In this document: one piece after another, positions 1-64,000 of the stretch
How the letters are laid out: each line of letters opens with the position of its first letter
How positions within the stretch are numbered: position 1 is the stretch's first letter
Source: Candidatus Dormiibacterota bacterium
GTDB lineage: Bacteria; Chloroflexota; Dormibacteria; Aeolococcales; Aeolococcaceae
NCBI GenBank assembly: GCA_003153505.1
Contig: PLZA01000031.1
Span: 1 to 64,000, forward strand
Length of the DNA: 64,000 nucleotides
Direction of reading: 5' to 3'
Translations under genes and position numbers: made by a program
Notes under the pieces: generated by a model
Database searches by the model: none
What the model was told of the DNA's origin: nothing
Seen by the model: only the letters and a program-made list of their open reading frames with translations

Positions 1-86
1 GCGCGAACGCCGGTCGCGTGCTGACCGGGCTGGGGATAGTCACGGCCGCCTACGGGGTCTGGTTGACGATCACGATCGTCCGGTGA
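1..86 (+). CDS. C-terminal end of a membrane protein (partial)
   Basis: An open frame enters from the left edge and ends at TGA 84-86. It gives about 27 residues, mostly hydrophobic (GLGIVTAAYGVWLTITIV), followed by Arg and the stop, so it is the last membrane helix of a protein that begins outside the window. The family cannot be named from this piece. The next 205 bases hold no convincing gene. Confidence 0.45.
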   Translation, partial: ANAGRVLTGLGIVTAAYGVWLTITIVR

Positions 87-291
87 TCGCGTCAGACGAG
101 ATTAGTTTGGGCAACCCCGACCCGAGCTCGACAAGCAGATCCAACCGTCGGAGCGACTCCATGTCGGCGGAGAAATGGAGTCGCGCCCGAGGGTGACGGG
201 GTCGGGGGCCTCTGCTTGCTCAGCGAGATTGATGAACATGGCTCGGACCCCGTCTAGGAAATACGGACTAACGTGACCCGCCGCCCCTTCA

Positions 292-750
292 ATGCCCGGC
301 GCCATGGCCAGCCTCATCGCCGGCGCGGCATTGGGTCTGCTCGCCGAAGCAATCGCGATCGGTGTGGGAAGTGCTGGCCTCGCCGCGCGTGGGATCGGAA
401 TCGCCCCCAGCGTCGGCGACTTCGCGCAGCTGCTCGTCGGCGGCGCTGCTGCAGCCGCACTCTGGGCGGCGATTGGGGTCGGGGTTGGCGCGACCATCCG
501 CAGTCAGATCGGAGCGGCCATCAGCCTGGTGGTGTGGCTGTTGTTCATTGAGATGACCGTGATCGGAGTGGCGCCGGCCGTCGGCAAGTTCTTGCCGGGC
601 GCAAGTGGCGGCGCGCTCGCAGGAGCGATGCTGCAACAGACCGCGACGTATCTGCTGGTTCCCGCGTTGGGTGCGCTGCTCATCGTTGCCTACGCCGTCG
701 TGGCTACAGGCGCGGGATTGATCGCCACTGCTCGCCGAGACATTACCTAG
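292..750 (+). pseudogene. ABC-2 type transporter permease, C-terminal part only
   Basis: The 152 residues form about four hydrophobic helices and match the second half of actinobacterial-style ABC-2 permeases: a GALxGLxAxAIAxGV helix, an ARGI loop, an ALWAAIGVGVGA helix, a VGKFLPGASGGALAGA segment, and a last helix followed by the tail TARRDIT. Intact relatives are about 250 residues and carry an N-terminal half that is missing here. The frame is closed by TGA at 274-276, just 15 bases before the first ATG. No ATP-binding partner lies nearby. It is most likely a decayed remnant. A short protein that is still expressed cannot be excluded. Confidence 0.5.
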
Positions 751-759
751 AGGAGTGCA

Positions 760-867
760 ATCCAGAATCGCAGCTCCCTCCTCCTGGCTGTCGCCGTCGG
801 TGCGGTCATTGTCGTGATCATCATTCTCCATCTCACTGGCGTCCTCGGCGCCAATCTCCACGGCTAG
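760..867 (+). CDS. possible 35-residue single-helix membrane peptide with an ATC start
   Basis: Directly after the permease remnant (stop 748-750) lies AGGAG at 751-755, then an open frame beginning with ATC at 760 and ending at TAG 865-867. The peptide has a polar start (QNRSS), one long hydrophobic stretch rich in Leu, Val and Ile, and a short tail ending in GANLHG. No ATG, GTG or TTG lies in frame between the previous stop and the ribosome-binding-like motif. It is therefore either a gene using the rare AUC start or one whose ATG mutated to ATC. Coding is inferred from composition and the well-placed Shine-Dalgarno motif only. Confidence 0.3.
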   Translation: MQNRSSLLLAVAVGAVIVVIIILHLTGVLGANLHG

Positions 868-869
868 CG

Positions 870-1319
870 ATGGACATGCCTGCGCGCACCGAGCCGATCG
901 GGCTTCAGGTGATCAACACCGCACAGTTGGTGAGCAGCGCGCTCGATGTTGCGCTGACGGCGGCGGGAGGGTCGCTCGGAATGTGGCGCATTCTGGTGGC
1001 CGCCTCGGGGAAGGCCCAACGGCATGGAGCGCACCCGGCGTTCTCTGAGGCGGTCGGCGTCGTGGTGTGGGCGCTGTCAGACGACGTGCATCGCATGGAG
1101 GTTGCAGGGCTCGTCGTGCGACATCCCGATCCTCAAAAATCGGATGAACCAAGGGTCGAGCTGACCGACGCCGGTGGGGCGCTATTCCATAGCCTTCTGC
1201 GTGTAGTGGTCGCATTCGACATACGATTGCGGACAGGGCTTGCTGCCGAGGACATGGATGCATTCAGCAGCGTGCTGACGCGGCTTGGCAGCAATGTTGC
1301 TGCTGCAGAGCCAAGCTGA
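870..1319 (+). CDS. MarR-family transcriptional regulator
   Basis: This 149-residue protein has the length and layout of MarR regulators, which bind DNA as dimers through winged helices. An N-terminal helix (LVSSALDVALTAAGG) precedes the helix-turn-helix region. Next comes a segment HRMEVAGLVVRHPDPQKSDE and the strand RVELTDAGGALFHSLL, which corresponds to the typical wing plus the LTxxG motif. The C-terminal helices would form the dimer interface. The ATG at 870 and another at 876 are both possible starts, and neither has a strong ribosome-binding site. The ligand and target are unknown. The neighbouring permease remnant is the only obvious candidate target. Confidence 0.75.
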   Translation: MDMPARTEPIGLQVINTAQLVSSALDVALTAAGGSLGMWRILVAASGKAQRHGAHPAFSEAVGVVVWALSDDVHRMEVAGLVVRHPDPQKSDEPRVELTDAGGALFHSLLRVVVAFDIRLRTGLAAEDMDAFSSVLTRLGSNVAAAEPS

Positions 1320-1444
1320 GGGTCGTCTAAATAGACCACAGTTATCGTTCCGGCGATCGTGTCGAAGCCTACGATGGGGCGAGAACTGGAGGCGTCCTAA
1401 CCTCGGGGAGTGTGCATCGCCCCGGGTGGTCAGGCATCACCGGA

Positions 1445-3007
1445 TCATGTGCCCTCGCTGACGTCTGGACCGGTGGACGCGGGGTCCGTGATCGTGGCAG
1501 GACTCTGCCGTTTGCGCCGACCGCTTCGATCGCCATTCCCGTACGCCGACCCGTTGCGAGAACGGTTGAGGAGCTGCTCTTCAGCGGGAGACGACGGCCT
1601 GGTTAGCGCGGGGAGTAGCGACTGCCGTGCCAGCCCGCTCAGGGCCCCTGCCTGCTGGATGATCTCGGCAAGCGCGCCGGTGACACCCTGGGCGCCGTTG
1701 AGCACGGTGAACTGGTCGATATGCGCGAAGGGGGCGGCTGCGGCGGCCACGATCTCAGGCAACTTCTCGGCAATCTGCTGAGCGATGACCGCCTCCTGGT
1801 TCTGGCTCAGCGCCGCGGCACGCCGCTCGATGCCCGACGCCTCGGCCCCCATGCGGGCGCGTACCGCATCCGCTTCGGCGAGCCCCTTCGCCTTGGTGGC
1901 GTCCGCCTCAGCCTGACCGGTGAGCCGGGTCGCATCAGCTTGAGCGGTGGCCTGCATTCTGAGCGCGGCGGCTTGTGCTTCCGCCTGCACCTTGGTCTGC
2001 GCAGCGATGGCGTCCGCGCGCAGGCGGACCTCCTGCGCCTCGGCCTCAGCTTGGTGGATACGTACATCACGGCCTGCGGCCGCGAGCGTGGTCTGCCGGT
2101 AGGCTTCAGCATCGGCCGGCCGGCGCACGTCGACCTGGAGCTGCTGCTCCTTCTGCTCAGCCTGGAGCTCGGCGACCCGGGTCTGCTCGATGACCACCGC
2201 CTGATTGGCCTTCGCCTCGGACAGCGGTCCCTGCTGCGCGGCGAGCTGAGTCGCGGTGTCGACCTCGGCCTGGTAGCCGGCTTTCTTGATGTTGGTGTCG
2301 CGCTGGGATTGCGCCATCAGCGCCTGCGCGATCTGCTCCTGGATGACCGCCGCGCGCTCGGAATTGGCACGCGCGATGCGAGCGTTCTGCTCGACCGCTG
2401 CCTGATGCGGCGCGGCGAGGTTCTCGATGTAGTTGGACGGACTCGTGATTGACTGAATCTGGAAGCTGTCGATCACCAGACCAAAAGCCTCCATCTCCTG
2501 CGAGCAGCGATCGCGCACCTGCTGGGCGAACTTGTCCTGGTCGCTGATGATGTCCTCGACGGTCATCGAGCCGGCGATCGCGCGCAGGTGACCGACGAAC
2601 ACGTTCTGGACCTTGGTTTCGAGCTCCTGGGCGGGCCGGTCGAGGAAGCGCCGGGCCGCGTTGGCAATGGACCGGTAGTCGTCACCCACCTTGTAGACGA
2701 TCACGCCGCGCAAGTCCACGCGGATCTTCTGCTGCGACACGCATGCGACGCCGATCTCGCTCTCATGCGCCTCGAGCGACAGGCGCCTAACCTTGGTGAT
2801 GCCCGGCGCGACGAGACATCCACGGCCGGTGACGATGCGGAAGCCCATGCTCTCCCCGACGCCGTCAGGGCGCTGGCCAGTCCGGAACCCGGAGATGATC
2901 AGTGCCTCGTCCGGTTCGGCGACACGCCATGCCGCACGAACCAGCAGCACGATCATCACCAAGGCGCCAGCGATGATTCCCAGGATCACGTAGGCCAGCG
3001 TCGTCAT
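1445..3007 (-). CDS. Flotillin-family SPFH-domain membrane scaffold protein
   Basis: The 520-residue length fits flotillins, which organise membrane microdomains. Residues 1-25 form a membrane anchor (AYVILGIIAGALVMIVLLV). The SPFH/band-7 domain follows at about 27-200 (EPDEALIISG, GVIVYKVGDD, the 'VEDIISDQDKFAQQV' helix, and SFQIQSI). A long Ala/Glu/Gln-rich coiled coil runs from about 205 to 420 with repeated EA/AQA motifs. The C-terminal 90 residues hold a hydrophobic segment ending in a basic, Ser/Pro-rich tail. The ATG at 3007 is preceded by GAGG. The small gene ending at 3082 is on the same strand 74 bases upstream and may share the transcript. Confidence 0.9.
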   Translation of the reverse strand: MTTLAYVILGIIAGALVMIVLLVRAAWRVAEPDEALIISGFRTGQRPDGVGESMGFRIVTGRGCLVAPGITKVRRLSLEAHESEIGVACVSQQKIRVDLRGVIVYKVGDDYRSIANAARRFLDRPAQELETKVQNVFVGHLRAIAGSMTVEDIISDQDKFAQQVRDRCSQEMEAFGLVIDSFQIQSITSPSNYIENLAAPHQAAVEQNARIARANSERAAVIQEQIAQALMAQSQRDTNIKKAGYQAEVDTATQLAAQQGPLSEAKANQAVVIEQTRVAELQAEQKEQQLQVDVRRPADAEAYRQTTLAAAGRDVRIHQAEAEAQEVRLRADAIAAQTKVQAEAQAAALRMQATAQADATRLTGQAEADATKAKGLAEADAVRARMGAEASGIERRAAALSQNQEAVIAQQIAEKLPEIVAAAAAPFAHIDQFTVLNGAQGVTGALAEIIQQAGALSGLARQSLLPALTRPSSPAEEQLLNRSRNGSAYGNGDRSGRRKRQSPATITDPASTGPDVSEGT

Positions 3008-3081
3008 CGTGGCAACCTCATGGTGTCGGTCGCCGCCACCTCAACGGTGCGGCTGCCCTGCTACCCACCACTCCCTTTCCC

Positions 3082-3348
3082 TCAAGCGCTTTGCGGAATC
3101 GCCTGGTACGTTTCCCAACTGACTCTCGCTAACAGCCAGCGATTGCGCACGTCCATATATTCGACGATGGCTTCCTCGCCCGCGTGGGTCGCCTGCACGA
3201 GCCCCTGTGGATGATCCTGGTCTGTCTGTTCCAGGCGTTCCTTCGATGGGATTTGGAGTTTGTGGGCGGCGAAGAGACCCAGCGCGTCCTGCCGCTGAAG
3301 CCGACGCAACTTGTCCCGATTGCTCTCGACGGGAACTTCCCGAGCCAT
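3082..3348 (-). CDS. Hypothetical 88-residue soluble protein
   Basis: The start at ATG 3348 is chosen because AAGGAAG lies just upstream, whereas the longer reading to 3405 has no such site. The protein begins MAREVPVESNRDKLRRLQRQ and is charged and helical, with no signal peptide or membrane segment. It includes LGLFAAHKLQIPSKERLEQ and ends in a segment with Trp and Tyr (NRWLLARVSWETYQAI). I do not recognise the family. It lies upstream of the flotillin gene on the same strand, 74 bases away, so the two may form an operon. Confidence 0.55.
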   Translation of the reverse strand: MAREVPVESNRDKLRRLQRQDALGLFAAHKLQIPSKERLEQTDQDHPQGLVQATHAGEEAIVEYMDVRNRWLLARVSWETYQAIPQSA

Positions 3349-3714
3349 CGCTTCTTCCTTCAGCGCCCAGTTGGATGCATTCACAATACGTGTACCCGCT
3401 GCCACCTGTTACCAACCTCCCGAAGCGGTAGCCCTTCGGGAATCCCGGAAGGCCGAGGTTCACCACTGTCGAGCGGGCGATCTGCTCACAGCGAGCTGGC
3501 TCACCCAGAGTGCAACTACCTCACCAGAGGGTGATCCGTGAGGAAGCCACCGTGGCATCGCGCCATCCGGGTGGGCTATTCACTAGAGTGAGTAGCCCAT
3601 TCGGTCGATGGTCAGCCTCGGCAGGCACTCTCGGCTCGCGCAGCAAAGGCGACTGTCGCCGACTCCCCGCTGTCTCTTAGCGGCAACGCAGAACAGGCAC
3701 GGAGGCCTCGGAGA
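3349..3714. other. Divergent intergenic region before the sigma factor, with an imperfect palindrome
   Basis: This 366-base region separates the minus-strand small gene from the plus-strand sigma gene. At 3573-3598 it holds an inverted repeat with arms GGGCTATTCACT and AGTGAGTAGCCC around a two-base spacer (11 of 12 pairs). This could be an operator or a transcript hairpin in the sigma leader. I see no other gene here. Confidence 0.5.
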
Positions 3715-4818
<1,104 letters not shown>

Positions 4819-4972
4819 ACTCGCACGGCACGGCACAGTGTTGCGACCAAGCAGAGGATCCCGCACTCACGCCGCGGGTGACGCTTGAGCTGCACGTCCA
4901 CCGATCCAACCGTCGGGCACCACTGAGGCGGGCAACGGCCTCCCGAAAAAGCGTACGTAATCGCCACGCCCG

Positions 4973-5530
4973 TCACTCGCGTCTGAGCGTGATCCAGAGA
5001 TCGGGCTTCACCATCGCCGCCAGGAGCTGTGGCCAGAACCTCGGACCGTTGCAACTGAAGCCGACGACCTCGTCCTCGGCGACGTCGAACGAACGCTCCA
5101 CGCTGCGGTGCCTGCCGGACCCGAGACGCAAGGTGTGGTGCCCAGGGGCTACATCCACCTCGACTGTCTCCTTGTTGGCAATCGTCCCCACCACGATGCC
5201 GTCGATCGCGATATTCCACTGCTCACTCCGCGCACCAATACCGATCCCACTCCACGCTCGAACCAACCTAACTGTCGCGTCGCTCACAGCTCCCTCGTGT
5301 GCGCGGTGATGTTGGGTGACAGCCGCTGCAGCGGCGCGGACGTCCCCTCGACCGCCGCGAGCCCCGACGCGCAAGAGGAAATAGACGATGAGCGCAGCCG
5401 CCACCACGATGGCGATGATGATCTGGACGACGTGGGTGCCAGAACCACCCAGGATGCCTGCGACCATTGTCGCGGCTCGCGACGCGATGGGCATGCGTTG
5501 CGCGTGATCCAGGAGCGTGCCGTCACCCAT
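4973..5530 (-). CDS. Single-pass membrane protein with a PEGA-like C-terminal domain
   Basis: The 185-residue protein has one membrane helix at about 33-55 (THVVQIIIAIVVAAALIVYFLLRV), then an Arg/Ala-rich linker. The C-terminal beta-rich domain resembles PEGA or carrier-type repeats: WNIAIDGIVVGTI, VEVDVAPGHHTLRLGSGR, and SVERSFDVAEDEVVGFSCNG. Such domains are usually extracytoplasmic or wall-facing, but no enzymatic residues are visible. Its ATG at 5530 overlaps the end of the ABC permease gene by 8 bases, so it is translated in the same operon. It may be an accessory part of that exporter; that role is inferred from position only. Confidence 0.65.
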   Translation of the reverse strand: MGDGTLLDHAQRMPIASRAATMVAGILGGSGTHVVQIIIAIVVAAALIVYFLLRVGARGGRGDVRAAAAAVTQHHRAHEGAVSDATVRLVRAWSGIGIGARSEQWNIAIDGIVVGTIANKETVEVDVAPGHHTLRLGSGRHRSVERSFDVAEDEVVGFSCNGPRFWPQLLAAMVKPDLWITLRRE

Positions 5531-6344
5531 CGTCGGTACCTCCTAAGCGTCGTATCCGTCGAACCGCACCAGCGGGTGGGACCTGACCGCCGCCGCTCGG
5601 TGATCGCCGGGCTGACGCGCCGGTGATGAGCCGCTCGCGGTCGAACAACGCCACGACGATGCGAAAGAGAACCACGTCGGCGACGAGCAGGACGAGCGCG
5701 AACACCACTGCGAGGGTGACGCTCGGCGTGAAGACATTGAAGGACACCAAAGCTACGACTGCGAGCGGCGGAATGCTCGAGAGCGTGCCCAACTGCTGAG
5801 CAACCCGGACGTCGCTCGCTCGCGTCGAGATGCCGATGCCGACCCAGATCGACCATCCCGCGAGGAGGGGCGCGAAGAGAATCTCCGCCAGGATATGGGG
5901 CCCTTGCCCGAGGGCCGAGACCACCGCCGCATTGCTGGCGAAGAGGTGGGCACAGACCTGGATAACGGCGAAGAGCACATAGGCGATGCCGACCGCGGGA
6001 ACAACGACACCGAGCGCCTTGCCGAGGAGCAGCTCCTCGCGGCGCAGCGGGGTGGTCAGCAGGGGTTCGAGGGTGCCCTGCTCACGCTCTCCGACCACGG
6101 AGTACGCGGCAATGACAGCGGGCAGCATGGCGGGCGCAATCAACAGCACGAGAAATGTGGCGCCGACGGCCTTATCCACAACACTTGGCGCCACCGACGG
6201 GCCGATGCGAAAGATGGTGATCAGGGGTTCGATGAGGAAGACGAGCGGGAGCACCGCCATGGTCCCAACGATGAAGGGGCTGCGCCGGTATTCACGGAGC
6301 TCCTTGCGAAGCACCGCACCAAGACGTCCGAAGCTGAACTTCAT
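5523..6344 (-). CDS. ABC-2 family transporter permease (NatB-like)
   Basis: This 273-residue protein has about six membrane helices and a cytoplasmic N-terminus LGAVLRKELREYRRSPF, a typical ABC-2 opening. The loop VVGEREQGTLEPLLTTPLRREELLLGKAL is the diagnostic motif of NatB/YhaP-type permeases that export Na+, drugs or lipids. It starts at ATG 6344 and overlaps the upstream ATPase gene by 4 bases, so the two form one exporter. The tail is basic and Gly-rich and overlaps the next gene. The substrate cannot be told from sequence. Confidence 0.88.
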   Translation of the reverse strand: MKFSFGRLGAVLRKELREYRRSPFIVGTMAVLPLVFLIEPLITIFRIGPSVAPSVVDKAVGATFLVLLIAPAMLPAVIAAYSVVGEREQGTLEPLLTTPLRREELLLGKALGVVVPAVGIAYVLFAVIQVCAHLFASNAAVVSALGQGPHILAEILFAPLLAGWSIWVGIGISTRASDVRVAQQLGTLSSIPPLAVVALVSFNVFTPSVTLAVVFALVLLVADVVLFRIVVALFDRERLITGASARRSPSGGGQVPPAGAVRRIRRLGGTDDG

Positions 6345-7330
6345 CGCTGCGATGCCGTCGAGTCGTCGTCGACCAACTGCAGGTAGACGTCCTCAAGGGA
6401 GTGCCGGGACTCGCTGATCGAGACCACGTCGGCACCCGCGGCGACGAGTGCTCGGGTCACATGCGGCGCGATATTCCTCGGATCGGCGACGTTGAGCACG
6501 TAGCTGCTCGTCCCCTCGGGTCGCCAGTTCTCGACGCCATCGGTGCTCTTGAAGACATCATCTGGCGCGACGAGTGGCGACAACGTCTCGACGACCAGCG
6601 ACCGGCTGAAAAGCTGCTCACGGAGTTCGTCAGGCCGGCCCACCAGGCGGAGCGTGGTGTTGAGGATCGCGACGCGATCGCACAGCCGCTCCGCCTCCTC
6701 CAGGCGGTGGGTGGTGAGCAACACGGTGACCCCGCGCTGGCGCAGCCCGTTGATGAGGTCATTCACCTCACGCGTCGCGACGGGGTCCAGCCCGGACGTT
6801 GGCTCATCGAGGAACATGACCGCAGGGTCGTTGAGCAGCGCGCGTGCAAGTCCAACACGCTGCAGGAGTCCCTTGGACAGACTCCCGCAGAGGTCGCGTG
6901 CCCGCGCCGTGAGGTTGACCGCCTCGAGCGCCTCGCCGATCCGAGCAGCCGCGTTGCGCTGCTCGTAGAGACCCGCGAAGAGTTGGAGGTTCTCGGTTAC
7001 CGTGAGGCGTCGGTACAGCCCCGGGTTTTCCAGCATGATCGCGATCCGCTGACGGATCTCCGCTCCGTTGTCTGAGGTCAAGGGAATCCCGGCGACGCTT
7101 GCCGAGCCAGATGTTGGTGCTATCAGTGTCCCCAACGTTCGAACGGTGGTCGTCTTCCCCGCCCCGTTGGGTCCGAGGAAACCGAACACCTCGCCCTGTG
7201 CGACAGAGAACGAGACGTCCTCGAACGCGGTGCGCTCGCCGAAGCGCTTGGTGAGGTGGTCGACGACCAACGCAGGAGGCTTGCCGGATAGGTGCTCCCC
7301 ACGGGCAGCGGTGGTCGTGTCGGCCACCAT
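6341..7330 (-). CDS. ABC transporter ATP-binding protein (NatA/CcmA-like)
   Basis: The 329-residue cytoplasmic ATPase carries Walker A GPNGAGKTTTVRTL at about 55-68, the signature LCGSLSKGLLQRVGLARAL (LSKG in place of the usual LSGGQ), Walker B VMFLDEPTSGLDP, and the switch His in LLTTHRLEEAERLCDR. The C-terminal 100 residues form the DUF4162-like domain seen in exporters of the CcmA/NatA group. It overlaps the permease by 4 bases, and the PEGA-like gene follows, giving a three-gene operon. The start at ATG 7330 lies beside a palindrome at 7337-7346, a possible operator. Confidence 0.9.
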   Translation of the reverse strand: MVADTTTAARGEHLSGKPPALVVDHLTKRFGERTAFEDVSFSVAQGEVFGFLGPNGAGKTTTVRTLGTLIAPTSGSASVAGIPLTSDNGAEIRQRIAIMLENPGLYRRLTVTENLQLFAGLYEQRNAAARIGEALEAVNLTARARDLCGSLSKGLLQRVGLARALLNDPAVMFLDEPTSGLDPVATREVNDLINGLRQRGVTVLLTTHRLEEAERLCDRVAILNTTLRLVGRPDELREQLFSRSLVVETLSPLVAPDDVFKSTDGVENWRPEGTSSYVLNVADPRNIAPHVTRALVAAGADVVSISESRHSLEDVYLQLVDDDSTASQR

Positions 7331-7381
7331 AGCTCAATGATATCATCTCAATAGCCCCGCGTCAACCTCACGAGGATAGCC
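7331..7381. promoter_or_regulatory. Short divergent promoter region with a 10-bp perfect palindrome
   Basis: Only 51 AT-richer bases separate the ABC operon from the SPFH gene. They contain ATGATATCAT at 7337-7346, flanked by CTCA on both sides (CTCA-ATGATATCAT-CTCA). This is a plausible binding site for a dimeric regulator acting on both directions. No clear -35/-10 pair is visible. Confidence 0.35.
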
Positions 7382-8317
7382 ATGAGTTTGGAGAAACCCA
7401 AAGGCAGAATCTCGCTCGCGCTGACCCCCGCCCTCGTCACTGAGCAGCCGCCGCGTGCGCTGTCTGGTTGGTCAGCACTCGTCGCCTCGGTGATTCTGCT
7501 CATCGCGGGCGCCGGCCTCCTCAGCCGCGGCCTCATTGAGCGATTCCATGGGGCTGGTGCATCCGGCGCGCTGATCGGCATCGGTGTGCCGCTTGTCGTC
7601 CTCGCAGTCGCCGGCCTGCGAGGGCTGATATCGGTCACACCCGGTGAGGCGGTGGTGCTCCGACTTGCCGGCAGCTACCAGGGCACGGTCCGTCGGCCGG
7701 GCCTCTGGTGGGTGCACCCCGGGGCTCGACGCGACCGGGTTTCCACCAGGATCCGCAACCACGAGACGGGCATGCTCAAGGTCAACGATGGCGACGGCAA
7801 TCCGATCGAGATCGCCGCCGCCGTCGTCTGGGTTGTTGAAGACACGGCGCGGGCGCTCTTTGCGGTCGACAACTATGTTGAATTCGTTCGCGTCCAGGCC
7901 GAGGCCAGTGTGCGTCACATCGCGAGCGGCTACGCCTACGACACGCGCGGGAGCGACATCCCTTCACTGCGCGAAAACGCCGATCAGATCAACGAGGAAC
8001 TCTCCTCGGAGATCGCCGCCCGCGTCACCGCCGCCGGCGTGAGGGTCATCGAATCCCGGCTGACCCGGCTCGCGTATGCGCCCGAAATCGCCCAGGCGAT
8101 GCTCAGGGTCCAGCAGGCGAACGCCGTGGTGGCCGCCCGCCATCGAATCCTGGAGGGCGCCGTCGGCATGGTCGAACTCGCCCTGGATCGGCTGTCGGCA
8201 GACGCGGTGGTCGAACTCGACGAGGAGCGCAAGGCAACCATGGTGGGCAATCTGCTCGTCGTGCTCTGCAGCGACCACGACCTGCAACCCGTGGTCAACG
8301 CCGGCTCGTTGTACTGA
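7382..8317 (+). CDS. SPFH/band-7 domain membrane protein (stomatin-like)
   Basis: The 311-residue protein has two adjacent N-terminal helices (about 31-50 and 60-85), then VTPGEAVVLRLAGSYQGTVRRPGLWWVHP, the usual opening of the SPFH fold. The domain continues through IEIAAAVVWVVEDTARALFAVDNYVEFV and ESRLTRLAYAPEIAQAMLRVQQANAVVAARHRI. It ends in a helical segment followed by NLLVVLCSDHDLQPVVNAGSLY. Stomatin-type proteins form membrane-associated rings. The stop overlaps the next ATG by one base (TGATG), so translation of the ribbon-helix-helix protein is coupled to this gene. This pairing is common beside SPFH genes. Confidence 0.88.
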   Translation: MSLEKPKGRISLALTPALVTEQPPRALSGWSALVASVILLIAGAGLLSRGLIERFHGAGASGALIGIGVPLVVLAVAGLRGLISVTPGEAVVLRLAGSYQGTVRRPGLWWVHPGARRDRVSTRIRNHETGMLKVNDGDGNPIEIAAAVVWVVEDTARALFAVDNYVEFVRVQAEASVRHIASGYAYDTRGSDIPSLRENADQINEELSSEIAARVTAAGVRVIESRLTRLAYAPEIAQAMLRVQQANAVVAARHRILEGAVGMVELALDRLSADAVVELDEERKATMVGNLLVVLCSDHDLQPVVNAGSLY

Positions 8318-8538
8318 TGAGCGAGATTGCCGACACGGCTACGGTGCTCCCGATACGGAGGAAGTCCGTGCTGCTCCGGCTCGATCCCGAGGTGCACAAC
8401 GCGTTGGCTCGGTGGGCGGGGGACGAGTTTCGCAGCACCAACGCCCAGATCGAATTCGTCCTCCGTCGAGCACTTGTCGACGCAGGCCGGGTCCCCTCAG
8501 TCCGCCTGACTCGAAGACGCGCTCCGATCAAGCGCTGA
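8317..8538 (+). CDS. Arc/CopG-type ribbon-helix-helix small protein
   Basis: This 73-residue basic protein contains KSVLLRLDPEVHNALARWAG followed by RSTNAQIEFVLRRALVDAGR. This is the strand plus two helices of the Arc/CopG ribbon-helix-helix fold, in which the strand contacts DNA in a dimer. The tail is Arg/Lys-rich. It is translationally coupled to the SPFH gene by a TGATG overlap. No toxin gene follows, so a toxin-antitoxin role is not supported. An SPFH-associated adaptor or an autoregulator is more likely. Confidence 0.75.
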   Translation: MSEIADTATVLPIRRKSVLLRLDPEVHNALARWAGDEFRSTNAQIEFVLRRALVDAGRVPSVRLTRRRAPIKR

Positions 8539-8640
8539 CGGCAACGATGACGCATCTTCAAGACGAAGGAACCAGTACGAGTGGGTGCGTGTTGGTCGTG
8601 AGCCGCCGAGCCACGGTGGTGTGAACAGAGCGCAGTCCAT

Positions 8641-9201
8641 ATGGCGCGGTTGCAGGCGCGAGGCTTTCGGGATCAGGCTTCTCGGGTGACGCTCGCAACG
8701 ACTGGGCCGCTCATCGGCCGCGCCCGCCGCGGGCTGGTTGAGCGTGACCCCGATGCGATGCTCGAGGCCGTCGAGCTCGCACGTCGAGGCCACCGCATCC
8801 TCGATCACGCGGGGACGTGTGAGGACGCCGCCGCGGTCTTCGGAGCCCAGGGGCGCCTGGCCGACGCTCACGTCTTGTTGGCTGAAGCGTTGGACCTCTA
8901 CGACACGATCGGGGCCGACTGGTACGCAGCGCGCGGAAACGCCAATCTTCGAGCCTTCGGCGCGCGGCGCGGCAGCCGCGGGACTCGCGGGCGTGCGGTG
9001 ACCGGATGGGACAGCCTCACGAAGAGCGAACGTTCGGTCGCTGAGCTTGTCGCCGAGGGCCTGACCAATCGTGCGGTCGGCAAGCGCCTTTTCATCTCAC
9101 CACACACCGTGAACAGCCACCTCCGCCACTCGTTCCAGAAGCTCGACGTGTCGACACGGGCCGCCCTTGCAGCCAAGGTCAGTCGCGCCCAATCATCCTG
9201 A
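8641..9201 (+). CDS. Short LuxR-family regulator, C-terminal part of an LAL-type protein
   Basis: The 186 residues match only the end of large ATP-binding LuxR regulators. A TPR-like helical segment (RLADAHVLLAEALDLYDTIGADWYAARG) is followed by an Arg/Gly linker and the DNA-binding domain SLTKSERSVAELVAEGLTNR, then FISPHTVNSHLRHSFQKLDV. The ATPase and most of the repeat region that make intact members about 900 residues long are absent, and the 100 bases upstream do not supply them. It may be a remnant or a free-standing effector domain. The DNA-binding helices look intact. Confidence 0.6.
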   Translation: MARLQARGFRDQASRVTLATTGPLIGRARRGLVERDPDAMLEAVELARRGHRILDHAGTCEDAAAVFGAQGRLADAHVLLAEALDLYDTIGADWYAARGNANLRAFGARRGSRGTRGRAVTGWDSLTKSERSVAELVAEGLTNRAVGKRLFISPHTVNSHLRHSFQKLDVSTRAALAAKVSRAQSS

Positions 9202-9286
9202 TCCGAAATCACGCATTCGAGTGATGTCTCGGTGCCGGCACTCTTCCAGACTCCGACTCGACCAATACCACAACGGAGGAACCCAG

Positions 9287-9676
9287 ATGCAGAGCTTGGC
9301 CTTTGTCGCACCGATGATTCCAGGGAAGACCGATATGGACCGCGCGGCCTTGCAGTCGTGCGCGAACGGCGAGCGGCAGGCAGCCCGCGAGGCCTCGCGC
9401 AAGCGGGCCGGAATCTCCCGCGAAGCCGTGTGGATCCAGTCGACCCCAGGCGGCGATTTCGCCGTCGTCTATCTTGAGGCAGATGATCTGCAGGTGGCAT
9501 TCACCGCGTTGAGCGCATCCCCGGATCCATTCGACAGCTGGTTTCGCGAGCACACTCTCGAAGCCCACGGCATCGACCTCGCGAATGGATTCCCGCCGCT
9601 GGAACAGGCTCTGGATTTCCGCCGTGAGAACGCAAGCTCGGCGAGCGCGCCGACCGCCGCGGGAGCGCGGGCGTAG
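9287..9676 (+). CDS. Hypothetical 129-residue protein, probable small alpha-beta barrel
   Basis: The ATG at 9287 follows a good CGGAGGA site; a longer frame from 9167 has none. The protein opens SLAFVAPMIPGKTDMDRAAL, then a helix rich in Arg/Ala, REAVWIQSTPGGDFAVVYLEADD, and DPFDSWFREHTLEAHGIDL. Alternating strands and helices with a PGKT opening and a 'P.GDFAVVY.E..D' strand recall small dimeric ferredoxin-like barrels of the DUF6176 or monooxygenase-like kind. No catalytic residues can be pointed to. It stands alone between a LuxR fragment and a terminator. Confidence 0.6.
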   Translation: MQSLAFVAPMIPGKTDMDRAALQSCANGERQAAREASRKRAGISREAVWIQSTPGGDFAVVYLEADDLQVAFTALSASPDPFDSWFREHTLEAHGIDLANGFPPLEQALDFRRENASSASAPTAAGARA

Positions 9677-9691
9677 ATTGAGATGAAGCGC

Positions 9692-9720
9692 GGGGAGCCT
9701 CGCTGATGCGGGGCTCCCTT
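9692..9720 (+). terminator. Hairpin terminator
   Basis: Arms GGGAGCC (9693-9699) and GGCTCCC (9712-9718) enclose a 12-base loop and are followed by TT only. The hairpin lies 16 bases after the stop of the preceding small gene. The short T-run makes it a weak classical terminator, but its position fits. Confidence 0.5.
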
Positions 9721-9959
9721 AGCGCCGAGGGCTGAAAGAACTCAGCCAGGTCCATCCAGGGTGCGATGACACGCCAGAGAGCGACGGTCGAGCCAGCTTG
9801 GTGATCGGTATAACATGATGGTCGTCTTCGCCAGAGTGGGGGACTCAAACGGAGTGGCGTACAGAGCCGAACGTTCGAACTGTGTGAGCGTACTTTCGGC
9901 TGACACAAGCGCTAGAGTTGCGCGCGAACCAGCTTCTCTGCTGACGCCAAGGAGCGCAA

Positions 9960-10544
9960 ATGGGTGCCCTTCAGGTCCTTCCCGTGCACGAAGATGATCA
10001 GGACAGGGCTTTCGCCACCCTCCTGGTGGCGTTCGCAGCCGACCCAGTCGAACGCTGGCTGTATCCAGAGGCGCATCAGTATCTGACGCATTTCCCGACC
10101 TTTCTTTCGGCGTTTGGGGGCAAGGCGTTTGCCGAGAAAACTGTGTGGCGGCTCGGCGCGTTTTCCGGCGTGGCCCTCTGGTTGCCACCGCACGTGAACC
10201 TGGACGGCGACGCTATCGTCGCCGTGCTGACGGGGACAGTTGCACCGGCAAAGCATGACGATGCGTTTGCGGTACTCGGCCAGATGGACGATGCCCACCC
10301 GAAAGATCCGCATTGGTACCTACCGTGGTTCGGGGTCGACCCAATCGTGCAGGGCAGAGGCCTCGGCGGCGAGCTGATGGAGCACTGCCTCAAGGTCGTC
10401 GATGAGGATCATCTGCCCGCATATCTCGATTCCCCCAATCCCAGGAACATCGCCTTCTACCAGCGTTTCGGGTTCGTTGTCACTGGCGAGGCCCAAGCCG
10501 GGGCTTGCCCGCCCATGATCTCCATGCTGAGGCATGGGCGATAG
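9960..10544 (+). CDS. GNAT-family N-acetyltransferase
   Basis: The 194-residue protein shows the GNAT fold, which transfers an acetyl group from acetyl-CoA to an amine. The acetyl-CoA-binding motif A is WYLPWFGVDPIVQGRGLGGELM at about 120-141. It is followed by PAYLDSPNPRNIAFYQRFGF, the motif B strand and helix with the usual 'N...Y...GF' pattern. The N-terminus is FATLLVAFAADPVERWLYPE, typical of GNATs of unknown substrate. The gene stands alone, with its own 280-base upstream region containing a CGAACGTTCG palindrome at 9868-9877. Confidence 0.82.
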   Translation: MGALQVLPVHEDDQDRAFATLLVAFAADPVERWLYPEAHQYLTHFPTFLSAFGGKAFAEKTVWRLGAFSGVALWLPPHVNLDGDAIVAVLTGTVAPAKHDDAFAVLGQMDDAHPKDPHWYLPWFGVDPIVQGRGLGGELMEHCLKVVDEDHLPAYLDSPNPRNIAFYQRFGFVVTGEAQAGACPPMISMLRHGR

Positions 10545-10806
10545 AGCTGGCGAGTGATCGGGCTGCAGCGGTGCGAGGCGATCGCCGAGGTGGTGACGCG
10601 TTGAGGTCCCACGCGTCTGCCGAGATCCTGATGACGATCAGATCCATGCCATCGCGGTCATCGGAGCGGTGAACGCTCTTGTCACCGGGACGCCGATCTC
10701 CTTGCGTCGGCGCGCATGGCGGCGTCAACATCAGCTCCGTTGCCGACTTCGAGGACCGCCAGGACGCACGACCTGCACGCAGGGTCGACGTGCAGGTCGC
10801 TCTTTG

Positions 10807-11631
10807 TTACACGTGGAAGATGTAAACAGCCCCAATCATCGACGTCCTCGAAAAGTGTCCTACCAACGCGGTGGAGCCCGAGATGGCGACCGGGGAGCCG
10901 AACCCTTGGTGAAGAGTGCCATCCGACGCGCTCAATATCTTCAGCTGGGTCCAAGTCGTCCCCGATTGGACGAACACGTATGCCGCCCCGCGATGCCGAG
11001 GGAGGAACGGCAGTGGCGCTCCAATCACCGCGGTGGAACCGGAGATGGCCACCGAGTCACCGAAATCGTGGAAACTGCTATCGGAGCCGATGAGTTCCGC
11101 CTGCTGCGACCAGGTCGTCCTCGAGCGCACGAATGCGTAGGCAACCCCGACCCCCGAATTCTTGCCAGCAGCGCCGATCACCGCGGTGGAACCGGAGATC
11201 GCCACCGCGCGCCCGAAGCCGTCCGTCGCCGCGCCGTCGGAGGCGGTGAGCTCGGCCTGCTGGGTCCATGTCGTGACCGAACGCACAAATACGTAGGCCG
11301 CGTTCTTGCCATACACGCCGCCAGGCGAGTCGGTCCCCACCACTGCGGTCGACCCGGAAATGGCCACGGAGAAGCCGAAAAAGTCGGGTGACACACCGTC
11401 CGAGGCGGTGAGCTCAGCTTGATGGGTCCAGGTCGTCCCTGAGCCCACGAAGACCTCGGCCGCCCCGACATGTGAACCTCTTGAACAGTTACTGCACAGG
11501 CCTGGCATTGCGACCATGTGGTGGCAAGTACACCTGCGCTGACGCACCCTGGCCCAGGTTGTACTTTTTCGCGTGAACCTCCACCTCCGACGCTGGGTTG
11601 CGACGTATGGGACCCTTCTCCACACGAGCAT
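10807..11631 (-). CDS. FG-GAP repeat protein, N-terminus degraded
   Basis: From about residue 55 onward there are four repeats of roughly 50 residues built on TASDG..xDxFGxSVAISGSTAVVGA, each preceded by AxVFVxSGTTWTQQAEL. These are FG-GAP beta-propeller blades of secreted or surface proteins. The first 54 residues (Arg, Trp and Cys-rich) do not look like a signal peptide or a blade and probably result from a frameshift or truncation. A propeller usually needs seven blades, so the gene is incomplete. It ends AVYIFHV, and 262 bases without a recognisable gene lie beyond. Confidence 0.55.
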   Translation of the reverse strand: MLVWRRVPYVATQRRRWRFTRKSTTWARVRQRRCTCHHMVAMPGLCSNCSRGSHVGAAEVFVGSGTTWTHQAELTASDGVSPDFFGFSVAISGSTAVVGTDSPGGVYGKNAAYVFVRSVTTWTQQAELTASDGAATDGFGRAVAISGSTAVIGAAGKNSGVGVAYAFVRSRTTWSQQAELIGSDSSFHDFGDSVAISGSTAVIGAPLPFLPRHRGAAYVFVQSGTTWTQLKILSASDGTLHQGFGSPVAISGSTALVGHFSRTSMIGAVYIFHV

Positions 11632-11744
11632 GCTGTCACCAGACCCACGCCGACTCAGGATGTGAGCAGGCCGACGGTTACATTGGTGAGCGGGGTGCTC
11701 AACGACAAAAGAGCAGAGCGATGAGCGATCGGATTGGGCCTATG

Positions 11745-12163
11745 GACGCCTGTGGATGTGGACGCGATTCCAATGGATTCCGATCAGCACGCAGCCAGCA
11801 GTGCTCCTCGCTGACCGGCCGGACCTGGCGGCACCGGGTGATATGGCGCGCCGGAGCATAGCCTCGGGATCGTCGACGATCATCAGCATCCTCGTCGTAG
11901 TTCCGCCCACGGACTCGTGACAGTGGTTTGCATGGGCCGGTGAATCGTCCGCGACCCACAAGGGCGCTCCTTCAACAGAGAGCTGCGACCACGGCCTCGT
12001 GGTCGTCGGTGCCGCCGACGCGGTACTCCTCAACGGCCCCGAACGCCGCCTTATAGAACTCGATCGCGGCCCGTCCGCGCCGAACTGAGAGTTGTGGCAC
12101 GACGCGAGCTGTTGCAACGGGAGGAAAGACGCTTCCAGATCCGCTCATGTTCGGCCCCGACAA
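11745..12163 (-). pseudogene. VOC (PhnB/glyoxalase-like) superfamily protein, frameshifted
   Basis: In one frame 12163-11975 reads RVVPQLSVRRGRAAIEFYKAAFGAVEEYRV and stops soon after HEAVVAAL. The neighbouring frame then continues the same family: LSVEGAPLWVADDSPAHAN and GGTTTRMLMIVDDPEAMLRRAIS. The break falls in GCTCTCTGTTGAA near 11980, where a restored CTCTCT would rejoin the frames. A second shift near the C-terminus scrambles the expected 'HGW..G...DPFGHHWEIGRP' end, of which only WNRVHIHRRP is left. VOC proteins bind metal and small ligands; this copy should be non-functional unless the breaks are sequencing errors. Confidence 0.7.
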
Positions 12164-12243
12164 GAGATTTGCGTTGTATGCACCGTTGTGAGTATCGAGG
12201 GCCGCTTCGACAATGCGTTGATCGAGTCGCTCTCGACTCGAAG

Positions 12244-13419
12244 TCAGGACCCCCCAGAGTCTCTATGAAACCAGGGGCCTTCCTCTCTCACGTCAGCCTG
12301 GTTGCCTGCAGACGACCCAGGCAGCCGGTACAGCTGCCGCGCGTTGTCCTCGAAGATGCCCGCGGCGGTGACGTCCTTCCACTCCTCACTCACCGTCTCG
12401 CCGAGTGTCTCGCGCACGGTCTCCCACGCGTCACGGAGCACCACCGATCCGAACCAGTGGCTTTCGGGCAAACCATGACCATCGCTTCCGACCGTGATCC
12501 TCCCGGCCGGAGCCACGTCAAGGAGGCGCAGCAGACGATCTGCGGTGGTCGCCGGGCTAAAGAGGTTGCACAGCGAGAACTCCGTCCACACGCGCGGACG
12601 GACACTGGCCAGGTATCCCGCATGCTCGTGCCACGGATACGACGCATGGATGAGCACAACGTCTGTGCTCGAGCCCTCAGCGGTGCGAAGCACCTCGTCG
12701 AGCAGCAGCGGGTCCGACTCGGCAAGGCGGATCTCCGAGTCGCCGAACCCAGTGTGCACCTGCAGCGGCCGGTCCAATTCTGCGCAGCGACCGAGCGCGT
12801 GGCGGAAGAGGAGGTCGCGCAACGCTTTCCCGCTGCGTCGCAGCGGTACCCCAACCGCACGGTCGGCGGCCAGCCCACGCTCAGCCTGCGCCAGCGATGC
12901 AGACGGGTCCACCGCCAGCCCGGTGCGATACGCGAGCACCGTCTTGAACCCCACCGCACCGTCGCGCACCTGGCTTTCCATGAAGGCGTCGACATCGTCC
13001 ACCACCTCGCGGGCGCCGCACCCCTCAGCCAGCAACGCGTCGATGACGGGCTCGAGGCGTGCCAAGTCCCATACGGGAACACCCGACAGATCCGCGTACG
13101 CTGCAGCGCCGCCAGGCGGAGAGCCCTGCCACCCGGCGTCCATGACCATCCCCGCTGTTCCGGAGTCGGCAAACAGCGCACGCACATAGCCTGGCCAGTC
13201 CGCGACAGCCGCGTCATCGCGGGCCGCCACGGCGTCCCCCGGCGCGCATCCCAGGTGACGAGCCAGACGCACGCGTAGCATCTCGGTGGCCAACCGCGTC
13301 GGCGCCAGCCTCAGCCGCCGGCTATCGGCTTCTTCCCCCTCCGCGACGTCGAGTGTGAAGCCGGCGAGGTCCAGCGGTTCGAACGCAAGCGGGAAGGGAT
13401 GGACGTGGTCATCGATCAT
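12244..13419 (-). CDS. FluG-type amidohydrolase
   Basis: This 391-residue protein has the metal-dependent amidohydrolase (TIM-barrel) pattern: HVHPF at residues 4-8, a Lys in GAVGFKTVLAYRTG, His in LQVHTGFGD, His in VVLIHASYPWHEH, and Asp in ITVGSDGHGLPESHWFG. These are the usual metal ligands and catalytic base. The family corresponds to the N-terminal half of fungal FluG, whose C-terminal half is a glutamine-synthetase domain. A GS-like gene lies in the same operon here. The ATG overlaps the stop of the permease gene by 4 bases. A role in hydrolysing an amide or a cyclic intermediate is inferred. Confidence 0.85.
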   Translation of the reverse strand: MIDDHVHPFPLAFEPLDLAGFTLDVAEGEEADSRRLRLAPTRLATEMLRVRLARHLGCAPGDAVAARDDAAVADWPGYVRALFADSGTAGMVMDAGWQGSPPGGAAAYADLSGVPVWDLARLEPVIDALLAEGCGAREVVDDVDAFMESQVRDGAVGFKTVLAYRTGLAVDPSASLAQAERGLAADRAVGVPLRRSGKALRDLLFRHALGRCAELDRPLQVHTGFGDSEIRLAESDPLLLDEVLRTAEGSSTDVVLIHASYPWHEHAGYLASVRPRVWTEFSLCNLFSPATTADRLLRLLDVAPAGRITVGSDGHGLPESHWFGSVVLRDAWETVRETLGETVSEEWKDVTAAGIFEDNARQLYRLPGSSAGNQADVREEGPWFHRDSGGS

Positions 13420-14912
13420 CCAAGGAGCTTTGCGTCTTCGCCACCCTCCTCACCGAGGATCGAGCCGATGCGCGCCACGGCAGCTGGATTCTGCACCCGC
13501 AACATGATCACCGCGGCGATCCCGATGACGAGCCAGAGCGCCGTGAGGTATGGCGTCAGGTTCAGAGGGAACGGAGGCTGCGGGTACACCGATCCGTAGA
13601 ACGCGGCACCGAAGACCACCGCACCGATCAGCGGTACCAGCGCATGCAGCAGCGGGTTGTAACTGGCCTTGGTTCGCCGGAAGAACACCATGCCTCCGAG
13701 GCACAGCATGATGTAAACGAGGATCACCGCCAATGTCCCGAGCGTTGCGTAGAAGAAGTAGATCGTTGTCGTTGCGCCACCGAAGGCAGCCTGCGGGTAG
13801 ACGAATCCGATCAGGGCGGCGGCAGCCGTTGCGACCAACGCGACGGTGACGGTGGCGTTGACGGGAGTCTTGAACCGCCGATTCGTCTTCGAGAACCAGC
13901 CCGGCAGCACTCCTTCGCGGCCCATTGCGAACAGCGTGCGCGCCGCAGCTGTGGCGCACGCCAGGCAGACGATGAAGGCGGAGAGCATGCCCCCGATCTC
14001 GATGAGCGTCGGGAACGGGCCGCCGACGAACTTGCTGGCAACGGTCTTGAGCGCGAAGGAATCGGCCCCGGCTGCAGCTCCGTTGTTGACGCCGAAGCCG
14101 ACTGTGATCGCGTACGTGGTGAGGAGGTAGAAGACGATTGCGAAGCCGGTGGCGGCGATGATCGCAATCGGGATCGAGCGGCGCGGGTTGGAGGTCTCCT
14201 CGCCGAAGTCGGCCGCGGTCTCGAACCCGATGTACGACGTGACCCCGAGGATGATCCCGTAGAACACCCCGTTGAAGCCGCCCGACACCGTGTGGCCGAA
14301 GGTGAAGGGCTCGAGCGTGTTGCCGCTGGCGCCGCCCTTGCCGACGACGAAGAGGTCGACGAGGATGATCACCGCGATGGTGATCGCGCCGACAACCAGT
14401 TGGACCGTCGTTGTGACCTTGATCCGGATGATCGACAGCACGACGAGGAGCGCCATGCCCAGGAGGAAGAACGGGAACCAGAGGTTGGCGTTCAGGCCGA
14501 GAAGGTTGATGGCCAGGCCGGCCACGCCCGCCATAGTCATCGGGACGAAGCATGCCAGGCCAAAGGCGTACAGCCATCCCGCGATGAAGCCGCCCTCCTT
14601 GCCGATGCTCCGCGAGGCATACGTGTAGGCGTATCCCGCCGACGCCATGCGCCGCGTGAACCCGATGATGACGAAGGCGAGCGCGAGCACCCCGACCCCG
14701 CCGAGGAGGAACGCGAGCGGTGTGGATCCCCCGGCCACCAGGGCGACGCCGGGCACATTGAGGAGCATGGCCATGCCCGGCGCGAGCACCGAAACCGAGA
14801 TTGCGATGGCGTCCCACGTGCTGAGCGCACTGCGCGCGAGCGTGTTCTCCCCGCCGGTGACCACGGCGGGCCCGGCAGCCATTACCGGCTCAGGGCCCCT
14901 TGTGACAGTCAT
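13416..14912 (-). CDS. APC-superfamily amino acid/amine permease
   Basis: The 498-residue protein has about 12 hydrophobic segments and the APC signature early on: the broken first helix AISVSVLAPGMAMLLNVPG, then RRMASAGYAYTYASRSIG and GFIAGWLYAFGLACFVPMTM. The conserved segment GVTSYIGFETAADFGEETSNPRRSIPIAI is the hallmark of the AAT/APA subfamilies, which take up amino acids or polyamines by proton symport or exchange. It overlaps the Dabb gene upstream and the amidohydrolase downstream by 4 bases each. It likely brings in the substrate processed by this cluster. Confidence 0.9.
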   Translation of the reverse strand: MTVTRGPEPVMAAGPAVVTGGENTLARSALSTWDAIAISVSVLAPGMAMLLNVPGVALVAGGSTPLAFLLGGVGVLALAFVIIGFTRRMASAGYAYTYASRSIGKEGGFIAGWLYAFGLACFVPMTMAGVAGLAINLLGLNANLWFPFFLLGMALLVVLSIIRIKVTTTVQLVVGAITIAVIILVDLFVVGKGGASGNTLEPFTFGHTVSGGFNGVFYGIILGVTSYIGFETAADFGEETSNPRRSIPIAIIAATGFAIVFYLLTTYAITVGFGVNNGAAAGADSFALKTVASKFVGGPFPTLIEIGGMLSAFIVCLACATAAARTLFAMGREGVLPGWFSKTNRRFKTPVNATVTVALVATAAAALIGFVYPQAAFGGATTTIYFFYATLGTLAVILVYIMLCLGGMVFFRRTKASYNPLLHALVPLIGAVVFGAAFYGSVYPQPPFPLNLTPYLTALWLVIGIAAVIMLRVQNPAAVARIGSILGEEGGEDAKLLG

Positions 14913-15262
14913 CGCCTCTCCTCCGCCTCGTGCTTGCGATCCTCAGGGATGAGAACCGTGTCGGTGTCCAGGAAGTAGTCGAACGCCAGGGGGGTGCAGC
15001 CCCGCTCCAACAGCCAGCCATGGAACGCCTGATGCACCGGGTGCTGCTGGTACGCTTTGAGTTCGTCCGCGCCGGCGAACTCCATGTAGAGCAGGCGCGA
15101 GTAACCGTTGGTCCGCGCACCGGTCAGATCGCTGCCGAAGCGCAGCCGTGTCATCCTGCCAATCGCGGCCGGCCACGCAGCCACCTGCGCGCGCATGTCG
15201 GCCGCGTCCGGCTCCGAGAGCTCCTTGGGAAAGGCGAACAGCACGATGTGCTGGAGCGTCAT
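14909..15262 (-). CDS. Dabb (stress-responsive alpha-beta barrel) family protein
   Basis: The 117-residue protein begins MTLQHIVLFAFPKELSEPDA, the strand of Dabb-domain proteins ('xxHIVLFKxK'), and continues LRFGSDLTGARTNGYSRLLYMEFAGADELKAYQQHPVHQAFHGWL. The motif 'L..Y..HP.H..F' is typical of the family. Members are small dimeric barrels; a few act as cyclases or monooxygenases, and most are uncharacterised. It lies 3 bases after the GS-like gene and overlaps the permease gene, so it belongs to the same operon. Its function here is unknown. Confidence 0.85.
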   Translation of the reverse strand: MTLQHIVLFAFPKELSEPDAADMRAQVAAWPAAIGRMTRLRFGSDLTGARTNGYSRLLYMEFAGADELKAYQQHPVHQAFHGWLLERGCTPLAFDYFLDTDTVLIPEDRKHEAEERR

Positions 15263-15265
15263 CGG

Positions 15266-16780
15266 TCAGTAGACCTCGAAGTATTCACGCATTTCCCACT
15301 CGGAAACAACCTGCCCCTCGGGCGTTGGGTTCTCGGCGAGCGCGGCCTCGTAGCGGGCGTTCTCGGCGCGTTTCATCATCACGTAGTAGTCAACGAACGC
15401 ATCACCGAACTCGCGTCGGAAGAGCGCGTCGCCCTCGAGTGCATCGATGGCGGCTCCAAGAGATGTCGGCAGCAGCTCGGCGTCCTCCGCGTACGGATCC
15501 GCGGCGACCGGCGGCGGCGGCGATATGCCGCGGTTGATGCCGTCGAGCCCCGCGACGATATTCGCCGCCATGTAGAGGTAGGGGTTGGCCGCCGGCTCGC
15601 CGAGCCGGTTCTCGATGTGTGTGCCCTTGTCGCCGATACCGCCCTGAACGCGCACCATTGCACCACGGTTCTCCAGCGCCCAGCCGATGCGGTCGGGAGC
15701 GAAGGAGTATGGGCGGAACCGTCCGTAGCCGTTGACCGTTGGCGTGGTGAATATGGTCATCGCCTTGGCGTGCTCGAGCAAACCGCCGACGAACTGACGC
15801 CCAACTGGCGACAGCATCTCGGTCTCTGACGCGAAGGCGTTTTCCCCACTGGCGGTGTCGACGAGCGACTCGTGGAGATGCCATCCAGACGGGAAGAAGT
15901 TCGGCAGTCCGGGCCAGCACATGAATGTGGCCAGCAGCCCACGGCGGCGGCAGATCGCCTTCACTGCGGTCCGGAACATGATCATGGCGTCAGCCGCTAC
16001 CAGTCCGGTCAAGGGACTGAAGGTGAACTCCATCTGCCCGGGACCCCACTCATCCTCCATCGACCGGGGCGGCAGGCCGATGTCGTACAGGCCGTCGCGC
16101 AACGCGCTGACCGTGCTCTCGACGCCATCGAGCCGGGTTTCGGAGAGGAATTGGTATCCTTGCTCGAAGACCTCGACCGCCGGTGGAGGCGGCGGGGCGC
16201 CCGTCTGGTCCAGGCCGATGCGATCGCTGGTCAGGCGAACGATGTAGTACTCCACCTCGAGCCCCGCGGTGTACGCGTAGCCGGCCTTGTCGAGTCGCTG
16301 AAGCTGTTGGCGCATGATGGCGCGCCCATCGAGCGGCACCGGCCTGCCGTTGCTGAAGTAGACATCACAGAGCACCCAGCCGGTGCGATCCGCCCAGGGC
16401 AGGATTCGAAAGGTCGATGGGTCGGGCACGATAACCACGTCAGGGAAACCGGTGAATTCCTCGATGCCAAAGCCACCGCCTGCGCCGAACGCGGGCGGGA
16501 ACACGGCGTTGGCGGTGTCGAGGCTGTAGATCGCGCCGGAGAAGTCCGCCCCATTGCTCATCGCCGCGATCGCCGCCTCGGCCGAGAGGAACTTGGTGCG
16601 TGGCACGCCGTGTTGGTCGACAAGCACAACCCGGACCGTGCGCAACCCCTTGTCGCGAATCTCGGCCGCGACCTTGCTTGCCGCCTCGAGCTGCTCGTCG
16701 GTGTGGAGTCCGTGCTTGGCGACGAACCCGGGCGTGCCGATGCCGTAGTCGGTCGTGGTGCGGTCGTTCTCCTGGTTCAC
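15266..16780 (-). CDS. Glutamine-synthetase-family gamma-glutamyl ligase
   Basis: The start is taken as GTG 16780-16778, which overlaps the Lrp stop by 4 bases. A longer open frame upstream is Arg/Pro-rich shadow of the regulator. The 504-residue protein carries the GS catalytic fold, which uses ATP and glutamate to amidate ammonia or an amine. Visible motifs are GLEVEYYIVR (metal site), DEWGPGQMEFTFSP, SGWHLHESLVD, RVQGGIGDKGTHIENRLGEPAANPYLYMAA. There is no adenylylation Tyr motif as in GlnA. It resembles PuuA/IpuC/FluG-type ligases. With an amidohydrolase, a permease and a class II amidotransferase around it, it probably glutamylates an imported amine. Confidence 0.88.
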   Translation of the reverse strand: MNQENDRTTTDYGIGTPGFVAKHGLHTDEQLEAASKVAAEIRDKGLRTVRVVLVDQHGVPRTKFLSAEAAIAAMSNGADFSGAIYSLDTANAVFPPAFGAGGGFGIEEFTGFPDVVIVPDPSTFRILPWADRTGWVLCDVYFSNGRPVPLDGRAIMRQQLQRLDKAGYAYTAGLEVEYYIVRLTSDRIGLDQTGAPPPPPAVEVFEQGYQFLSETRLDGVESTVSALRDGLYDIGLPPRSMEDEWGPGQMEFTFSPLTGLVAADAMIMFRTAVKAICRRRGLLATFMCWPGLPNFFPSGWHLHESLVDTASGENAFASETEMLSPVGRQFVGGLLEHAKAMTIFTTPTVNGYGRFRPYSFAPDRIGWALENRGAMVRVQGGIGDKGTHIENRLGEPAANPYLYMAANIVAGLDGINRGISPPPPVAADPYAEDAELLPTSLGAAIDALEGDALFRREFGDAFVDYYVMMKRAENARYEAALAENPTPEGQVVSEWEMREYFEVY

Positions 16781-17352
16781 ACGGCCCCCCCGTGCTGCAG
16801 CGCATGACTGTCGAGGGCTGACCGCATCGAGTCGATCAGCTGGGTGGCGAACGATTTCGGCTGCATCTCGGCAAGGGTCAGCAGAGTCTCGGTGCGCTGC
16901 ACACCTGGAATCTGCCAGACCCGCTCGAGCAGCAGTTCGCGGAGATGATTGTGGTCGCGTACCAGGAGGCGCGCGAGCAGGTCGATGGCGCCGGTGACGA
17001 CGGTGATGTCCGTCACCTCCGGAAGCGCTCGCAGCGCCTCGATGACGGGGCCCTGAGGGTGACCCTGCACTGCGGTGATTGTCAGGTAGACGGTCACCGG
17101 ATAGCCGGCCTCGGCCCACCCGATGTCGACGCTGTAGGAGCGGATCACTCCCGAACGTTCCAGCCGAGCGATGCGCTCGCCAACAGCCGGTGGCGACATC
17201 CCGAGGTCACGGGCCAGACGGCGCTGTGACATCCGCGCGTCGGTTGCGAGGAGGCGCAGGAGATCGAGATCGACGGCGTCCAACACAACCGGCCGGGAAG
17301 GCCGTGCGACGACGTCGACAAGACCCGAGAGGGGAGCGGTCGCGTCAGCCAT
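16777..17352 (-). CDS. Lrp/AsnC-family transcriptional regulator
   Basis: The 191-residue protein has an N-terminal helix-turn-helix (LDLLRLLATDARMSQRRLARDLGMSPPAVGERIARLERSGVI). The C-terminal RAM/AsnC ligand-binding domain reads VYLTITAVQG, LRALPEVTDITVVTGAIDLLARLLV and IPGVQRTETLLTLAEM. Lrp-type proteins sense amino acids as octamers. It is the first gene of the five-gene minus operon, overlaps the ligase by 4 bases, and faces the aminotransferase operon across 135 bases. It is therefore the likely controller of both arms in response to the pathway's substrate. Confidence 0.9.
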   Translation of the reverse strand: MADATAPLSGLVDVVARPSRPVVLDAVDLDLLRLLATDARMSQRRLARDLGMSPPAVGERIARLERSGVIRSYSVDIGWAEAGYPVTVYLTITAVQGHPQGPVIEALRALPEVTDITVVTGAIDLLARLLVRDHNHLRELLLERVWQIPGVQRTETLLTLAEMQPKSFATQLIDSMRSALDSHALQHGGAV

Positions 17353-17487
17353 TTGTTAGCTGAGTGCCTCCTCGCACTTGCCATTCGCGCCACATTTCGG
17401 CAACATTCCCTATCAGGCGAGCCGTATCGGCGGGCAAAGGCTACCGGTCGCGTTACGCAATGTCAAGAACGCCGCAGGAGACGCTTC
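17353..17487. promoter_or_regulatory. Divergent promoter region of the nine-gene cluster
   Basis: These 135 bases separate the Lrp operon from the aminotransferase operon. A GCAGGAG site at 17474-17480 precedes the aminotransferase ATG. AT-richer stretches such as CACATTTCGGCAACATTCC are the most likely promoter or Lrp contact zone, but I cannot assign exact -35/-10 elements or operator arms. Confidence 0.45.
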
Positions 17488-18699
17488 ATGCAGACGCTTT
17501 CAACCCACCGCTGGTCGTCGGCGTTTGCGCGCCGCACTCAGGGCGCCAGTGGTGAGCTCGCCGCCATCCTCGAGCTCGCCGGTGGGACTGACCTCATCTC
17601 CTTCGCCGGTGGCCTGCCGGACCCGCAGACGTTCCCGGTCGCGGTGCTCAGAGATTTGGCGATGCCGCTGCTCAGCGGCGACGCGGCGGTCGCGCTCCAG
17701 TACTCCCCAACCCCCGGCCTGCCGGGGCTTCGCGGCGCGTTCGCCGACCGCCTCGCCGAGACTCAAGGGCGGCGTCCCGGAGCGGGCGAGCTGATGGTCA
17801 CCAGCGGCACCATCGACGCCCTCGGCCTCCTCGCCAGGGCGATGCTCGATCCCGGCGACGTCGCCGCCGTCGAGTCGCCGACGTACCTCGGGGCCATCGA
17901 CGGCTTTCGCGGCTACGAAGCCGACGTCCGCGGCATCCCCGTGGACGAGGATGGCATCGATACCGACGAACTCGAGCGCCTCTGCCGCAGCGACTCGCCG
18001 CCGAAGCTCCTGTACACCATTCCCGACCATCAGAACCCCACCGGAATCACGATGTCAGCCGAGCGGCGCTCGACGCTTGTGGAGGTCTGCCGCCGCCACG
18101 GGGTTCTCGTCATTGAAGACGTCGCCTACCGCGAGCTCACCTTCATATCCGAGCCTCTGCCGTCGCTGTGGTCGCTTGGTCCCGACATCGTCGTCCAGGC
18201 GGGCACGACCTCGAAGACCTTCTTCCCTGGTGTACGGCTCGGGTGGGCCGTGGGGCCGAGGGAGGTGATCGCGCAGATGGTCGTCGCCAAGCAGAACTCA
18301 GACCAGTGCGCAGGCGCGCTCGGCCAGCGACTGCTCGAGGAGTACCTCCGCGGCGGTCACATGGACAGGCAGCTGCGCCTTTCGAACGCGTTGTACTCGC
18401 AGCGCTGCGCGCGCATGCTGGCCGCGCTCGACGAGTACATGCCCGCCGAAATTTCCTGGACCCGTCCGCGCGGCGGGTTCTTCACATGGCTCAGCGGACC
18501 GGGACGGCTCGACGCCGTCGACCTCGCCCGCAAGGCCCGCGACGCCGGGGTGGCGTTCGTCCCCGGGCGACCCTTCCACCCGCACGCAGACGGTGCCAAC
18601 AAGCTGCGTCTTGCCTACAGCCTGGCCAGCGAGGACGAGATTGACGAGGGTGTCGCGCGCCTGGGGAAACTGATCACATCAACACTGGAGAACCGATGA
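17488..18699 (+). CDS. PLP-dependent class I/II aminotransferase (2-aminoadipate/MocR-like catalytic family)
   Basis: The ATG at 17488 follows GCAGGAG; the longer frame to 17353 is Arg-rich leader. The 403-residue enzyme begins SSAFARRTQGASGELAAILEL and contains LISFAGGLPDPQTFP, LQYSPTPGLPGLRGA, TIPDHQNPTGITMS and the PLP lysine K243 in TTSKTFFPGVRLGW. The motif IPDHQNPTG marks the fold-I subgroup that includes alpha-aminoadipate, kynurenine and MocR-type transaminases. No DNA-binding domain is attached. It overlaps the cupin gene by 4 bases. It likely transaminates an amino-acid intermediate of the cluster. Confidence 0.9.
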   Translation: MQTLSTHRWSSAFARRTQGASGELAAILELAGGTDLISFAGGLPDPQTFPVAVLRDLAMPLLSGDAAVALQYSPTPGLPGLRGAFADRLAETQGRRPGAGELMVTSGTIDALGLLARAMLDPGDVAAVESPTYLGAIDGFRGYEADVRGIPVDEDGIDTDELERLCRSDSPPKLLYTIPDHQNPTGITMSAERRSTLVEVCRRHGVLVIEDVAYRELTFISEPLPSLWSLGPDIVVQAGTTSKTFFPGVRLGWAVGPREVIAQMVVAKQNSDQCAGALGQRLLEEYLRGGHMDRQLRLSNALYSQRCARMLAALDEYMPAEISWTRPRGGFFTWLSGPGRLDAVDLARKARDAGVAFVPGRPFHPHADGANKLRLAYSLASEDEIDEGVARLGKLITSTLENR

Positions 18700-19118
18700 C
18701 CGACGCCGCGCACCACTTCAGCACACAGGCGACGGGCACGCCCGCCGCACCGGGCCGCTATGTCGACGTCAACGCCATCAGCTCGATCGAGCTCGTCCCA
18801 GGGCTCATCTTTCGGCCGGTGCTCGGCGAGCGGACCATGCTCAATTTCGTGTCCTTCGCGCCGCATACCGCTGCGCCGATGCACGTGCACGAGGAGGAGC
18901 AGATCGTTCTCGTGATTGAGGGTGAGTTCGAGTTCGACATCGATGGCGATGTGCGCACCATGCGGGCCGGCGACGTCGCGGTCGTCCCCAGCTGGGTGCG
19001 CCATGGGGCGCGCACGCGCGGCGCGCCGTGCCGCGAGGTCGACGTGTTCAACCCGCCACGGCGTTCGCTCCTCGAGCACGCGCGGGGTCAGGCCCCACCT
19101 CAGGGTGAAGGTGTGTAG
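18696..19118 (+). CDS. Cupin-domain protein
   Basis: The 140-residue protein shows the two cupin motifs: FAPHTAAPMHVHEEEQIVLVIEGEFEF (G(X)5HXH(X)3,4E(X)6G-like, with metal ligands H-x-H and E) and GDVAVVPSWVRHGARTRGAP (the second His). Such single cupins bind a metal and act as dioxygenases, isomerases or binding proteins. The ATG overlaps the aminotransferase stop, and the SDR follows with no gap, so the gene belongs to the plus-strand operon. The substrate is unknown; the intact metal site suggests an enzyme rather than a remnant. Confidence 0.85.
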   Translation: MTDAAHHFSTQATGTPAAPGRYVDVNAISSIELVPGLIFRPVLGERTMLNFVSFAPHTAAPMHVHEEEQIVLVIEGEFEFDIDGDVRTMRAGDVAVVPSWVRHGARTRGAPCREVDVFNPPRRSLLEHARGQAPPQGEGV

Positions 19119-19901
19119 TTGGACCTCAATCTGCGTGGCCGGCGAGCGCTCATCACCGGCGGATCCAAGGGAATCGGCATGGCCATCGCCGAGGAACTCG
19201 TCGCCGAGGGTGTCCACGTGGCCATGTGCGCGCGCCACCCGGCCGAGCTTGCTGCGGCGGCCGAGAAGCTGCGTGGCTCTGGATGCACGGTGTACGCGCA
19301 GGTCGCCGACGTCACCGACGCCGCGCAGATCACCGACCTTGTCGCTCGCTCGGTCGAGACGCTCGGCGGGCTGGACATCCTCGTCAACAACGCGGGTGCG
19401 GCTCATCCGGGCAACTTCGAGTCGCTGACCGACGAAGACTGGCGGGCGGACCTGGACGTCAAGCTCTTCTCACAGATCCGCTGCACGCGGGCGGCGCTCG
19501 AACACCTGCGGCGCAGCAGGTCAGCACGCGTCATCAACATCAATTCGGTCTATGCGCGCTACCCCGACCCGACGTTCTTCGCCACCACGGTGAACCGCGC
19601 AGCGTGTCTCAACTTCTCCAAGGCACTGGCACGCGAGCTGGGACCTGAAGGCATTTTAGTCAATAGTGTCAACATCGGCTTTGTGGCCACGCCGCAGTGG
19701 CAGCGCATCAAGGCGCGCCGAGCACCTGACACGAGTGACGACGAGTTCTTCGCCAGCCTCGCCAGCGACGAGGTCCCCCTTGGACGTTTCGGAGCGGTCG
19801 AGGAGGTGAGCGGTCTTGTGGCTTTCCTTTCGAGCGACCGGGCGAGCTACATCACCGGTACCTCGATCGACGTCGCCGGTGGGATGGGCAGATACGTCTG
19901 A
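19119..19901 (+). CDS. Short-chain dehydrogenase/reductase-fold protein with altered catalytic residues
   Basis: The TTG start at 19119 follows the cupin stop directly. The 260-residue protein has the NAD(P)-binding TGGSKGIG at 13-20 and NNAG at 90-93, and ends YITGTSIDVAGGMGRYV as usual for SDRs. The catalytic Ser is present (S143 in NINSVYARY). The positions that should hold Tyr and Lys, 13 and 17 residues further on, are T156 and R160 (FFATTVNRAACLNFSKAL). The classical YxxxK pair is therefore missing. It may use another proton relay or have a non-redox role. It is the third gene of the plus operon and overlaps the next gene by one base. Confidence 0.85.
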   Translation: MDLNLRGRRALITGGSKGIGMAIAEELVAEGVHVAMCARHPAELAAAAEKLRGSGCTVYAQVADVTDAAQITDLVARSVETLGGLDILVNNAGAAHPGNFESLTDEDWRADLDVKLFSQIRCTRAALEHLRRSRSARVININSVYARYPDPTFFATTVNRAACLNFSKALARELGPEGILVNSVNIGFVATPQWQRIKARRAPDTSDDEFFASLASDEVPLGRFGAVEEVSGLVAFLSSDRASYITGTSIDVAGGMGRYV

Positions 19902-20707
19902 TGTGCCGGCTCCTCGGGTGGGCGGCTCGACGGCCCCGTACCGTCGCCGATGCCCTGGGCGGCGCTGAGTTCGCCGCTTTTACGGCGCTCTCCCGCCAGC
20001 ACGCGGACGGGTGGGGCATGGCGTGGTGGGCGCCCGGTCCGCCGAGCGTCGATCCGCCACAGGTGGAGCGGTCGACGACCTGCGCTGCCGATGACGATCG
20101 CTTCGCCGAGTTGACGACGTCTGCGCCGGCCGACGCCGGCGTCGTGCACCTGCGATGGGCCACGCCGGGACTTCCCATCATCGCGGCCAACACGCATCCC
20201 TTTGTGCACGGCAGGATGGCGTTCGCCCACAACGGCGCCATCCACCCGCTCGACCGCATCGGCGAGTTGGTTCCGGCGGGCTGGGCGTCGCAGCTCGTGG
20301 GCACGACGGACAGCGAGCGCTACTTCCTCTCGATCGTGGCACGTGTTAGCAAGGGTGAGGTGCTGCCGCAGGCGGTTGGCGAGGTGGTGCGCAGCATCTT
20401 CGAGTCCTTCAGCCCCACAAGTCTGAACGCGATGCTGCTGACCCCCGACGCCCTACACGTCATAAGCGCGCACGATCGCTCTCGGGTACCGATGATGCGC
20501 GCGTCCTCGGGAGGCGCAACCTCGTCGATGGAACCGGATACGGCCTTCTACGAGCTGTCCTACCGCGCCGATGCGAACTCGGTTGTGGTGGCGTCGTCGG
20601 GGTTTCCCCAGCCGGACTCCGAGGGGTGGCAGCGGCTTGCCAACATGACCGTCCTGCGTATCGATCGTGGGACCCTCGTCACGTCGACGGTGGCGCTCAC
20701 AGACTGA
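19901..20707 (+). CDS. Class II glutamine amidotransferase (EgtC/YafJ-like Ntn hydrolase)
   Basis: The 268-residue protein begins MCRLLGW; removal of Met exposes Cys2, the N-terminal nucleophile of Ntn amidotransferases. Other conserved elements are RQHADGWGMAWW, VHLRWATPGLP, NTHPFVHGRMAFAHNGAIHP (substrate-binding Arg and the Asn-Gly oxyanion pair) and GTTDSERYF. EgtC of this family hydrolyses a gamma-glutamyl amide in ergothioneine synthesis. Beside a GS-like ligase this enzyme could remove the gamma-glutamyl group added earlier. A one-base overlap (TGATG) couples it to the SDR gene. It is the last gene of the arm. Confidence 0.88.
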   Translation: MCRLLGWAARRPRTVADALGGAEFAAFTALSRQHADGWGMAWWAPGPPSVDPPQVERSTTCAADDDRFAELTTSAPADAGVVHLRWATPGLPIIAANTHPFVHGRMAFAHNGAIHPLDRIGELVPAGWASQLVGTTDSERYFLSIVARVSKGEVLPQAVGEVVRSIFESFSPTSLNAMLLTPDALHVISAHDRSRVPMMRASSGGATSSMEPDTAFYELSYRADANSVVVASSGFPQPDSEGWQRLANMTVLRIDRGTLVTSTVALTD

Positions 20708-21085
20708 GCCTCGGCTGGCGCAGGGCGGGGAGAAGCTGAGAGCGAGGCGATAGATTACGGCTCGTTCGACTCCTCTCGAGCCTGAGCCGCTCGCGATTCC
20801 AACGGATTCCATCCCCCGGGCATTAGTCGTCGTTCCAACGTATTCGCCACGAAACCACTATTTCGAGAACTCACCTCGCATCGAGGAATAGGTAATGGCG
20901 GGGGGACCAGGGGTCGCAGGTTCGAGTCCTGTCTCCCCGACTGACGCGCAATTTGAGCTCACAGCGAGCGAATGGGTGGGGCGCTGTCATCGGCGTCCGA
21001 TCCACGGCCTGAAACCCACCGGCTGGCCCGCTGGTCACCGGTCCGGCTCGCTCTCCAGGCGGCGACGCCCGACCTCTGCGGCGAA
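20708..21085. other. Gene-free region with a tRNA fragment
   Basis: This 378-base stretch has no convincing gene. A related motif TTCCAACGGATTC / TTCCAACGTATTC occurs twice near 20799 and 20836. The 3' third of a tRNA is at 20904-20941 and is described separately. Nothing else stands out. Confidence 0.6.
20904..20941 (+). other. 3' fragment of a tRNA gene (possible attachment-site scar)
   Basis: The bases from 20916 form a T-arm: stem GCAGG/CCTGT around the loop TTCGAGT (20921-20927). They are followed by the seven-base acceptor strand CTCCCCG and discriminator A at 20940. Upstream, GGACCAGGGGTC looks like the end of an anticodon stem and variable loop, but there is no D-arm and no matching 5' acceptor. 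No CCA follows. Such 3' tRNA pieces are typically left at the end of elements that integrate into tRNA genes. Confidence 0.55.
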
Positions 21086-21640
21086 TCAGAGCTGACCGGC
21101 AACTGATTGCGCAAGCGTCTGCACCTGAGCGTCCATCGCGGACCCGGGGTTGCTCTGTGAGAACACCGCGATGATGACGATGCTGTTGTTCACCGCGAAC
21201 GCATAGGTGGCTGAAACCGCGGCGATCGCGTTGAGTGCGACGCTGCCGACGCCGGACACAGGTGTGCCATTTCCTCCGGTGGCGCCTCCCAGAGCATTGG
21301 TGACCGCCGTCTGCAACTGGGCCGCGGTTGGCGTGCCGGAGAAGGGCAAGACGGCGACCTCAGCGGTGTCGACCGCGTTGGTCGGGTCGGTCCAGTTGCA
21401 GGTGGTTCCGTTCGGCGTGGTGCTCGAGGTCAGACCGCTGCCGCCGTTGATCGGCTCGATCTGCGCCGCGGTGATGAGGGTGCAGGGGTTGTGCGCAGAC
21501 GTCGACCCCGCTGCTGACGTCGATGCTGCTGACGACGATGCAGCCCCTGTTCCCGAGGTCTGCGACGTCGGGGTGGTGCCACCGCACCCAGCGAGGACGA
21601 GAAGGCCTGCGGCCGCGACGGTCACGCGAATTACTTTCAT
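21086..21640 (-). CDS. DUF3558-like secreted lipoprotein
   Basis: The ATG at 21640 follows AAGGAA and starts MKVIRVTVAAAGLLVLAGCGG, a lipoprotein signal peptide with lipobox LAGC (Cys19). A Ser/Thr/Ala-rich linker of about 35 residues follows. The C-terminal domain has NPCTLITAAQI early and a CNW motif, forming a likely disulfide, as in DUF3558 proteins ('DPCxLL...'). The 184 residues match that family's length. It would be anchored outside the membrane; the family's function is unknown. A similar gene lies at 58046-58633. A perfect palindrome at 21759-21778 lies about 120 bases upstream. Confidence 0.75.
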   Translation of the reverse strand: MKVIRVTVAAAGLLVLAGCGGTTPTSQTSGTGAASSSAASTSAAGSTSAHNPCTLITAAQIEPINGGSGLTSSTTPNGTTCNWTDPTNAVDTAEVAVLPFSGTPTAAQLQTAVTNALGGATGGNGTPVSGVGSVALNAIAAVSATYAFAVNNSIVIIAVFSQSNPGSAMDAQVQTLAQSVAGQL

Positions 21641-21758
21641 GGGTCGTTTCCTTGGTGCTTGGAGGGACGGATTGGAAGATCGTCGCTGCCTAGGCGGATG
21701 TGGTCCGCATTCTAGGCCCAAGGCCCGGTGCGGGTTGACGCTTACATCGGGAGCGGAT

Positions 21759-21778
21759 GTGGCATGACGTCATGCCAC
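21759..21778. promoter_or_regulatory. 20-bp perfect palindrome, candidate operator
   Basis: GTGGCATGAC-GTCATGCCAC is identical to its reverse complement over all 20 bases, with no spacer. It sits upstream of the lipoprotein gene and about 125 bases from the transposase remnant. Perfect spacer-free dyads of this length suit a dimeric TetR-, LuxR- or bZIP-like protein rather than a terminator. No target regulator is obvious nearby. Confidence 0.5.
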
Positions 21779-21902
21779 GACCTCATGCACCCCGAGTGAG
21801 ACTTCCGGGCATGGAATAACCCGTCGGTGGGACTGATCACCGCCATACGTCCATTTCGCTCGACTGTACGCCGCCGGGCTCAATCAAGATGGCGACCTTC
21901 CT

Positions 21903-22105
21903 CTAGATGTAATGCCCATGCACGTTGTTGAGGCGTGAATGGGTGAGAGTTGACCGAGACTGGTATGGGCGCGGTGATGGTTGTAGATGTGCAGCCACGC
22001 CGTCAAGGCCTGAGCCGACCGTGGTTGGAGGTGTAGGTACGGACGGTAGGCCCATTCCTCAAGCAGGGTGGGGGTGAAGCGCTCCACCTTGCATTGGTTT
22101 GGGGT
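21903..22105 (-). mobile_element. IS481-like DDE transposase remnant with a frameshift
   Basis: The C-terminal integrase-core end is readable: CKVERFTPTLLEEWAYRPYL, then LTAWLHIYNHHRAHTSLGQLSPI. This matches the 'GKVERFHRTLLEEWAY...W...YN..RPH..L' end of IS481-type transposases. The annotated frame then runs on to 21884. The neighbouring frame gives the family's normal terminus NNVHGHYI and a stop at 21905-21903, so a single T appears to have been lost at ATTCACG near 21936. The rest of the element, including its catalytic residues and inverted repeats, is missing. It is a scar of past transposition. Confidence 0.75.
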
Positions 22106-22200
22106 TGCCAGGGCTGCGTGAAGCGCTGCGCCATGCCGCTCTCCATGACCGCGGTCGAGCAAGACGGCAATTGCCCCAGACGCTTCCGCGAAGGTGGGGA

Positions 22201-24934
<2,734 letters not shown>

Positions 24935-24956
24935 CGGCTTTCCCTCGGACACGATC

Positions 24957-24984
24957 ACACTACCAGTCTAATTCTGGACAGTGT
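24957..24984. promoter_or_regulatory. Probable Fur-type operator upstream of furA-katG
   Basis: A dyad of nested arms, ACACT (24957-24961) with AGTGT (24980-24984) and CCAG (24963-24966) with CTGG (24974-24977), surrounds the AT-rich centre TCTAATT. The outer spacing differs by one base. It sits 23 bases upstream of the chosen furA start, where autoregulating FurA proteins bind. Confidence 0.5.
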
Positions 24985-25372
24985 CATGGAGTTGCTGACC
25001 GGTGTGCCGGCACGCACGAGCGACCTCAACCTCCCCGATTGATGCTTTTTCCTGCTAAACGACTCTGTTTCGCGCGACCGCCGGGGCGGCAACGTCTGAG
25101 ACCGAACGTGTGAACGGCTCGAGCGGAGCAAACGCGTCCGTCCAAATGCGAGCCGGACTAGGTGAGCTCAGCGGAAGACAGCGCGAGGAGCGATGCGCTC
25201 CACGCCGGCGACGATGATCTCCTCGACAGGGGCGGTGGTCAGAACCCCACACTGGACGTGGCGCTGAGCTCGCCGCCTATCTGCTTTGCGCTTCCCCGTC
25301 ACCACCAGACAAAATCGACGATCCGTCCGGGTATTGAGTGACCATGCGCGGGTGCCTCGGAGGAGCAGGACG
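24985..25372. other. Gene-free region
   Basis: These 388 bases between the furA promoter and the methyltransferase remnant contain only short open frames without family features. A GGAGGAGCAGG site near 25360 belongs to the downstream gene. I see no RNA gene, repeat or strong hairpin. Confidence 0.5.
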
Positions 25373-26207
25373 ATGACGACGGTCAGCGGGACCAGTGACT
25401 GGACGGTGGTTGACGAAGGCTGGGGCCGCAAGGCCGTGGACTTCGCCGCCCTGAGCGAACCGAGCAACTGCCGCGAGTACGTCACGATGCATCACCGCCT
25501 TGGGGTGAGCGACGGTGACCGGCTTGTGGATGTGGCCTGTGGATGTGGCCTGTGGTGCGGGCCTTGCCATTGAGCTGGCGCGTGCCCGAGGCGCCGCCTG
25601 CGCCGGCATCGACGCGTCGCCCAGGCTCGTTGCCGTCGCTCGCGACAGGAGCCCCGATGCCGACGTCCGAGTGGGCGATATGCACGCGATGCCGTGGCCG
25701 GACGAGAGTTTCGATGTTGCGACCAGCTTCCGGGGTATCTGGGGAACAACACCCGAAGCCCTCGGTGAGATTCATCGTGTCCTTGCACCCGGTGGCCGAT
25801 TCGGGCTGACCGTGTGGGGGCACATCAAGGTCTCACCAGGTGCCTGGGCGCTCGCCCCCTTTCGATTGGCGGCATCCACAAAGGTGGGGAACCAGGCGGC
25901 GATGGTGACGTTGGGGCGACCCGGCGTCGGCGAGGATCTGCTTGCCCGGTTCGGCTTCATCGATGTCGAGAGAGTGGGTGTTCCTTTCGCGTGGGAGTTC
26001 TCAGACCCGGAGATGTACGCTCGCGCCCTGGCTTCGACCGGTCCAGCCTACGAAGCGATCCAGAACGTGGGCGAACCGGCGTTCCTTGCGGCCGCCGCGG
26101 ACGAGGCACGGTCGCACGTCCGAGACGGCCTGCCGCTGAGAGCAGAGATCAATGTCGTGGGTTACCTTGCCCGCAAGCCCGGGGCGACTAGGAGGGAGAC
26201 TGCATGA
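25373..26207 (+). pseudogene. Class I SAM-dependent methyltransferase broken by a 13-bp duplication
   Basis: The ATG at 25373 follows GGAGGAGCAGG. The first frame reads to GDRLVDVACG, the start of SAM-binding motif I, then goes wrong and stops near 25573. The +1 frame resumes with CGAGLAIELARARGAACAGIDASPRLVAVARDR, DVRVGDMHAMPWPDESFDVATSF, and EALGEIHRVLAPGGRFGLTVWG, the rest of a methyltransferase of the UbiE/Methyltransf_11 type. The break is a tandem repeat of 13 bases at 25525-25550. Removing one copy restores LVDVACGAGLAIEL exactly. The last ATGA overlaps the next gene, so the two were once coupled. The product is non-functional unless slippage restores the frame. Confidence 0.85.
25525..25550 (+). 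repeat. 13-bp tandem duplication (two copies plus a partial third)
   Basis: TGTGGATGTGGCC at 25525-25537 is repeated exactly at 25538-25550 and followed by TGTGG at 25551-25555. Because 13 is not a multiple of three, the second copy shifts the methyltransferase reading frame. Confidence 0.95.
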
Positions 26208-26794
26208 GCACGGTTGGCTTTCTAGCGGCACAGGCGCCTGACGCCGAGGCCCAGCGCCTTTTCGACGATGACGTCGCCGAGCTTGGATATGTGATGAACG
26301 TGTCCAAGCTCTGGGCGTATCAGCCGGCAACCCTGAACCATCTTTTCGACCTGATGGGCGAAACCCACGCGATCGAAGATCTCAGCTTCCGTCAGCGCGG
26401 CATCCTGGTCACCGCGTGTGCGTCGACCTTGGGCGACGCCTACTGCTCGCTGGCCTGGGGTGCGAAGCTTGCAAGCAGATCCGACGCGGAAACAGCCGCG
26501 GGCATCCTCCGGGGCGATGACGATCGCCTCAGCCCGGAGGAGCAGGCAATGGCGCAATGGGCTCGCAAAGTTGCGCGCGACCCGAACCACACCAGCGCCG
26601 CGGACGTGCAGGCACTGTGTGATGCCGGCTACAGCGATGCGCAGATCTTCGCGATGACGGCGTATGTCGCCCTGCGACTCGCGTTCTCGACGATCAACGA
26701 TGCACTCGGTGCTCGGCCGGACTCCGCCTTCCGGACGAGCGCGCCAGGAGCGGTGCTCGATGCTGTGAGCTACGGCCGACCCATCGACGAATAG
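26204..26794 (+). CDS. AhpD-like / carboxymuconolactone-decarboxylase-fold protein lacking the CxxC
   Basis: The 196-residue all-helical protein has the AhpD layout, including GYVMNVSKLWAYQPATLNHLFDLM near the N-terminus and FRQRGILVTACASTLGDAYCSLAWGAKLAS in the active-site helix. In AhpD peroxidases this helix carries C-x-x-C-x-x-x-H. Here the first Cys is Asp and the His is Trp (DAYCSLAW), leaving one Cys. Redox activity of the AhpD kind is therefore doubtful. A peroxidase-related or decarboxylase-like role remains possible. It overlaps the broken methyltransferase by 4 bases and was part of its operon. Confidence 0.8.
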   Translation: MSTVGFLAAQAPDAEAQRLFDDDVAELGYVMNVSKLWAYQPATLNHLFDLMGETHAIEDLSFRQRGILVTACASTLGDAYCSLAWGAKLASRSDAETAAGILRGDDDRLSPEEQAMAQWARKVARDPNHTSAADVQALCDAGYSDAQIFAMTAYVALRLAFSTINDALGARPDSAFRTSAPGAVLDAVSYGRPIDE

Positions 26795-26864
26795 ATCACG
26801 GTCGAGAGCTATTTCGGCAGGGCGAGCCACGGGTCATGGCGAGTTACATAGGAAGGGGACGAAG

Positions 26865-27524
26865 TTGTCGGACCGATCGGGATCCCTCGCCGACGATCCG
26901 TTCAGTGGTCGGCATCCAACCAGTCACGAACGGCTGACGGGACTGCCCTGGGATGCGTCGTACCACAACGGCCCTCCGCCTTGGGATATTGACCAGCCGC
27001 AGCCAGCAATAGTGCGTTTGGCAGCCGAAGGAGGATTGGCCGGAGCGGTGCTCGACGCGGGCTGCGGGACCGGAGAGAACGCTCTTCACGTCGCCTCGCT
27101 GGGGTTCTCGGTTCTGGGTGTTGACGTGGCTGAGTCGGCGTTGGCGATCGCCCGAGCGAAGGCCGCCGACCGTGGGATCGAGGTTGAGTTCGCTGCGGCT
27201 GACGCATTCCAGTTGGAGCGTCTAGGGCGCAGGTTTGAGACGGTGCTGGACTGTGGACTGTTCCACACTTTCGACGGCGACGAGCGACCACGATACGTGG
27301 CGAGTCTAGGGTCGGTGACCGAGCACGATGGAACCCTGTATGTGCTGTGCTTCAGTGACGATGGTCTCGATACTGGCCCCCACCCCATCAGTCAGGAAGA
27401 GCTGAAAGCGGCGTTCAACGCCAACACTGGATGGAATGTCGCCGCCATCGAACCGGACCGGGTTCAGACGAGATATCAGGACGACGGCGCACCCGCCTGG
27501 TTCGCGACAATCAAAAGGATCTAG
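26865..27524 (+). CDS. Class I SAM-dependent methyltransferase
   Basis: The TTG at 26865 is preceded by AGGAAGGGGACGAAG and gives 219 residues. Motif I is AVLDAGCGTGENALHVASLG. It is followed by LGVDVAESALAIARAKAADRG (acidic residue binding the ribose), VEFAAADAFQLERLG, and FETVLDCGLFHTFDGDER. The opening DASYHNGPPPWDIDQPQPAIVRL is typical of TehB/thiopurine-type methyltransferases that modify small molecules. It follows the AhpD-like gene by 70 bases on the same strand. The substrate is unknown. Confidence 0.85.
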   Translation: MSDRSGSLADDPFSGRHPTSHERLTGLPWDASYHNGPPPWDIDQPQPAIVRLAAEGGLAGAVLDAGCGTGENALHVASLGFSVLGVDVAESALAIARAKAADRGIEVEFAAADAFQLERLGRRFETVLDCGLFHTFDGDERPRYVASLGSVTEHDGTLYVLCFSDDGLDTGPHPISQEELKAAFNANTGWNVAAIEPDRVQTRYQDDGAPAWFATIKRI

Positions 27525-27827
27525 GCTGCGGGACTGACCCGCCGCTCCCGATGAGGTGCGAGCGTTCCTCCCGGTGACGCCGAGTCTGCGCACCGACTGT
27601 CACACTGTCGTCCTGTACAAACGCGCGCCCGCGGTGTGGGAGTCGCCGTCGAGGTGGCGTCCAGTTGACTGGATCAATGGCGTATTTCTTTCGTGTCGCG
27701 CGTATGTCATCGGGATCTTGAAAACGCGGTTGTTGCTGCGATTGTTATGTCGACGGCTGCACTGTGGCATGACCGGCGCCACACGCCGACGGGGTCGTGG
27801 GCGCGGCAATTCACCCTAAGGAGAGCC
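27525..27827. promoter_or_regulatory. Upstream region of the alcohol dehydrogenase, with a short dyad over a -35-like box
   Basis: No gene is evident in these 303 bases. TCCAGT-TG-ACTGGA at 27660-27673 has perfect 6-base arms and contains TTGACT, a candidate -35 box. AAGGAG just before 27828 serves the mini-ORF that follows. Confidence 0.35.
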
Positions 27828-27887
27828 ATGACTGCCGTTGAGACACAGCACGAGCCCGTGGTTGCGTTGAGGAGCACGCGTTCATGA
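27828..27887 (+). CDS. 19-residue mini-ORF coupled to the alcohol dehydrogenase
   Basis: ATG 27828 follows a strong AAGGAG with ideal spacing. The frame encodes MTAVETQHEPVVALRSTRS and stops in TCATGAAG, where TGA overlaps the ATG of the dehydrogenase gene. The dehydrogenase itself has no comparable ribosome-binding site, so its translation may depend on this leader. The peptide resembles no family I know. It could be a leader peptide, or the only remaining end of an older gene. Confidence 0.4.
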   Translation: MTAVETQHEPVVALRSTRS

Positions 27888-28975
27888 AGGCGCTCATCTA
27901 CCACGGACCTGGGCGCATGGCCTGGGAGGACGCACCGAAGCCGGAGGTCTCGGCCGCCACGGACGCCATCATCCGGGTTGATGCGACAACGATTTGCGGG
28001 ACGGACCTGCACATCATGAAAGGTGATCTCCCCGCCACAACCGACGGGCGAATCCTCGGTCACGAGGCGGTCGGAACGGTCGAATCGGTGGGCGCCGCGG
28101 TCAAGAATGTCAAGCCGGGAGACCGGGTGCTGATTTCGTGTGTCAGCGCGTGCGGCGCGTGCCGCTATTGTCGCGAAGGACGCTATGGGCAGTGTCTTGG
28201 GGGTGGCGGCTGGATCCTCGGCTACATGATCGACGGTACCCAGGCAGAATTCGTTCGCGTGCCCTTCGCCGATACTTCGACATACCCGGTGCCGGCGGGC
28301 GTGAGCGACGAAGATCTCCTGATGCTGGCTGACATCCTCCCGACGAGCTATGAGGTGGGTGTGCTCAACGGTCGAATCGGACCGGGCGACGTGGTTGCGA
28401 TCGTCGGTGCTGGTCCGATCGGCTTGTCCGCGATGTTGACCGCTCGGCTCTTCAGTCCCTCGCACATCATCGCCATCGACCTGGCTGACGTCCGGCTCGA
28501 GGCCGCCAAGGGCTTCGGGGCCGATGTCGTGATCAACAGTGGGCGAGACGACGCGCTGGCTGCCGTGCGGAAGCTCACCGACGATCTCGGCTGTGATGTC
28601 GCCATCGAGGCTGTCGGTCTTCCTGCGACGTTCGAACTCGCTACCAGCCTGGTCCGTCCCGGTGGGCGCATCGCCAATGTCGGCGTGCACGGCAAGCCGG
28701 CGACTCTGCACCTCGAGACTCTGTGGACCCGAGACGTCACCATCACCACGGGCCTTGTCGATACATTCAGTACTCCGACGCTGATCCGTCTCCTGGCGAG
28801 TGGTCAGCTACGGACGAATCAGCTCGTGACCCAGAGATTCGCACTTGACGGCATGCTGGCCGCCTACGACACGTTCGGTAGGGCGTCGGAAACCGGTGCG
28901 CTGAAGGTGGTCCTGACCTCTGGTGGCGCGTCGCCGAACGGAAAGGTCGCCGCGCTTGCAGGTGCGAGGGCCTGA
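27884..28975 (+). CDS. Zinc-dependent medium-chain alcohol dehydrogenase
   Basis: The 363-residue protein is a complete zinc MDR enzyme that oxidises alcohols or reduces aldehydes with NAD(P). The catalytic zinc site is TICGTDLHIMKGD, the GHEAVGTVESVG motif (His-Glu) and an Asp further on (LADILPTSYEVG). The structural zinc site is CVSACGACRYCREGRYGQC. The cofactor-binding Rossmann motif is VAIVGAGPIGLSAMLTARLF. The order and spacing fit the threonine/formaldehyde/isopropanol dehydrogenase branch ('CGTDLHI...'). Translation appears coupled to the mini-ORF upstream. No partner gene defines its substrate. Confidence 0.93.
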   Translation: MKALIYHGPGRMAWEDAPKPEVSAATDAIIRVDATTICGTDLHIMKGDLPATTDGRILGHEAVGTVESVGAAVKNVKPGDRVLISCVSACGACRYCREGRYGQCLGGGGWILGYMIDGTQAEFVRVPFADTSTYPVPAGVSDEDLLMLADILPTSYEVGVLNGRIGPGDVVAIVGAGPIGLSAMLTARLFSPSHIIAIDLADVRLEAAKGFGADVVINSGRDDALAAVRKLTDDLGCDVAIEAVGLPATFELATSLVRPGGRIANVGVHGKPATLHLETLWTRDVTITTGLVDTFSTPTLIRLLASGQLRTNQLVTQRFALDGMLAAYDTFGRASETGALKVVLTSGGASPNGKVAALAGARA

Positions 28976-29188
28976 CCGCCCAGGAAACCTCGGGCCAGCG
29001 TCGGGGCGGGCGCTGCATGGTCAGCGCGATTCCCAGCGTCGCCGAGACGAAGAAGAGGCCGATCCCGAACGGAAGCAGGCGCGCGACCGACGGTGTCAAA
29101 CGCGAAGCATGTCGCCAGGCTCAGTGGGTCGTCCGCTGGTAGCGCAGCCTGGTCGGCTTCGCGATGTGGCTGCGATCGCCGTAACCGC

Positions 29189-29773
29189 TCAGTACCCGTA
29201 GTTCGGGCCGGAGGCCGTCGGAGTGGCGGCTGCGCCATTGCCGGCGTTCGGCGTACTGGGGGTGGCGGCTGCTGCGGCAGACGTCAGCGGCTGCCCGCTC
29301 GCCTGCACTGCGTACCAGATGCCACCGAAGGACTTGATCCCCTGGCCGTTTACCTGACCGGCACCGCCGTCACCTGAGAAGTAGTAGAGAGGAGCGCCAT
29401 TTGCAGTTACCTGCATCGCGCTCGCGGCGACGGCGAGCGTCGCTGAGACCCCGGAACCGGCATGGGGCGTACTCCCGGCTGTGGCTGCGACCGGTGGCCA
29501 CGCAGTCAGGCACTGGCCCGTGCAGGGGAGCGGCATCCCCTGTGCCGAGACGAGTGTGTAGACCGTGTCACCGCTTGGGCCGGACAAGACCGATCCGAGC
29601 GCGGTGTGTGTCGCGGTAAGACTCATGGGGCCGGCCGCCGAGGATCCGGTGGGGGGACTGGACGACGCTCCGCACGCAGAGGCAACGAGTGCAAGAACTG
29701 GGAGCGAGAGCAACGCTGCGCGTTGTGAATGAAGTTGTGAGCGAAAACGAAAACGAGGTATGACGTGTGGCAT
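29189..29773 (-). CDS. Secreted repeat lipoprotein (COG4315-type)
   Basis: The ATG at 29773 follows AAAGGAA. The 194-residue product has a signal with LSLPVLALVASACGASS (lipobox ASAC). Two copies of the family's short repeat follow: GDTVYTLVSAQGMPLPCTGQCLTAWPPV and GAPLYYFSGDGGAGQVNGQGIKSFGGIWYAV. This 'Y.F..D..G...C.G.C...WPP' pattern defines the secreted-repeat/lipoprotein_15 family of unknown function. The tail is Ala/Thr/Pro-rich. Upstream lies a GATACCCGGGGGG stretch and then the divergent TauE gene. Confidence 0.85.
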   Translation of the reverse strand: MPHVIPRFRFRSQLHSQRAALLSLPVLALVASACGASSSPPTGSSAAGPMSLTATHTALGSVLSGPSGDTVYTLVSAQGMPLPCTGQCLTAWPPVAATAGSTPHAGSGVSATLAVAASAMQVTANGAPLYYFSGDGGAGQVNGQGIKSFGGIWYAVQASGQPLTSAAAAATPSTPNAGNGAAATPTASGPNYGY

Positions 29774-30010
29774 GTGCGAAGTTCCTTTGATACCCGGGGG
29801 GCGTGCTGTTCTTAGCTGGGAATACGGGCCGGGGTTACTCGACATGCGATGTCGTGGACTCGTCGTCAGCCATCATCCGTTGCACCTGCGGTGCTGGCTG
29901 CGCGCAGACCTCGGATGACTGCGGTTCCCTGGCTGCACCGGTCCGGACCAAAGACGCACACGAGCCGTTAACACTTTGCGGCACGCATCGTCGATGCGCA
30001 GTGCGATCCT

Positions 30011-30844
30011 ATGGCCTTGTCGGTGTCAGTCGAAGGCCTGATCCTGCTCGCGCTTCTCGGCGCGCTCGTCGGTGTCTTCGGCACACTCGTCGGAGCAGGA
30101 GGCGGCTTCATTCTCACACCGGTCCTGCTCGTGCTGTACCCGACGGCCAGCCCGACCACCGTAACGTCGATCAGTCTGGTGGTGGTGTTCTTCAATGCGC
30201 TGTCGGGATCTATCGCATATGCACGCCAGCGCCGTATCGACTACCGAAGTGGCGTCGCGTTTGCCGCCGCCGCTCTGCCCGGCTCGGTCATCGGTGCATT
30301 AGTCGTGGCGTTCGCGCCGCGACGACTCTTCGACGCCTTGATGGCAGTCCTTCTTGCGAGCTTGTCGGTATGGCTGATCATCGGGCGGAGGGTTCGGGGA
30401 GACCCGTTGCGACGCCAGCCCGGGACGCCTCGAACCATTACTGACCGACAGGGCCAGACGTACCGTTATCGCGTCTCGATTCGCCGCGGCGTTGTGTACA
30501 GCGTTGGGGTCGGGTTCGTCTCCAGTTTCCTCGGCATTGGCGGTGGCGTTATCCATGTTCCCTTGCTGGTTCGGGCACTGGGGTTCCCGACCCACGTGGC
30601 GACTGCGACATCTCACTTCGTCCTTGCAAACATGGCTGCGATCGGGAGCGTTACCCACATCCTCACGGGCGGGTTTGCCGACGGAACAGGCCTGCATCGG
30701 GCAGCGGCGCTATCCGTGGGTGTCGTCGGCGGCGCTCAGCTGGGTGCGTGGATATCTCAAAGAATTCACGGCGATGTCATACAGCGTCTGCTGGCGGTCG
30801 CTCTCGCGGCGTTGGCTCTTCGGCTGTTGATTGGAGTTGCCTGA
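30011..30844 (+). CDS. TauE/SafE-family anion permease (first of two)
   Basis: The 277-residue protein has about eight helices and the two half-motifs of the TauE/SafE family: LLGALVGVFGTLVGAGGGFILTPVLL near the N-terminus, and VGFVSSFLGIGGGVIHVPLLVRALGFPTHVATATS in the second half. Such permeases export sulfite, sulfoacetate or related anions. A basic cytoplasmic loop separates the halves. No regulator sits beside it, and it differs from the second TauE protein at 36998-37786. It is probably transcribed alone. Confidence 0.88.
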   Translation: MALSVSVEGLILLALLGALVGVFGTLVGAGGGFILTPVLLVLYPTASPTTVTSISLVVVFFNALSGSIAYARQRRIDYRSGVAFAAAALPGSVIGALVVAFAPRRLFDALMAVLLASLSVWLIIGRRVRGDPLRRQPGTPRTITDRQGQTYRYRVSIRRGVVYSVGVGFVSSFLGIGGGVIHVPLLVRALGFPTHVATATSHFVLANMAAIGSVTHILTGGFADGTGLHRAAALSVGVVGGAQLGAWISQRIHGDVIQRLLAVALAALALRLLIGVA

Positions 30845-30955
30845 GGATGGCGTCGGCGATCGCCGTCGGATTGTGGGCATATTGCGGCGCTGCCATTGAG
30901 CGCCAGGCGTCGGCATGGGTCACGATCCTCATCCTCACCCCGCGCGGCTCGCAGG

Positions 30956-33900
30956 TTAGGAGAGGGTGTACTCGAGGATGCGGTCGTTGTACGTGTCGGC
31001 GATGAAGAGGTTCCCATTGGGGCCCATCGCGACATTCTCGGGATGGTAGAGGGCCGTCGCGCCGCCCCCGGTGATATCGCTCCCGGTGATGGTGGTGACG
31101 ACGTTTCCGCTCGACTCGTCGAAGACGATGATCCGGTTGTTGTCACGATCGGCAACTGCGACATGGGTGCCGTTGGCCGCCACGCCGAACGGTGCGTTGA
31201 ATCCGTCCGTGAACGTGCGAACAGTACCCGTAACACTCCCGGCGGAGACGCTGAGTTCGAGCACCTGGTCGTTGGCGCCGTCCGCGACGAAGAGGTTACC
31301 GTTGGTGGGGTCGATGGCAACGCCGGCCGGCGTTGACGCAAGGCCCCCAGAGACCGTGTAACTGCTCACGGCCGTCTGGGTGGTCACATTCCAGGACTCG
31401 ATTCGATGGTTCTTCGTGTCGGCGATCCAAGCGTACCCGGCGCCAATTGCGATCGAGTCGGGGTAGTTGTCGTCACCAAGGGCGGTTCCCACCTTGCCGA
31501 GCCTGGCCACGACGGCGCAGGGGGTGCTCGCGTTGTAAGGCTGGATCACCTGGATGTCGCTCTGCTTCGTGTCGGCGACCCAGTAATCGCCGGTGGCCGG
31601 ATCGACAGCGACGCCCCGCGGCCAGTTGAATCCTGGTTGTCCGGTCGAGCTCGTAGTGAACCCGCGAGTACCACACTCGCCGAGCAGACTGCCGGTCGGG
31701 CTCATCACCGCCAACCGCTGGTTGACGGTGTCGACAGAGATGAGATCATCGGCTCCGTCGAAGCCGATGCCGCGCACCTGGTTGTACAACGAACTGGAGC
31801 TGTTTCCTGAGCCGACGAAGGGGTTGGGCAACATCGCCGAATACGTGTATCCGGCGGGCGACCGCGTCCACTCCTCCACACGCTCACCCCAAAGGTCGGC
31901 ACCCCAAATATTGCCGTTCGCGTCGACGGCCACTCGACGGAGTTGCGTGAACGTACCCGCCTGAGCGTCAGAGCCCGCCGAACCGATGCTCGCCACCCAG
32001 ACACCGCTCGGGGTGAACTCCTGGATGCGCTCGTTATTTGAGTCGGCCACGTAGATTGCTTCGCCTGGGGAACCGCTGCTGCGGTAGGGGTCGGTGCCGA
32101 TGGCAATCCCATAGGGGTTCTTGAACTGCCCGTTGGCGTTCCCCTTAGCGCCGAAGGTTGTGATGCAGCTCCCCCTGGGGCTGAACTCGAGGATGTTGTT
32201 GTTCTCATAGTTGGCAACGTAGACATCACCAGACGAGTCGGCGGCAGCATCGCGGGCTCGATTGATGACGCATGCGCCGCTCGAGGTGAGCGTCTGAACC
32301 AGTGCGCCAGACGTGTTGAAGACCATGATGTCGTTCTTCGGGGCGTTGGCCGCATAGACCATGTCTCCCGAGGGAGTGGAGCTCACGGTGATGCCGATGG
32401 CGGCTCCTCCGTGGAGCTTGATCGGCGGAATCAGGCACTTCCCCGTTGCTCCGCTCAACAGCACGATGCGGCCGTTGCCGTTGTCCGCGACATAGACATT
32501 CCCCAATGAGTCGACCCCGACGTCCCGCGGTTGCTCGAACTGGGGGTAACCGGGATTGGTGCCGCACGCCGCGAGGCTGCCCTCGTTAGCGACCTGAGGT
32601 GAATTCGTCTGCCAGACCAGCGTCCCACCCGGGGTGTACTCAGCGACGCGGTCGTTGCCGGTGTCGGCGACCACGATGTCGCCGGCATTGGGCGCACCGC
32701 TCGGCGCGACCTCAGCTCCAGACGGATACATCCCTGCATGCCCGGGGCCGCCGATGGTCGCCACATACGACGCCGGGCTGACCTGCGCCGGCGGCACCGA
32801 CCACTGGCTCACCCGGTTGTTGTTCTCCTCGACGACATAAAGGTTTCCGTCAGGTCCGACGGCGAGGCCTTGCGGCGTCCGCATCTGGCCCACCTTGGTG
32901 CCGGCGCCTCCGAAAGTGCCGACCAGAGCGCCGCTTCGCGTGTATTCAGCGACCTGGTTGGCGCTCGACAGCGCGATGTAGAGGTAGCCGGCATTTCCCG
33001 TGATCCCGAATACTCCGGCGCTGGGGATCGACGCATTGATGTTGAAGGATCCGAGGAAGCCGCCCCCGTTGGACCATTGCGCGAAGTGGTAGACGCCACC
33101 GGTCGCGCTTGTGTCGACCCAGACCGAACCGTCAGTGCTGTCCACCCAGATGCCGCGGACGAATCCCATGTTCTGTGCGCTGCCGATGGTGCCGAGCAGG
33201 CTTCCGGCGCTCGTCAGCGCAACGATGTCGCTGTCGTTGCTGTCCGCCACGTACACGGTTCCTGTGGACGAGCAGGCGAGACCATACGGTGTCTTGAGCG
33301 TCCCGTACGCCCATACCTCCTTGGGCGGGTCCACGCTCACGTTCCATGCGACGGCTGTGCTCGAATCAGTATTGGCAACAATCAGGTTCCCGGTCTGGGG
33401 ATCGACGCAGAGCAGGCGCGGATAGTTCATCGTGCTCGCAGTGTCGCCGCGCAAGCCCCACTCGCGGTCGTACGTGTAACCCCCGCTGCCATTGGGGATG
33501 AACTCCTCGATCCGCTCATTGAACGTGTCGGTGACGTACATGTCGCCCGAGCTGTCAAAAGCCACCCCACGAGGACCGTTGAAGCCGCCTGTCGGCGGGA
33601 GGTCGGGGTTGGGGGTAGCCGGAGCGATGAACTGGTAGTTTCCAGACTCGTCGAATACCTGCGCGCGGAAGTACCCAAGGTCGCCCACCCAGACCTGGTG
33701 CTGGCCGCTGACCGCGATATCTCGGGCACCGTCTTCAAACTGGCCGTTCCCGGTACCGCAGTCGCCGCCGCCGGATGGGACGCCATTGAAGTTCGTGACA
33801 AAACTCCCGAAACCGGAGCTCGACGGGTCGGCGTTGAACTCCTGGACCAAACAATTCTGTCCATTGGCGACGAATGCAAGGTTGGTGGCTGTGTCGATGG

Positions 33901-34738
33901 CGAGGCCGCGCATGTCGAACGTGGTCGACACCCCGCCGGGCGGCGTGATCTCCTTGATCGGCAGGCAGCCCGTGGTGGGCCACGGGGTCTGGAGGCAGCT
34001 GGGGTTGTAGACGTCGATGCGGTGATGGCCCTGATTGGCGATCCAGATGTCACCCGCGCTGTCGAAGGCCATGCTCCTCGTTGCCTTGAACGCGTATTGC
34101 GAGCTCGTCGGCGACACGAACGTGGCCTTGTTGGTCACGGGGTTGAGGACGACCAGGTCAGGCTCCGGCGGGTTGTGCTTGTCACCCCACTGGTTGGCGA
34201 TGTACACCAGCCCGTTGGGTCCGACCACGCATTGCGATGGGTAATCGAAGGCCACCACGTGTGTCGCCTTGTTCGTGCCCCAACTGGTGACCCAATTCCC
34301 GCTCGGGTCGTACTGGTTGACGTTGTAGAGGCTCCCCTCCGTCATATAGACGTCGCCCTGGAACGGGCCACCGCTGTTGTCGACGCAGATGCCGAACGGG
34401 GCCTGGTTGGTATCGGGTCCGAAACCGAATTTGCTCTGCGTGAACACGAAAGGGGTCGCGGGCGTGCCGTCGGCGTTGTAGTGGACGATCCGGTAGTTCC
34501 AGTAATCACCGACCAGGATGGAGCCATCCGACAAAGTTGCGGCTCCCCAACCGTAGAGAGTTGCGGCCCCGGGGATTGGCTGCCCTTGCCCGTTGGTCAG
34601 TCCGACGGTCGCACCCGGCGTGCACGCTGTCGGCTGGCAGCCGGACGGCGGCGGGGAACTGGCCTGCGCCACCGACGCTCCGAGCCCCGCGACTGCGAAT
34701 CCGACCGCCGCAACGAACGCGATGGTGCGACGGCGCAC
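30956..34738 (-). CDS. Large secreted NHL-repeat beta-propeller protein
   Basis: GTG 34738 is preferred: it follows AGGGG and starts a signal peptide (RRRTIAFVAAVGFAVAGLGASVAQA), while the longer frame to 35125 is leader sequence. The 1260 mature-side residues are filled with NHL repeats, seen as 'G.L..P.GVAVDS.GNVYVADT.N.RI..F' in many variants, for example GVAFDSSGDMYVTDTFNERIEEF and DVGVDSLGNVYVADNGNGRI. At least 15 copies suggest two or three propellers, likely outside the cell. There is no anchor at the C-terminus, which ends NDRILEYTLS on the last repeat. The ligand is unknown. Its 5' leader carries unusual structure at 34790-34935. Confidence 0.88.
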   Translation of the reverse strand: MRRRTIAFVAAVGFAVAGLGASVAQASSPPPSGCQPTACTPGATVGLTNGQGQPIPGAATLYGWGAATLSDGSILVGDYWNYRIVHYNADGTPATPFVFTQSKFGFGPDTNQAPFGICVDNSGGPFQGDVYMTEGSLYNVNQYDPSGNWVTSWGTNKATHVVAFDYPSQCVVGPNGLVYIANQWGDKHNPPEPDLVVLNPVTNKATFVSPTSSQYAFKATRSMAFDSAGDIWIANQGHHRIDVYNPSCLQTPWPTTGCLPIKEITPPGGVSTTFDMRGLAIDTATNLAFVANGQNCLVQEFNADPSSSGFGSFVTNFNGVPSGGGDCGTGNGQFEDGARDIAVSGQHQVWVGDLGYFRAQVFDESGNYQFIAPATPNPDLPPTGGFNGPRGVAFDSSGDMYVTDTFNERIEEFIPNGSGGYTYDREWGLRGDTASTMNYPRLLCVDPQTGNLIVANTDSSTAVAWNVSVDPPKEVWAYGTLKTPYGLACSSTGTVYVADSNDSDIVALTSAGSLLGTIGSAQNMGFVRGIWVDSTDGSVWVDTSATGGVYHFAQWSNGGGFLGSFNINASIPSAGVFGITGNAGYLYIALSSANQVAEYTRSGALVGTFGGAGTKVGQMRTPQGLAVGPDGNLYVVEENNNRVSQWSVPPAQVSPASYVATIGGPGHAGMYPSGAEVAPSGAPNAGDIVVADTGNDRVAEYTPGGTLVWQTNSPQVANEGSLAACGTNPGYPQFEQPRDVGVDSLGNVYVADNGNGRIVLLSGATGKCLIPPIKLHGGAAIGITVSSTPSGDMVYAANAPKNDIMVFNTSGALVQTLTSSGACVINRARDAAADSSGDVYVANYENNNILEFSPRGSCITTFGAKGNANGQFKNPYGIAIGTDPYRSSGSPGEAIYVADSNNERIQEFTPSGVWVASIGSAGSDAQAGTFTQLRRVAVDANGNIWGADLWGERVEEWTRSPAGYTYSAMLPNPFVGSGNSSSSLYNQVRGIGFDGADDLISVDTVNQRLAVMSPTGSLLGECGTRGFTTSSTGQPGFNWPRGVAVDPATGDYWVADTKQSDIQVIQPYNASTPCAVVARLGKVGTALGDDNYPDSIAIGAGYAWIADTKNHRIESWNVTTQTAVSSYTVSGGLASTPAGVAIDPTNGNLFVADGANDQVLELSVSAGSVTGTVRTFTDGFNAPFGVAANGTHVAVADRDNNRIIVFDESSGNVVTTITGSDITGGGATALYHPENVAMGPNGNLFIADTYNDRILEYTLS

Positions 34739-34789
34739 GTGTGCCCCTGGTCGGACGTTCAGTATCAAGCCCGTGCCCGCGAGAGGAGA

Positions 34790-34815
34790 GAGCGGGTGGC
34801 AAGTGCCACCCGCTC
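34790..34815 (-). terminator. Perfect 12-bp hairpin in the leader of the NHL-repeat gene
   Basis: Arms GAGCGGGTGGCA (34790-34801) and TGCCACCCGCTC (34804-34815) are perfectly complementary around a two-base centre. In the transcript the hairpin is followed by a pyrimidine run (TCTCTCCTCTC) and, about 50 bases on, the GTG start. It could attenuate transcription. Confidence 0.55.
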
Positions 34816-34935
34816 GGGGAGAATTACCAACTGAGAGCGAGTAGCCCGCTCGCCCACGCCAGCCATCACATCCATGTTCCGACTCCACCTTCCCCATCTT
34901 CTTGGCCCCGGTTCGCTCGCCGCTCGAGACGAACT
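34816..34935 (-). promoter_or_regulatory. Structured 5' leader, possible c-di-AMP (ydaO-like) riboswitch
   Basis: On the minus strand this segment contains GAACCGGGGCC, then GATGGGGAAGGTGGAGTC, then GGCGAGCGGGCTACTCGCTC. In order and spacing these loosely recall the conserved GGAACCGGGGA, GGGGTGAATC and CCCGAACCCGTCAGCTAAC blocks of the ydaO-yuaA riboswitch. The GAGCGGG block (complement of 34845-34851) repeats the 5' arm of the hairpin at 34790-34815, so the two could compete for the same partner. Agreement with the consensus is partial. Confidence 0.22.
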
Positions 34936-35048
34936 CCAGAGCGTCCGGGCCATGGTTCCGATCGGCTCGTCGCACGAACCGACTAGACCATATGATCGGC
35001 TGGCAACCTGAACGCCACATTAAGCGCCGGTAACGAAAGCTCCATCCG

Positions 35049-36278
35049 TCAAGGCAGATCGACGGTGAACCTTGTGCCCTGAGGCGGCTGTTCGAGGCGC
35101 ACCTCCCCGCCATGTAGTCGAGCAATCGTCTGGCAGAGAGCCAATCCGAGACCAGCGCCGCCAGTTTCTCGCGTGCGAGATGGGTCGCCCCGCTTGAACC
35201 GCTCGAAGATTTCGCCGCGCAAGTCAGGAGGGATTCCCGAGCCAGTGTTGGCGACGCTCATGTGCCAGCCTGATCGATCGCAAGTCGCCGAGAGGGAAAT
35301 TGAGCCGCCTGCCTGCGTGTACCGACACGCGTTGTCCATGAGATTATCGAAAAGCCGTGCTAGCAAGAGGTGATCTCCCTGAACGATCCCCTGGTCAGGA
35401 AGATCCAACTCGAGTGTCAAGTCGTGCGCAGCGATCATCGCCCCCCAGCGCGCAGCCAAATCGGCAAGAAAATCGGCGACATCCACCGCACCCTCGTGGA
35501 TGGCGAGGTGCCCTTCGTCGGCTCGAGCCAGGATTAGTAACGCGTCCGCGAGATCGCTGAGACGAATGACTTCGTGTTGCAGAGTCGTCAGGCTCTCGCG
35601 ATACTCAGCAGCCTGCCGGGGGCGGTCCAGTGCGCGATCTGCAACGGTACGCATGATCGCGAGCGGGGCTCTCAACTCGTGGGCGGCGTCAGCAGTGAAA
35701 TCCACGAGACGCGAATTCAGGCGGCGCAGCGCGTGAGCCTGAGCACCGAGGGTGTCGACAGCTGCACTGAGTTCCGCACTCAGCTGTTCGTTCTCAGCAA
35801 GACGCGCGATTGTTTCGTCAGCTCTCTGGCGTTCGATATCGAGCAACCGTCGATGCAATTCGCTACGCCTGCGTTCTGAGCGCTGGAGCGCGATGACCGC
35901 GAGGCGGCCGACCGTGGCAACAATCACAACCGCGGTGAATTGGAAACCCCCAGTCACGCGATCCACGGCGCCGTCGGCAACTGCCGCGACGATCACTGCA
36001 ATGGCGGTCGCGACGACGGCGGTCGCCCATGGAGTCGGCAGGGTCCACGTACCGACCAGGACAGCCAGTAGCGCATAGCTCCCGAGGGTCACGCCTGGCA
36101 GAACCGCGGTCTCCCCGATCAAGACCAACGCAAGGCCGGCGATGCAAACGGTAAAGACAGGGGCGATCTGACCGACTCCGGTGAGCTGCTGCGGCCGGCT
36201 CAACAGGCGTCGTGCCCAGCGTCTGACCCGGTGTGGTGTGGCGGGGGAGTGTCGCGCCGCCGTCGAGACCCTATTCAT
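35049..36278 (-). CDS. Sensor histidine kinase (HisKA/HATPase_c)
   Basis: The 409-residue protein has four hydrophobic segments at about 35-130 with little extracellular loop, so it may sense within the membrane. A helical linker (RRSELHRRLLDIERQRADETIARL) leads to the H-box FTADAAHELRAPLAIMRTVA with the phosphoacceptor His. The catalytic domain shows the N-box DNLMDNACRYTQ, G1 VANTGSGIPPDL and G2 GGAGLGLALCQTIARLHGG. It overlaps the response-regulator gene by 8 bases. The QseC/PrrB-like layout gives no clue to the signal. The upstream TauE gene suggests sulfur or thiol stress as one option. Confidence 0.92.
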   Translation of the reverse strand: MNRVSTAARHSPATPHRVRRWARRLLSRPQQLTGVGQIAPVFTVCIAGLALVLIGETAVLPGVTLGSYALLAVLVGTWTLPTPWATAVVATAIAVIVAAVADGAVDRVTGGFQFTAVVIVATVGRLAVIALQRSERRRSELHRRLLDIERQRADETIARLAENEQLSAELSAAVDTLGAQAHALRRLNSRLVDFTADAAHELRAPLAIMRTVADRALDRPRQAAEYRESLTTLQHEVIRLSDLADALLILARADEGHLAIHEGAVDVADFLADLAARWGAMIAAHDLTLELDLPDQGIVQGDHLLLARLFDNLMDNACRYTQAGGSISLSATCDRSGWHMSVANTGSGIPPDLRGEIFERFKRGDPSRTRETGGAGLGLALCQTIARLHGGEVRLEQPPQGTRFTVDLP

Positions 36279-36957
36279 CAGGCCGGATCGGCTCCAAGCG
36301 GTAGCCGCTCCCTCGAGTCGTCACGATGGTGTGGTCGGCAGACGTCGCCTCCAATTTCCGTCGCAGCCGCGCGATATACACCTGGACGAGATTCGATCGG
36401 GAGGAATAATCGTAGCTCCAGGTGTGGTCGTGCACCTGCCCAGCACTGAGGAGCTGCCCGGTGTTGTGCACGAACAATTCGAGGATGGCATGCTCTTTGC
36501 TGGTCAGCGAAAGCTGCTGGCCGCCGACGGTCACTCGGTGCGCTCGAGTGTCGATCGCAATATTTCCGGCGCGGAGCAACGAACCGCGGTCCGGCAGGTT
36601 GCGCCTGGCGAGCGCGCGAATCCGCGCCAGAAGTTCCTGGAACGCGAAGGGCTTGACGAGATAATCGTCGGCTCCGGCTTCGAGGCCGGTGACACGGTCA
36701 CGGATGGCATCGCGCCCAGTCAGCATCATGATCCCGGCACCAATTCTCCGATGCCTGAGTTCTCGGCACACCGCGAACCCGTCCATCGTCGATGGGAGCA
36801 TCACGTCGATGATGACGACATCGAAAGCGGACGTTGTCGCCACAAGGATGGCATCGTGCCCATTCTCGACGGTATCAACGCCGATGCCATACTCCACCAG
36901 GGCGCGGCTCACCTCCTTGGCCAAAGTGACATCGTCCTCCACGATCAGAACGCGCAT
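36271..36957 (-). CDS. OmpR/PhoB-family response regulator
   Basis: ATG 36957 starts MRVLIVEDDVTLAKEVSRAL directly; the 25 extra residues of the longer frame are not conserved. The 228-residue protein has the receiver acidic pair (EDD), the phosphoacceptor Asp in FDVVIIDVMLPS, and a Lys in DDYLVKPFAFQELLARIRAL. The C-terminal winged helix reads LTSKEHAILELFVHNTGQLLS and RSNLVQVYIARLRRKLEA. It pairs with the histidine kinase downstream (8-base overlap). The stop of the TauE permease lies 40 bases upstream on the same strand, so all three may share one transcript. Confidence 0.93.
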   Translation of the reverse strand: MRVLIVEDDVTLAKEVSRALVEYGIGVDTVENGHDAILVATTSAFDVVIIDVMLPSTMDGFAVCRELRHRRIGAGIMMLTGRDAIRDRVTGLEAGADDYLVKPFAFQELLARIRALARRNLPDRGSLLRAGNIAIDTRAHRVTVGGQQLSLTSKEHAILELFVHNTGQLLSAGQVHDHTWSYDYSSRSNLVQVYIARLRRKLEATSADHTIVTTRGSGYRLEPIRPDE

Positions 36958-36997
36958 GACGCGAAGGTACCGCGTCGTGACCAGCCGGGGCTGTTCG

Positions 36998-37786
36998 TCA
37001 GACCAAGCGGAGGATGCTTCGCGTCGCGACATAGCCTGAGAGGACCATCAACAGCCCGGCGAATATACGCTCCAGCACGGGCGCCGAGAACCTTCCCGCA
37101 ACGCGGTTGCCGAGCATTGACCCGGCCATCGCGGTCACTGCGAAAGGGAGCACGACGTGCCAGTCGACGGCGGTCACGCCACCGCGCGCCCCCAGCGCGA
37201 TCGCGCTGTTGAGCCCGATGACCAAAAGGCTTGTGCCCACGGCTTCCGCCATCCCGAAGTCAAGCGCCAGTACCAAGCCGGGGACGACGATGAACCCTCC
37301 TCCCACTCCGAAGAATCCGGTCAGGAAGCCCACGACCGTTCCGACCACGGCCACCATGAGGATTCGTTTGCCCGTCACCCCGCGTCCGGCGGCCGGACGA
37401 GCAGAAGTGGGCATTGAACGCCGTTGTGCCGACCGCCGGAGCATTGCTGCGGCTGCGAGGAGCATGAGCCCTGCGAAGGCGAGCAAGAGAACATTCGGTT
37501 CGACCAGCTTGTTGAGACGCGAACCGATGACGGACCCGCCGACGCCGATCACTCCGAAAACGAGTCCCGGTACCCACCGCACGCGCCCAGCACGGGCGTG
37601 GCCCATGGTCTCGGTGACAGCGGTGAGGCCGACGATCACCAGCGACCCCGTAGTCGCGTTCCGAGGGTCCTCACCCAGCGCGTAGATAAGCGCCGGGACG
37701 GTAAGAATGGACCCCCCACCCCCTACCGCTCCGAGTGTGACACCGACCAGCAGCCCCAGAGGAACGGCCAGGAGCGGGGCGATCAT
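36998..37786 (-). CDS. TauE/SafE-family sulfite/organosulfur anion exporter (second of two)
   Basis: ATG 37786 is chosen because it starts MIAPLLAVPLGLLVGVTLGA, the first helix. The 262-residue protein has about eight helices with the family repeats LVGVTLGAVGGGGSILTVPALIYALG and GTVVGFLTGFFGVGGGFIVVPGLVLAL. Divergently beside it is a CstR-like repressor and between them a CsoR/CstR-type operator. This arrangement, with a thioredoxin gene, is the classical context of sulfite/persulfide detoxification. Export of sulfite or thiosulfate is therefore likely here. A basic loop (RRSAQRRSMPTSARPAAGR) lies between the halves. Confidence 0.9.
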   Translation of the reverse strand: MIAPLLAVPLGLLVGVTLGAVGGGGSILTVPALIYALGEDPRNATTGSLVIVGLTAVTETMGHARAGRVRWVPGLVFGVIGVGGSVIGSRLNKLVEPNVLLLAFAGLMLLAAAAMLRRSAQRRSMPTSARPAAGRGVTGKRILMVAVVGTVVGFLTGFFGVGGGFIVVPGLVLALDFGMAEAVGTSLLVIGLNSAIALGARGGVTAVDWHVVLPFAVTAMAGSMLGNRVAGRFSAPVLERIFAGLLMVLSGYVATRSILRLV

Positions 37787-37824
37787 CAACTGGAGGTGTC
37801 GCGCGTCTCGGGGGTTCGCATGCT

Positions 37825-37861
37825 GGCGAGCATACCCTGGGGGGTATCGTGTATGCTCGCC
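37825..37861. promoter_or_regulatory. CsoR/CstR-type operator nested inside a larger inverted repeat
   Basis: The inner dyad ATACCC-TGGG-GGGTAT (37832-37847) has the C/G-run form of CsoR-family sites. It overlaps an outer perfect 11-base inverted repeat, GGCGAGCATAC (37825-37835) with GTATGCTCGCC (37851-37861). The site fills the 77-base gap between the divergent TauE and CstR-like genes and ends three bases before the repressor ATG. Confidence 0.75.
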
Positions 37862-37863
37862 TG

Positions 37864-38166
37864 ATGAGCCATAACCGTTCCCGCGAATCACGCGGCATCG
37901 ACTTCGACGACGTCACGCTGGCCGACGTGCAGCGGCGGTTGCGGAGAGTGGAGGGCCAGGTTCGCGGGATCCAGCAGATGCTCGCAGAGGGTCGTGATTG
38001 TCGCGATGTGGTGACGCAGATCGCTGCGGCAAACAAGGCACTCCAACAGGTTGGCTTCGTTCTCGTCTCAGCTGGGTTGACGTGGTGCCTAGAAGACCCC
38101 AGCAGATCGACGGCAGCCGGATATGACCTTGGCGACGTTCAGAGGATGTTCCTCAAGCTCGCGTGA
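37864..38166 (+). CDS. CsoR/RcnR-family repressor, persulfide-sensing CstR-like type
   Basis: The 100-residue all-helical protein has the DUF156 pattern LADVQRRLRRVEGQVRGIQQML and VTQIAAANKALQQVGFVLVSAGL. C46 and C75 are 29 residues apart, matching the Cys pair of CsoR. The position of the copper-binding His, four residues before the second Cys, is G71. Loss of that His with both Cys kept is characteristic of CstR, which senses persulfide or sulfane sulfur by cross-linking the two Cys. An operator overlaps its promoter, so it is self-regulated and probably controls the divergent exporter. The ATG at 37864 is favoured; a GTG at 37849 lies within the operator. Confidence 0.85.
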   Translation: MSHNRSRESRGIDFDDVTLADVQRRLRRVEGQVRGIQQMLAEGRDCRDVVTQIAAANKALQQVGFVLVSAGLTWCLEDPSRSTAAGYDLGDVQRMFLKLA

Positions 38167-38213
38167 TGAATGCTCCACGACCTGGATTCTCCGTTGATGA
38201 CAAAGGAAGACAG

Positions 38214-38576
38214 ATGAACACGATCAACCTCACCGCAGAAACGTTCCAGCCGACCATCGACGCGGACGGCATCGTCTTGGTCGATTGGTGGGCATCCTGG
38301 TGCGGACCGTGTCGCGCATTTGCACCCACGTTCGAGGCCGTCGCTTCGAAGCACCACGACATCGTCTTCGCGAAAGTGGACACGGAGGCCAATCGCGACC
38401 TCGCTGGGCTTGCTGGAATCATGTCCATTCCGACGCTCATGGCATTCCGTGACGGGATGCTGTTGTTCTCTGAGGCCGGCGCCTTGCCAGCATCAGCGCT
38501 CGAGGACCTCATCGCACAGATCCGGGCATTCGACATGAGCGATGTGCGCACGTCGCTCGCGACCACGGCGTTGTGA
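38214..38576 (+). CDS. Thioredoxin
   Basis: ATG 38214 follows AAGGAAGACAG; a longer start at 38163 lacks a good site. The 120-residue protein has the active site WWASWCGPCRAF (C30 and C33), the central Asp region VLVDWWA, and the cis-Pro in IMSIPTLMAFRDG. It is thus a complete thioredoxin that reduces disulfides or persulfides. It lies 47 bases after the CstR-like gene on the same strand and is probably in its regulon. Thioredoxin would help clear protein persulfides during sulfide stress. Confidence 0.93.
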   Translation: MNTINLTAETFQPTIDADGIVLVDWWASWCGPCRAFAPTFEAVASKHHDIVFAKVDTEANRDLAGLAGIMSIPTLMAFRDGMLLFSEAGALPASALEDLIAQIRAFDMSDVRTSLATTAL

Positions 38577-38588
38577 AGGCTGACGCGC

Positions 38589-38774
38589 ATGTGTAGGGCG
38601 GTCATCTGCAGGACCTGCCACCGACCAACGTGGGCAGGATGTGGCGCGCACGTCGAACAGGTGCTCGACCACGTTCCTCGTGATCAGCGCTGTCAGTGCG
38701 ATGTTCCATCGAACGCATCGCGGCGCCCCCGAGGAGCCTCGCGGTCTTGGTTCAACCGGCTCCGCGGTCAATAA
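38589..38774 (+). CDS. Small Cys-rich protein (conserved 'TWAGCGAHVEQVL' type)
   Basis: The 61-residue product begins MCRAVICRTCHRPTWAGCGA, then HVEQVLDHVPRDQRCQC. It has six Cys in the first 37 residues in a pattern (CRxC..C, GCGAH, RCxC) that would fit one zinc ribbon. I recall similar short proteins as frequent hypotheticals in actinobacteria. The last 24 residues are Arg/Ser-rich and probably not part of the fold. GAAGG lies upstream, and it follows thioredoxin by 12 bases, placing it in the thiol-stress operon. The function is unknown. Confidence 0.6.
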   Translation: MCRAVICRTCHRPTWAGCGAHVEQVLDHVPRDQRCQCDVPSNASRRPRGASRSWFNRLRGQ

Positions 38775-38908
38775 CCCGCCCGCACCCCGCACCCAGGGCC
38801 CTGGTGGCCATTGCCGTTCGGCTCGGGTCGAGACCTTCGATGGTGTGCTTGCCGAGCTCGAGCGTCATCCATGACATGACAGTTCGACGCGCTTGATCGG
38901 GCAGTCGT
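38775..38908. other. Convergent gap
   Basis: This 134-base space lies between the convergent Cys-rich and DUF302 genes. I see no strong terminator hairpin or gene in it. Confidence 0.4.
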
Positions 38909-39313
38909 TCAGCTCTCGAGTGCTGCGGCAACGCGGCGCAAGCGCTCGGCGGCATCCGCCGCGACCGGCCCCAACGCTGCGCTGCCGACAAGGCCGAGGA
39001 GCGCCACCGGGTCCATGAATGACACCCGCGATCCACCGTCCGCGCGTTCGGCGACAACAACGTTGCACGGGAGGAGCAGACCGGCGTCCGGGTCGGCTTG
39101 CAGCGCTCGGTGCGCCAGCGGCGGGTTGCAGGCGCCGAGGATCTCGTAGCGGGGGAATTCAACGCCGAGCTTCTCCCGCAGCGTCGCCCGCAGGTCGATC
39201 TCGGTGAGAACGCCGAAGCCCTCGGCCTTGAGCAGTTCGCGAACCCGCAAGTCGGCTTCCGCATACGTCAACGGGACATCGACGCTGAAGCCGAACGCAT
39301 TCGTGGTCGTCAT
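38909..39313 (-). CDS. DUF302-family protein
   Basis: The 134-residue protein opens NAFGFSVDVPLTYAEADLRVRELLKAEGFGVLTEIDLRATLREKLG and continues RYEILGACNPPLAHRALQADPDAGLLLPCNVVVAE. This 'GFGVLTEID...K.G......Y.ILGACNP..A..AL......G.LLPC.V' pattern defines DUF302. The two conserved Cys (ILGAC and LLPC) face each other in known structures. Members often sit beside CsoR-family regulators, thioredoxins and sulfur genes, as here. No signal peptide is present. It overlaps the methyltransferase gene by 4 bases. Confidence 0.9.
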   Translation of the reverse strand: MTTTNAFGFSVDVPLTYAEADLRVRELLKAEGFGVLTEIDLRATLREKLGVEFPRYEILGACNPPLAHRALQADPDAGLLLPCNVVVAERADGGSRVSFMDPVALLGLVGSAALGPVAADAAERLRRVAAALES

Positions 39314-39948
39314 GAGGCTGATCTCTGTGCACCCTCGTCGGCGGAGCGCCGCTCGGCACGCACGAGGGCGTCGATGGCGTTCCGCTCGCCATCGGCCGTC
39401 ATGACCGGACGCATGACACGGTCGGCCCGCACCACACGCAGCTCATCGATCCCGGCGAGATCATCGGTGACGTCGTCGGGGCTGAAGAGGATGGTCGGAT
39501 CCTGCGGCCCACCGTATCCCTCCTGGAGATTGGTGCGATCGTGTCCAATCACGAGGAGCGTACCGCCCGCCGCGACGGCGTCTGCGGCGCGGCGCACCAC
39601 GGCACGCCGCTCGTCGCCGGGGAGATGGATGTAGACGAGAACGACCAGGTCGAACGCTGCCCGCTCTGGCTGGTAGCCGCGGAGATTGGCCTCGATCCAG
39701 TCGACCTCGACCCCGCGGGCCTCCGCCAAGCGCCGTGCTTTCTGCAGGCCAATGTCGGAGAAGTCCACAGCGGTGACGTGCCACCCGCGCTCCGCAAGCC
39801 AGATCGCGTTGCGACCTTCGCCGGCGCCGAGGTCGAGTGCCCGCCCGGGCGGGAGAGCCGTGACCGCTTCGACCAGAAAGCGGTTCGCCTCAGCGCTCCA
39901 AACGAGTTCGGCATCCGCGTAGCGCTGATTCCATGCCTCACGATCCAT
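39310..39948 (-). CDS. Class I SAM-dependent methyltransferase (TehB-like)
   Basis: The 212-residue protein begins DREAWNQRYADAELVWSAEANRFLVEAV, the standard start of TehB/UbiE-type small-molecule methyltransferases. Motif I is GRALDLGAGEGRNAIWLAERGW, followed by VTAVDFSDIGLQKARRLAEARGVE and FDLVVLVYIHLPGDERRAVV. It starts at ATG 39948, overlapping the PIG-L gene by 11 bases, and overlaps DUF302 by 4. The operon order is PIG-L, methyltransferase, DUF302. TehB-like enzymes methylate metalloids or thiols, which would suit a stress operon, but the substrate is not shown by sequence. Confidence 0.88.
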   Translation of the reverse strand: MDREAWNQRYADAELVWSAEANRFLVEAVTALPPGRALDLGAGEGRNAIWLAERGWHVTAVDFSDIGLQKARRLAEARGVEVDWIEANLRGYQPERAAFDLVVLVYIHLPGDERRAVVRRAADAVAAGGTLLVIGHDRTNLQEGYGGPQDPTILFSPDDVTDDLAGIDELRVVRADRVMRPVMTADGERNAIDALVRAERRSADEGAQRSAS

Positions 39949-40627
39949 GACGGTTCAGTATGCGCAGCCACTCTGTGTCGCCGAGTAATTCGAGGCGGCG
40001 CCAGAGCACCGGGTTGTCGCTCGCTTGGCTGGCGTGGCACGCGATCGCCCGGCGCTGTGTGACGCGGTCGACAGGCAAGCGGAAGTCGAGTTCGCTCGGC
40101 GGGCGGCCGGCGAATGCGCTACCAAACTCGAGGTTGAGGACGGCGGCGACATCCTGGGGAAGGGCCCAAGCGGCAACCGGAAGATCTCCGCGTGCGCAGG
40201 CGATCGCGGCTTCCGTGGCGCGCACATGATCGGGATGACCGGTGATGCCGCCCTCGTCGAAGACAAGGAGCAGGTCGGGGTGGCTTCGTTCGATCATTGC
40301 CTCGACATCTGTACGAAGGGTGTCTAGGCTCGAGGTGTCGAGCTTCCCGTCGGGGTAGTCGAGCAGGCGCACATCTCCCATCCCGAGCGTCGCCGCTGCC
40401 CGGTTGAGTTCGCTCTCACGCACGCGGTGAAGATCGCGGTCGAGGCCGTGCAGGGTTGAAGCCTCCCCATGCGTGAAGCAGAGCAGTGCGGTATCGCTTC
40501 CGAGCCGGCTGAAGGCGGCGATCAGCGCCCCGAGCCCGAACGACTCGTCATCGGGATGCGCCACAACGGCGAGCACGCGGGCCCCCAGCCCGAGACTCCC
40601 TGTCACTTCTTCGCACCCTGTTCGCAT
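39938..40627 (-). CDS. PIG-L/LmbE-family N-acetylglucosaminyl-type deacetylase
   Basis: ATG 40627 gives 229 residues. A longer frame to 40852 carries an Arg/Pro/His-rich stretch that does not belong to the family. Zinc-binding motifs are VLAVVAHPDDESFGLGALIA near the N-terminus and GGITGHPDHVRATEAAIACA in the middle. These are the AHPDDE and HPDH signatures of deacetylases such as MshB and Mca that act on amino-sugar conjugates, including mycothiol. There is no strong ribosome-binding site, and GTG a few codons on is an alternative. Neighbouring thiol-stress genes make a low-molecular-weight thiol conjugate a reasonable but unproven substrate. Confidence 0.88.
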   Translation of the reverse strand: MRTGCEEVTGSLGLGARVLAVVAHPDDESFGLGALIAAFSRLGSDTALLCFTHGEASTLHGLDRDLHRVRESELNRAAATLGMGDVRLLDYPDGKLDTSSLDTLRTDVEAMIERSHPDLLLVFDEGGITGHPDHVRATEAAIACARGDLPVAAWALPQDVAAVLNLEFGSAFAGRPPSELDFRLPVDRVTQRRAIACHASQASDNPVLWRRLELLGDTEWLRILNRHGS

Positions 40628-40933
40628 GAGCTCACGGTGTGATCCACGAGAGGAGGTGAGCAGCCATGTCAGAGGCTGGCATGGCGCCGTGACTTCGTGC
40701 TGAGGAGCGCTCGCACCGCGGAGACCGTGGTGCCGAGGCGTCGCGCCACCTGGCTGATGCTCACACGCTGTCGAGGGACGAGCGACGTCCTCCGCCTGCG
40801 CCCAGGCCAGATCCGCTTCCGGCTCGGGCTCAGCATCCTTGGCCACACTCATGCAGCGAGCTTTACCCAGCGAAGGTAGGGTGCGCTACGGCGGAATGGC
40901 CTCGGGAGGCGAGGAGCAGGTCCCATTGGCGCC
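40628..40933. other. Gene-poor region with a possible helix-turn-helix remnant
   Basis: In 306 bases there is no full gene. On the minus strand 40764-40669 reads VSISQVARRLGTTVSAVRAL with a stop soon after, resembling a small helix-turn-helix that is far too short alone. On the plus strand a strong AGGAGGTGAG near 40651 precedes only an 8-codon frame. Both look like leftovers. Confidence 0.35.
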
Positions 40934-41116
40934 TCACTTGCTGGCACCGACGCCCGGAGCCCGGTAGAGAAACTGGCTCAGCCCTTCGGCGTGCAGTTGG
41001 AACGCCCCCAGCCCCAGCGCCACGATCGCACACACCAACGCCAGCAGCATCATCGAGCGCCTCGCACGTCGTCGCCGCCGCTTCATCGCCGCGTAGGCGT
41101 CCAGACCGTCGTGCAT
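40934..41116 (-). CDS. 60-residue single-pass membrane protein
   Basis: The protein starts MHDGLDAYAAMKRRRRRARR, a positive stretch that should stay inside. One helix follows (SMMLLALVCAIVALGLGAFQL), then a short outside tail ending YRAPGVGASK. It begins 3 bases after the stop of the ferric-reductase-like gene, so it is in the same operon and may be a small partner subunit. No known family is recognised. The start is ATG 41116. Confidence 0.6.
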   Translation of the reverse strand: MHDGLDAYAAMKRRRRRARRSMMLLALVCAIVALGLGAFQLHAEGLSQFLYRAPGVGASK

Positions 41117-41119
41117 CGC

Positions 41120-42127
41120 TCAGTCGCTCGGTGGCCGCTGCACGAACGCGGCACCGCCCTTGGTTGCCAGCTCCGCGACCAGCTGGGTGTACCCGACTGA
41201 GAAGAGCCCGATGAGCAGGACCGCCGCGCCAACTCGAAGCAGTCGGTGGGTGCGCGCCCTCCGCGCCGCGTGCCACCAGCGGCGGACGGCCGGGAGACGC
41301 ATCAGCGCGAGCGGTGCGCTCACCGCTAGGGCGTCGAGGAAGATCGAGCTGAGGCCGAACAGGAATGCGAGATGGATGAGGATGGTCAGCCACAGGACAT
41401 AGGTCAGGCGCTGGACTGACCTCCAGTGACCCCCCAGCCAGTGCATCGCGCGGCGGTTCGCGGTCAGCGCCAGGGGGATCAGGAGAAACACCGAGAGCGT
41501 GCCGAAGACGAGGAAAGTGTGGCCGGCGATGCGGCCGAGCGGACCCCCGGGAAAGGTGTCACCGGTGGTGAGCGCCGCGAGCGTCAGGTCCGTGCCGGCG
41601 GTGAAGAACATGGCGACGCCGTAGTCGCGCCGGAGGATAAGGTGCCAACGCCAGCCGGTCAGCGTGTGCACCGGGGTCACGGTCAACATCATCACGAAGA
41701 GCAGGAATGAGGACGTTCCCAACACGTCTGCCGTGGACGCCGAGACGTTTGCCACGGAGTCAGGACGTCCCAGGATGAGCGCAATGATTTCCGGCGCCAT
41801 GAGCACGAAGGGGATGACAAGGAGCCCGCGGAAGAACCAGACGCCGAGCAGGGGAAGCGGGCTCGTGCGACTGCGTGCGGCGCTGCGGGAGCGGTTCCCG
41901 AGGAGGCGGCCGCCATCGGCGGGGCGCGGCTCGGTGGCGATGCTTCCGGCGGCCGGTGCGACGGTATCCTGGCGGCCGTCGATTCCGGTGATTACGCGCG
42001 TTCTTAGTTCGGAAATGGTCCGTACTCCCCCGGCCCGATTTCTGCGTCTCCCTAGCTGCCGCCGCAGCGAGCGGGCAGTACGATACCACTCACGCGGCGA
42101 GCGCACCATCGGCGTCGAACGTCCCAC
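41120..42127 (-). CDS. Ferric-reductase-like (MsrQ/FRD-type) transmembrane protein
   Basis: The 335-residue reading has a 90-residue basic N-terminal part that may be leader, then about six or seven helices. The membrane core includes LTGWRWHLILRRDYGVAMFFTAGTDL, GRIAGHTFLVFGTLSVFLLIPLALTANRRAMHWLGGHWRSVQRLTYVLWLTILIHLAFLFGL. The 'L.S...A...LG..W..L.RL.Y......H' stretch is the ferric reductase-like/MsrQ signature with the second-helix His haem ligands (GHTF and ILIHLAF). The usual His on the other helix near TDLTLAA is not seen, so haem binding may be altered. A small membrane protein gene follows. No MsrP partner is present. Confidence 0.75.
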   Translation of the reverse strand: MGRSTPMVRSPREWYRTARSLRRQLGRRRNRAGGVRTISELRTRVITGIDGRQDTVAPAAGSIATEPRPADGGRLLGNRSRSAARSRTSPLPLLGVWFFRGLLVIPFVLMAPEIIALILGRPDSVANVSASTADVLGTSSFLLFVMMLTVTPVHTLTGWRWHLILRRDYGVAMFFTAGTDLTLAALTTGDTFPGGPLGRIAGHTFLVFGTLSVFLLIPLALTANRRAMHWLGGHWRSVQRLTYVLWLTILIHLAFLFGLSSIFLDALAVSAPLALMRLPAVRRWWHAARRARTHRLLRVGAAVLLIGLFSVGYTQLVAELATKGGAAFVQRPPSD

Positions 42128-42208
42128 GAATACGGTCGTCCGTGAGCGGTCTCGAACTCGGGTTTTCCACCGACCGGCGACCTCCGCGCTGCGCGCCCCA
42201 AGCTAGGG

Positions 42209-43171
42209 GTGGCCTCGTATCTGGTCCGGCGATCGATTCAGGGCGTGGTCACCGTGTGGGCGATCTGGTCGCTCGTATTCGTCGCGTATTTCGTGGCCCC
42301 GGGGGACCCGGCGGCGATGCTGTGCCGGCCGGGATGCCCGGTGCTGGTGCTGCAGCGAATTCGGGAGAGCCTGGGACTCAACCAGCCGCTCTGGACGCAA
42401 TATCTCGACTACTTCGGGCGGATCTTCCACGGCAACCTCGGTTACTCGTACGTCAGCGATGCGCCGGTGACGACCATCATTGTCCGGGCGCTGCCCGTCG
42501 ATCTCTCGCTCGCAATCCCCGCCGCGCTCATCTGGCTGGGCGTCGGCCTCGGTATTGGGAGCATGGCCGCTCGCCACACATCGAGCGCCCGGGCGCGGGG
42601 TGCCACGCTCTTCATCCTCGGTGGCCTCTCGATCCCAACCTTCATGCTCGGGATTGCCCTCGTGTACGTGTTCTGCGGGGTTCTGATCCCGGGGCTCGAC
42701 CTCTTCCCCCGCCCGGGCGCGAGCTGGACGCCATTTCAGGTGAGCCCGCTGCAGTGGGCGCACGGCCTCATCCTTCCGTGGATCACCCTGGCGTTCGTTT
42801 CGTCGGCGACCTACGTTCGCCTCTGGCGCAGCTCGCTGCGGGACGTCCTGGGGGAGGAGTACATCACCGCGGCCCGAGCACGGGGGCTCTCCGAGCGGCG
42901 AATCCTCTTCCGCCACGCCATCCACGCCGCGGTCTCGCCGGTCATGACCCAGTTCGGCATCGACCTCGCCACCGTGCTCGGCGGAGCGATCATCACCGAG
43001 GTCGTCTTCGATCTCCCGGGGTTGGGGAGGGCGGTCGTGCAGGCCATCTTCAATCAGGACCGGCCCGTCGTGCAGGGTGTCGCGCTCGCCACGTCTGCCT
43101 TCATCGTCGTCGCGAACGTCGTCGTTGATGCCCTCTACGGGGTCATCGATCCGAGGGTCAAAGCTTCCTGA
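42209..43171 (+). CDS. ABC transporter permease, DppB/OppB type (orphan)
   Basis: The 320-residue protein has six helices and the DppB layout: YLVRRSIQGVVTVWAIWSLVFVAYFVAPGDPA at the start, then LGLNQPLWTQYLDYFGRIFHGNLGYSYV. The permease signature EYITAARARGLSERRILFRHAI contains the 'EAA---G' loop that meets the ATPase. It would import di/oligopeptides, nickel or similar. GTG is the start. No DppA, DppC, DppD or DppF gene lies on either side, so it is an orphan here. It may use partners encoded elsewhere or be left over from a lost operon. Confidence 0.9.
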   Translation: MASYLVRRSIQGVVTVWAIWSLVFVAYFVAPGDPAAMLCRPGCPVLVLQRIRESLGLNQPLWTQYLDYFGRIFHGNLGYSYVSDAPVTTIIVRALPVDLSLAIPAALIWLGVGLGIGSMAARHTSSARARGATLFILGGLSIPTFMLGIALVYVFCGVLIPGLDLFPRPGASWTPFQVSPLQWAHGLILPWITLAFVSSATYVRLWRSSLRDVLGEEYITAARARGLSERRILFRHAIHAAVSPVMTQFGIDLATVLGGAIITEVVFDLPGLGRAVVQAIFNQDRPVVQGVALATSAFIVVANVVVDALYGVIDPRVKAS

Positions 43172-43194
43172 GTACCGTGTTGCCACAGCGACGC

Positions 43195-44829
43195 TCACTG
43201 GAATGACTTCAGGTGCGGCCACAGCTCGTTGAGCGGGAGCCTGGGTGCTGAACACACGACGATTGGCACCCCCGCCTCCTGGTTCTGGAGACCATACGAG
43301 TTGGAGACGGTGGCGACCTGCGCACAGCCGTCGAAGAGCGTGGCGAGAAAGGCCGGATCGAGGCCGACGCTGATGACAGGACCATCGAGCGTGGCAGGCC
43401 TCCAGTAGTAGTAGGTCAGCTCCCCGGATACGGCGGTCGGCAGTCGCAACGCCGGTCCGTACGTGTTGATCGCGCCGGCTTCGCCGTAGTTGTCGGCAAG
43501 CAGCACAGCGCTCGATCGCCGGGGCGCGGGCAGATCTCTGTAGACGGTGGCGACCTCGGCGACGAGATCCTGCCAGCCGATGGTGTCGGCGAAGTCTGTG
43601 CGAATCGACGCCAGGGTCGACCGCGCCATCACCGCCTCCGGGACGATCGGGAGCGCGATCGGCAACAACACGCCTGCCTGAAGCACCAGCGCGATGGCGG
43701 TCACCGGCCGCAGCCAGCCGGCGCGCCGCCGGGTCCACGCTTCGAGGGCACATGCGCCCGCTGACAGCAGCAGCGGATGCAAAGGGCCGATGTAGTAACC
43801 CTTGCCGGCAAGCAGGTAGATCAAGAAAACCACGAGCGCTGCGACCCCGAGGGCGCGGCGACGACCCGAGAACAGCCACCACCAGCCCGCCAGCCAGACG
43901 CCGATGGCAAGCGGGCCGATCAGCGCGATCTGGTCGGAAAGAAACGTCGCCGGCGCGAAATCTCCCGATTGCGCAGCATGGTGGTTCAACGTGTACGCAA
44001 TCGACGGCCAGCCATTGGCGAGCTGCCAGATGAGGTTGGGAAGCACGGTCAGCAACGCGATGCCGAGGCCGAGCCACGGCCACGGGCTGCGGAGGTCGCG
44101 TCGCAGCGGGGTGAGGACGATCCCAACCCCGAGCCCGGCGATGAGCGCGACGATCGTGTACTTGGTCTCCAAACCGATACCGGCGGCGGCGCCGAGCGCC
44201 AGCCAGAGACGTCGATCGCCGGTCTTGAGCAGCCGTGCGGTCAACCAGAGACACACCAGCCAGGTCACCTGGTCGAATGTCACAGTCTCGAAGAGCCAGT
44301 TGGCACCCAGCAACACCGGGCTCGCCGCGGCGCCGATGGCGGCGAGTATGCGCGCGTTCCTGCCGCCGCCGAGCTCGTGGGCGATCTGGGCGGCAAGGAC
44401 GACGAGGAGCGCGCCGGCGAGACTCGGCCACAGACGCAACCCCCAGACGTTGGTGCCGAAGATGAGCTCACTGAGGCGTGCGATCGCGGGAGTGAGCGGC
44501 GGATAGTCGACGAAGCCCCACGCCAGGCGGCGGGCGCTGTCGAGGTAATACAGCTCGTCACGATGGAAGCCGTACAGCCCATTGGTCGCGAGGTGCAGGG
44601 CGAGAACCGCGAGCGCCAGCCCACCGATGATCACCCACTCGGATCTCCTGCGTGACCCTGCAGGAGTCCCGACGCCGGCGACGCGCATCCGGGAGGCGTG
44701 GGTTCGGGCCCTGCCGCCGACCTCGGCGGGCGTCACCGTTGTTTGAGACCGTAACGGCCAAAACTCGATCATGATGCGCTCCCCGATTTCGGTGCCGATG
44801 ATCGCGGTGCGAGGATCGTCCGCTGACAT
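43195..44829 (-). CDS. GT39-like (ArnT/PMT-type) polytopic glycosyltransferase
   Basis: The 544-residue protein has 10-12 helices. The first loop, GLYGFHRDELYYLDSARRLAWGFVDYPPLTPAIARL, carries the acidic 'HRDELYY' motif of GT-C glycosyltransferases, which use polyprenyl-phosphate sugars outside the membrane. Further helices are followed by a C-terminal soluble domain of about 150 residues (SSAVLLADNYGEAGAINTYGPALRLP). ATG 44829 or an internal ATG at 44772 may be the start. It converges on the DppB gene with a 23-base gap. The sugar acceptor is unknown. Confidence 0.85.
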   Translation of the reverse strand: MSADDPRTAIIGTEIGERIMIEFWPLRSQTTVTPAEVGGRARTHASRMRVAGVGTPAGSRRRSEWVIIGGLALAVLALHLATNGLYGFHRDELYYLDSARRLAWGFVDYPPLTPAIARLSELIFGTNVWGLRLWPSLAGALLVVLAAQIAHELGGGRNARILAAIGAAASPVLLGANWLFETVTFDQVTWLVCLWLTARLLKTGDRRLWLALGAAAGIGLETKYTIVALIAGLGVGIVLTPLRRDLRSPWPWLGLGIALLTVLPNLIWQLANGWPSIAYTLNHHAAQSGDFAPATFLSDQIALIGPLAIGVWLAGWWWLFSGRRRALGVAALVVFLIYLLAGKGYYIGPLHPLLLSAGACALEAWTRRRAGWLRPVTAIALVLQAGVLLPIALPIVPEAVMARSTLASIRTDFADTIGWQDLVAEVATVYRDLPAPRRSSAVLLADNYGEAGAINTYGPALRLPTAVSGELTYYYWRPATLDGPVISVGLDPAFLATLFDGCAQVATVSNSYGLQNQEAGVPIVVCSAPRLPLNELWPHLKSFQ

Positions 44830-44890
44830 GGGCTCGGCGGGCGTCGTCCCCAGGGGTGAACGAGGCTCCTCCTCAGGGACGAGATCCGAG

Positions 44891-45544
44891 CTAACGCAGA
44901 CCCGGCTCGATCAGCCCCGACTCGTAGGCGAGCACCACGGCCTGGACGCGGTCACGCAGTTCCAGCTTGTCCAGGAGATGGGCGACGTGCGTCTTCACCG
45001 TGGTCTCGCCGAGAAAGAGGCGCACGGCGATCTCGCTGTTGCTGAGGCCCCGGGCGATGAGCAGCAGGACCTCACGCTCACGTTCGGTGAGCTGGCGAAG
45101 GTGCGGCGCGTCCGCGTTCGGAGCGTGACCGCTGAACCGCTCGATCAGCCGCCGCGTGACCGAGGGTGCGAGCAGCGCGTCACCCGCCGCGGCGACCCGC
45201 ACGGCGCGAACGATGTCGTCGCTGGTCGCGTCCTTGAGCAGGAATCCCGACGCCCCCGCGCGGAGCGCCTGAAACACGTACTCGTCGAGGTCGAAGGTGG
45301 TCAGGATCACAATCCTCGCCGGACAGCCAGCTGCGGTGACGCGACGCGTCGCCTCGAGGCCGTCGAGAACTGGCATGCGGATATCCATCAGGACGACGTC
45401 CGGGCTCAGTGCCGCCACCGCCGCGATCCCTTCCTCACCGTTCGCAGCGTCGCCCACTACCTCGATGTCGGCTTCCTCGTCGAGGAGGGTGCGCAGGCCG
45501 GCGCGCACCAGTGGCTGATCGTCGACCAGCAGGACGCGAATCAT
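44891..45544 (-). CDS. NarL/FixJ-family response regulator
   Basis: The 217-residue protein begins MIRVLLVDDQPLVRAGLRTL, with phosphoacceptor Asp in DVVLMDIRMPVLDGLE and Lys in GASGFLLKDATSDDIV. The C-terminal LuxR-type DNA-binding domain reads LTEREREVLLLIARGLSNSEIAVRLFLGETTVKTHVAHLLDKLELRDR. It follows the sensor kinase gene with a 4-base overlap. Together they form a complete two-component system with unknown input. Its start is ATG 45544. Confidence 0.94.
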   Translation of the reverse strand: MIRVLLVDDQPLVRAGLRTLLDEEADIEVVGDAANGEEGIAAVAALSPDVVLMDIRMPVLDGLEATRRVTAAGCPARIVILTTFDLDEYVFQALRAGASGFLLKDATSDDIVRAVRVAAAGDALLAPSVTRRLIERFSGHAPNADAPHLRQLTEREREVLLLIARGLSNSEIAVRLFLGETTVKTHVAHLLDKLELRDRVQAVVLAYESGLIEPGLR

Positions 45545-46689
45545 GTGCTCAGCGGTTCGAGGGGGAGCCGGGCCGTAACGTTGAAGCCGTCGCTGGTGCT
45601 GCCGGCTCGAAACTCTCCGTGGAGCATGGCGACTCGTTCGCGCATGCCGGTCAGACCAGAGCCGTCCCCGGAGGGCGTGCGCCCATTGTGTCCGTTGTCG
45701 GTCACCTTGACCGTGAGGTCGTCGCTTCCGTAGTTGATGGCGACCACCGCGTCGTCCGCGCCCGAGTGCCTGAGCACGTTTGTCAGTGATTCCTGAACGA
45801 TGCGATAGGCGGAGAGCTCAACCCCTGGAGCGAGCGGGCGTTGCGTGCCTTCGATGCTGACATGCACAGCGACGCCCGCCTTGCGAACCTGCTCGATCAG
45901 TGCGTCGAGTTGTTGCAGGCTCGGCTGTGGTGCAAGAGCCGCGGTCTCGGCAGAGTTCGCCTTGAGGACCCCGATGGCACGGCGCACGTCGGCGAGCGCA
46001 TCTCGTCCCGTCTGCTCGATCACCTCGAACGCGGCGGCCGCATTTGCAGGGTCGCGACGCGCGAGCCGACGGCCTGCGCTGGCCTGGAGCACCATCACGC
46101 TGAGGCTGTGGGCGATCACATCGTGGAGCTCACGGGCGATGGTGGTGCGTTCGCCGGCCGCCGCCTCGCGGGCGAGAAGCTTCGACTGCTCCTGCAGTTG
46201 CGCCACGTACGCACGCCGTGTGCGCACGCCGTAGCCGAGAATCACCGGCAGCGTAAAGATGATGGCGTTGTAGCCGATGTCCGAGAGATAGACGTGGTGC
46301 TGGCTTCGCCAACCCAACGTGATTCCGGCGCAGAGGCCGATCACGAGCGTGGCGCTCATGACCACGATCCGCCATCCGCTCCGCGCCGACGCATACACCG
46401 TGTACAGCGCGAGCAGGATGGCGAAGTTCTCGACGAACGAGTTCGAGAAACCGGCTAACAGATGCAGGATCAGCGCGGTGCCGATCACCGCGCTGACCAC
46501 GGTCGGGAACATTCGCCGCGCCGTCAGGGGGAGCGTGATGCACACGATGGCGACCACCTGGACCACGCTCAGCGCGCCGGCGTCCTGGAATTCCGCGAGG
46601 CCGGCACTGACCATCAGGACGATGGCGACAGCGCCGTCGGGGACGATCGGAGGCAGTCGGCGAATCCGGTTGATCGAGGCGGTCACCAT
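45541..46689 (-). CDS. Sensor histidine kinase (HisKA_3, NarX/DesK-like)
   Basis: The 382-residue protein has about five or six membrane helices over residues 20-150. The dimerisation motif AGERTTIARELHDVIAHSLSVMVLQASAGRR contains the phosphoacceptor His. The HATPase part includes AYRIVQESLTNVLRHSGAD (N-box), VKVTDNGHNGRTPSGDGSGLTGMRERVAMLHG (G boxes), and ends near VTARLPLEPLST. Its partner regulator follows with a 4-base overlap. The N-terminal domain lacks a large loop, suggesting it senses the membrane or a hydrophobic signal. Confidence 0.93.
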   Translation of the reverse strand: MVTASINRIRRLPPIVPDGAVAIVLMVSAGLAEFQDAGALSVVQVVAIVCITLPLTARRMFPTVVSAVIGTALILHLLAGFSNSFVENFAILLALYTVYASARSGWRIVVMSATLVIGLCAGITLGWRSQHHVYLSDIGYNAIIFTLPVILGYGVRTRRAYVAQLQEQSKLLAREAAAGERTTIARELHDVIAHSLSVMVLQASAGRRLARRDPANAAAAFEVIEQTGRDALADVRRAIGVLKANSAETAALAPQPSLQQLDALIEQVRKAGVAVHVSIEGTQRPLAPGVELSAYRIVQESLTNVLRHSGADDAVVAINYGSDDLTVKVTDNGHNGRTPSGDGSGLTGMRERVAMLHGEFRAGSTSDGFNVTARLPLEPLST

Positions 46690-46758
46690 GCTTGTCGTTC
46701 GAGCCTAGCTCAGTGCCCGAGCGATCGCGTCATCCTTGAGGACGAGCTGTGAGACGCG

Positions 46759-48177
46759 TCAGCGAGTTGCACGCACCGACCGCCGAGCGCGTCGGGGCGT
46801 GTTGGACCATGCGGTATCGATCGCCTTGATCTCACCACTCAATGACGCCGCGGTCGCCACGTAACCGGAGCGAACATAGCGCTCATGGTTGGCTTCCAGC
46901 CGCTGCGGTTCGTAAACGTAGTTGACCATCACCCCGTGCGACTGCCGTCCCCTGGGTGACAGGTCTCCGTCGGGGTTCATACGCGTGAGCCGCGCCCCAT
47001 TGGAAAGGTGGAAATGGGCCACGCTGTCGGCGGTGCGGCCACGGATCTTGACGTGCACGAGGTCGGCGAGCGCCAGTCGCCCGGCTATGCGCGCGACGAC
47101 CGGGGCCTGTGGTCCGGGAGCCTGAAGCAGCTGAGACAGTGCCTCGAGCTCGTCACTCGACGAGGCGAGACGGCGGAGCTCGTCGTGGTGCCCTGCTGTC
47201 AGCGCGCGCAGCCGCTCATCCGTGAAACCGTCAACGTTGTCTCGATCGGCGACCGCTTTGGCCAGGCTCGGCACCGGCGAGAGGGTCGCGAAGGTCCGCA
47301 GCCCGGGCAACTCGACGGAGAGTTCGCGAACCACCTGTTTGATCAGGAAGTTTCCGAACGAGATGCCGCGCAAGCCCGGCTGACAGTCGCTGATCGAGTA
47401 GAAGACCGCGGTGTGGGCCTGAGCTGCATCGGCGATCGATCGTCCGGCCCCGAGGAGGGGGGCGATGGCGGTAGGCAGCTCGCGGGTCAGCGCGATCTCT
47501 ACGAAGATCAACGGTTCTCCGGGAAGCAATGGGTGGAAGAACGCGAAGCACCGGCGGTCAGCCGCCAGGCGGAGCCGGAGGTCGTCCCAGCCGTGAATCT
47601 CGTGGACCGCCTCATAGGCGATCAGCCGCTCCAGGGTCGCCGCCGGCGTCCCCCAGCTGATCTGCTCGAGCCGCAGGAAGCCGCCGTTGAACCAGGACGA
47701 CAGCAGATGGCGGAGGTCGGCATCGACGCAGCGCAGATGCGGTCGCGCGGGGAGCAGGGTGAGCAGCTGTCCGCGCAGTTTCACGAGCGCGGCAGCGCCG
47801 CCGCCGACCATGTTGAGCCGCCGGAAGAGCTCCTGGCGAGGCGCCTCGGTCGCCGCAGCGAGCGCCATCACTGCGTCGTCACCGGGATCGGACCGCCAGC
47901 GCGCAACCGCGGCCGCCACGGCCTCGGGCGGTGGGGAGAACGAGCCGGCCAGGACCTCCAGGAACTCGCTCGTCTCGGCGTTGTTCATCCGCTCCAGGGT
48001 GCGGACCACTTCGGTGGCAAGGGCAAGACCAGAAGCCTCGCCGCGACGAGCGATCAGACGGTCGCAGGTCGCCGCCAGGTTCGCCACTCCGTGAGTCCCG
48101 CCCGCTGCTCGTCCGAGCATGGCGCGACCGCGCTCCGCGACGCCGGTCACGTGCTCCAGCCACGACGGCGGGGTCAT
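46759..48177 (-). CDS. Malonyl-CoA decarboxylase (MatA-like)
   Basis: ATG 48177 overlaps the regulator's stop by 4 bases and gives 472 residues, the usual length. The enzyme turns malonyl-CoA into acetyl-CoA and CO2. The N-terminal helical domain runs to about residue 170. The catalytic part contains CFAFFHPLLPGEPLIFVEIALT, AVFYSISDCQPGLRGISFGNFLIKQVV (the Ser of the active-site pair) and DSVAHFHLSNGARLTRMNPDGD (the His). It is next to a GntR/FadR-type regulator, as in mat operons, and opposite a transport operon. No malonyl-CoA synthetase (MatB) is present; a CoA-transferase may replace it. Confidence 0.92.
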   Translation of the reverse strand: MTPPSWLEHVTGVAERGRAMLGRAAGGTHGVANLAATCDRLIARRGEASGLALATEVVRTLERMNNAETSEFLEVLAGSFSPPPEAVAAAVARWRSDPGDDAVMALAAATEAPRQELFRRLNMVGGGAAALVKLRGQLLTLLPARPHLRCVDADLRHLLSSWFNGGFLRLEQISWGTPAATLERLIAYEAVHEIHGWDDLRLRLAADRRCFAFFHPLLPGEPLIFVEIALTRELPTAIAPLLGAGRSIADAAQAHTAVFYSISDCQPGLRGISFGNFLIKQVVRELSVELPGLRTFATLSPVPSLAKAVADRDNVDGFTDERLRALTAGHHDELRRLASSSDELEALSQLLQAPGPQAPVVARIAGRLALADLVHVKIRGRTADSVAHFHLSNGARLTRMNPDGDLSPRGRQSHGVMVNYVYEPQRLEANHERYVRSGYVATAASLSGEIKAIDTAWSNTPRRARRSVRATR

Positions 48178-48902
48178 GGCGGCGACGCGTCCTCGACGGG
48201 CGGTTCCCATCGGAGCAGCGCAACATCCGCCACCTGGCGCAAATGCGCTCGCATCGCATCGGCCGCGGCTGACGCCTCCTGCGCCTCGATGGCCTCGAGG
48301 ATGCGACGGTGTGCCTGCAACGAGTTCCGCGGCCGGTTCGGCTCGGTGAGGGATTCCAGGCGGGTCTCGTGAATCGCGTCGGCCAGCCCGTCGATCACAT
48401 GCTCGAGCACCTTGTTATTGCCGGCGCGATGCACCGCATGGTGAAACGCGGCATCGCCGTCGATCCCTAACCCGGCAGACGCGATTTCAGCTTCCATTGC
48501 AACGAGTGCCGCGCGCATGGCGGCGAGGTCGTCACTACTGCGCCGGATGGCCGCCAGTTCCGCGAGGCGAACCTCCAGCAATTCGCGAGCCTCGAGGACT
48601 TCCGGAAGACGGGCTCGCCGCTCCACCAGCTTGTGGAGCACGCCGCCGAATCCACGGCTGCGGCGGAGGAAGACGCCGCCGCCGTGGCGCACTTCGATGA
48701 AGCCCTGCGCCTCGAGCACCGCGAGCGCCTGGCGCAGCGACGCCCGGCTGACCTGGAGACGCGACGCCAGCTCGCGCTCGGGCGGAAACCGCTCGCCAAC
48801 CTCGAGGTTGGTGCGGACGACGAACTCCCCCAGGCGCTCGACGAGATCCTCATACAGACGCGTGCGTCCGAGCGGACGGAGCGGTGATGTGTCGAGGGTC
48901 AC
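48174..48902 (-). CDS. GntR-family regulator, FadR/FCD subfamily (MatR-like)
   Basis: The 242-residue protein has an N-terminal winged helix (RLGEFVVRTNLEVGERFPPERELASRLQVSRASLRQALAVLEAQGFIEVRHGGGVFLRR). An FCD effector domain follows with ARELLEVRLAELAAIRRSS, DAAFHHAVHRAGNNKVLEHV and AHRRILEAIEAQEASAAADAMRAHL. The metal-site His residues in the last two segments are present. FCD regulators sense carboxylates or acyl-CoAs. It precedes malonyl-CoA decarboxylase in the same operon and faces the Liv-type importer, so it probably controls both. Confidence 0.92.
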   Translation of the reverse strand: MTLDTSPLRPLGRTRLYEDLVERLGEFVVRTNLEVGERFPPERELASRLQVSRASLRQALAVLEAQGFIEVRHGGGVFLRRSRGFGGVLHKLVERRARLPEVLEARELLEVRLAELAAIRRSSDDLAAMRAALVAMEAEIASAGLGIDGDAAFHHAVHRAGNNKVLEHVIDGLADAIHETRLESLTEPNRPRNSLQAHRRILEAIEAQEASAAADAMRAHLRQVADVALLRWEPPVEDASPP

Positions 48903-49028
48903 GGTGGAGATTATCGCGCAAGAATTGGTCTATCCACCGACCCATTGACATAGTCGTCCACGTCGGAGCAGACTTCCGCCAGTAATCGGGGACGGCCCTA
49001 CAAACGGGCCAATGACGGAGGTTGGACA
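48903..49028. promoter_or_regulatory. Divergent regulatory region between the GntR and Liv operons
   Basis: The 126 bases contain TTGACA at 48945-48950 with CAGACT near 48969, a possible promoter for the Liv operon. The near-palindrome TTGGTCTATCCACCGA at 48925-48940 resembles FadR-type sites (TNGTNNNACNA). GGAGG near 49018 serves the binding protein gene. Confidence 0.35.
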
Positions 49029-50333
49029 GTGTCGCCGACAGCCATGGCCCGGATCCCGCAAACACGTGCTCCGAAACGCCTGCTCACCGGTATCGCGGTG
49101 GCCGTTGTCGTCGCTGCGTGCGGCAGTTCGAGTCCATCCGGCAGCTCGGGTGGGGGCAACGTCAAGACCGACAGCGCCGGGCATGTGTCGTTCGGCGTGC
49201 TCTCCTGTTTCACGGGCCCGCTTGCGGTGCTCGGGCAAGCGATGCTCCAGGGATCGCAGGTCGCGCAGAAGGTCATCAACGATTCGGGCGGAGTGCTGGG
49301 CAAGCAGCTGGACCTGAGCCATGCGGATACGCAGTGCGACGAGGCTGACGCCGTGCCTGCGGTGCGGCAGCTCCTTTCCGCAGACAGTGTGAGTGGCATC
49401 ATCGGCCCGGAGACTCAGGAGATCGCGGCGGTGGCGCCGATCGTGAGCGCGGCCAAGATCCCCACCGAGTTCCAAGGCGGGAGCACCGCGTTCGACAAGA
49501 ACACCAACCAGTATCTCTGGCGCGACAGCCCGTCGGACTCGCAGCTCGGCGTCGCCATGGCGCTCTACGCCCATCAGAAGGGTTACAAGACCGCGGCGCT
49601 GCTCTTCTCGTCAGACATCGCGCAACAGACAATCCCCAAGCCGATCACCGCGACGTGGGAGAAGTTCGGCAACTCCATCGTCTCCAACATCACGGTTGCG
49701 CCCGGGCAGACCTCATATCTCACCGAGGTCCAGCAGATCATCGCCGCGCACCCCGACGTTATCTTCACGCAGCTCGATCCTCAGACTGCTGCGGTCATGT
49801 TCCAGAACTTCAAGGAGCTCGACAATCTCGCCATCCCGATCGTGGGAACGGATGTGACGAGCGGCAACGACTATCTCAAGGCGATCACCTATCCGGTCGC
49901 CCATGATCATCTTGTCTCCGTCTACGGCACCAACGCAACCGGTGCTGCCGCTGACAACTTCGCCGCCGCGTTCGCCGCCCAGAACGGCGCCAATGCGCAA
50001 CCGATCGCCGGCGCCAACTACGCCTATGACGCGGTGCTGAGCCTCGCGCTGGCGATGGACAAAGCCGGCACCACCGATGGTGCGGCGGTCATCGCCGACA
50101 TGAAGCAGGTGACCAACCCACCGGGCACGCCGTGCGACACCTACAAGGCATGCCTCGCGGGTATCAAGGCCGGGACCAAGATCAAGATGGACGGGTCCAG
50201 TGGTGACCTCATCTTCAACGCGTACAACAACGTCTTTGGTCCCTACGGCGCATTCCAGGCCGATGCCACGACGGGAGCCGAAAGTCAGATCGCACTCCTC
50301 TCAGCTTCGGACCTTGCCACAGCTACTCCCTGA
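49029..50333 (+). CDS. Liv-type ABC transporter substrate-binding lipoprotein
   Basis: The GTG at 49029 follows GGAGG. The 434-residue protein begins with a lipoprotein signal ending VAVVVAACGSS (lipobox AAC). The mature part is a periplasmic-binding-protein type I fold: VSFGVLSCFTGPLAVLGQAMLQGSQVAQKVIND, LSHADTQCDEADAVPAVRQLLS and GIIGPETQEIAAVAPIVSAAKIP. Such proteins deliver amino acids, amides or carboxylates to LivHMGF permeases. Four genes of that transporter follow after a strong hairpin. The nearby decarboxylase and CoA-transferase favour an organic acid as ligand; this is inference. Confidence 0.92.
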   Translation: MSPTAMARIPQTRAPKRLLTGIAVAVVVAACGSSSPSGSSGGGNVKTDSAGHVSFGVLSCFTGPLAVLGQAMLQGSQVAQKVINDSGGVLGKQLDLSHADTQCDEADAVPAVRQLLSADSVSGIIGPETQEIAAVAPIVSAAKIPTEFQGGSTAFDKNTNQYLWRDSPSDSQLGVAMALYAHQKGYKTAALLFSSDIAQQTIPKPITATWEKFGNSIVSNITVAPGQTSYLTEVQQIIAAHPDVIFTQLDPQTAAVMFQNFKELDNLAIPIVGTDVTSGNDYLKAITYPVAHDHLVSVYGTNATGAAADNFAAAFAAQNGANAQPIAGANYAYDAVLSLALAMDKAGTTDGAAVIADMKQVTNPPGTPCDTYKACLAGIKAGTKIKMDGSSGDLIFNAYNNVFGPYGAFQADATTGAESQIALLSASDLATATP

Positions 50334-50339
50334 CGCATC

Positions 50340-50374
50340 GGGGGCACCGCGCGAACAGGTCGCGCGGTGCCCCC
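50340..50374 (+). terminator. 15-bp perfect hairpin between the binding protein and permease genes
   Basis: GGGGGCACCGCGCGA (50340-50354) pairs fully with TCGCGCGGTGCCCCC (50360-50374) around ACAGG. It starts 7 bases after the substrate-binding protein's stop and lacks a U-run. It probably ends or stabilises part of the transcripts so that the binding protein is made in excess over the membrane proteins. Confidence 0.75.
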
Positions 50375-50430
50375 GTGACGTCCCCGGCCGTCTCGCGCAC
50401 TGTGCTCGATTCGTGGGCGAGTCAGTCTAG

Positions 50431-51312
50431 ATGCACGAGGCTCTTCTCACGCTCGGCTTCGGTCTGGTGGCGGCCGCGATCCTCTCGTTGTCGGCGCTTG
50501 CTTTCACGCTCGAATACTCCGTTACCAATGTTGCCAACCTCTCGCACGGTGAGATCCTGACCGTCGGCGCGTACTGCGCCTACCTCGTGCAGCAGCACGG
50601 CGGCGGTGTGATCCTCTCCGGGTTGGCCGCAGCCGCCGGCGGGGGAGTCCTCGCACTCGCGGTGCACAATGGTGTGGTCGATCGATTCGTGCGCAAGGGT
50701 ATCGGTGGCCTGCCGACGTTCATCGCGACGCTCGGCGTTTCCCTCGTGATCCAGAACGTCCTCGTGATCATCTTTGGGGCGTCCAACCTGGGCTACGCCG
50801 TACCCCAGGGAGCGCCGCGAACCGTCGGCCCATTCCTGTGGACCGACACCGAGATCCAGATCATGGTCTCGGCGGTGGTGATCACCGCGCTCCTCTACGT
50901 GATCATCCAGCACACCCGATTCGGTAAGTCCCTGCGTGCGGTCTCACAAAACCGTTCGCTGGCAAGGGTTTCCGGGATCAACGCCAACCGTGTTGCGGCG
51001 CTCACCTGGCTGCTCGCCGGGCTGATCGGCGGCTACGCGGGCTTCATTCTCGCCGAAAGCGTCGGCACGTTCAGCCCGTATTCGGGCTTCAGCTTCTTCC
51101 TGATCACGCTCACGGCCGCGGTCGCCGGTGGCCTCGGCAAGGCGGTCGGCACGCTGGTCGGCGGCATCATCGTCGGCATCGCCCTCGAGTTCTTCGGCGG
51201 CTACCTCAGCGCAAGCTACAACCTGGCATTCGCATTCGCGATCCTCTCCCTGGTGATTCTCGTGCGTCCTCGAGGTCTCTTCGTCGGCGGGAGGCGGAGC
51301 GTCTTCGAATGA
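50431..51312 (+). CDS. livH: Liv-type ABC transporter permease LivH
   Basis: The 293-residue protein has eight or nine helices and the LivH markers FTLEYSVTNVANLSHGEILTVGAYCAYLV, GVSLVIQNVLVIIFGASNLGY, and FGKSLRAVSQNRSLARVSGINANRVAALTWLLAGLIGGYAGFIL. The last segment contains the loop contacting the ATPases. It ends RPRGLFVGGRRSVFE. Its stop overlaps the LivM gene by 4 bases. It forms the channel with LivM. Confidence 0.93.
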   Translation: MHEALLTLGFGLVAAAILSLSALAFTLEYSVTNVANLSHGEILTVGAYCAYLVQQHGGGVILSGLAAAAGGGVLALAVHNGVVDRFVRKGIGGLPTFIATLGVSLVIQNVLVIIFGASNLGYAVPQGAPRTVGPFLWTDTEIQIMVSAVVITALLYVIIQHTRFGKSLRAVSQNRSLARVSGINANRVAALTWLLAGLIGGYAGFILAESVGTFSPYSGFSFFLITLTAAVAGGLGKAVGTLVGGIIVGIALEFFGGYLSASYNLAFAFAILSLVILVRPRGLFVGGRRSVFE

Positions 51313-52322
51313 TCGACTACCTGGTCTCGGTCCTCACCGAGGGCTCGATCTTCGCGATCATGGCGCTGGGGCTGAACATCATCTGGGGATGGTCCGGCGA
51401 CTTCGACCTGGCGTTCTACGGCTATGTCGCACTTGGTGCGTACATGACGTTGGTGCTGACCATCGGCCCTGCCACCAGCCCGACGACCTACATCCTTGGG
51501 CTGACCCTCCCGTTCCCGCTCGCTGTCGCGATCGCGGTGGTCTGTTCGATGTTGCTCGCGCTTGTTGTTGGAGCAATCGCCCTGCGCCACCTGCGGGGCA
51601 TCTACTTCTCGATCGTCACGCTCGGCGCGGTGTACGTGCTCTATGTGTTCGCCGGGCAGTTCGTACCCCTGTTCAACGGTTACAACGGGCTGTCCGGCCT
51701 GTTCGACCCGATGGGCGATGTCTTGGGACTCGACTTCTCGGCTTACCCGTTCTTCTATCTCGGACTCTGCGTGGCTGTCCTGTGTGTCGTCCTCGTCCTC
51801 GTCACGCGCTTGAGCGGCAGTCGCTTCGGCCTTGCACTGCGCAGTCTGCGCGAGGATGAGCGCGCGGCGGCTGCCTTCGGACGGAATATCTACGCGATGA
51901 AGCTCAAGGCCTACGTCATCGGGGCGGGCATCGGAGGGTTGGGCGGTGCGCTCTTCGCGGGCTACCTCAGCGCGTTCAACCCGTCCGCCTGGTCACCGGT
52001 CGAAACGATCGTTCTGTACGCCGCGATTCTCGTCGGTGGCCGGGGGAGCAACCGTGGCGTCATCCTTGGGGTCGCCGTCATGGTGATGGGCCTCCAGGAG
52101 GCCACCCGATACCTTCCGGAGATCGCCAACCAGCCGAGCTTCGCGCCGGCCTTCCGGCTCATTCTCACCGGCATCGTCCTGGTGCTGTTCATTCGATTCA
52201 GGCCCCAAGGTCTCCTCCCAGAACACCGCATGCGCGACAAGGACCCGGCCGACACAGGCGGCACAAGCGTCGCTACCGGGAGTGCGGTCGCCGGCGCTAC
52301 GCTCGACACCGGGGCTGCGTGA
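51309..52322 (+). CDS. livM: Liv-type ABC transporter permease LivM
   Basis: The 337-residue protein starts MIDYLVSVLTEGSIFAIMALGLNIIWGWSGDFDLAFYGYVALGAY, typical of LivM, and has about nine helices. The ATPase-contact loop is SRFGLALRSLREDERAAAAFGRNIYAMKLKAYVIGAGIGGLGGALFAG. The C-terminus LFIRFRPQGLLPEHRMR is followed by a Thr/Gly/Ala-rich tail. It overlaps livH and livG by 4 bases each. Confidence 0.93.
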   Translation: MIDYLVSVLTEGSIFAIMALGLNIIWGWSGDFDLAFYGYVALGAYMTLVLTIGPATSPTTYILGLTLPFPLAVAIAVVCSMLLALVVGAIALRHLRGIYFSIVTLGAVYVLYVFAGQFVPLFNGYNGLSGLFDPMGDVLGLDFSAYPFFYLGLCVAVLCVVLVLVTRLSGSRFGLALRSLREDERAAAAFGRNIYAMKLKAYVIGAGIGGLGGALFAGYLSAFNPSAWSPVETIVLYAAILVGGRGSNRGVILGVAVMVMGLQEATRYLPEIANQPSFAPAFRLILTGIVLVLFIRFRPQGLLPEHRMRDKDPADTGGTSVATGSAVAGATLDTGAA

Positions 52323-53107
52323 CCGCGCTGCTCGAGGTGCAGGATCTGCACAAGCACTTCGGTGGCGTGCAGGCGGTCACGGCGTGCTCGTTCACCGCGG
52401 CCGAGGGTCAGATCACCGGGCTCATCGGTCCCAACGGTGCCGGCAAGAGCACGGCCATCGACCTCATCTCGGGCTTCAAGGTCCCCGACACAGGCACGGT
52501 CCGCTTCGAGGGCAAGGAGGTGCAGGGCAAGACGCCGCATGTCATCTCGCGGATGGGCTTGATCCGGACATTCCAGAGCCCGCGCGAGTGGCCCGGGCTG
52601 AGCGTGCTCGAGAATCTCATCCTCGCCCACTTCGAGCCGCGTCGCGAGCGGTTCTGGAGATCGCTCGCCGGCCCGTCTCGGCTCGAAAGGGAGCGCGCCA
52701 ACGACAAGTTGATCCGTGCGCGTGACATTCTCGACGAGTTCGGGCTGTTCCACTTACGCAACGAGCGAGCCGGCATTCTGAGCGGTGGCCAGAAGCGCCT
52801 CCTGGAGTTCGCGCGAATCCGCATGGCGGAGCCGCGCTTGGTGATCCTCGATGAGCCGATGGGCGGCGTCAACCCGGTCCTCGGGGAGCGTATGGCGACC
52901 GCGGTGCTCGGCTTCGTCGCGGCGGGCACGTCGGTCGTCATCGTCGAGCACAACCTCCCCTTCATCGAGCGAGTTACAGACCAGGTCGTGGTGATGGCCG
53001 AGGGACGAGTGATCGCAGAAGGCCCATTCGATCAGCTGCGGGGTAACCCGGCCGTTGTCGACGCCTATCTCGGAGAGATGCCCACCTATGACGACGCTGA
53101 GTCCTGA
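52319..53107 (+). CDS. livG: Liv-type ABC transporter ATPase LivG
   Basis: Starting at GTG 52319, the 262-residue ATPase has Walker A IGPNGAGKSTAIDLISGF, the LivG-typical LIRTFQSPREWPGLSVLENLILA, signature ILSGGQKRLLEFARIRM, Walker B LVILDEPMGGVNPVLGERM and switch His in IVEHNLPFIERVTDQVVVM. The C-terminal MAEGRVIAEGPFDQLRGNPAVVDAYLGE is characteristic of LivG. It pairs with LivF to power the importer. Its 3' end overlaps livF by 20 bases. Confidence 0.94.
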   Translation: MTALLEVQDLHKHFGGVQAVTACSFTAAEGQITGLIGPNGAGKSTAIDLISGFKVPDTGTVRFEGKEVQGKTPHVISRMGLIRTFQSPREWPGLSVLENLILAHFEPRRERFWRSLAGPSRLERERANDKLIRARDILDEFGLFHLRNERAGILSGGQKRLLEFARIRMAEPRLVILDEPMGGVNPVLGERMATAVLGFVAAGTSVVIVEHNLPFIERVTDQVVVMAEGRVIAEGPFDQLRGNPAVVDAYLGEMPTYDDAES

Positions 53108-53843
53108 CCCCGCCGCGTCGCAGGCGGCGACCGTTGCGGCCCTCGACATCGCCGGCCTCACCGCTGGCTATGGCGGTGCCCCGATTGTCGAGAGCGTCAG
53201 CATTCGCGCCCACCGCGGTGCGATCACCGCGATCGTCGGACCCAACGGAGCCGGAAAATCCACACTGCTCAAGGCGATCGCAGGCGTGATCAGTGCGAGC
53301 GCGGGCACCGTGACGGTCGAAGGCAGGGACGCGACCGGACTACCGTCGGAGAAGCTGGTGCGCCGCGGTATCGCGTACGTTCCCCAGGTGGCGAATGTCT
53401 TTCCCCAACTCACCGTCCAGGAGAACCTCGAGATGGGCGGGTACAGCCGGAGGCAGGGGCTGCATGAGCGTGCCGAGGAGTTGTATCAGCTTTTTCCTGA
53501 CCTCAAGCTGGCCCACCGTCGCCACGCAGAGACCTTGAGCGGCGGTCAGCGAACCATGCTCGCCATGGCCCGTGGACTGATGGTCGATCCGGCTGTGCTG
53601 CTCCTCGATGAGCCGTCCGCCGGCCTCTCCCCGAAATTCCAGAGCGCGGTGTGGGAGCGGATCGAGCAGGTGCGCGCCACCAACGTCGCGGTCGTGGTGG
53701 TCGAGCAGAACACTCGCGAGACGCTGCGTCATGCGCAGTGGGTGTACGTCTTGGTGCTCGGGAGGAACCGCCTGGATGGGCCAGGGCGAGACCTGCTCCA
53801 CAACGACGAAGTCGTCAATCTCTATGTCGGCGTGCTGTCCTAG
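53088..53843 (+). CDS. livF: Liv-type ABC transporter ATPase LivF
   Basis: ATG 53088 lies inside the end of livG and follows CGGAGAG; a longer frame from 53055 has no better site. The 250-residue ATPase shows Walker A VGPNGAGKSTLLKAIAGV, GIAYVPQVANVFPQLTVQENLEMGGYSRR (LivF-specific), signature LSGGQRTMLAMARGLM and Walker B VLLLDEPSAGLSPKFQSAVWERI. The switch is in VVVEQNTRETLRHAQWVYVL (Gln-Asn in place of the usual His, as often in LivF). It completes the importer. Confidence 0.93.
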   Translation: MTTLSPDPAASQAATVAALDIAGLTAGYGGAPIVESVSIRAHRGAITAIVGPNGAGKSTLLKAIAGVISASAGTVTVEGRDATGLPSEKLVRRGIAYVPQVANVFPQLTVQENLEMGGYSRRQGLHERAEELYQLFPDLKLAHRRHAETLSGGQRTMLAMARGLMVDPAVLLLDEPSAGLSPKFQSAVWERIEQVRATNVAVVVVEQNTRETLRHAQWVYVLVLGRNRLDGPGRDLLHNDEVVNLYVGVLS

Positions 53844-53855
53844 GGACGCTGCGCG

Positions 53856-55073
53856 ATGGATCCCCACCCCGCCCAGGTTCCGTCATCCGGGCCGCTCGCC
53901 GGCGTGCGGATCCTCGACCTCTCGCGGATCCTGTCCGGTCCCTTCGCGACGATGATCTTCGCCGACCTCGGCGCCGATGTGATCAAACTCGAGAACCCGC
54001 GGACCGGTGACGACACGAGGGAGTGGGCGCCCCCGTATCAGGGCGACCAGTCCGCCTACTTTCTCTCGGTGAACCGCAACAAGCAGGGCATCGCGGTGGA
54101 TCTCAAGAGCGAGCGAGGACGCGAGATCGCACTGCGTCTGGCGGATCGCGCCGACGTGGTCGTCGAGAATTTTCGGCCCGGAACTGCGGGGCGGCTGGGG
54201 CTCGGCTACGACGACCTCAGCGCTCGCAATCCGCGGCTGATCTACGCGTCGATCTCAGGATTCGGCCAGACCGGCCCCTACGCGGCAGAACCCGGTTACG
54301 ACGCCATTGCTCAGGCGCTCGGTGGTCTGATGAGTGTCACCGGTGAAGCGGACGGAGCGCCCGTACGAGTCGGCAATTCCGCGGCAGATCTTGGGGCGTC
54401 AATGTGGGCTGCGATCGGCATTCTCGCCGCGCTGCACGCCCGGCACACCACCGGCCGCGGCGAGTGGATCGACATCTCGCTGCTCGATGGGCAGATAGCG
54501 TCGCTGACGTACCTGGCCGGCGGTTATTTCGCCTCGGGCGAGGTGCCACGCCGCTACGGGTCAGCCCATCCGAGCATCGTGCCCTACCAAGCGCTGCGGA
54601 CTGCTGACGGGCACCTGATGGTCGCGGTGGGGAACGACACGCTGTGGCAACGCTTCGCCCCGCTCATCGGCCTGCCCGAGCTGGTCGACGATCCCCGCTT
54701 CGCCGGCAATCCGCAGCGTGTCGCCAACCGCTCGGAGCTGATCCCGCTCATCGAAGCTGCCCTCGCAGCCAGGAACTCGGCCGCCTGGGCCGAGGAGCTG
54801 GCCCGCGTCGGGATCCCGGCCGGCGCGATCAACAGCGTCGGTGCCGCACTCGAGCATCCCCAAGTGCGCGCGCGCGAGATGGTGCTGAGCACCGAGCATC
54901 CCACGGCGGGAACGCTGCGCATGACCGGTTCGCCGATCAAGCTCTCCCGCTACACGGCAACTGTGCGACGCCCGCCACCGACCCTCGGCGAGCACACCGA
55001 TGAGGTCCTGAGCGAACTCGGTTACTCGGATGCGGAAATCGCCGCACTCCGTGACGAGGGCATCGTTCGTTGA
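53856..55073 (+). CDS. CaiB/BaiF family III CoA-transferase
   Basis: The 405-residue protein starts 12 bases after livF. It has the family opening GPLAGVRILDLSRILSGPFATMIFADLGADVIKLENPRTGDDTREW, then YFLSVNRNKQGIAVDLKSERGREIALRLADRADVVVENFRPG and GPYAAEPGYDAIAQALGGLMSVTGEADG. It next reads VRVGNSAADLGASMWAAIGILAAL, with the catalytic Asp. Family III enzymes move CoA between organic acids. In this operon it could activate the imported acid, for example malonate or a hydroxy-dicarboxylate, with an acyl-CoA donor. The exact acids cannot be read from sequence. Confidence 0.93.
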   Translation: MDPHPAQVPSSGPLAGVRILDLSRILSGPFATMIFADLGADVIKLENPRTGDDTREWAPPYQGDQSAYFLSVNRNKQGIAVDLKSERGREIALRLADRADVVVENFRPGTAGRLGLGYDDLSARNPRLIYASISGFGQTGPYAAEPGYDAIAQALGGLMSVTGEADGAPVRVGNSAADLGASMWAAIGILAALHARHTTGRGEWIDISLLDGQIASLTYLAGGYFASGEVPRRYGSAHPSIVPYQALRTADGHLMVAVGNDTLWQRFAPLIGLPELVDDPRFAGNPQRVANRSELIPLIEAALAARNSAAWAEELARVGIPAGAINSVGAALEHPQVRAREMVLSTEHPTAGTLRMTGSPIKLSRYTATVRRPPPTLGEHTDEVLSELGYSDAEIAALRDEGIVR

Positions 55074-55145
55074 GCCCGGGGCGCGGAGTGACGCGGGCGC
55101 AGCTTCGGCATCAGCGCCGACGGGCGACTCTGCCGGTGTCGGGGA

Positions 55146-58070
55146 TTGGCTGAGAGGTTGGAACCCGCGGAGATGCGCGACCTCGAGGCCGAGCTTCGCG
55201 CCGCGACGGTGGGGGAGGTGCGTGCCGACGCCTATACGCGTCACCTGTTCTCGACAGACGCAAGCATGTACAGCATCGAACCGCTTGCGGTCGTGTTTCC
55301 GCGCGATGCGGCGGACGTTGCCGCAGCCGTGAGCGTCTGTGCCCGCCGTCGCGTGCCCATGTTGCCGCGGGGCGCCGGCACCAGCCTGGCGGGCCAGACG
55401 GTTGGACGCGCGGTCATCATCGACACCTCGCGCCACATGGACTCCATCGTCGAGCTCGACGCCGATCGACGTCTCGCGCGAGTTCAGCCGGGCGTCGTCC
55501 AGGACGATCTGAATCGCGCAGCGCGTCAGCACGGGCTGGTTTTCGGCCCGGATACCTCGACCAGCGACAGGGCAACGATCGGCGGGATGATCGGCAACAA
55601 CTCCGCGGGAAGCGGATCGGTGGTGCATGGCATGACCATCGATCACGTCGAGTCGCTCGAGGTGGTGCTGAGCGACTCCAGCGCAGCGACACTCGGGCCG
55701 GCCGACGCTGCGGAGATGACGCGCCGGGCTGCCGCGGACACCCTGGCAGGAAGGATCCACGCGCGCCTGCCGGCGCTCGTCGACGAGCATCGCACCGCGA
55801 TCGCGTTGGGTTTTCCACCCTACTGGCGCCGTGCCGGCGGTTATCGACTCGACCGCATCGCCGACGGGCCGCCCTTCGACCTCGCTCGGTTCGTTGTGGG
55901 CTCCGAAGGCTCGCTCGTGATCGTCACCGAGGCAACCGTGCGTCTGGTTCGGTTACCCCGAGCAAAGGCGATTGCCGTCGGGCATTTCGCGACCGTGGCC
56001 GATGCCGTCGCAGCGACGGAGGACGCTCTGAGCACGCGACCCAGCGCCGTCGAGCTCATCGACCGAACGATTCTCGACCTCTCGCGCCGCAAGATCGAGT
56101 ACGCCGCACTGGGGTCGATCCTCGAAGGCGATCCGGGGGCGCTGCTCTTCGTCACCTTCGACGGCGATGACGCGGCCGAGGCATCTGCGGGCGTGGAGCG
56201 GCTTGCCGCGCTCTGGCGGCGCCATGACCATGGTTATCACACGCTTCGCGCGACGACGCCGCATCAGCAGGCCGCACTCCTCAAGGTCAGATCCGCCGGC
56301 TTGGGTCTGTTGATGGCAGCGAGCGTGGGCACCCGCCGGCCGGTGGCGTTCATCGAGGACACGGCCGTCGACCCGGCCCGCCTGACCGAGTACGTGCAGC
56401 GTTTCAGCGCCGTTCTCGAGCGACACGGTCTGGTGGCCGGCTTCTACGGTCACTGCTCGGTCGGGTGCCTGCATATCCGCCCGTTCATGGATCTCACCCG
56501 ACCCAGCGAGGTCGCAACCATGCGCGCCGTGGCAGCGGAGATACGCGACCTGGTGAGCGAATTCGGAGGAGCCAACTCCAGCGAGCATGGGGATGGCCTC
56601 GCACGCAGTGAGTTCAACCGGACCGTCTTCGGAGACGGGCTCTACGACGCCATGTGCGCGGTGAAGGTGCTCTTCGACCCAGATGCGCTCATGAACCCCG
56701 GCAAGATCGTCAACGCGCCGCCGATGACCGAGAACATCCGCGATGCTGTGCTTCCGCCAACGTTCGTGCTCTCGACTCGACTCTCGTTCGCCGGCACCGG
56801 CGGGATGCGCGGCGCCGCCGATCGATGCATGAACATCGGCGTCTGCCGCAAGGGATCGACTGGCGTCATGTGTCCGTCGTACATGGCAACGCGCGAGGAG
56901 GAGCACAGCACCCGCGGCCGCGCCAACGCGCTCGTTTTCGCGCTGTCGCAGCCGGATCCGAGAGCAGCGCTCGGCGACGACAGGCTGCACGATATCCTCG
57001 ACCTCTGTCTGGAGTGCAAGGCATGCAAGAGCGAGTGCCCTCTCGGCGTGGACATGGCATCGATGAAGAGCGAATTCCTCTTTCAGTACCAGGGAATTCA
57101 CGGCGTCCCAGCGCGCGCGCGGTTCTTCGCCGCGGCGCGTCGTCTCAACCGGTTGGGCTCGTTGGTTGCGCCACTCTCCAACGTGGTGACGTCGCTCCCG
57201 GGGTCACGTGCGCTCATGGAACGGGCGCTGGGGATCACCAGGAGGCGGCCGCTGCCGCGGTTCCAGCGGCGCACGCTACTTCGCTGGAATGCGCGCCGCA
57301 CGCGTCGATCGCCGGGGCCCCTCGGACGGGTGGTGATGCTCGCTGACTCGTTCACGACGTTCACCGAGCCGGGCGTGGGCATTGCGGCGGTGGAGCTGCT
57401 GGAAATGGCTGGCTGGGAGGTGGATCTCATCGGCGACCAGTGTTGCGGGCGGGCCGCGATTTCCAAGGGACGTCTGCACGACGCCACCCGACAAGCCCAG
57501 GCGATGACCGCTCGTCTCGCCGGCCTGGCCCGGGAGGGGGTGATGATCGTCGGAGTCGAGCCCTCTTGCATCCTCACGCTCACCGAGGAGCACCTTGCTC
57601 TGCAGCCTGACAACGAGGACGCGAAGGTGGTTGCAGGTCGGGTTCGCCTCGTTGACGACCTGATCCTCGAAGCGGTTGCCTCGGGACACCTGCGTATGGA
57701 TCCAGCATCCCCCATGGCGGGTCGGCGCTTCCTTTTCCACGGTCACTGCCACCAGAAAGCGCTGACCGGAACCAGCGCAAGTGTCCAGCTGCTGTCGTCG
57801 ATTCCTGGCTCCGAGGTTGTCGAGGTCGATGCCGGCTGCTGCGGTATGGCAGGGTCGTTCGGGTTCGAAGCCGAGCACTATCAACTGTCGATGGAGATCG
57901 GCGGAATGCGCCTTTTCCCCGCGATCACTGCCGAGGATGCCGCAACCGTGGTTGCCGCCACGGGGGTGTCATGCCGCCAGCAGATCGAGCACGGCACTGG
58001 CCGCCGTGCCCTGCACCCCGTCGAGTTGGTCCGGGCGGCCGTCGTTCAAACCCGCCCGGATGCGGCCTGA
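55146..58070 (+). CDS. Fused FAD-linked oxidase and Fe-S/CCG-domain dehydrogenase (D-2-hydroxyacid type)
   Basis: TTG 55146 (or ATG 55173) opens a 974-residue protein. The FAD_binding_4 domain at about 45-185 shows VPMLPRGAGTSLAGQTVGRAVIIDTSRHMD and GMIGNNSAGSGSVVHGMTIDHVESLEVVLSD. The FAD-oxidase C domain at about 230-500 includes FYGHCSVGCLHIRPFMDL. Fe-S clusters at about 560-640 are bound by CMNIGVCRKGSTGVMC and CLECKACKSECPLGV. Two CCG segments (DQCCGRAAISKG and DAGCCGMAGSFGFEAEHY) lie near the C-terminus. This YdiJ-like architecture oxidises D-lactate, D-2-hydroxyglutarate or similar acids and passes electrons to the membrane. Confidence 0.9.
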   Translation: MAERLEPAEMRDLEAELRAATVGEVRADAYTRHLFSTDASMYSIEPLAVVFPRDAADVAAAVSVCARRRVPMLPRGAGTSLAGQTVGRAVIIDTSRHMDSIVELDADRRLARVQPGVVQDDLNRAARQHGLVFGPDTSTSDRATIGGMIGNNSAGSGSVVHGMTIDHVESLEVVLSDSSAATLGPADAAEMTRRAAADTLAGRIHARLPALVDEHRTAIALGFPPYWRRAGGYRLDRIADGPPFDLARFVVGSEGSLVIVTEATVRLVRLPRAKAIAVGHFATVADAVAATEDALSTRPSAVELIDRTILDLSRRKIEYAALGSILEGDPGALLFVTFDGDDAAEASAGVERLAALWRRHDHGYHTLRATTPHQQAALLKVRSAGLGLLMAASVGTRRPVAFIEDTAVDPARLTEYVQRFSAVLERHGLVAGFYGHCSVGCLHIRPFMDLTRPSEVATMRAVAAEIRDLVSEFGGANSSEHGDGLARSEFNRTVFGDGLYDAMCAVKVLFDPDALMNPGKIVNAPPMTENIRDAVLPPTFVLSTRLSFAGTGGMRGAADRCMNIGVCRKGSTGVMCPSYMATREEEHSTRGRANALVFALSQPDPRAALGDDRLHDILDLCLECKACKSECPLGVDMASMKSEFLFQYQGIHGVPARARFFAAARRLNRLGSLVAPLSNVVTSLPGSRALMERALGITRRRPLPRFQRRTLLRWNARRTRRSPGPLGRVVMLADSFTTFTEPGVGIAAVELLEMAGWEVDLIGDQCCGRAAISKGRLHDATRQAQAMTARLAGLAREGVMIVGVEPSCILTLTEEHLALQPDNEDAKVVAGRVRLVDDLILEAVASGHLRMDPASPMAGRRFLFHGHCHQKALTGTSASVQLLSSIPGSEVVEVDAGCCGMAGSFGFEAEHYQLSMEIGGMRLFPAITAEDAATVVAATGVSCRQQIEHGTGRRALHPVELVRAAVVQTRPDAA

Positions 58071-58633
58071 CCCAGCATGGTCATCGTGCTTGTCGTCGGG
58101 TTCGTGCCGGCGAGCACCTGAATGATCACCACGAGCGACCCCTTGTCGAACTCGACGAGCCCACCGGACGTGAGAAAGGCGTGATCACCGATTCCAGACA
58201 CGTCCTGAAATCCGGGGACGCCACCCATCGCGGCGGTGCGCGTTGAGTCGTAGGACGAGCTCGCGGTGCTGCTGTCCGGATACTGGGTGGCGATGACGGT
58301 CAGGTTGCCAGTGGGTGTCGTGTAGGCACACTGACCTGCAACCGAGCTCGGCGTCCCTGCATCGGTACCGAGGGCGGTCGACGCTTCTTGCGCGTTGATC
58401 AGGGAGCACGGATCGGACGCCGCACCCCGGGTGGAACTCGAGGTCGAGGTCGGAGCCGCCGGGGTGGCCGCCTGAGCGGCCGGCTCCGTCGCACCTGGGG
58501 CGGTCCCGGTTGCACCACCGCACGCAGCGAGCGTGAGCACCGACACGACGACGATTCCCGCATGTGCAAGAACCTTGGATCGGCTCGCAGACGGCGCACT
58601 CGTGAAGCACGATCCTCTGTTCAGGATGCCCAT
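58046..58633 (-). CDS. DUF3558-like secreted lipoprotein (second copy)
   Basis: ATG 58633 is chosen because it overlaps the previous stop by one base and begins a signal ending IVVVSVLTLAACGGATG (lipobox LAAC). A linker of Ala/Thr/Ser/Pro residues precedes the globular part: DPCSLINAQEASTALGTDAG, GQCAYTTPTGNLTVIATQY (the second Cys) and FQDVSGIGDHAFLTSGGLVEFDKGSLVVIIQV. The 'DPCSL', 'C.Y' and 'G.GD.A' pattern fits DUF3558. The 195-residue protein is outer-leaflet anchored, function unknown. Its last 25 bases overlap the end of the convergent dehydrogenase gene. Confidence 0.78.
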   Translation of the reverse strand: MGILNRGSCFTSAPSASRSKVLAHAGIVVVSVLTLAACGGATGTAPGATEPAAQAATPAAPTSTSSSTRGAASDPCSLINAQEASTALGTDAGTPSSVAGQCAYTTPTGNLTVIATQYPDSSTASSSYDSTRTAAMGGVPGFQDVSGIGDHAFLTSGGLVEFDKGSLVVIIQVLAGTNPTTSTMTMLGQAASGRV

Positions 58634-58917
58634 CAGACGGCCTCCGATTCGAGGACCATCGACTCGGGAGTTCCAGCCAGACCTGGCGAGTTCTCGGGAC
58701 GTGCCCATACCTGAGTTGTCAGGAAGCTCTGGAACGACTGTGCTTCGCCCGCGGTGTCGAAGTCGAGGTCGATCACCACATACCGCGGGTCGTTCACGGG
58801 TCGCTGGACGCGCTGCGCGCGGACTCCCGCGTTGTGCCGGGCATCGGCGAAACGGCTGAAAGCCGCGGCCCACGTTGCGAAGTCGGTGATCGGATGCTGG
58901 ATGTGCAGCGTTGCCAT
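58633..58917 (-). CDS. 94-residue small protein, ferredoxin-like barrel type
   Basis: ATG 58917 follows AAGGAG with good spacing. The protein begins MATLHIQHPITDFATWAAAF, then SRFADARHNAGVRAQRVQRPVNDPRYVVIDLDFDTAGEAQSFQSFL. Its alternating strands and helices and the 'Y.V.V.......A..F' pattern resemble small dimeric barrel proteins (ABM or NIPSNAP-like). Those usually bind or modify hydrophobic ligands, but no active-site residue can be named. It is coupled to the lipoprotein gene by TGATG. I do not recognise a specific family. Confidence 0.65.
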   Translation of the reverse strand: MATLHIQHPITDFATWAAAFSRFADARHNAGVRAQRVQRPVNDPRYVVIDLDFDTAGEAQSFQSFLTTQVWARPENSPGLAGTPESMVLESEAV

Positions 58918-59038
58918 TGCGTTCTCCTTCAAAGCTTTGGTCACTCGAAGACTACGGAGGCGCCGAGCCGGCCGCCATCCCAGGTTCATGGGATCTTTGG
59001 GTCGCGGGGGGAGGTGTCGACCCGCGTAGGATCACGGC

Positions 59039-60100
59039 GTGACCGCGAGCACCGCACAATCGCACGCGCTCGAGAGAATCGTCCGCATCTGCACGACACC
59101 CGCCGAAGACGTGCTCGCACTCCGGCTCGCCGTCCTCGACGAGATCCGGCGTGCGGTCAATTTCGACGCATACGCGTGGCTCCTCACCGATCCGGAGACA
59201 GAGGTCGGGTCAGCGCCGCTCGCGGATGTTCCATGCCTGACCGAGCTGCCGCGTCTCATCGAGCTCAAGTACCTGACGCGAGTGAACCGCTGGACGCACC
59301 TCGAGGGCCCCGTTGCTCTGCTGCACGCGGCAACAGCGGGCCGCCTTGATCAGAGCCTCGTCTGGCGGGAGATGCTCGCGCGGTACGCGGTGACCGATGT
59401 TGCGTCGCTGGTGTTCCGAGACCGGCACGGGTGCTGGGGATTCCTCGACCTCTGGCGGAGCGCAGGTGAACCGGTCTTCAGCAAGGACGAGACGGATTTT
59501 CTGACCTCGATCGCGAGGCCGATCACCGACGCGATCCGACGGTGCCAGGCCGCGACCTTCAGCCTCGCGATGGCCGCGACGGTGCGTGGGGGACCGATCG
59601 TGCTCGTGCTTTCGCCGGACCTCGAAGTCCGAGCGCAGACGCTGGAAACCGACGAGTACCTGAGGCTCCTCGTGCCCCCCCGCGGCGACCGGCAGCCAGT
59701 ACCCGCCGGTGCCTACAACGTTGCCGCGCAACTGCTTGCGAACGAGTCCGGCGTCGACGATCATCCACCGACGGCGCGCGTCCACCTGACGGCTGGAGTG
59801 TGGCTGACGCTTCGCGCGGCGCGCATCGGCACGGCGGTGCCGCCCGCGGAACAGGACATTGCGGTCACGATCGAGCCGACCGCAGCGACGGAGCGGACAC
59901 CACTCTTCGGCAGGGCATGCGCCCTGAGCCCTCGGGAGATGGAACTGCTCGGCCACCTGATCACTGGCTCTGACACGCGGAGCACGGCTGAGCACATGTT
60001 CGTGTCCGAGAACACGGTGCAGGATCACCTCAAGTCGATATTCATCAAGACCGGGACCGGGAACCGCCGTACCCTGCTGGCTCGAGCTGCGGGGCGCTGA
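59039..60100 (+). CDS. LuxR-type regulator with a GAF-like sensory domain
   Basis: GTG 59039 gives 353 residues. The N-terminal 180 residues resemble a GAF domain (LALRLAVLDEIRRAVNFDAYAWLLTDPETEVG, GFLDLWRSAGEPVFSKDETDFLTSIARPI). The middle part is less clear. The C-terminal LuxR domain reads CALSPREMELLGHLITGSDTRSTAEHMFVSENTVQDHLKSIFIKTG. This architecture recurs in actinobacterial regulators beside metabolic genes. It is divergent from the small barrel gene and 105 bases before the nitronate-monooxygenase gene, which is a possible target. The effector is unknown. Confidence 0.82.
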   Translation: MTASTAQSHALERIVRICTTPAEDVLALRLAVLDEIRRAVNFDAYAWLLTDPETEVGSAPLADVPCLTELPRLIELKYLTRVNRWTHLEGPVALLHAATAGRLDQSLVWREMLARYAVTDVASLVFRDRHGCWGFLDLWRSAGEPVFSKDETDFLTSIARPITDAIRRCQAATFSLAMAATVRGGPIVLVLSPDLEVRAQTLETDEYLRLLVPPRGDRQPVPAGAYNVAAQLLANESGVDDHPPTARVHLTAGVWLTLRAARIGTAVPPAEQDIAVTIEPTAATERTPLFGRACALSPREMELLGHLITGSDTRSTAEHMFVSENTVQDHLKSIFIKTGTGNRRTLLARAAGR

Positions 60101-60205
60101 CGGCCGCGGTGTGACATTCGGCCCACTGATCGATGGCCTACGGCTCTGACAGCAAACGCGCGACGCCCATAGGCTGTTGCAATTGGCCAGAACCAAGGGA
60201 GCATC

Positions 60206-61663
60206 ATGCGGACACCCACACCCAGCGTGGATCTCGACCCCCTGCCATTGCTGATTCAGGGCGGCATGGGTGTGGCCGTTTCCAACTATCGACTCGCGCG
60301 CGCCGTGGCCATGACCGGTCATCTCGGTGTCGTATCCGGTACAGCCATCGACCTCGTGCTGGCACGACGGCTCCAGGACGGTGACCCTGGCGGGGAGATG
60401 CGTGACGCCATGGCTCGGTTCCCGGTGCCCGGCATCGCCGACCGTGTCCTCGAACGCTACTTCCTCCCGGCGGGCCGCCGGGGACGCCCCTACCGAGGCG
60501 TGCCCATGCGTTCGCATCGCGATAACCACGCGTCGCAAGATCTTCTGGCTGTCGCCGCCTTTGTTGAGGTGGCGCTCGCCAAACGCGATCACCAGGGCCG
60601 CATCGGCATCAACCTGCTCACCAAGGTGCAGGTCCCGACGGTGCCGAGCCTGTTCGGCGCGATGCTCGCCGGCGTCGACGTCGTGCTCATGGGAGCAGGG
60701 ATACCGCGTGATATTCCTGGCATTCTCGACCGGCTCGCGGCGATGGAGCCGGTGGAGACGCGACTCGAGGTTGCCGGCGCGTCCGCCCGCGAGTCCGTCC
60801 CGCATCTTCGATTCGACCCGACGCGATTTCCTATCGACACTGCGCCGCGGCGTCCGGCGTTTCTCCCGATCGTGTCATCGCACACGCTCGCCACCGTGCT
60901 GGTCCGCAAGGCGAGCGGCTCGGTCGAAGGCTTCATCGTCGAGGCACCGACGGCGGGCGGGCACAATGCGCCGCCGCGAGGCACGGGCGCGTATGACGCT
61001 CTCGGACAGCCGCTCTATGGCGACCGGGACCAGGTGGACTTCGAAGTGATGCGTGACCTGGGTCTCCCGTTCTGGCTGGCCGGTGGCATTGACTCTCCGG
61101 AACGCGTGCGCGAAGCGCTCGATACTGGAGCGGCCGGCGTGCAGGTGGGCACGCTCTTTGCCTTCTGCAGGGAGTCAGGCATCGCGCAGCCGCTGCGCAG
61201 CGCGGTCCTCGACGCTGTGCACCGTGGTCGGGAGTTCGTCCTCACCTCATCGCGCGCATCGTCGACGGGGTATCCCTTCAAGGTGGCGGCGATCCCCGGA
61301 ACACTTTCCGAACAGGCTGTGTACGCAGCACGTACCCGCCTCTGCGATCTTGGCTACTTGCGTGAGGCATACATCAAACCATCGGGCGGTATCGGCTACC
61401 GCTGCGCCGCCGAGCCTGTTGCTGATCACATCGCCAAGGGTGGCGATGCGGCAGCCACCGTCGACCGCATGTGTCTGTGCAATGGATTGAGCGCCGCCAT
61501 CGGGCTTGGCCAGGTGCGCGGCGACGGCGTGGAGCCGGCGGTGATCACCAGTGGTGACGGCCTTGGCTCAGTGCGGACGGTCTTGGACAACGGTGACGGC
61601 TATTCCGCCGCCGATGTGGTCGCGCACCTGTTGCGCGGAGTCCAAGTCGCGGGCAGAGCATGA
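60206..61663 (+). CDS. Nitronate-monooxygenase-family flavoprotein
   Basis: ATG 60206 follows AAGGGAG. The 485-residue protein has the TIM-barrel FMN fold: PLLIQGGMGVAVSNYRLARAVA near the start, VVLMGAGIPRDIPGILDRL in the middle, EAPTAGGHNAPPRG and LAGGIDSPERVREALDTGAAGVQVGTLFAFCRESG for phosphate binding. It is longer than the 320-360-residue class I enzymes, with an extra C-terminal part bearing CLCNGLSAAIGLGQVRGDG. Relatives include PfaD-type enzymes of lipid synthesis, so nitronate oxidation is only one possibility. It precedes a PLP lyase gene by 60 bases. Confidence 0.82.
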   Translation: MRTPTPSVDLDPLPLLIQGGMGVAVSNYRLARAVAMTGHLGVVSGTAIDLVLARRLQDGDPGGEMRDAMARFPVPGIADRVLERYFLPAGRRGRPYRGVPMRSHRDNHASQDLLAVAAFVEVALAKRDHQGRIGINLLTKVQVPTVPSLFGAMLAGVDVVLMGAGIPRDIPGILDRLAAMEPVETRLEVAGASARESVPHLRFDPTRFPIDTAPRRPAFLPIVSSHTLATVLVRKASGSVEGFIVEAPTAGGHNAPPRGTGAYDALGQPLYGDRDQVDFEVMRDLGLPFWLAGGIDSPERVREALDTGAAGVQVGTLFAFCRESGIAQPLRSAVLDAVHRGREFVLTSSRASSTGYPFKVAAIPGTLSEQAVYAARTRLCDLGYLREAYIKPSGGIGYRCAAEPVADHIAKGGDAAATVDRMCLCNGLSAAIGLGQVRGDGVEPAVITSGDGLGSVRTVLDNGDGYSAADVVAHLLRGVQVAGRA

Positions 61664-61723
61664 CGAGGGGTACGCGCCTGGCGGTGGGCCGGCTGGTGCC
61701 CGCGCGGTGATCGGCGGGCGCGC

Positions 61724-63112
61724 ATGATGAACCACGTGGCGTTCGATACGATCATCGAGCCGTTCCGGATCCACTCCGTTGAGCCGCTCCGTTTGACGAC
61801 ACCCGAGGAGCGCCAGGAGCGCATCGTCGCCGCCGATTACAACCTGTTCGCGCTGCACTCTGACGATGTCCTCATCGACCTGCTCACCGACTCGGGAACG
61901 GGAGCGATGTCGCGAGACCAGTGGGCGGCGATACAGCACGGCGACGAGAGCTACGCGGGATCGCCGTCGTGGTTCCGTTTCCTCGACGCGGTCCAGGAAC
62001 TCTTTCCGTTCCGGCACATCATCCCGACCCACCAGGGCCGGGCGGCAGAGAAGATCCTGTTCACGGCCATCGGCGGACCGGGCAAGATCGTGCCCAACAA
62101 CACGCATTTCGACACGACCCGGGCCAACGTCGAGTTCACCGGCGCCGAGGCGGTCGACCTGCTGAGCCCGGAGGGACACGACCCGGCGCTCCGGCATCCT
62201 TTCAAAGGCAACATGGACGTTGGCAAGCTGGAAGAGCTGCTCCGCACCCACGAGGGATCGGTGCCGGTCGTGTTCGTCACGATCACCAACAACTCGGGTG
62301 GCGGGCAGCCCGTCTCGCTCGCGAACCTCCGCGCGGTGCGCGCCGTGTGCGACCGATACGGTATCCCGCTGTTTCTCGATGCGTGCCGGTTCGCCGAAAA
62401 CGCCTGGTTCATCCGCGAGCGCGAGCCCGGTCAGCAGGATCGCGATGTGCGCGACATCGTGCGCGACATGGCGGCGCTCGCCGATGGCATGACCATGAGT
62501 GCCAAGAAGGACGGTCTCGCCAACATCGGCGGTTGGCTTGCGATGAACGACGACGATCTGGCGGCTCGGTGTCGCAACCTGCTGATCCTCACCGAGGGCT
62601 TCCCCACCTACGGCGGGTTGGCGGGCCGGGATCTCGAGGCAATCGCCCAGGGGCTCCATGAGGTGGTCGAGCACGACTATCTGCGCTATCGCATCCGCTC
62701 CACGGCATACCTTGGTGAGGCGCTCATTCGCCTCGGCATCCCGATCGTCGAGCCCCCGGGCGGGCACGCCGTGTACATCGACGCACGCGGGCTGCTCCCG
62801 CATATCCAGCCGCTGGAGTATCCCGGGCAGGCGCTCGCGGTCGCGCTCTACGCAACCGGCGGCATACGGAGCTGTGAGATCGGCACCGTGATGTTCGGGC
62901 GCCGACCTGACGGCACCGAGCACCCGGCTGACATGGACCTCGTGCGCCTGGCGATCCCGCGGCGAACGTACACGCAGAGCCATATCGACTACGTCATCGC
63001 CGTCTGTGCGGAGGTGGCGGCGCACGCCCAAGACCTGTCTGGCTACCGGATCGTCAACGAGCCGCCGGCGCTCCGCCACTTCACCGCGCGGTTCGAGCGG
63101 CTCGGCGCCTGA
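61724..63112 (+). CDS. tnaA: Beta-eliminating PLP lyase, tryptophanase type
   Basis: The 462-residue enzyme begins IEPFRIHSVEPLRLTTPEER and shows LIDLLTDSGTGAMSRDQWAA, THQGRAAEKILF and the PLP lysine region TMSAKKDGLANIGGW. The fold is shared with tyrosine phenol-lyase. Three positions that separate the two match tryptophanase: D130 in THFDTTRAN (Thr in the phenol-lyase), I386 in IRSCEIG (Arg in the phenol-lyase) and H452 in LRHFTARF (Phe in the phenol-lyase). It would split tryptophan into indole, pyruvate and ammonia. ATG 61724 or 61727 is the start. A hairpin follows the stop. Confidence 0.87.
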   Translation: MMNHVAFDTIIEPFRIHSVEPLRLTTPEERQERIVAADYNLFALHSDDVLIDLLTDSGTGAMSRDQWAAIQHGDESYAGSPSWFRFLDAVQELFPFRHIIPTHQGRAAEKILFTAIGGPGKIVPNNTHFDTTRANVEFTGAEAVDLLSPEGHDPALRHPFKGNMDVGKLEELLRTHEGSVPVVFVTITNNSGGGQPVSLANLRAVRAVCDRYGIPLFLDACRFAENAWFIREREPGQQDRDVRDIVRDMAALADGMTMSAKKDGLANIGGWLAMNDDDLAARCRNLLILTEGFPTYGGLAGRDLEAIAQGLHEVVEHDYLRYRIRSTAYLGEALIRLGIPIVEPPGGHAVYIDARGLLPHIQPLEYPGQALAVALYATGGIRSCEIGTVMFGRRPDGTEHPADMDLVRLAIPRRTYTQSHIDYVIAVCAEVAAHAQDLSGYRIVNEPPALRHFTARFERLGA

Positions 63113-63113
63113 C

Positions 63114-63130
63114 GGCCGGCACTTCCGGCC
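63114..63130 (+). terminator. Short hairpin after the lyase gene
   Basis: GGCCGG (63114-63119) pairs with CCGGCC (63125-63130) around CACTT, immediately after the stop codon. No T-run follows, so it is a weak terminator candidate. Confidence 0.4.
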
Positions 63131-63145
63131 CAGGCAGGAAGGTCA

Positions 63146-63174
63146 TTGACAGGCCCCGAGACGAAGCATAAAGT
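63146..63174 (+). promoter_or_regulatory. Probable sigma-70 promoter of the LacI-family gene
   Basis: TTGACA at 63146-63151 and TAAAGT at 63169-63174 are separated by exactly 17 bases. The LacI-family ATG is at 63189, so the transcript would have a leader of about ten bases and no Shine-Dalgarno site. Confidence 0.6.
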
Positions 63175-63188
63175 GTGGAACCGCTCCC

Positions 63189-64000
63189 ATGAAATCCGCT
63201 CAGAACTCGAAGATCACCCTGGAACACGTAGCGGAAATGGCCCGAGTGTCCCGGGCAACCGCTTCACGAGTACTGACCGCCAACCCGCGCGTCAGCCCGG
63301 AGTCCCGGAGGGCCGTCGAGCGCGCGGCTCGGAAGCTGGGCTACATCCCCAACCACGCGGCGCGAGCACTTGCCACCGGGCACAGCGACGCCGTCGCCCT
63401 GGTCATCTCCGAACCGACGAGCCTGATCTTCGGCGATCCCTTCTTCCCCCGCCTCATCCGCGGGATCGGAGAGGTGCTCGCGGCACGCGACAAGCAACTC
63501 ATCCTGCTGGCGCCACAGTCTGGGACGGACATGGATCGCCTCGAGCGGTTCGTCGCGGCCGGTCACTCCGACGGAGTCCTGCTGGTGTCGCTGCACGGAG
63601 TCCATCCGCTGCCCGGCCGGCTCGCGGCCCGGGGGATTCCGGTGGTGGTCGGCGGCCGTCCTGCGGAGGCCGATCTCTTCACGTATGTCGACATTGACAA
63701 CGTCGGCGGGGCGTTTGCGGCCGTCACGCATCTGGCAGCACGCGGGCGGCGGAGCATCACGACGATCAGCGGCCCCCAGGACATGCCACCGGGGCGAGAT
63801 CGACTGCTCGGGTATCGCTCGGCTCTCGAGGCCGAGGGTTTGCCCCTCGACGAAGGAGCCGAGGAGTCCGCCGACTTCACCCAGGAGGGTGGCGAACGGG
63901 CCATGCGGCGGCTCCTCGAACGGCGTCCATCGCTGGACGCGGTGTTTGCAGCGTCCGACCTGATGGCGGCGGGCGCGCTGCGCACCCTGGCGGAGTCGGG
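63189..64000 (+). CDS. LacI-family transcriptional regulator (partial, runs off the window)
   Basis: ATG 63189 opens MKSAQNSKITLEHVAEMARV, then SRATASRVLTANPRVSPESRRAVERAARKLGYIPNHAARAL. This is the complete LacI helix-turn-helix and hinge helix. The ligand-binding domain follows: VALVISEPTSLIFGDPFFPRLIRGIGEVL, DGVLLVSLHG, VDIDNVGGAFAAVTHLAARGRRSITTISGP and RPSLDAVFAASDLMAAGAL. About 270 of an expected 330-340 residues are inside the window. Such regulators usually repress sugar-uptake genes located next to them, which would lie to the right. Confidence 0.93.
   Translation, partial: MKSAQNSKITLEHVAEMARVSRATASRVLTANPRVSPESRRAVERAARKLGYIPNHAARALATGHSDAVALVISEPTSLIFGDPFFPRLIRGIGEVLAARDKQLILLAPQSGTDMDRLERFVAAGHSDGVLLVSLHGVHPLPGRLAARGIPVVVGGRPAEADLFTYVDIDNVGGAFAAVTHLAARGRRSITTISGPQDMPPGRDRLLGYRSALEAEGLPLDEGAEESADFTQEGGERAMRRLLERRPSLDAVFAASDLMAAGALRTLAES

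Follow-up and report, generated by a model that had tools for sequence, protein, structure and literature searches.

A 13-bp tandem duplication splits a redundant methyltransferase gene in a Candidatus Dormiibacterota genome, probably as a recent slippage event

The window analysed here, a stretch of 64,000 nucleotides of Candidatus Dormiibacterota DNA, carries on its plus strand a gene for a class I SAM-dependent methyltransferase (25373-26207) that is split into two overlapping reading frames offset by +1. The upstream frame (25373-25573, 66 aa) opens with an ATG at 25373 and, according to frame reading and tblastn, encodes methyltransferase residues 1-57, nine off-frame residues and a stop codon. 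The downstream frame (25515-26207, 230 aa; ORF list and Pfam), for which a GTG at 25515 is the candidate start, contains the Methyltransf_11 domain with a complete motif I and lacks the 51 N-terminal residues of the family. With an intact paralogue as tblastn query, residues 1-60 aligned to 25373-25552 and residues 52-272 to the next frame at 25539-26201. Direct reading of the plus strand places the unit TGTGGATGTGGCC twice in exact tandem at 25525-25550, followed by TGTGG. The first copy occupies 25525-25537 and the second, identical and shifting the frame by +1, 25538-25550. The partial third copy, TGTGG at 25551-25555, represents microhomology that would permit slippage. The array has the highest TRF score in the window (63, among the 32 rows listed), and the +1 offset of the frames is the one expected from 13 extra bases. 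A first-pass annotation had described the exact duplication with its partial third copy, and both direct reading and TRF confirmed its coordinates. Frames and tblastn likewise agree with its statement that the duplication splits the methyltransferase gene and leaves the remainder of both frames undamaged.

The first-pass annotation had further held that deletion of one copy restores motif I and fuses the two frames. The latter part is in accordance with the +1 difference between the frames, but motif I needs no restoring: VDVACGAGLAIEL is complete in the downstream frame, and the part now separated comprises the 51 residues at the N-terminus. Of the 39 columns found invariant across 40 relatives, this segment contributes six (W10, G16, W17, G18, A25 and E29). 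AlphaFold modelling of the intact paralogue from 40 sequences (mean pLDDT 92.1; an earlier model from seven was poor, pLDDT 54) places helices 12-15 and 17-43 ahead of a strand at 50-54, and the break falls at the modelled motif I loop. A Methyltransf_11 enzyme in one continuous frame with its N-terminal region is not present, which makes the window copy a split member. A 66-aa peptide and an out-of-frame catalytic domain deprived of its N-terminal helices would most likely amount to an inactive enzyme, and we expect neither frame product to be active. Could the downstream frame still work, either from the GTG at 25515 or through a +1 ribosome shift, and yield a shortened or altered methyltransferase? 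It is open over 230 aa with motif I complete and its invariant columns unchanged, and in a second copy of the gene, on contig C41, the split likewise falls a few codons before motif I and leaves a similar domain frame, but what is absent comprises both N-terminal helices and the six invariant residues, the N-terminus is in frame in 38 of 39 relatives, and no known +1 slippery motif was recognised by eye in the overlap. We therefore regard a working downstream frame as quite improbable.

The downstream frame scores 68.8 bits against Methyltransf_11 (PF08241; Pfam cut-off 21.2) and thus belongs to this domain family. The closest solved sequences and folds (PDB) include the small-molecule or natural-product methyltransferases MitM, RebM, TleD and LahSB, to which the similarity is distant (13-24% identity among the fold matches listed). 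NCBIfam matches were all below their cut-offs and concerned mostly general or small-molecule families, and a PADLOC match to mad2 was weak and confined to the shared domain. The families listed as Pfam or NCBIfam matches comprise small-molecule, rRNA and general methyltransferases and include no DNA methyltransferase of a phasevarion. Judged by these matches, the gene looks like a small-molecule type methyltransferase and resembles neither a DNA methyltransferase nor a surface gene.

The stop codon of the methyltransferase is overlapped by an intact partner gene for a protein of 196 aa (26204-26794, plus strand; ORF list, NCBIfam and tblastn) that is AhpD- or peroxidase-related-like and reaches 58 bits against TIGR01926, below the cut-off of 81.8. 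Such an AhpD-like partner adjoins the methyltransferase, at least in part, in 27 of 39 family loci. The methyltransferase itself is patchily distributed: it was found in seven of 32 family genomes (E up to 1e-60), among which that of the window alone has three copies. Relatives outside the family are mostly from Actinomycetota, which together with the patchy distribution gives a hint of horizontal transfer. Damaged relatives occur elsewhere: at L039:7826-8254 (G027) similarity is gone after about residue 139, and L091:3965-4671 combines the N-terminal half of an unrelated methyltransferase with a later frame shift.

The genome from which the window originates (G000) comprises 3,955,706 bases in 74 contigs and is a draft assembly, apparently a MAG. 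Its three methyltransferase copies lie on contigs C70 (the window), C68 and C41. The C68 copy is intact (273 aa in one frame), so that a redundant paralogue exists elsewhere in the genome, and the paralogues differ by about 16% in DNA. The C41 copy belongs to a segmental relative of the C68 operon (L041, G000:C41:1-5063) and has lost 2 bp upstream of motif I. Its partner gene is truncated, with a match only over residues 1-71, and the FAD frame upstream of it continues beyond the position of the stop in C68. C41 has only 5,063 bases and may be misbinned, which would leave two copies instead of three; the C68 copy is intact either way. C68 and C41 share the order RidA-TetR-4OT-FAD-methyltransferase-AhpD, in which the first four genes presumably encode RidA, TetR, a 4OT-type tautomerase and an FAD oxidoreductase, names assigned from the sequences without a search. 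Of this order the window keeps only the methyltransferase and the AhpD-like gene. Alignment with C68 shows similarity from 25332 onwards. The stretch 25332-25372 (plus strand) resembles the 3′ end of the C68 FAD oxidoreductase gene, which there stands in front of the methyltransferase. It is probably a remnant of that gene, the rest of which is absent from the window. Near the cassette, no gene order was shared with congeners beyond the two cassette genes and one further match in G003.

Repeats are found in the same region. An intergenic repeat of about 150-180 bp at 20793-20970 has 22 further matches in the genome (74-92% identity), flanks the C68 cassette on both sides and sits at the end of C41. 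It had no match in Rfam and its RNA fold was not unusual (z 0.20); a search of the entire window at Rfam gathering thresholds returned 0 matches, so that no conserved RNA element was found. A second repeat, at 25032-25211 upstream of the split gene, has copies at C68:18319-18498 and C39:108712-108827, each of which lies near a copy of the first. On the minus strand, an open frame of 1389 aa extends over 30956-35125, and the DNA at 32000-34600 matches many places in the same genome and in congeners at 66-77% identity, indicative of a multi-copy gene family.

In a draft assembly, a duplication of this kind might be false, the genome having one 13-bp copy and only the contig two. The apparent MAG origin and the 74 contigs are compatible with such an error, as is the fact that the bin also contains diverged paralogues, among them the frame-broken copy on the 5-kb contig; yet we consider it unlikely, because reads are much longer than the 26-bp array, a DNA difference of about 16% between paralogues is too large for an easy collapse, and the repeat ends in 5 bp of microhomology as in real slippage. 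Moreover, a frame-shift comparison in which 30,908 window bases were covered by open frames from 55 loci of congeners and the family produced 14 candidate rows, five of which are the methyltransferase locus, and none of the others was ascribed to an error in the window. Two rows at 48990-49864 arise because G005 lacks about 90 bases, G003 being alignable there without interruption; two at 15914-17791 are due to a run of N in G002; three at 3486-3650, where both aligned sequences show single-base gaps, most likely lie upstream of a gene start; and two involving L182, at 3814-4412, were read as a shift in G004, G003 being in one frame over 3643-4815. With these nine rows ascribed to relatives or to likely non-coding sequence, the window is not rich in frame errors. 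The methyltransferase split is the only clear frame break in the roughly 31 kb compared, and a poor assembly full of frame errors is not borne out. Random stretches of G000 and G003, compared over 31 open frames each way with antisense frames included, shared too few genes to give a rate.

When the window was simulated 20 times with a first-order Markov model, only one simulation contained any exact tandem duplication with a period of 10-40. In contrast, 488,064 bases of the genome itself hold seven exact tandem duplications (period 10-100), the 13-bp array included, and 400,000 bases of a congener hold five. The 13-bp repeat is thus not a product of chance sequence, yet repeats of this kind are not rare. 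With exact tandem duplications of at least 10 bp occurring about once per 70-80 kb in the two genomes sampled, an in-frame repeat by itself is no evidence for a switch. Another tandem element, the 11-bp unit CTGGGCCAATA, occurs in two or three copies at L111:17874, L117:6296 and L124:13300 (contigs C13 and C39). With up to two mismatches, there are nine matches in the same genome and matches in five of seven genus genomes, and none in a backwards control; given its spacing of one helical turn, our guess would be a regulator site.

A route to the 13-bp duplication is suggested by the surrounding sequence. At the site in the window there are five occurrences of TGTGG, against zero to two in each of the six nearest copies and the 39 family loci, so that the slip-prone array is private to the window copy. 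The window copy also differs from C68 and G001 in two codons at the repeat ends, neither difference altering the residue read in the family frame. Strand slippage between these short direct repeats would have duplicated 13 bp inside motif I, and this appears to account well for the unit. Relatives free of the repeat and a private TGTGG array fit chance slippage in a redundant copy and not an evolved switch.

The three copies of the genome show dS values of 0.60-0.65 and dN/dS ratios of 0.10-0.11, indicating that they separated long ago and have been under purifying selection. In a tree of the domain part they form one clade together with G001 (support 97/97), with similar end branches (0.083-0.14; 0.12 for the window copy). 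Changes private to the window copy amount to six amino-acid and 13 silent ones, compared with a combined 12 and 38 in C68 and G001 (Fisher p 0.55; a test of low power). For the C41 copy the figures are 13 and 20 (p 0.15). By a stricter whole-codon count, the window copy has one amino-acid and 12 silent changes. None of its private changes falls on the 33 invariant columns that begin at residue 52 or later. Purifying selection thus acted on the window copy until recently, and the lack of relaxed selection speaks for a recent break, in a comparison that has low power and in which this outcome is expected if the event is very recent. The earlier assertion that the event is recent therefore looks correct, there being no excess of amino-acid changes and no other damage in either frame. 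The purifying selection that is still visible also fits a gene that remains in use.

The most far-reaching claim of the first-pass annotation was that the gene switches on and off in a population. Comparison with related genomes lends this no support. The site in motif I is crossed in a single frame in 38 of the 39 family loci, the exception being L091 with its unrelated N-terminal half, and a tandem repeat at the site was found in none of the 39. The junction pattern, with up to three mismatches allowed, is present in one of seven genus genomes, namely that of the window. The locus thus has one feature of phase-variable genes, an in-frame repeat with a unit length not divisible by three (13 bp, two copies), and lacks another, a tract that is kept or varies in number among relatives. 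An evolved contingency locus was rejected because all 39 family loci are free of a repeat at the site. Known contingency loci contain long simple-sequence tracts, far from two copies of one 13-bp unit.

Reversal of the duplication would, judged by its structure, be possible in principle. Phase variation, with slippage between the two copies turning the enzyme on and off across the population, would be in line with the exactness of the copies, the absence of other damage and the selection still visible, but we consider it very improbable in view of the repeat-free relatives, the mere two units, the nature of the gene and the single allele state in evidence. In addition, according to a 2025 review (PMC11868660), the label phase-variable requires reversibility and a minimum rate, and reversal and rate are to be demonstrated. 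It is hardly to be expected that cells of the soil population express or lack the methyltransferase according to whether they have one copy or two, although even selection on the two frames and the lack of any further lesion would be compatible with this. Were it so, the break in C41 just upstream of motif I would represent a parallel off state. In the literature searched we found no report of phase variation in Dormibacteraeota, and a mixture of alleles would give an initial indication that switching occurs in this uncultured lineage.

Taken together, we favour, with a probability of roughly 0.7, a real and recent loss-of-function allele that arose when TGTGG slippage duplicated 13 bp in one of several methyltransferase copies. 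The resulting +1 shift would yield a peptide of 66 aa that stops just past motif I, with the catalytic domain stranded in the other frame. The intact paralogue, along with the upstream operon genes that are missing beside the window copy, probably made the loss tolerable, and redundancy may be why the broken copy has persisted. The locus is probably an ordinary, recent slippage duplication that broke a redundant methyltransferase copy. As it stands it has little significance, adding one more likely slippage event that breaks a redundant gene in a soil bacterium.

With MitM, RebM, TleD and LahSB the window copy shares the Methyltransf_11 type, differing from them in being split. A mechanistic likeness is offered by the capsule genes of pneumococci (cap3A, cap8E and tts), in which, in work of Waite from 2001 and 2003, tandem duplications inside open reading frames reportedly cause phase variation. 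Both cases involve one spontaneous tandem duplication that shifts the frame and whose removal could reverse the effect; the pneumococcal genes reportedly vary in phase, whereas the window locus is known from one assembled allele. Repeats in Mycobacterium tuberculosis, as described in PMC12817950, are longer and located in promoters. Although relaxed selection, which would set in on a frame-broken paralogue, is not yet visible on the window copy, the locus is like a young pseudogene in its single lesion, its intact relative in the same genome and its otherwise undamaged sequence.
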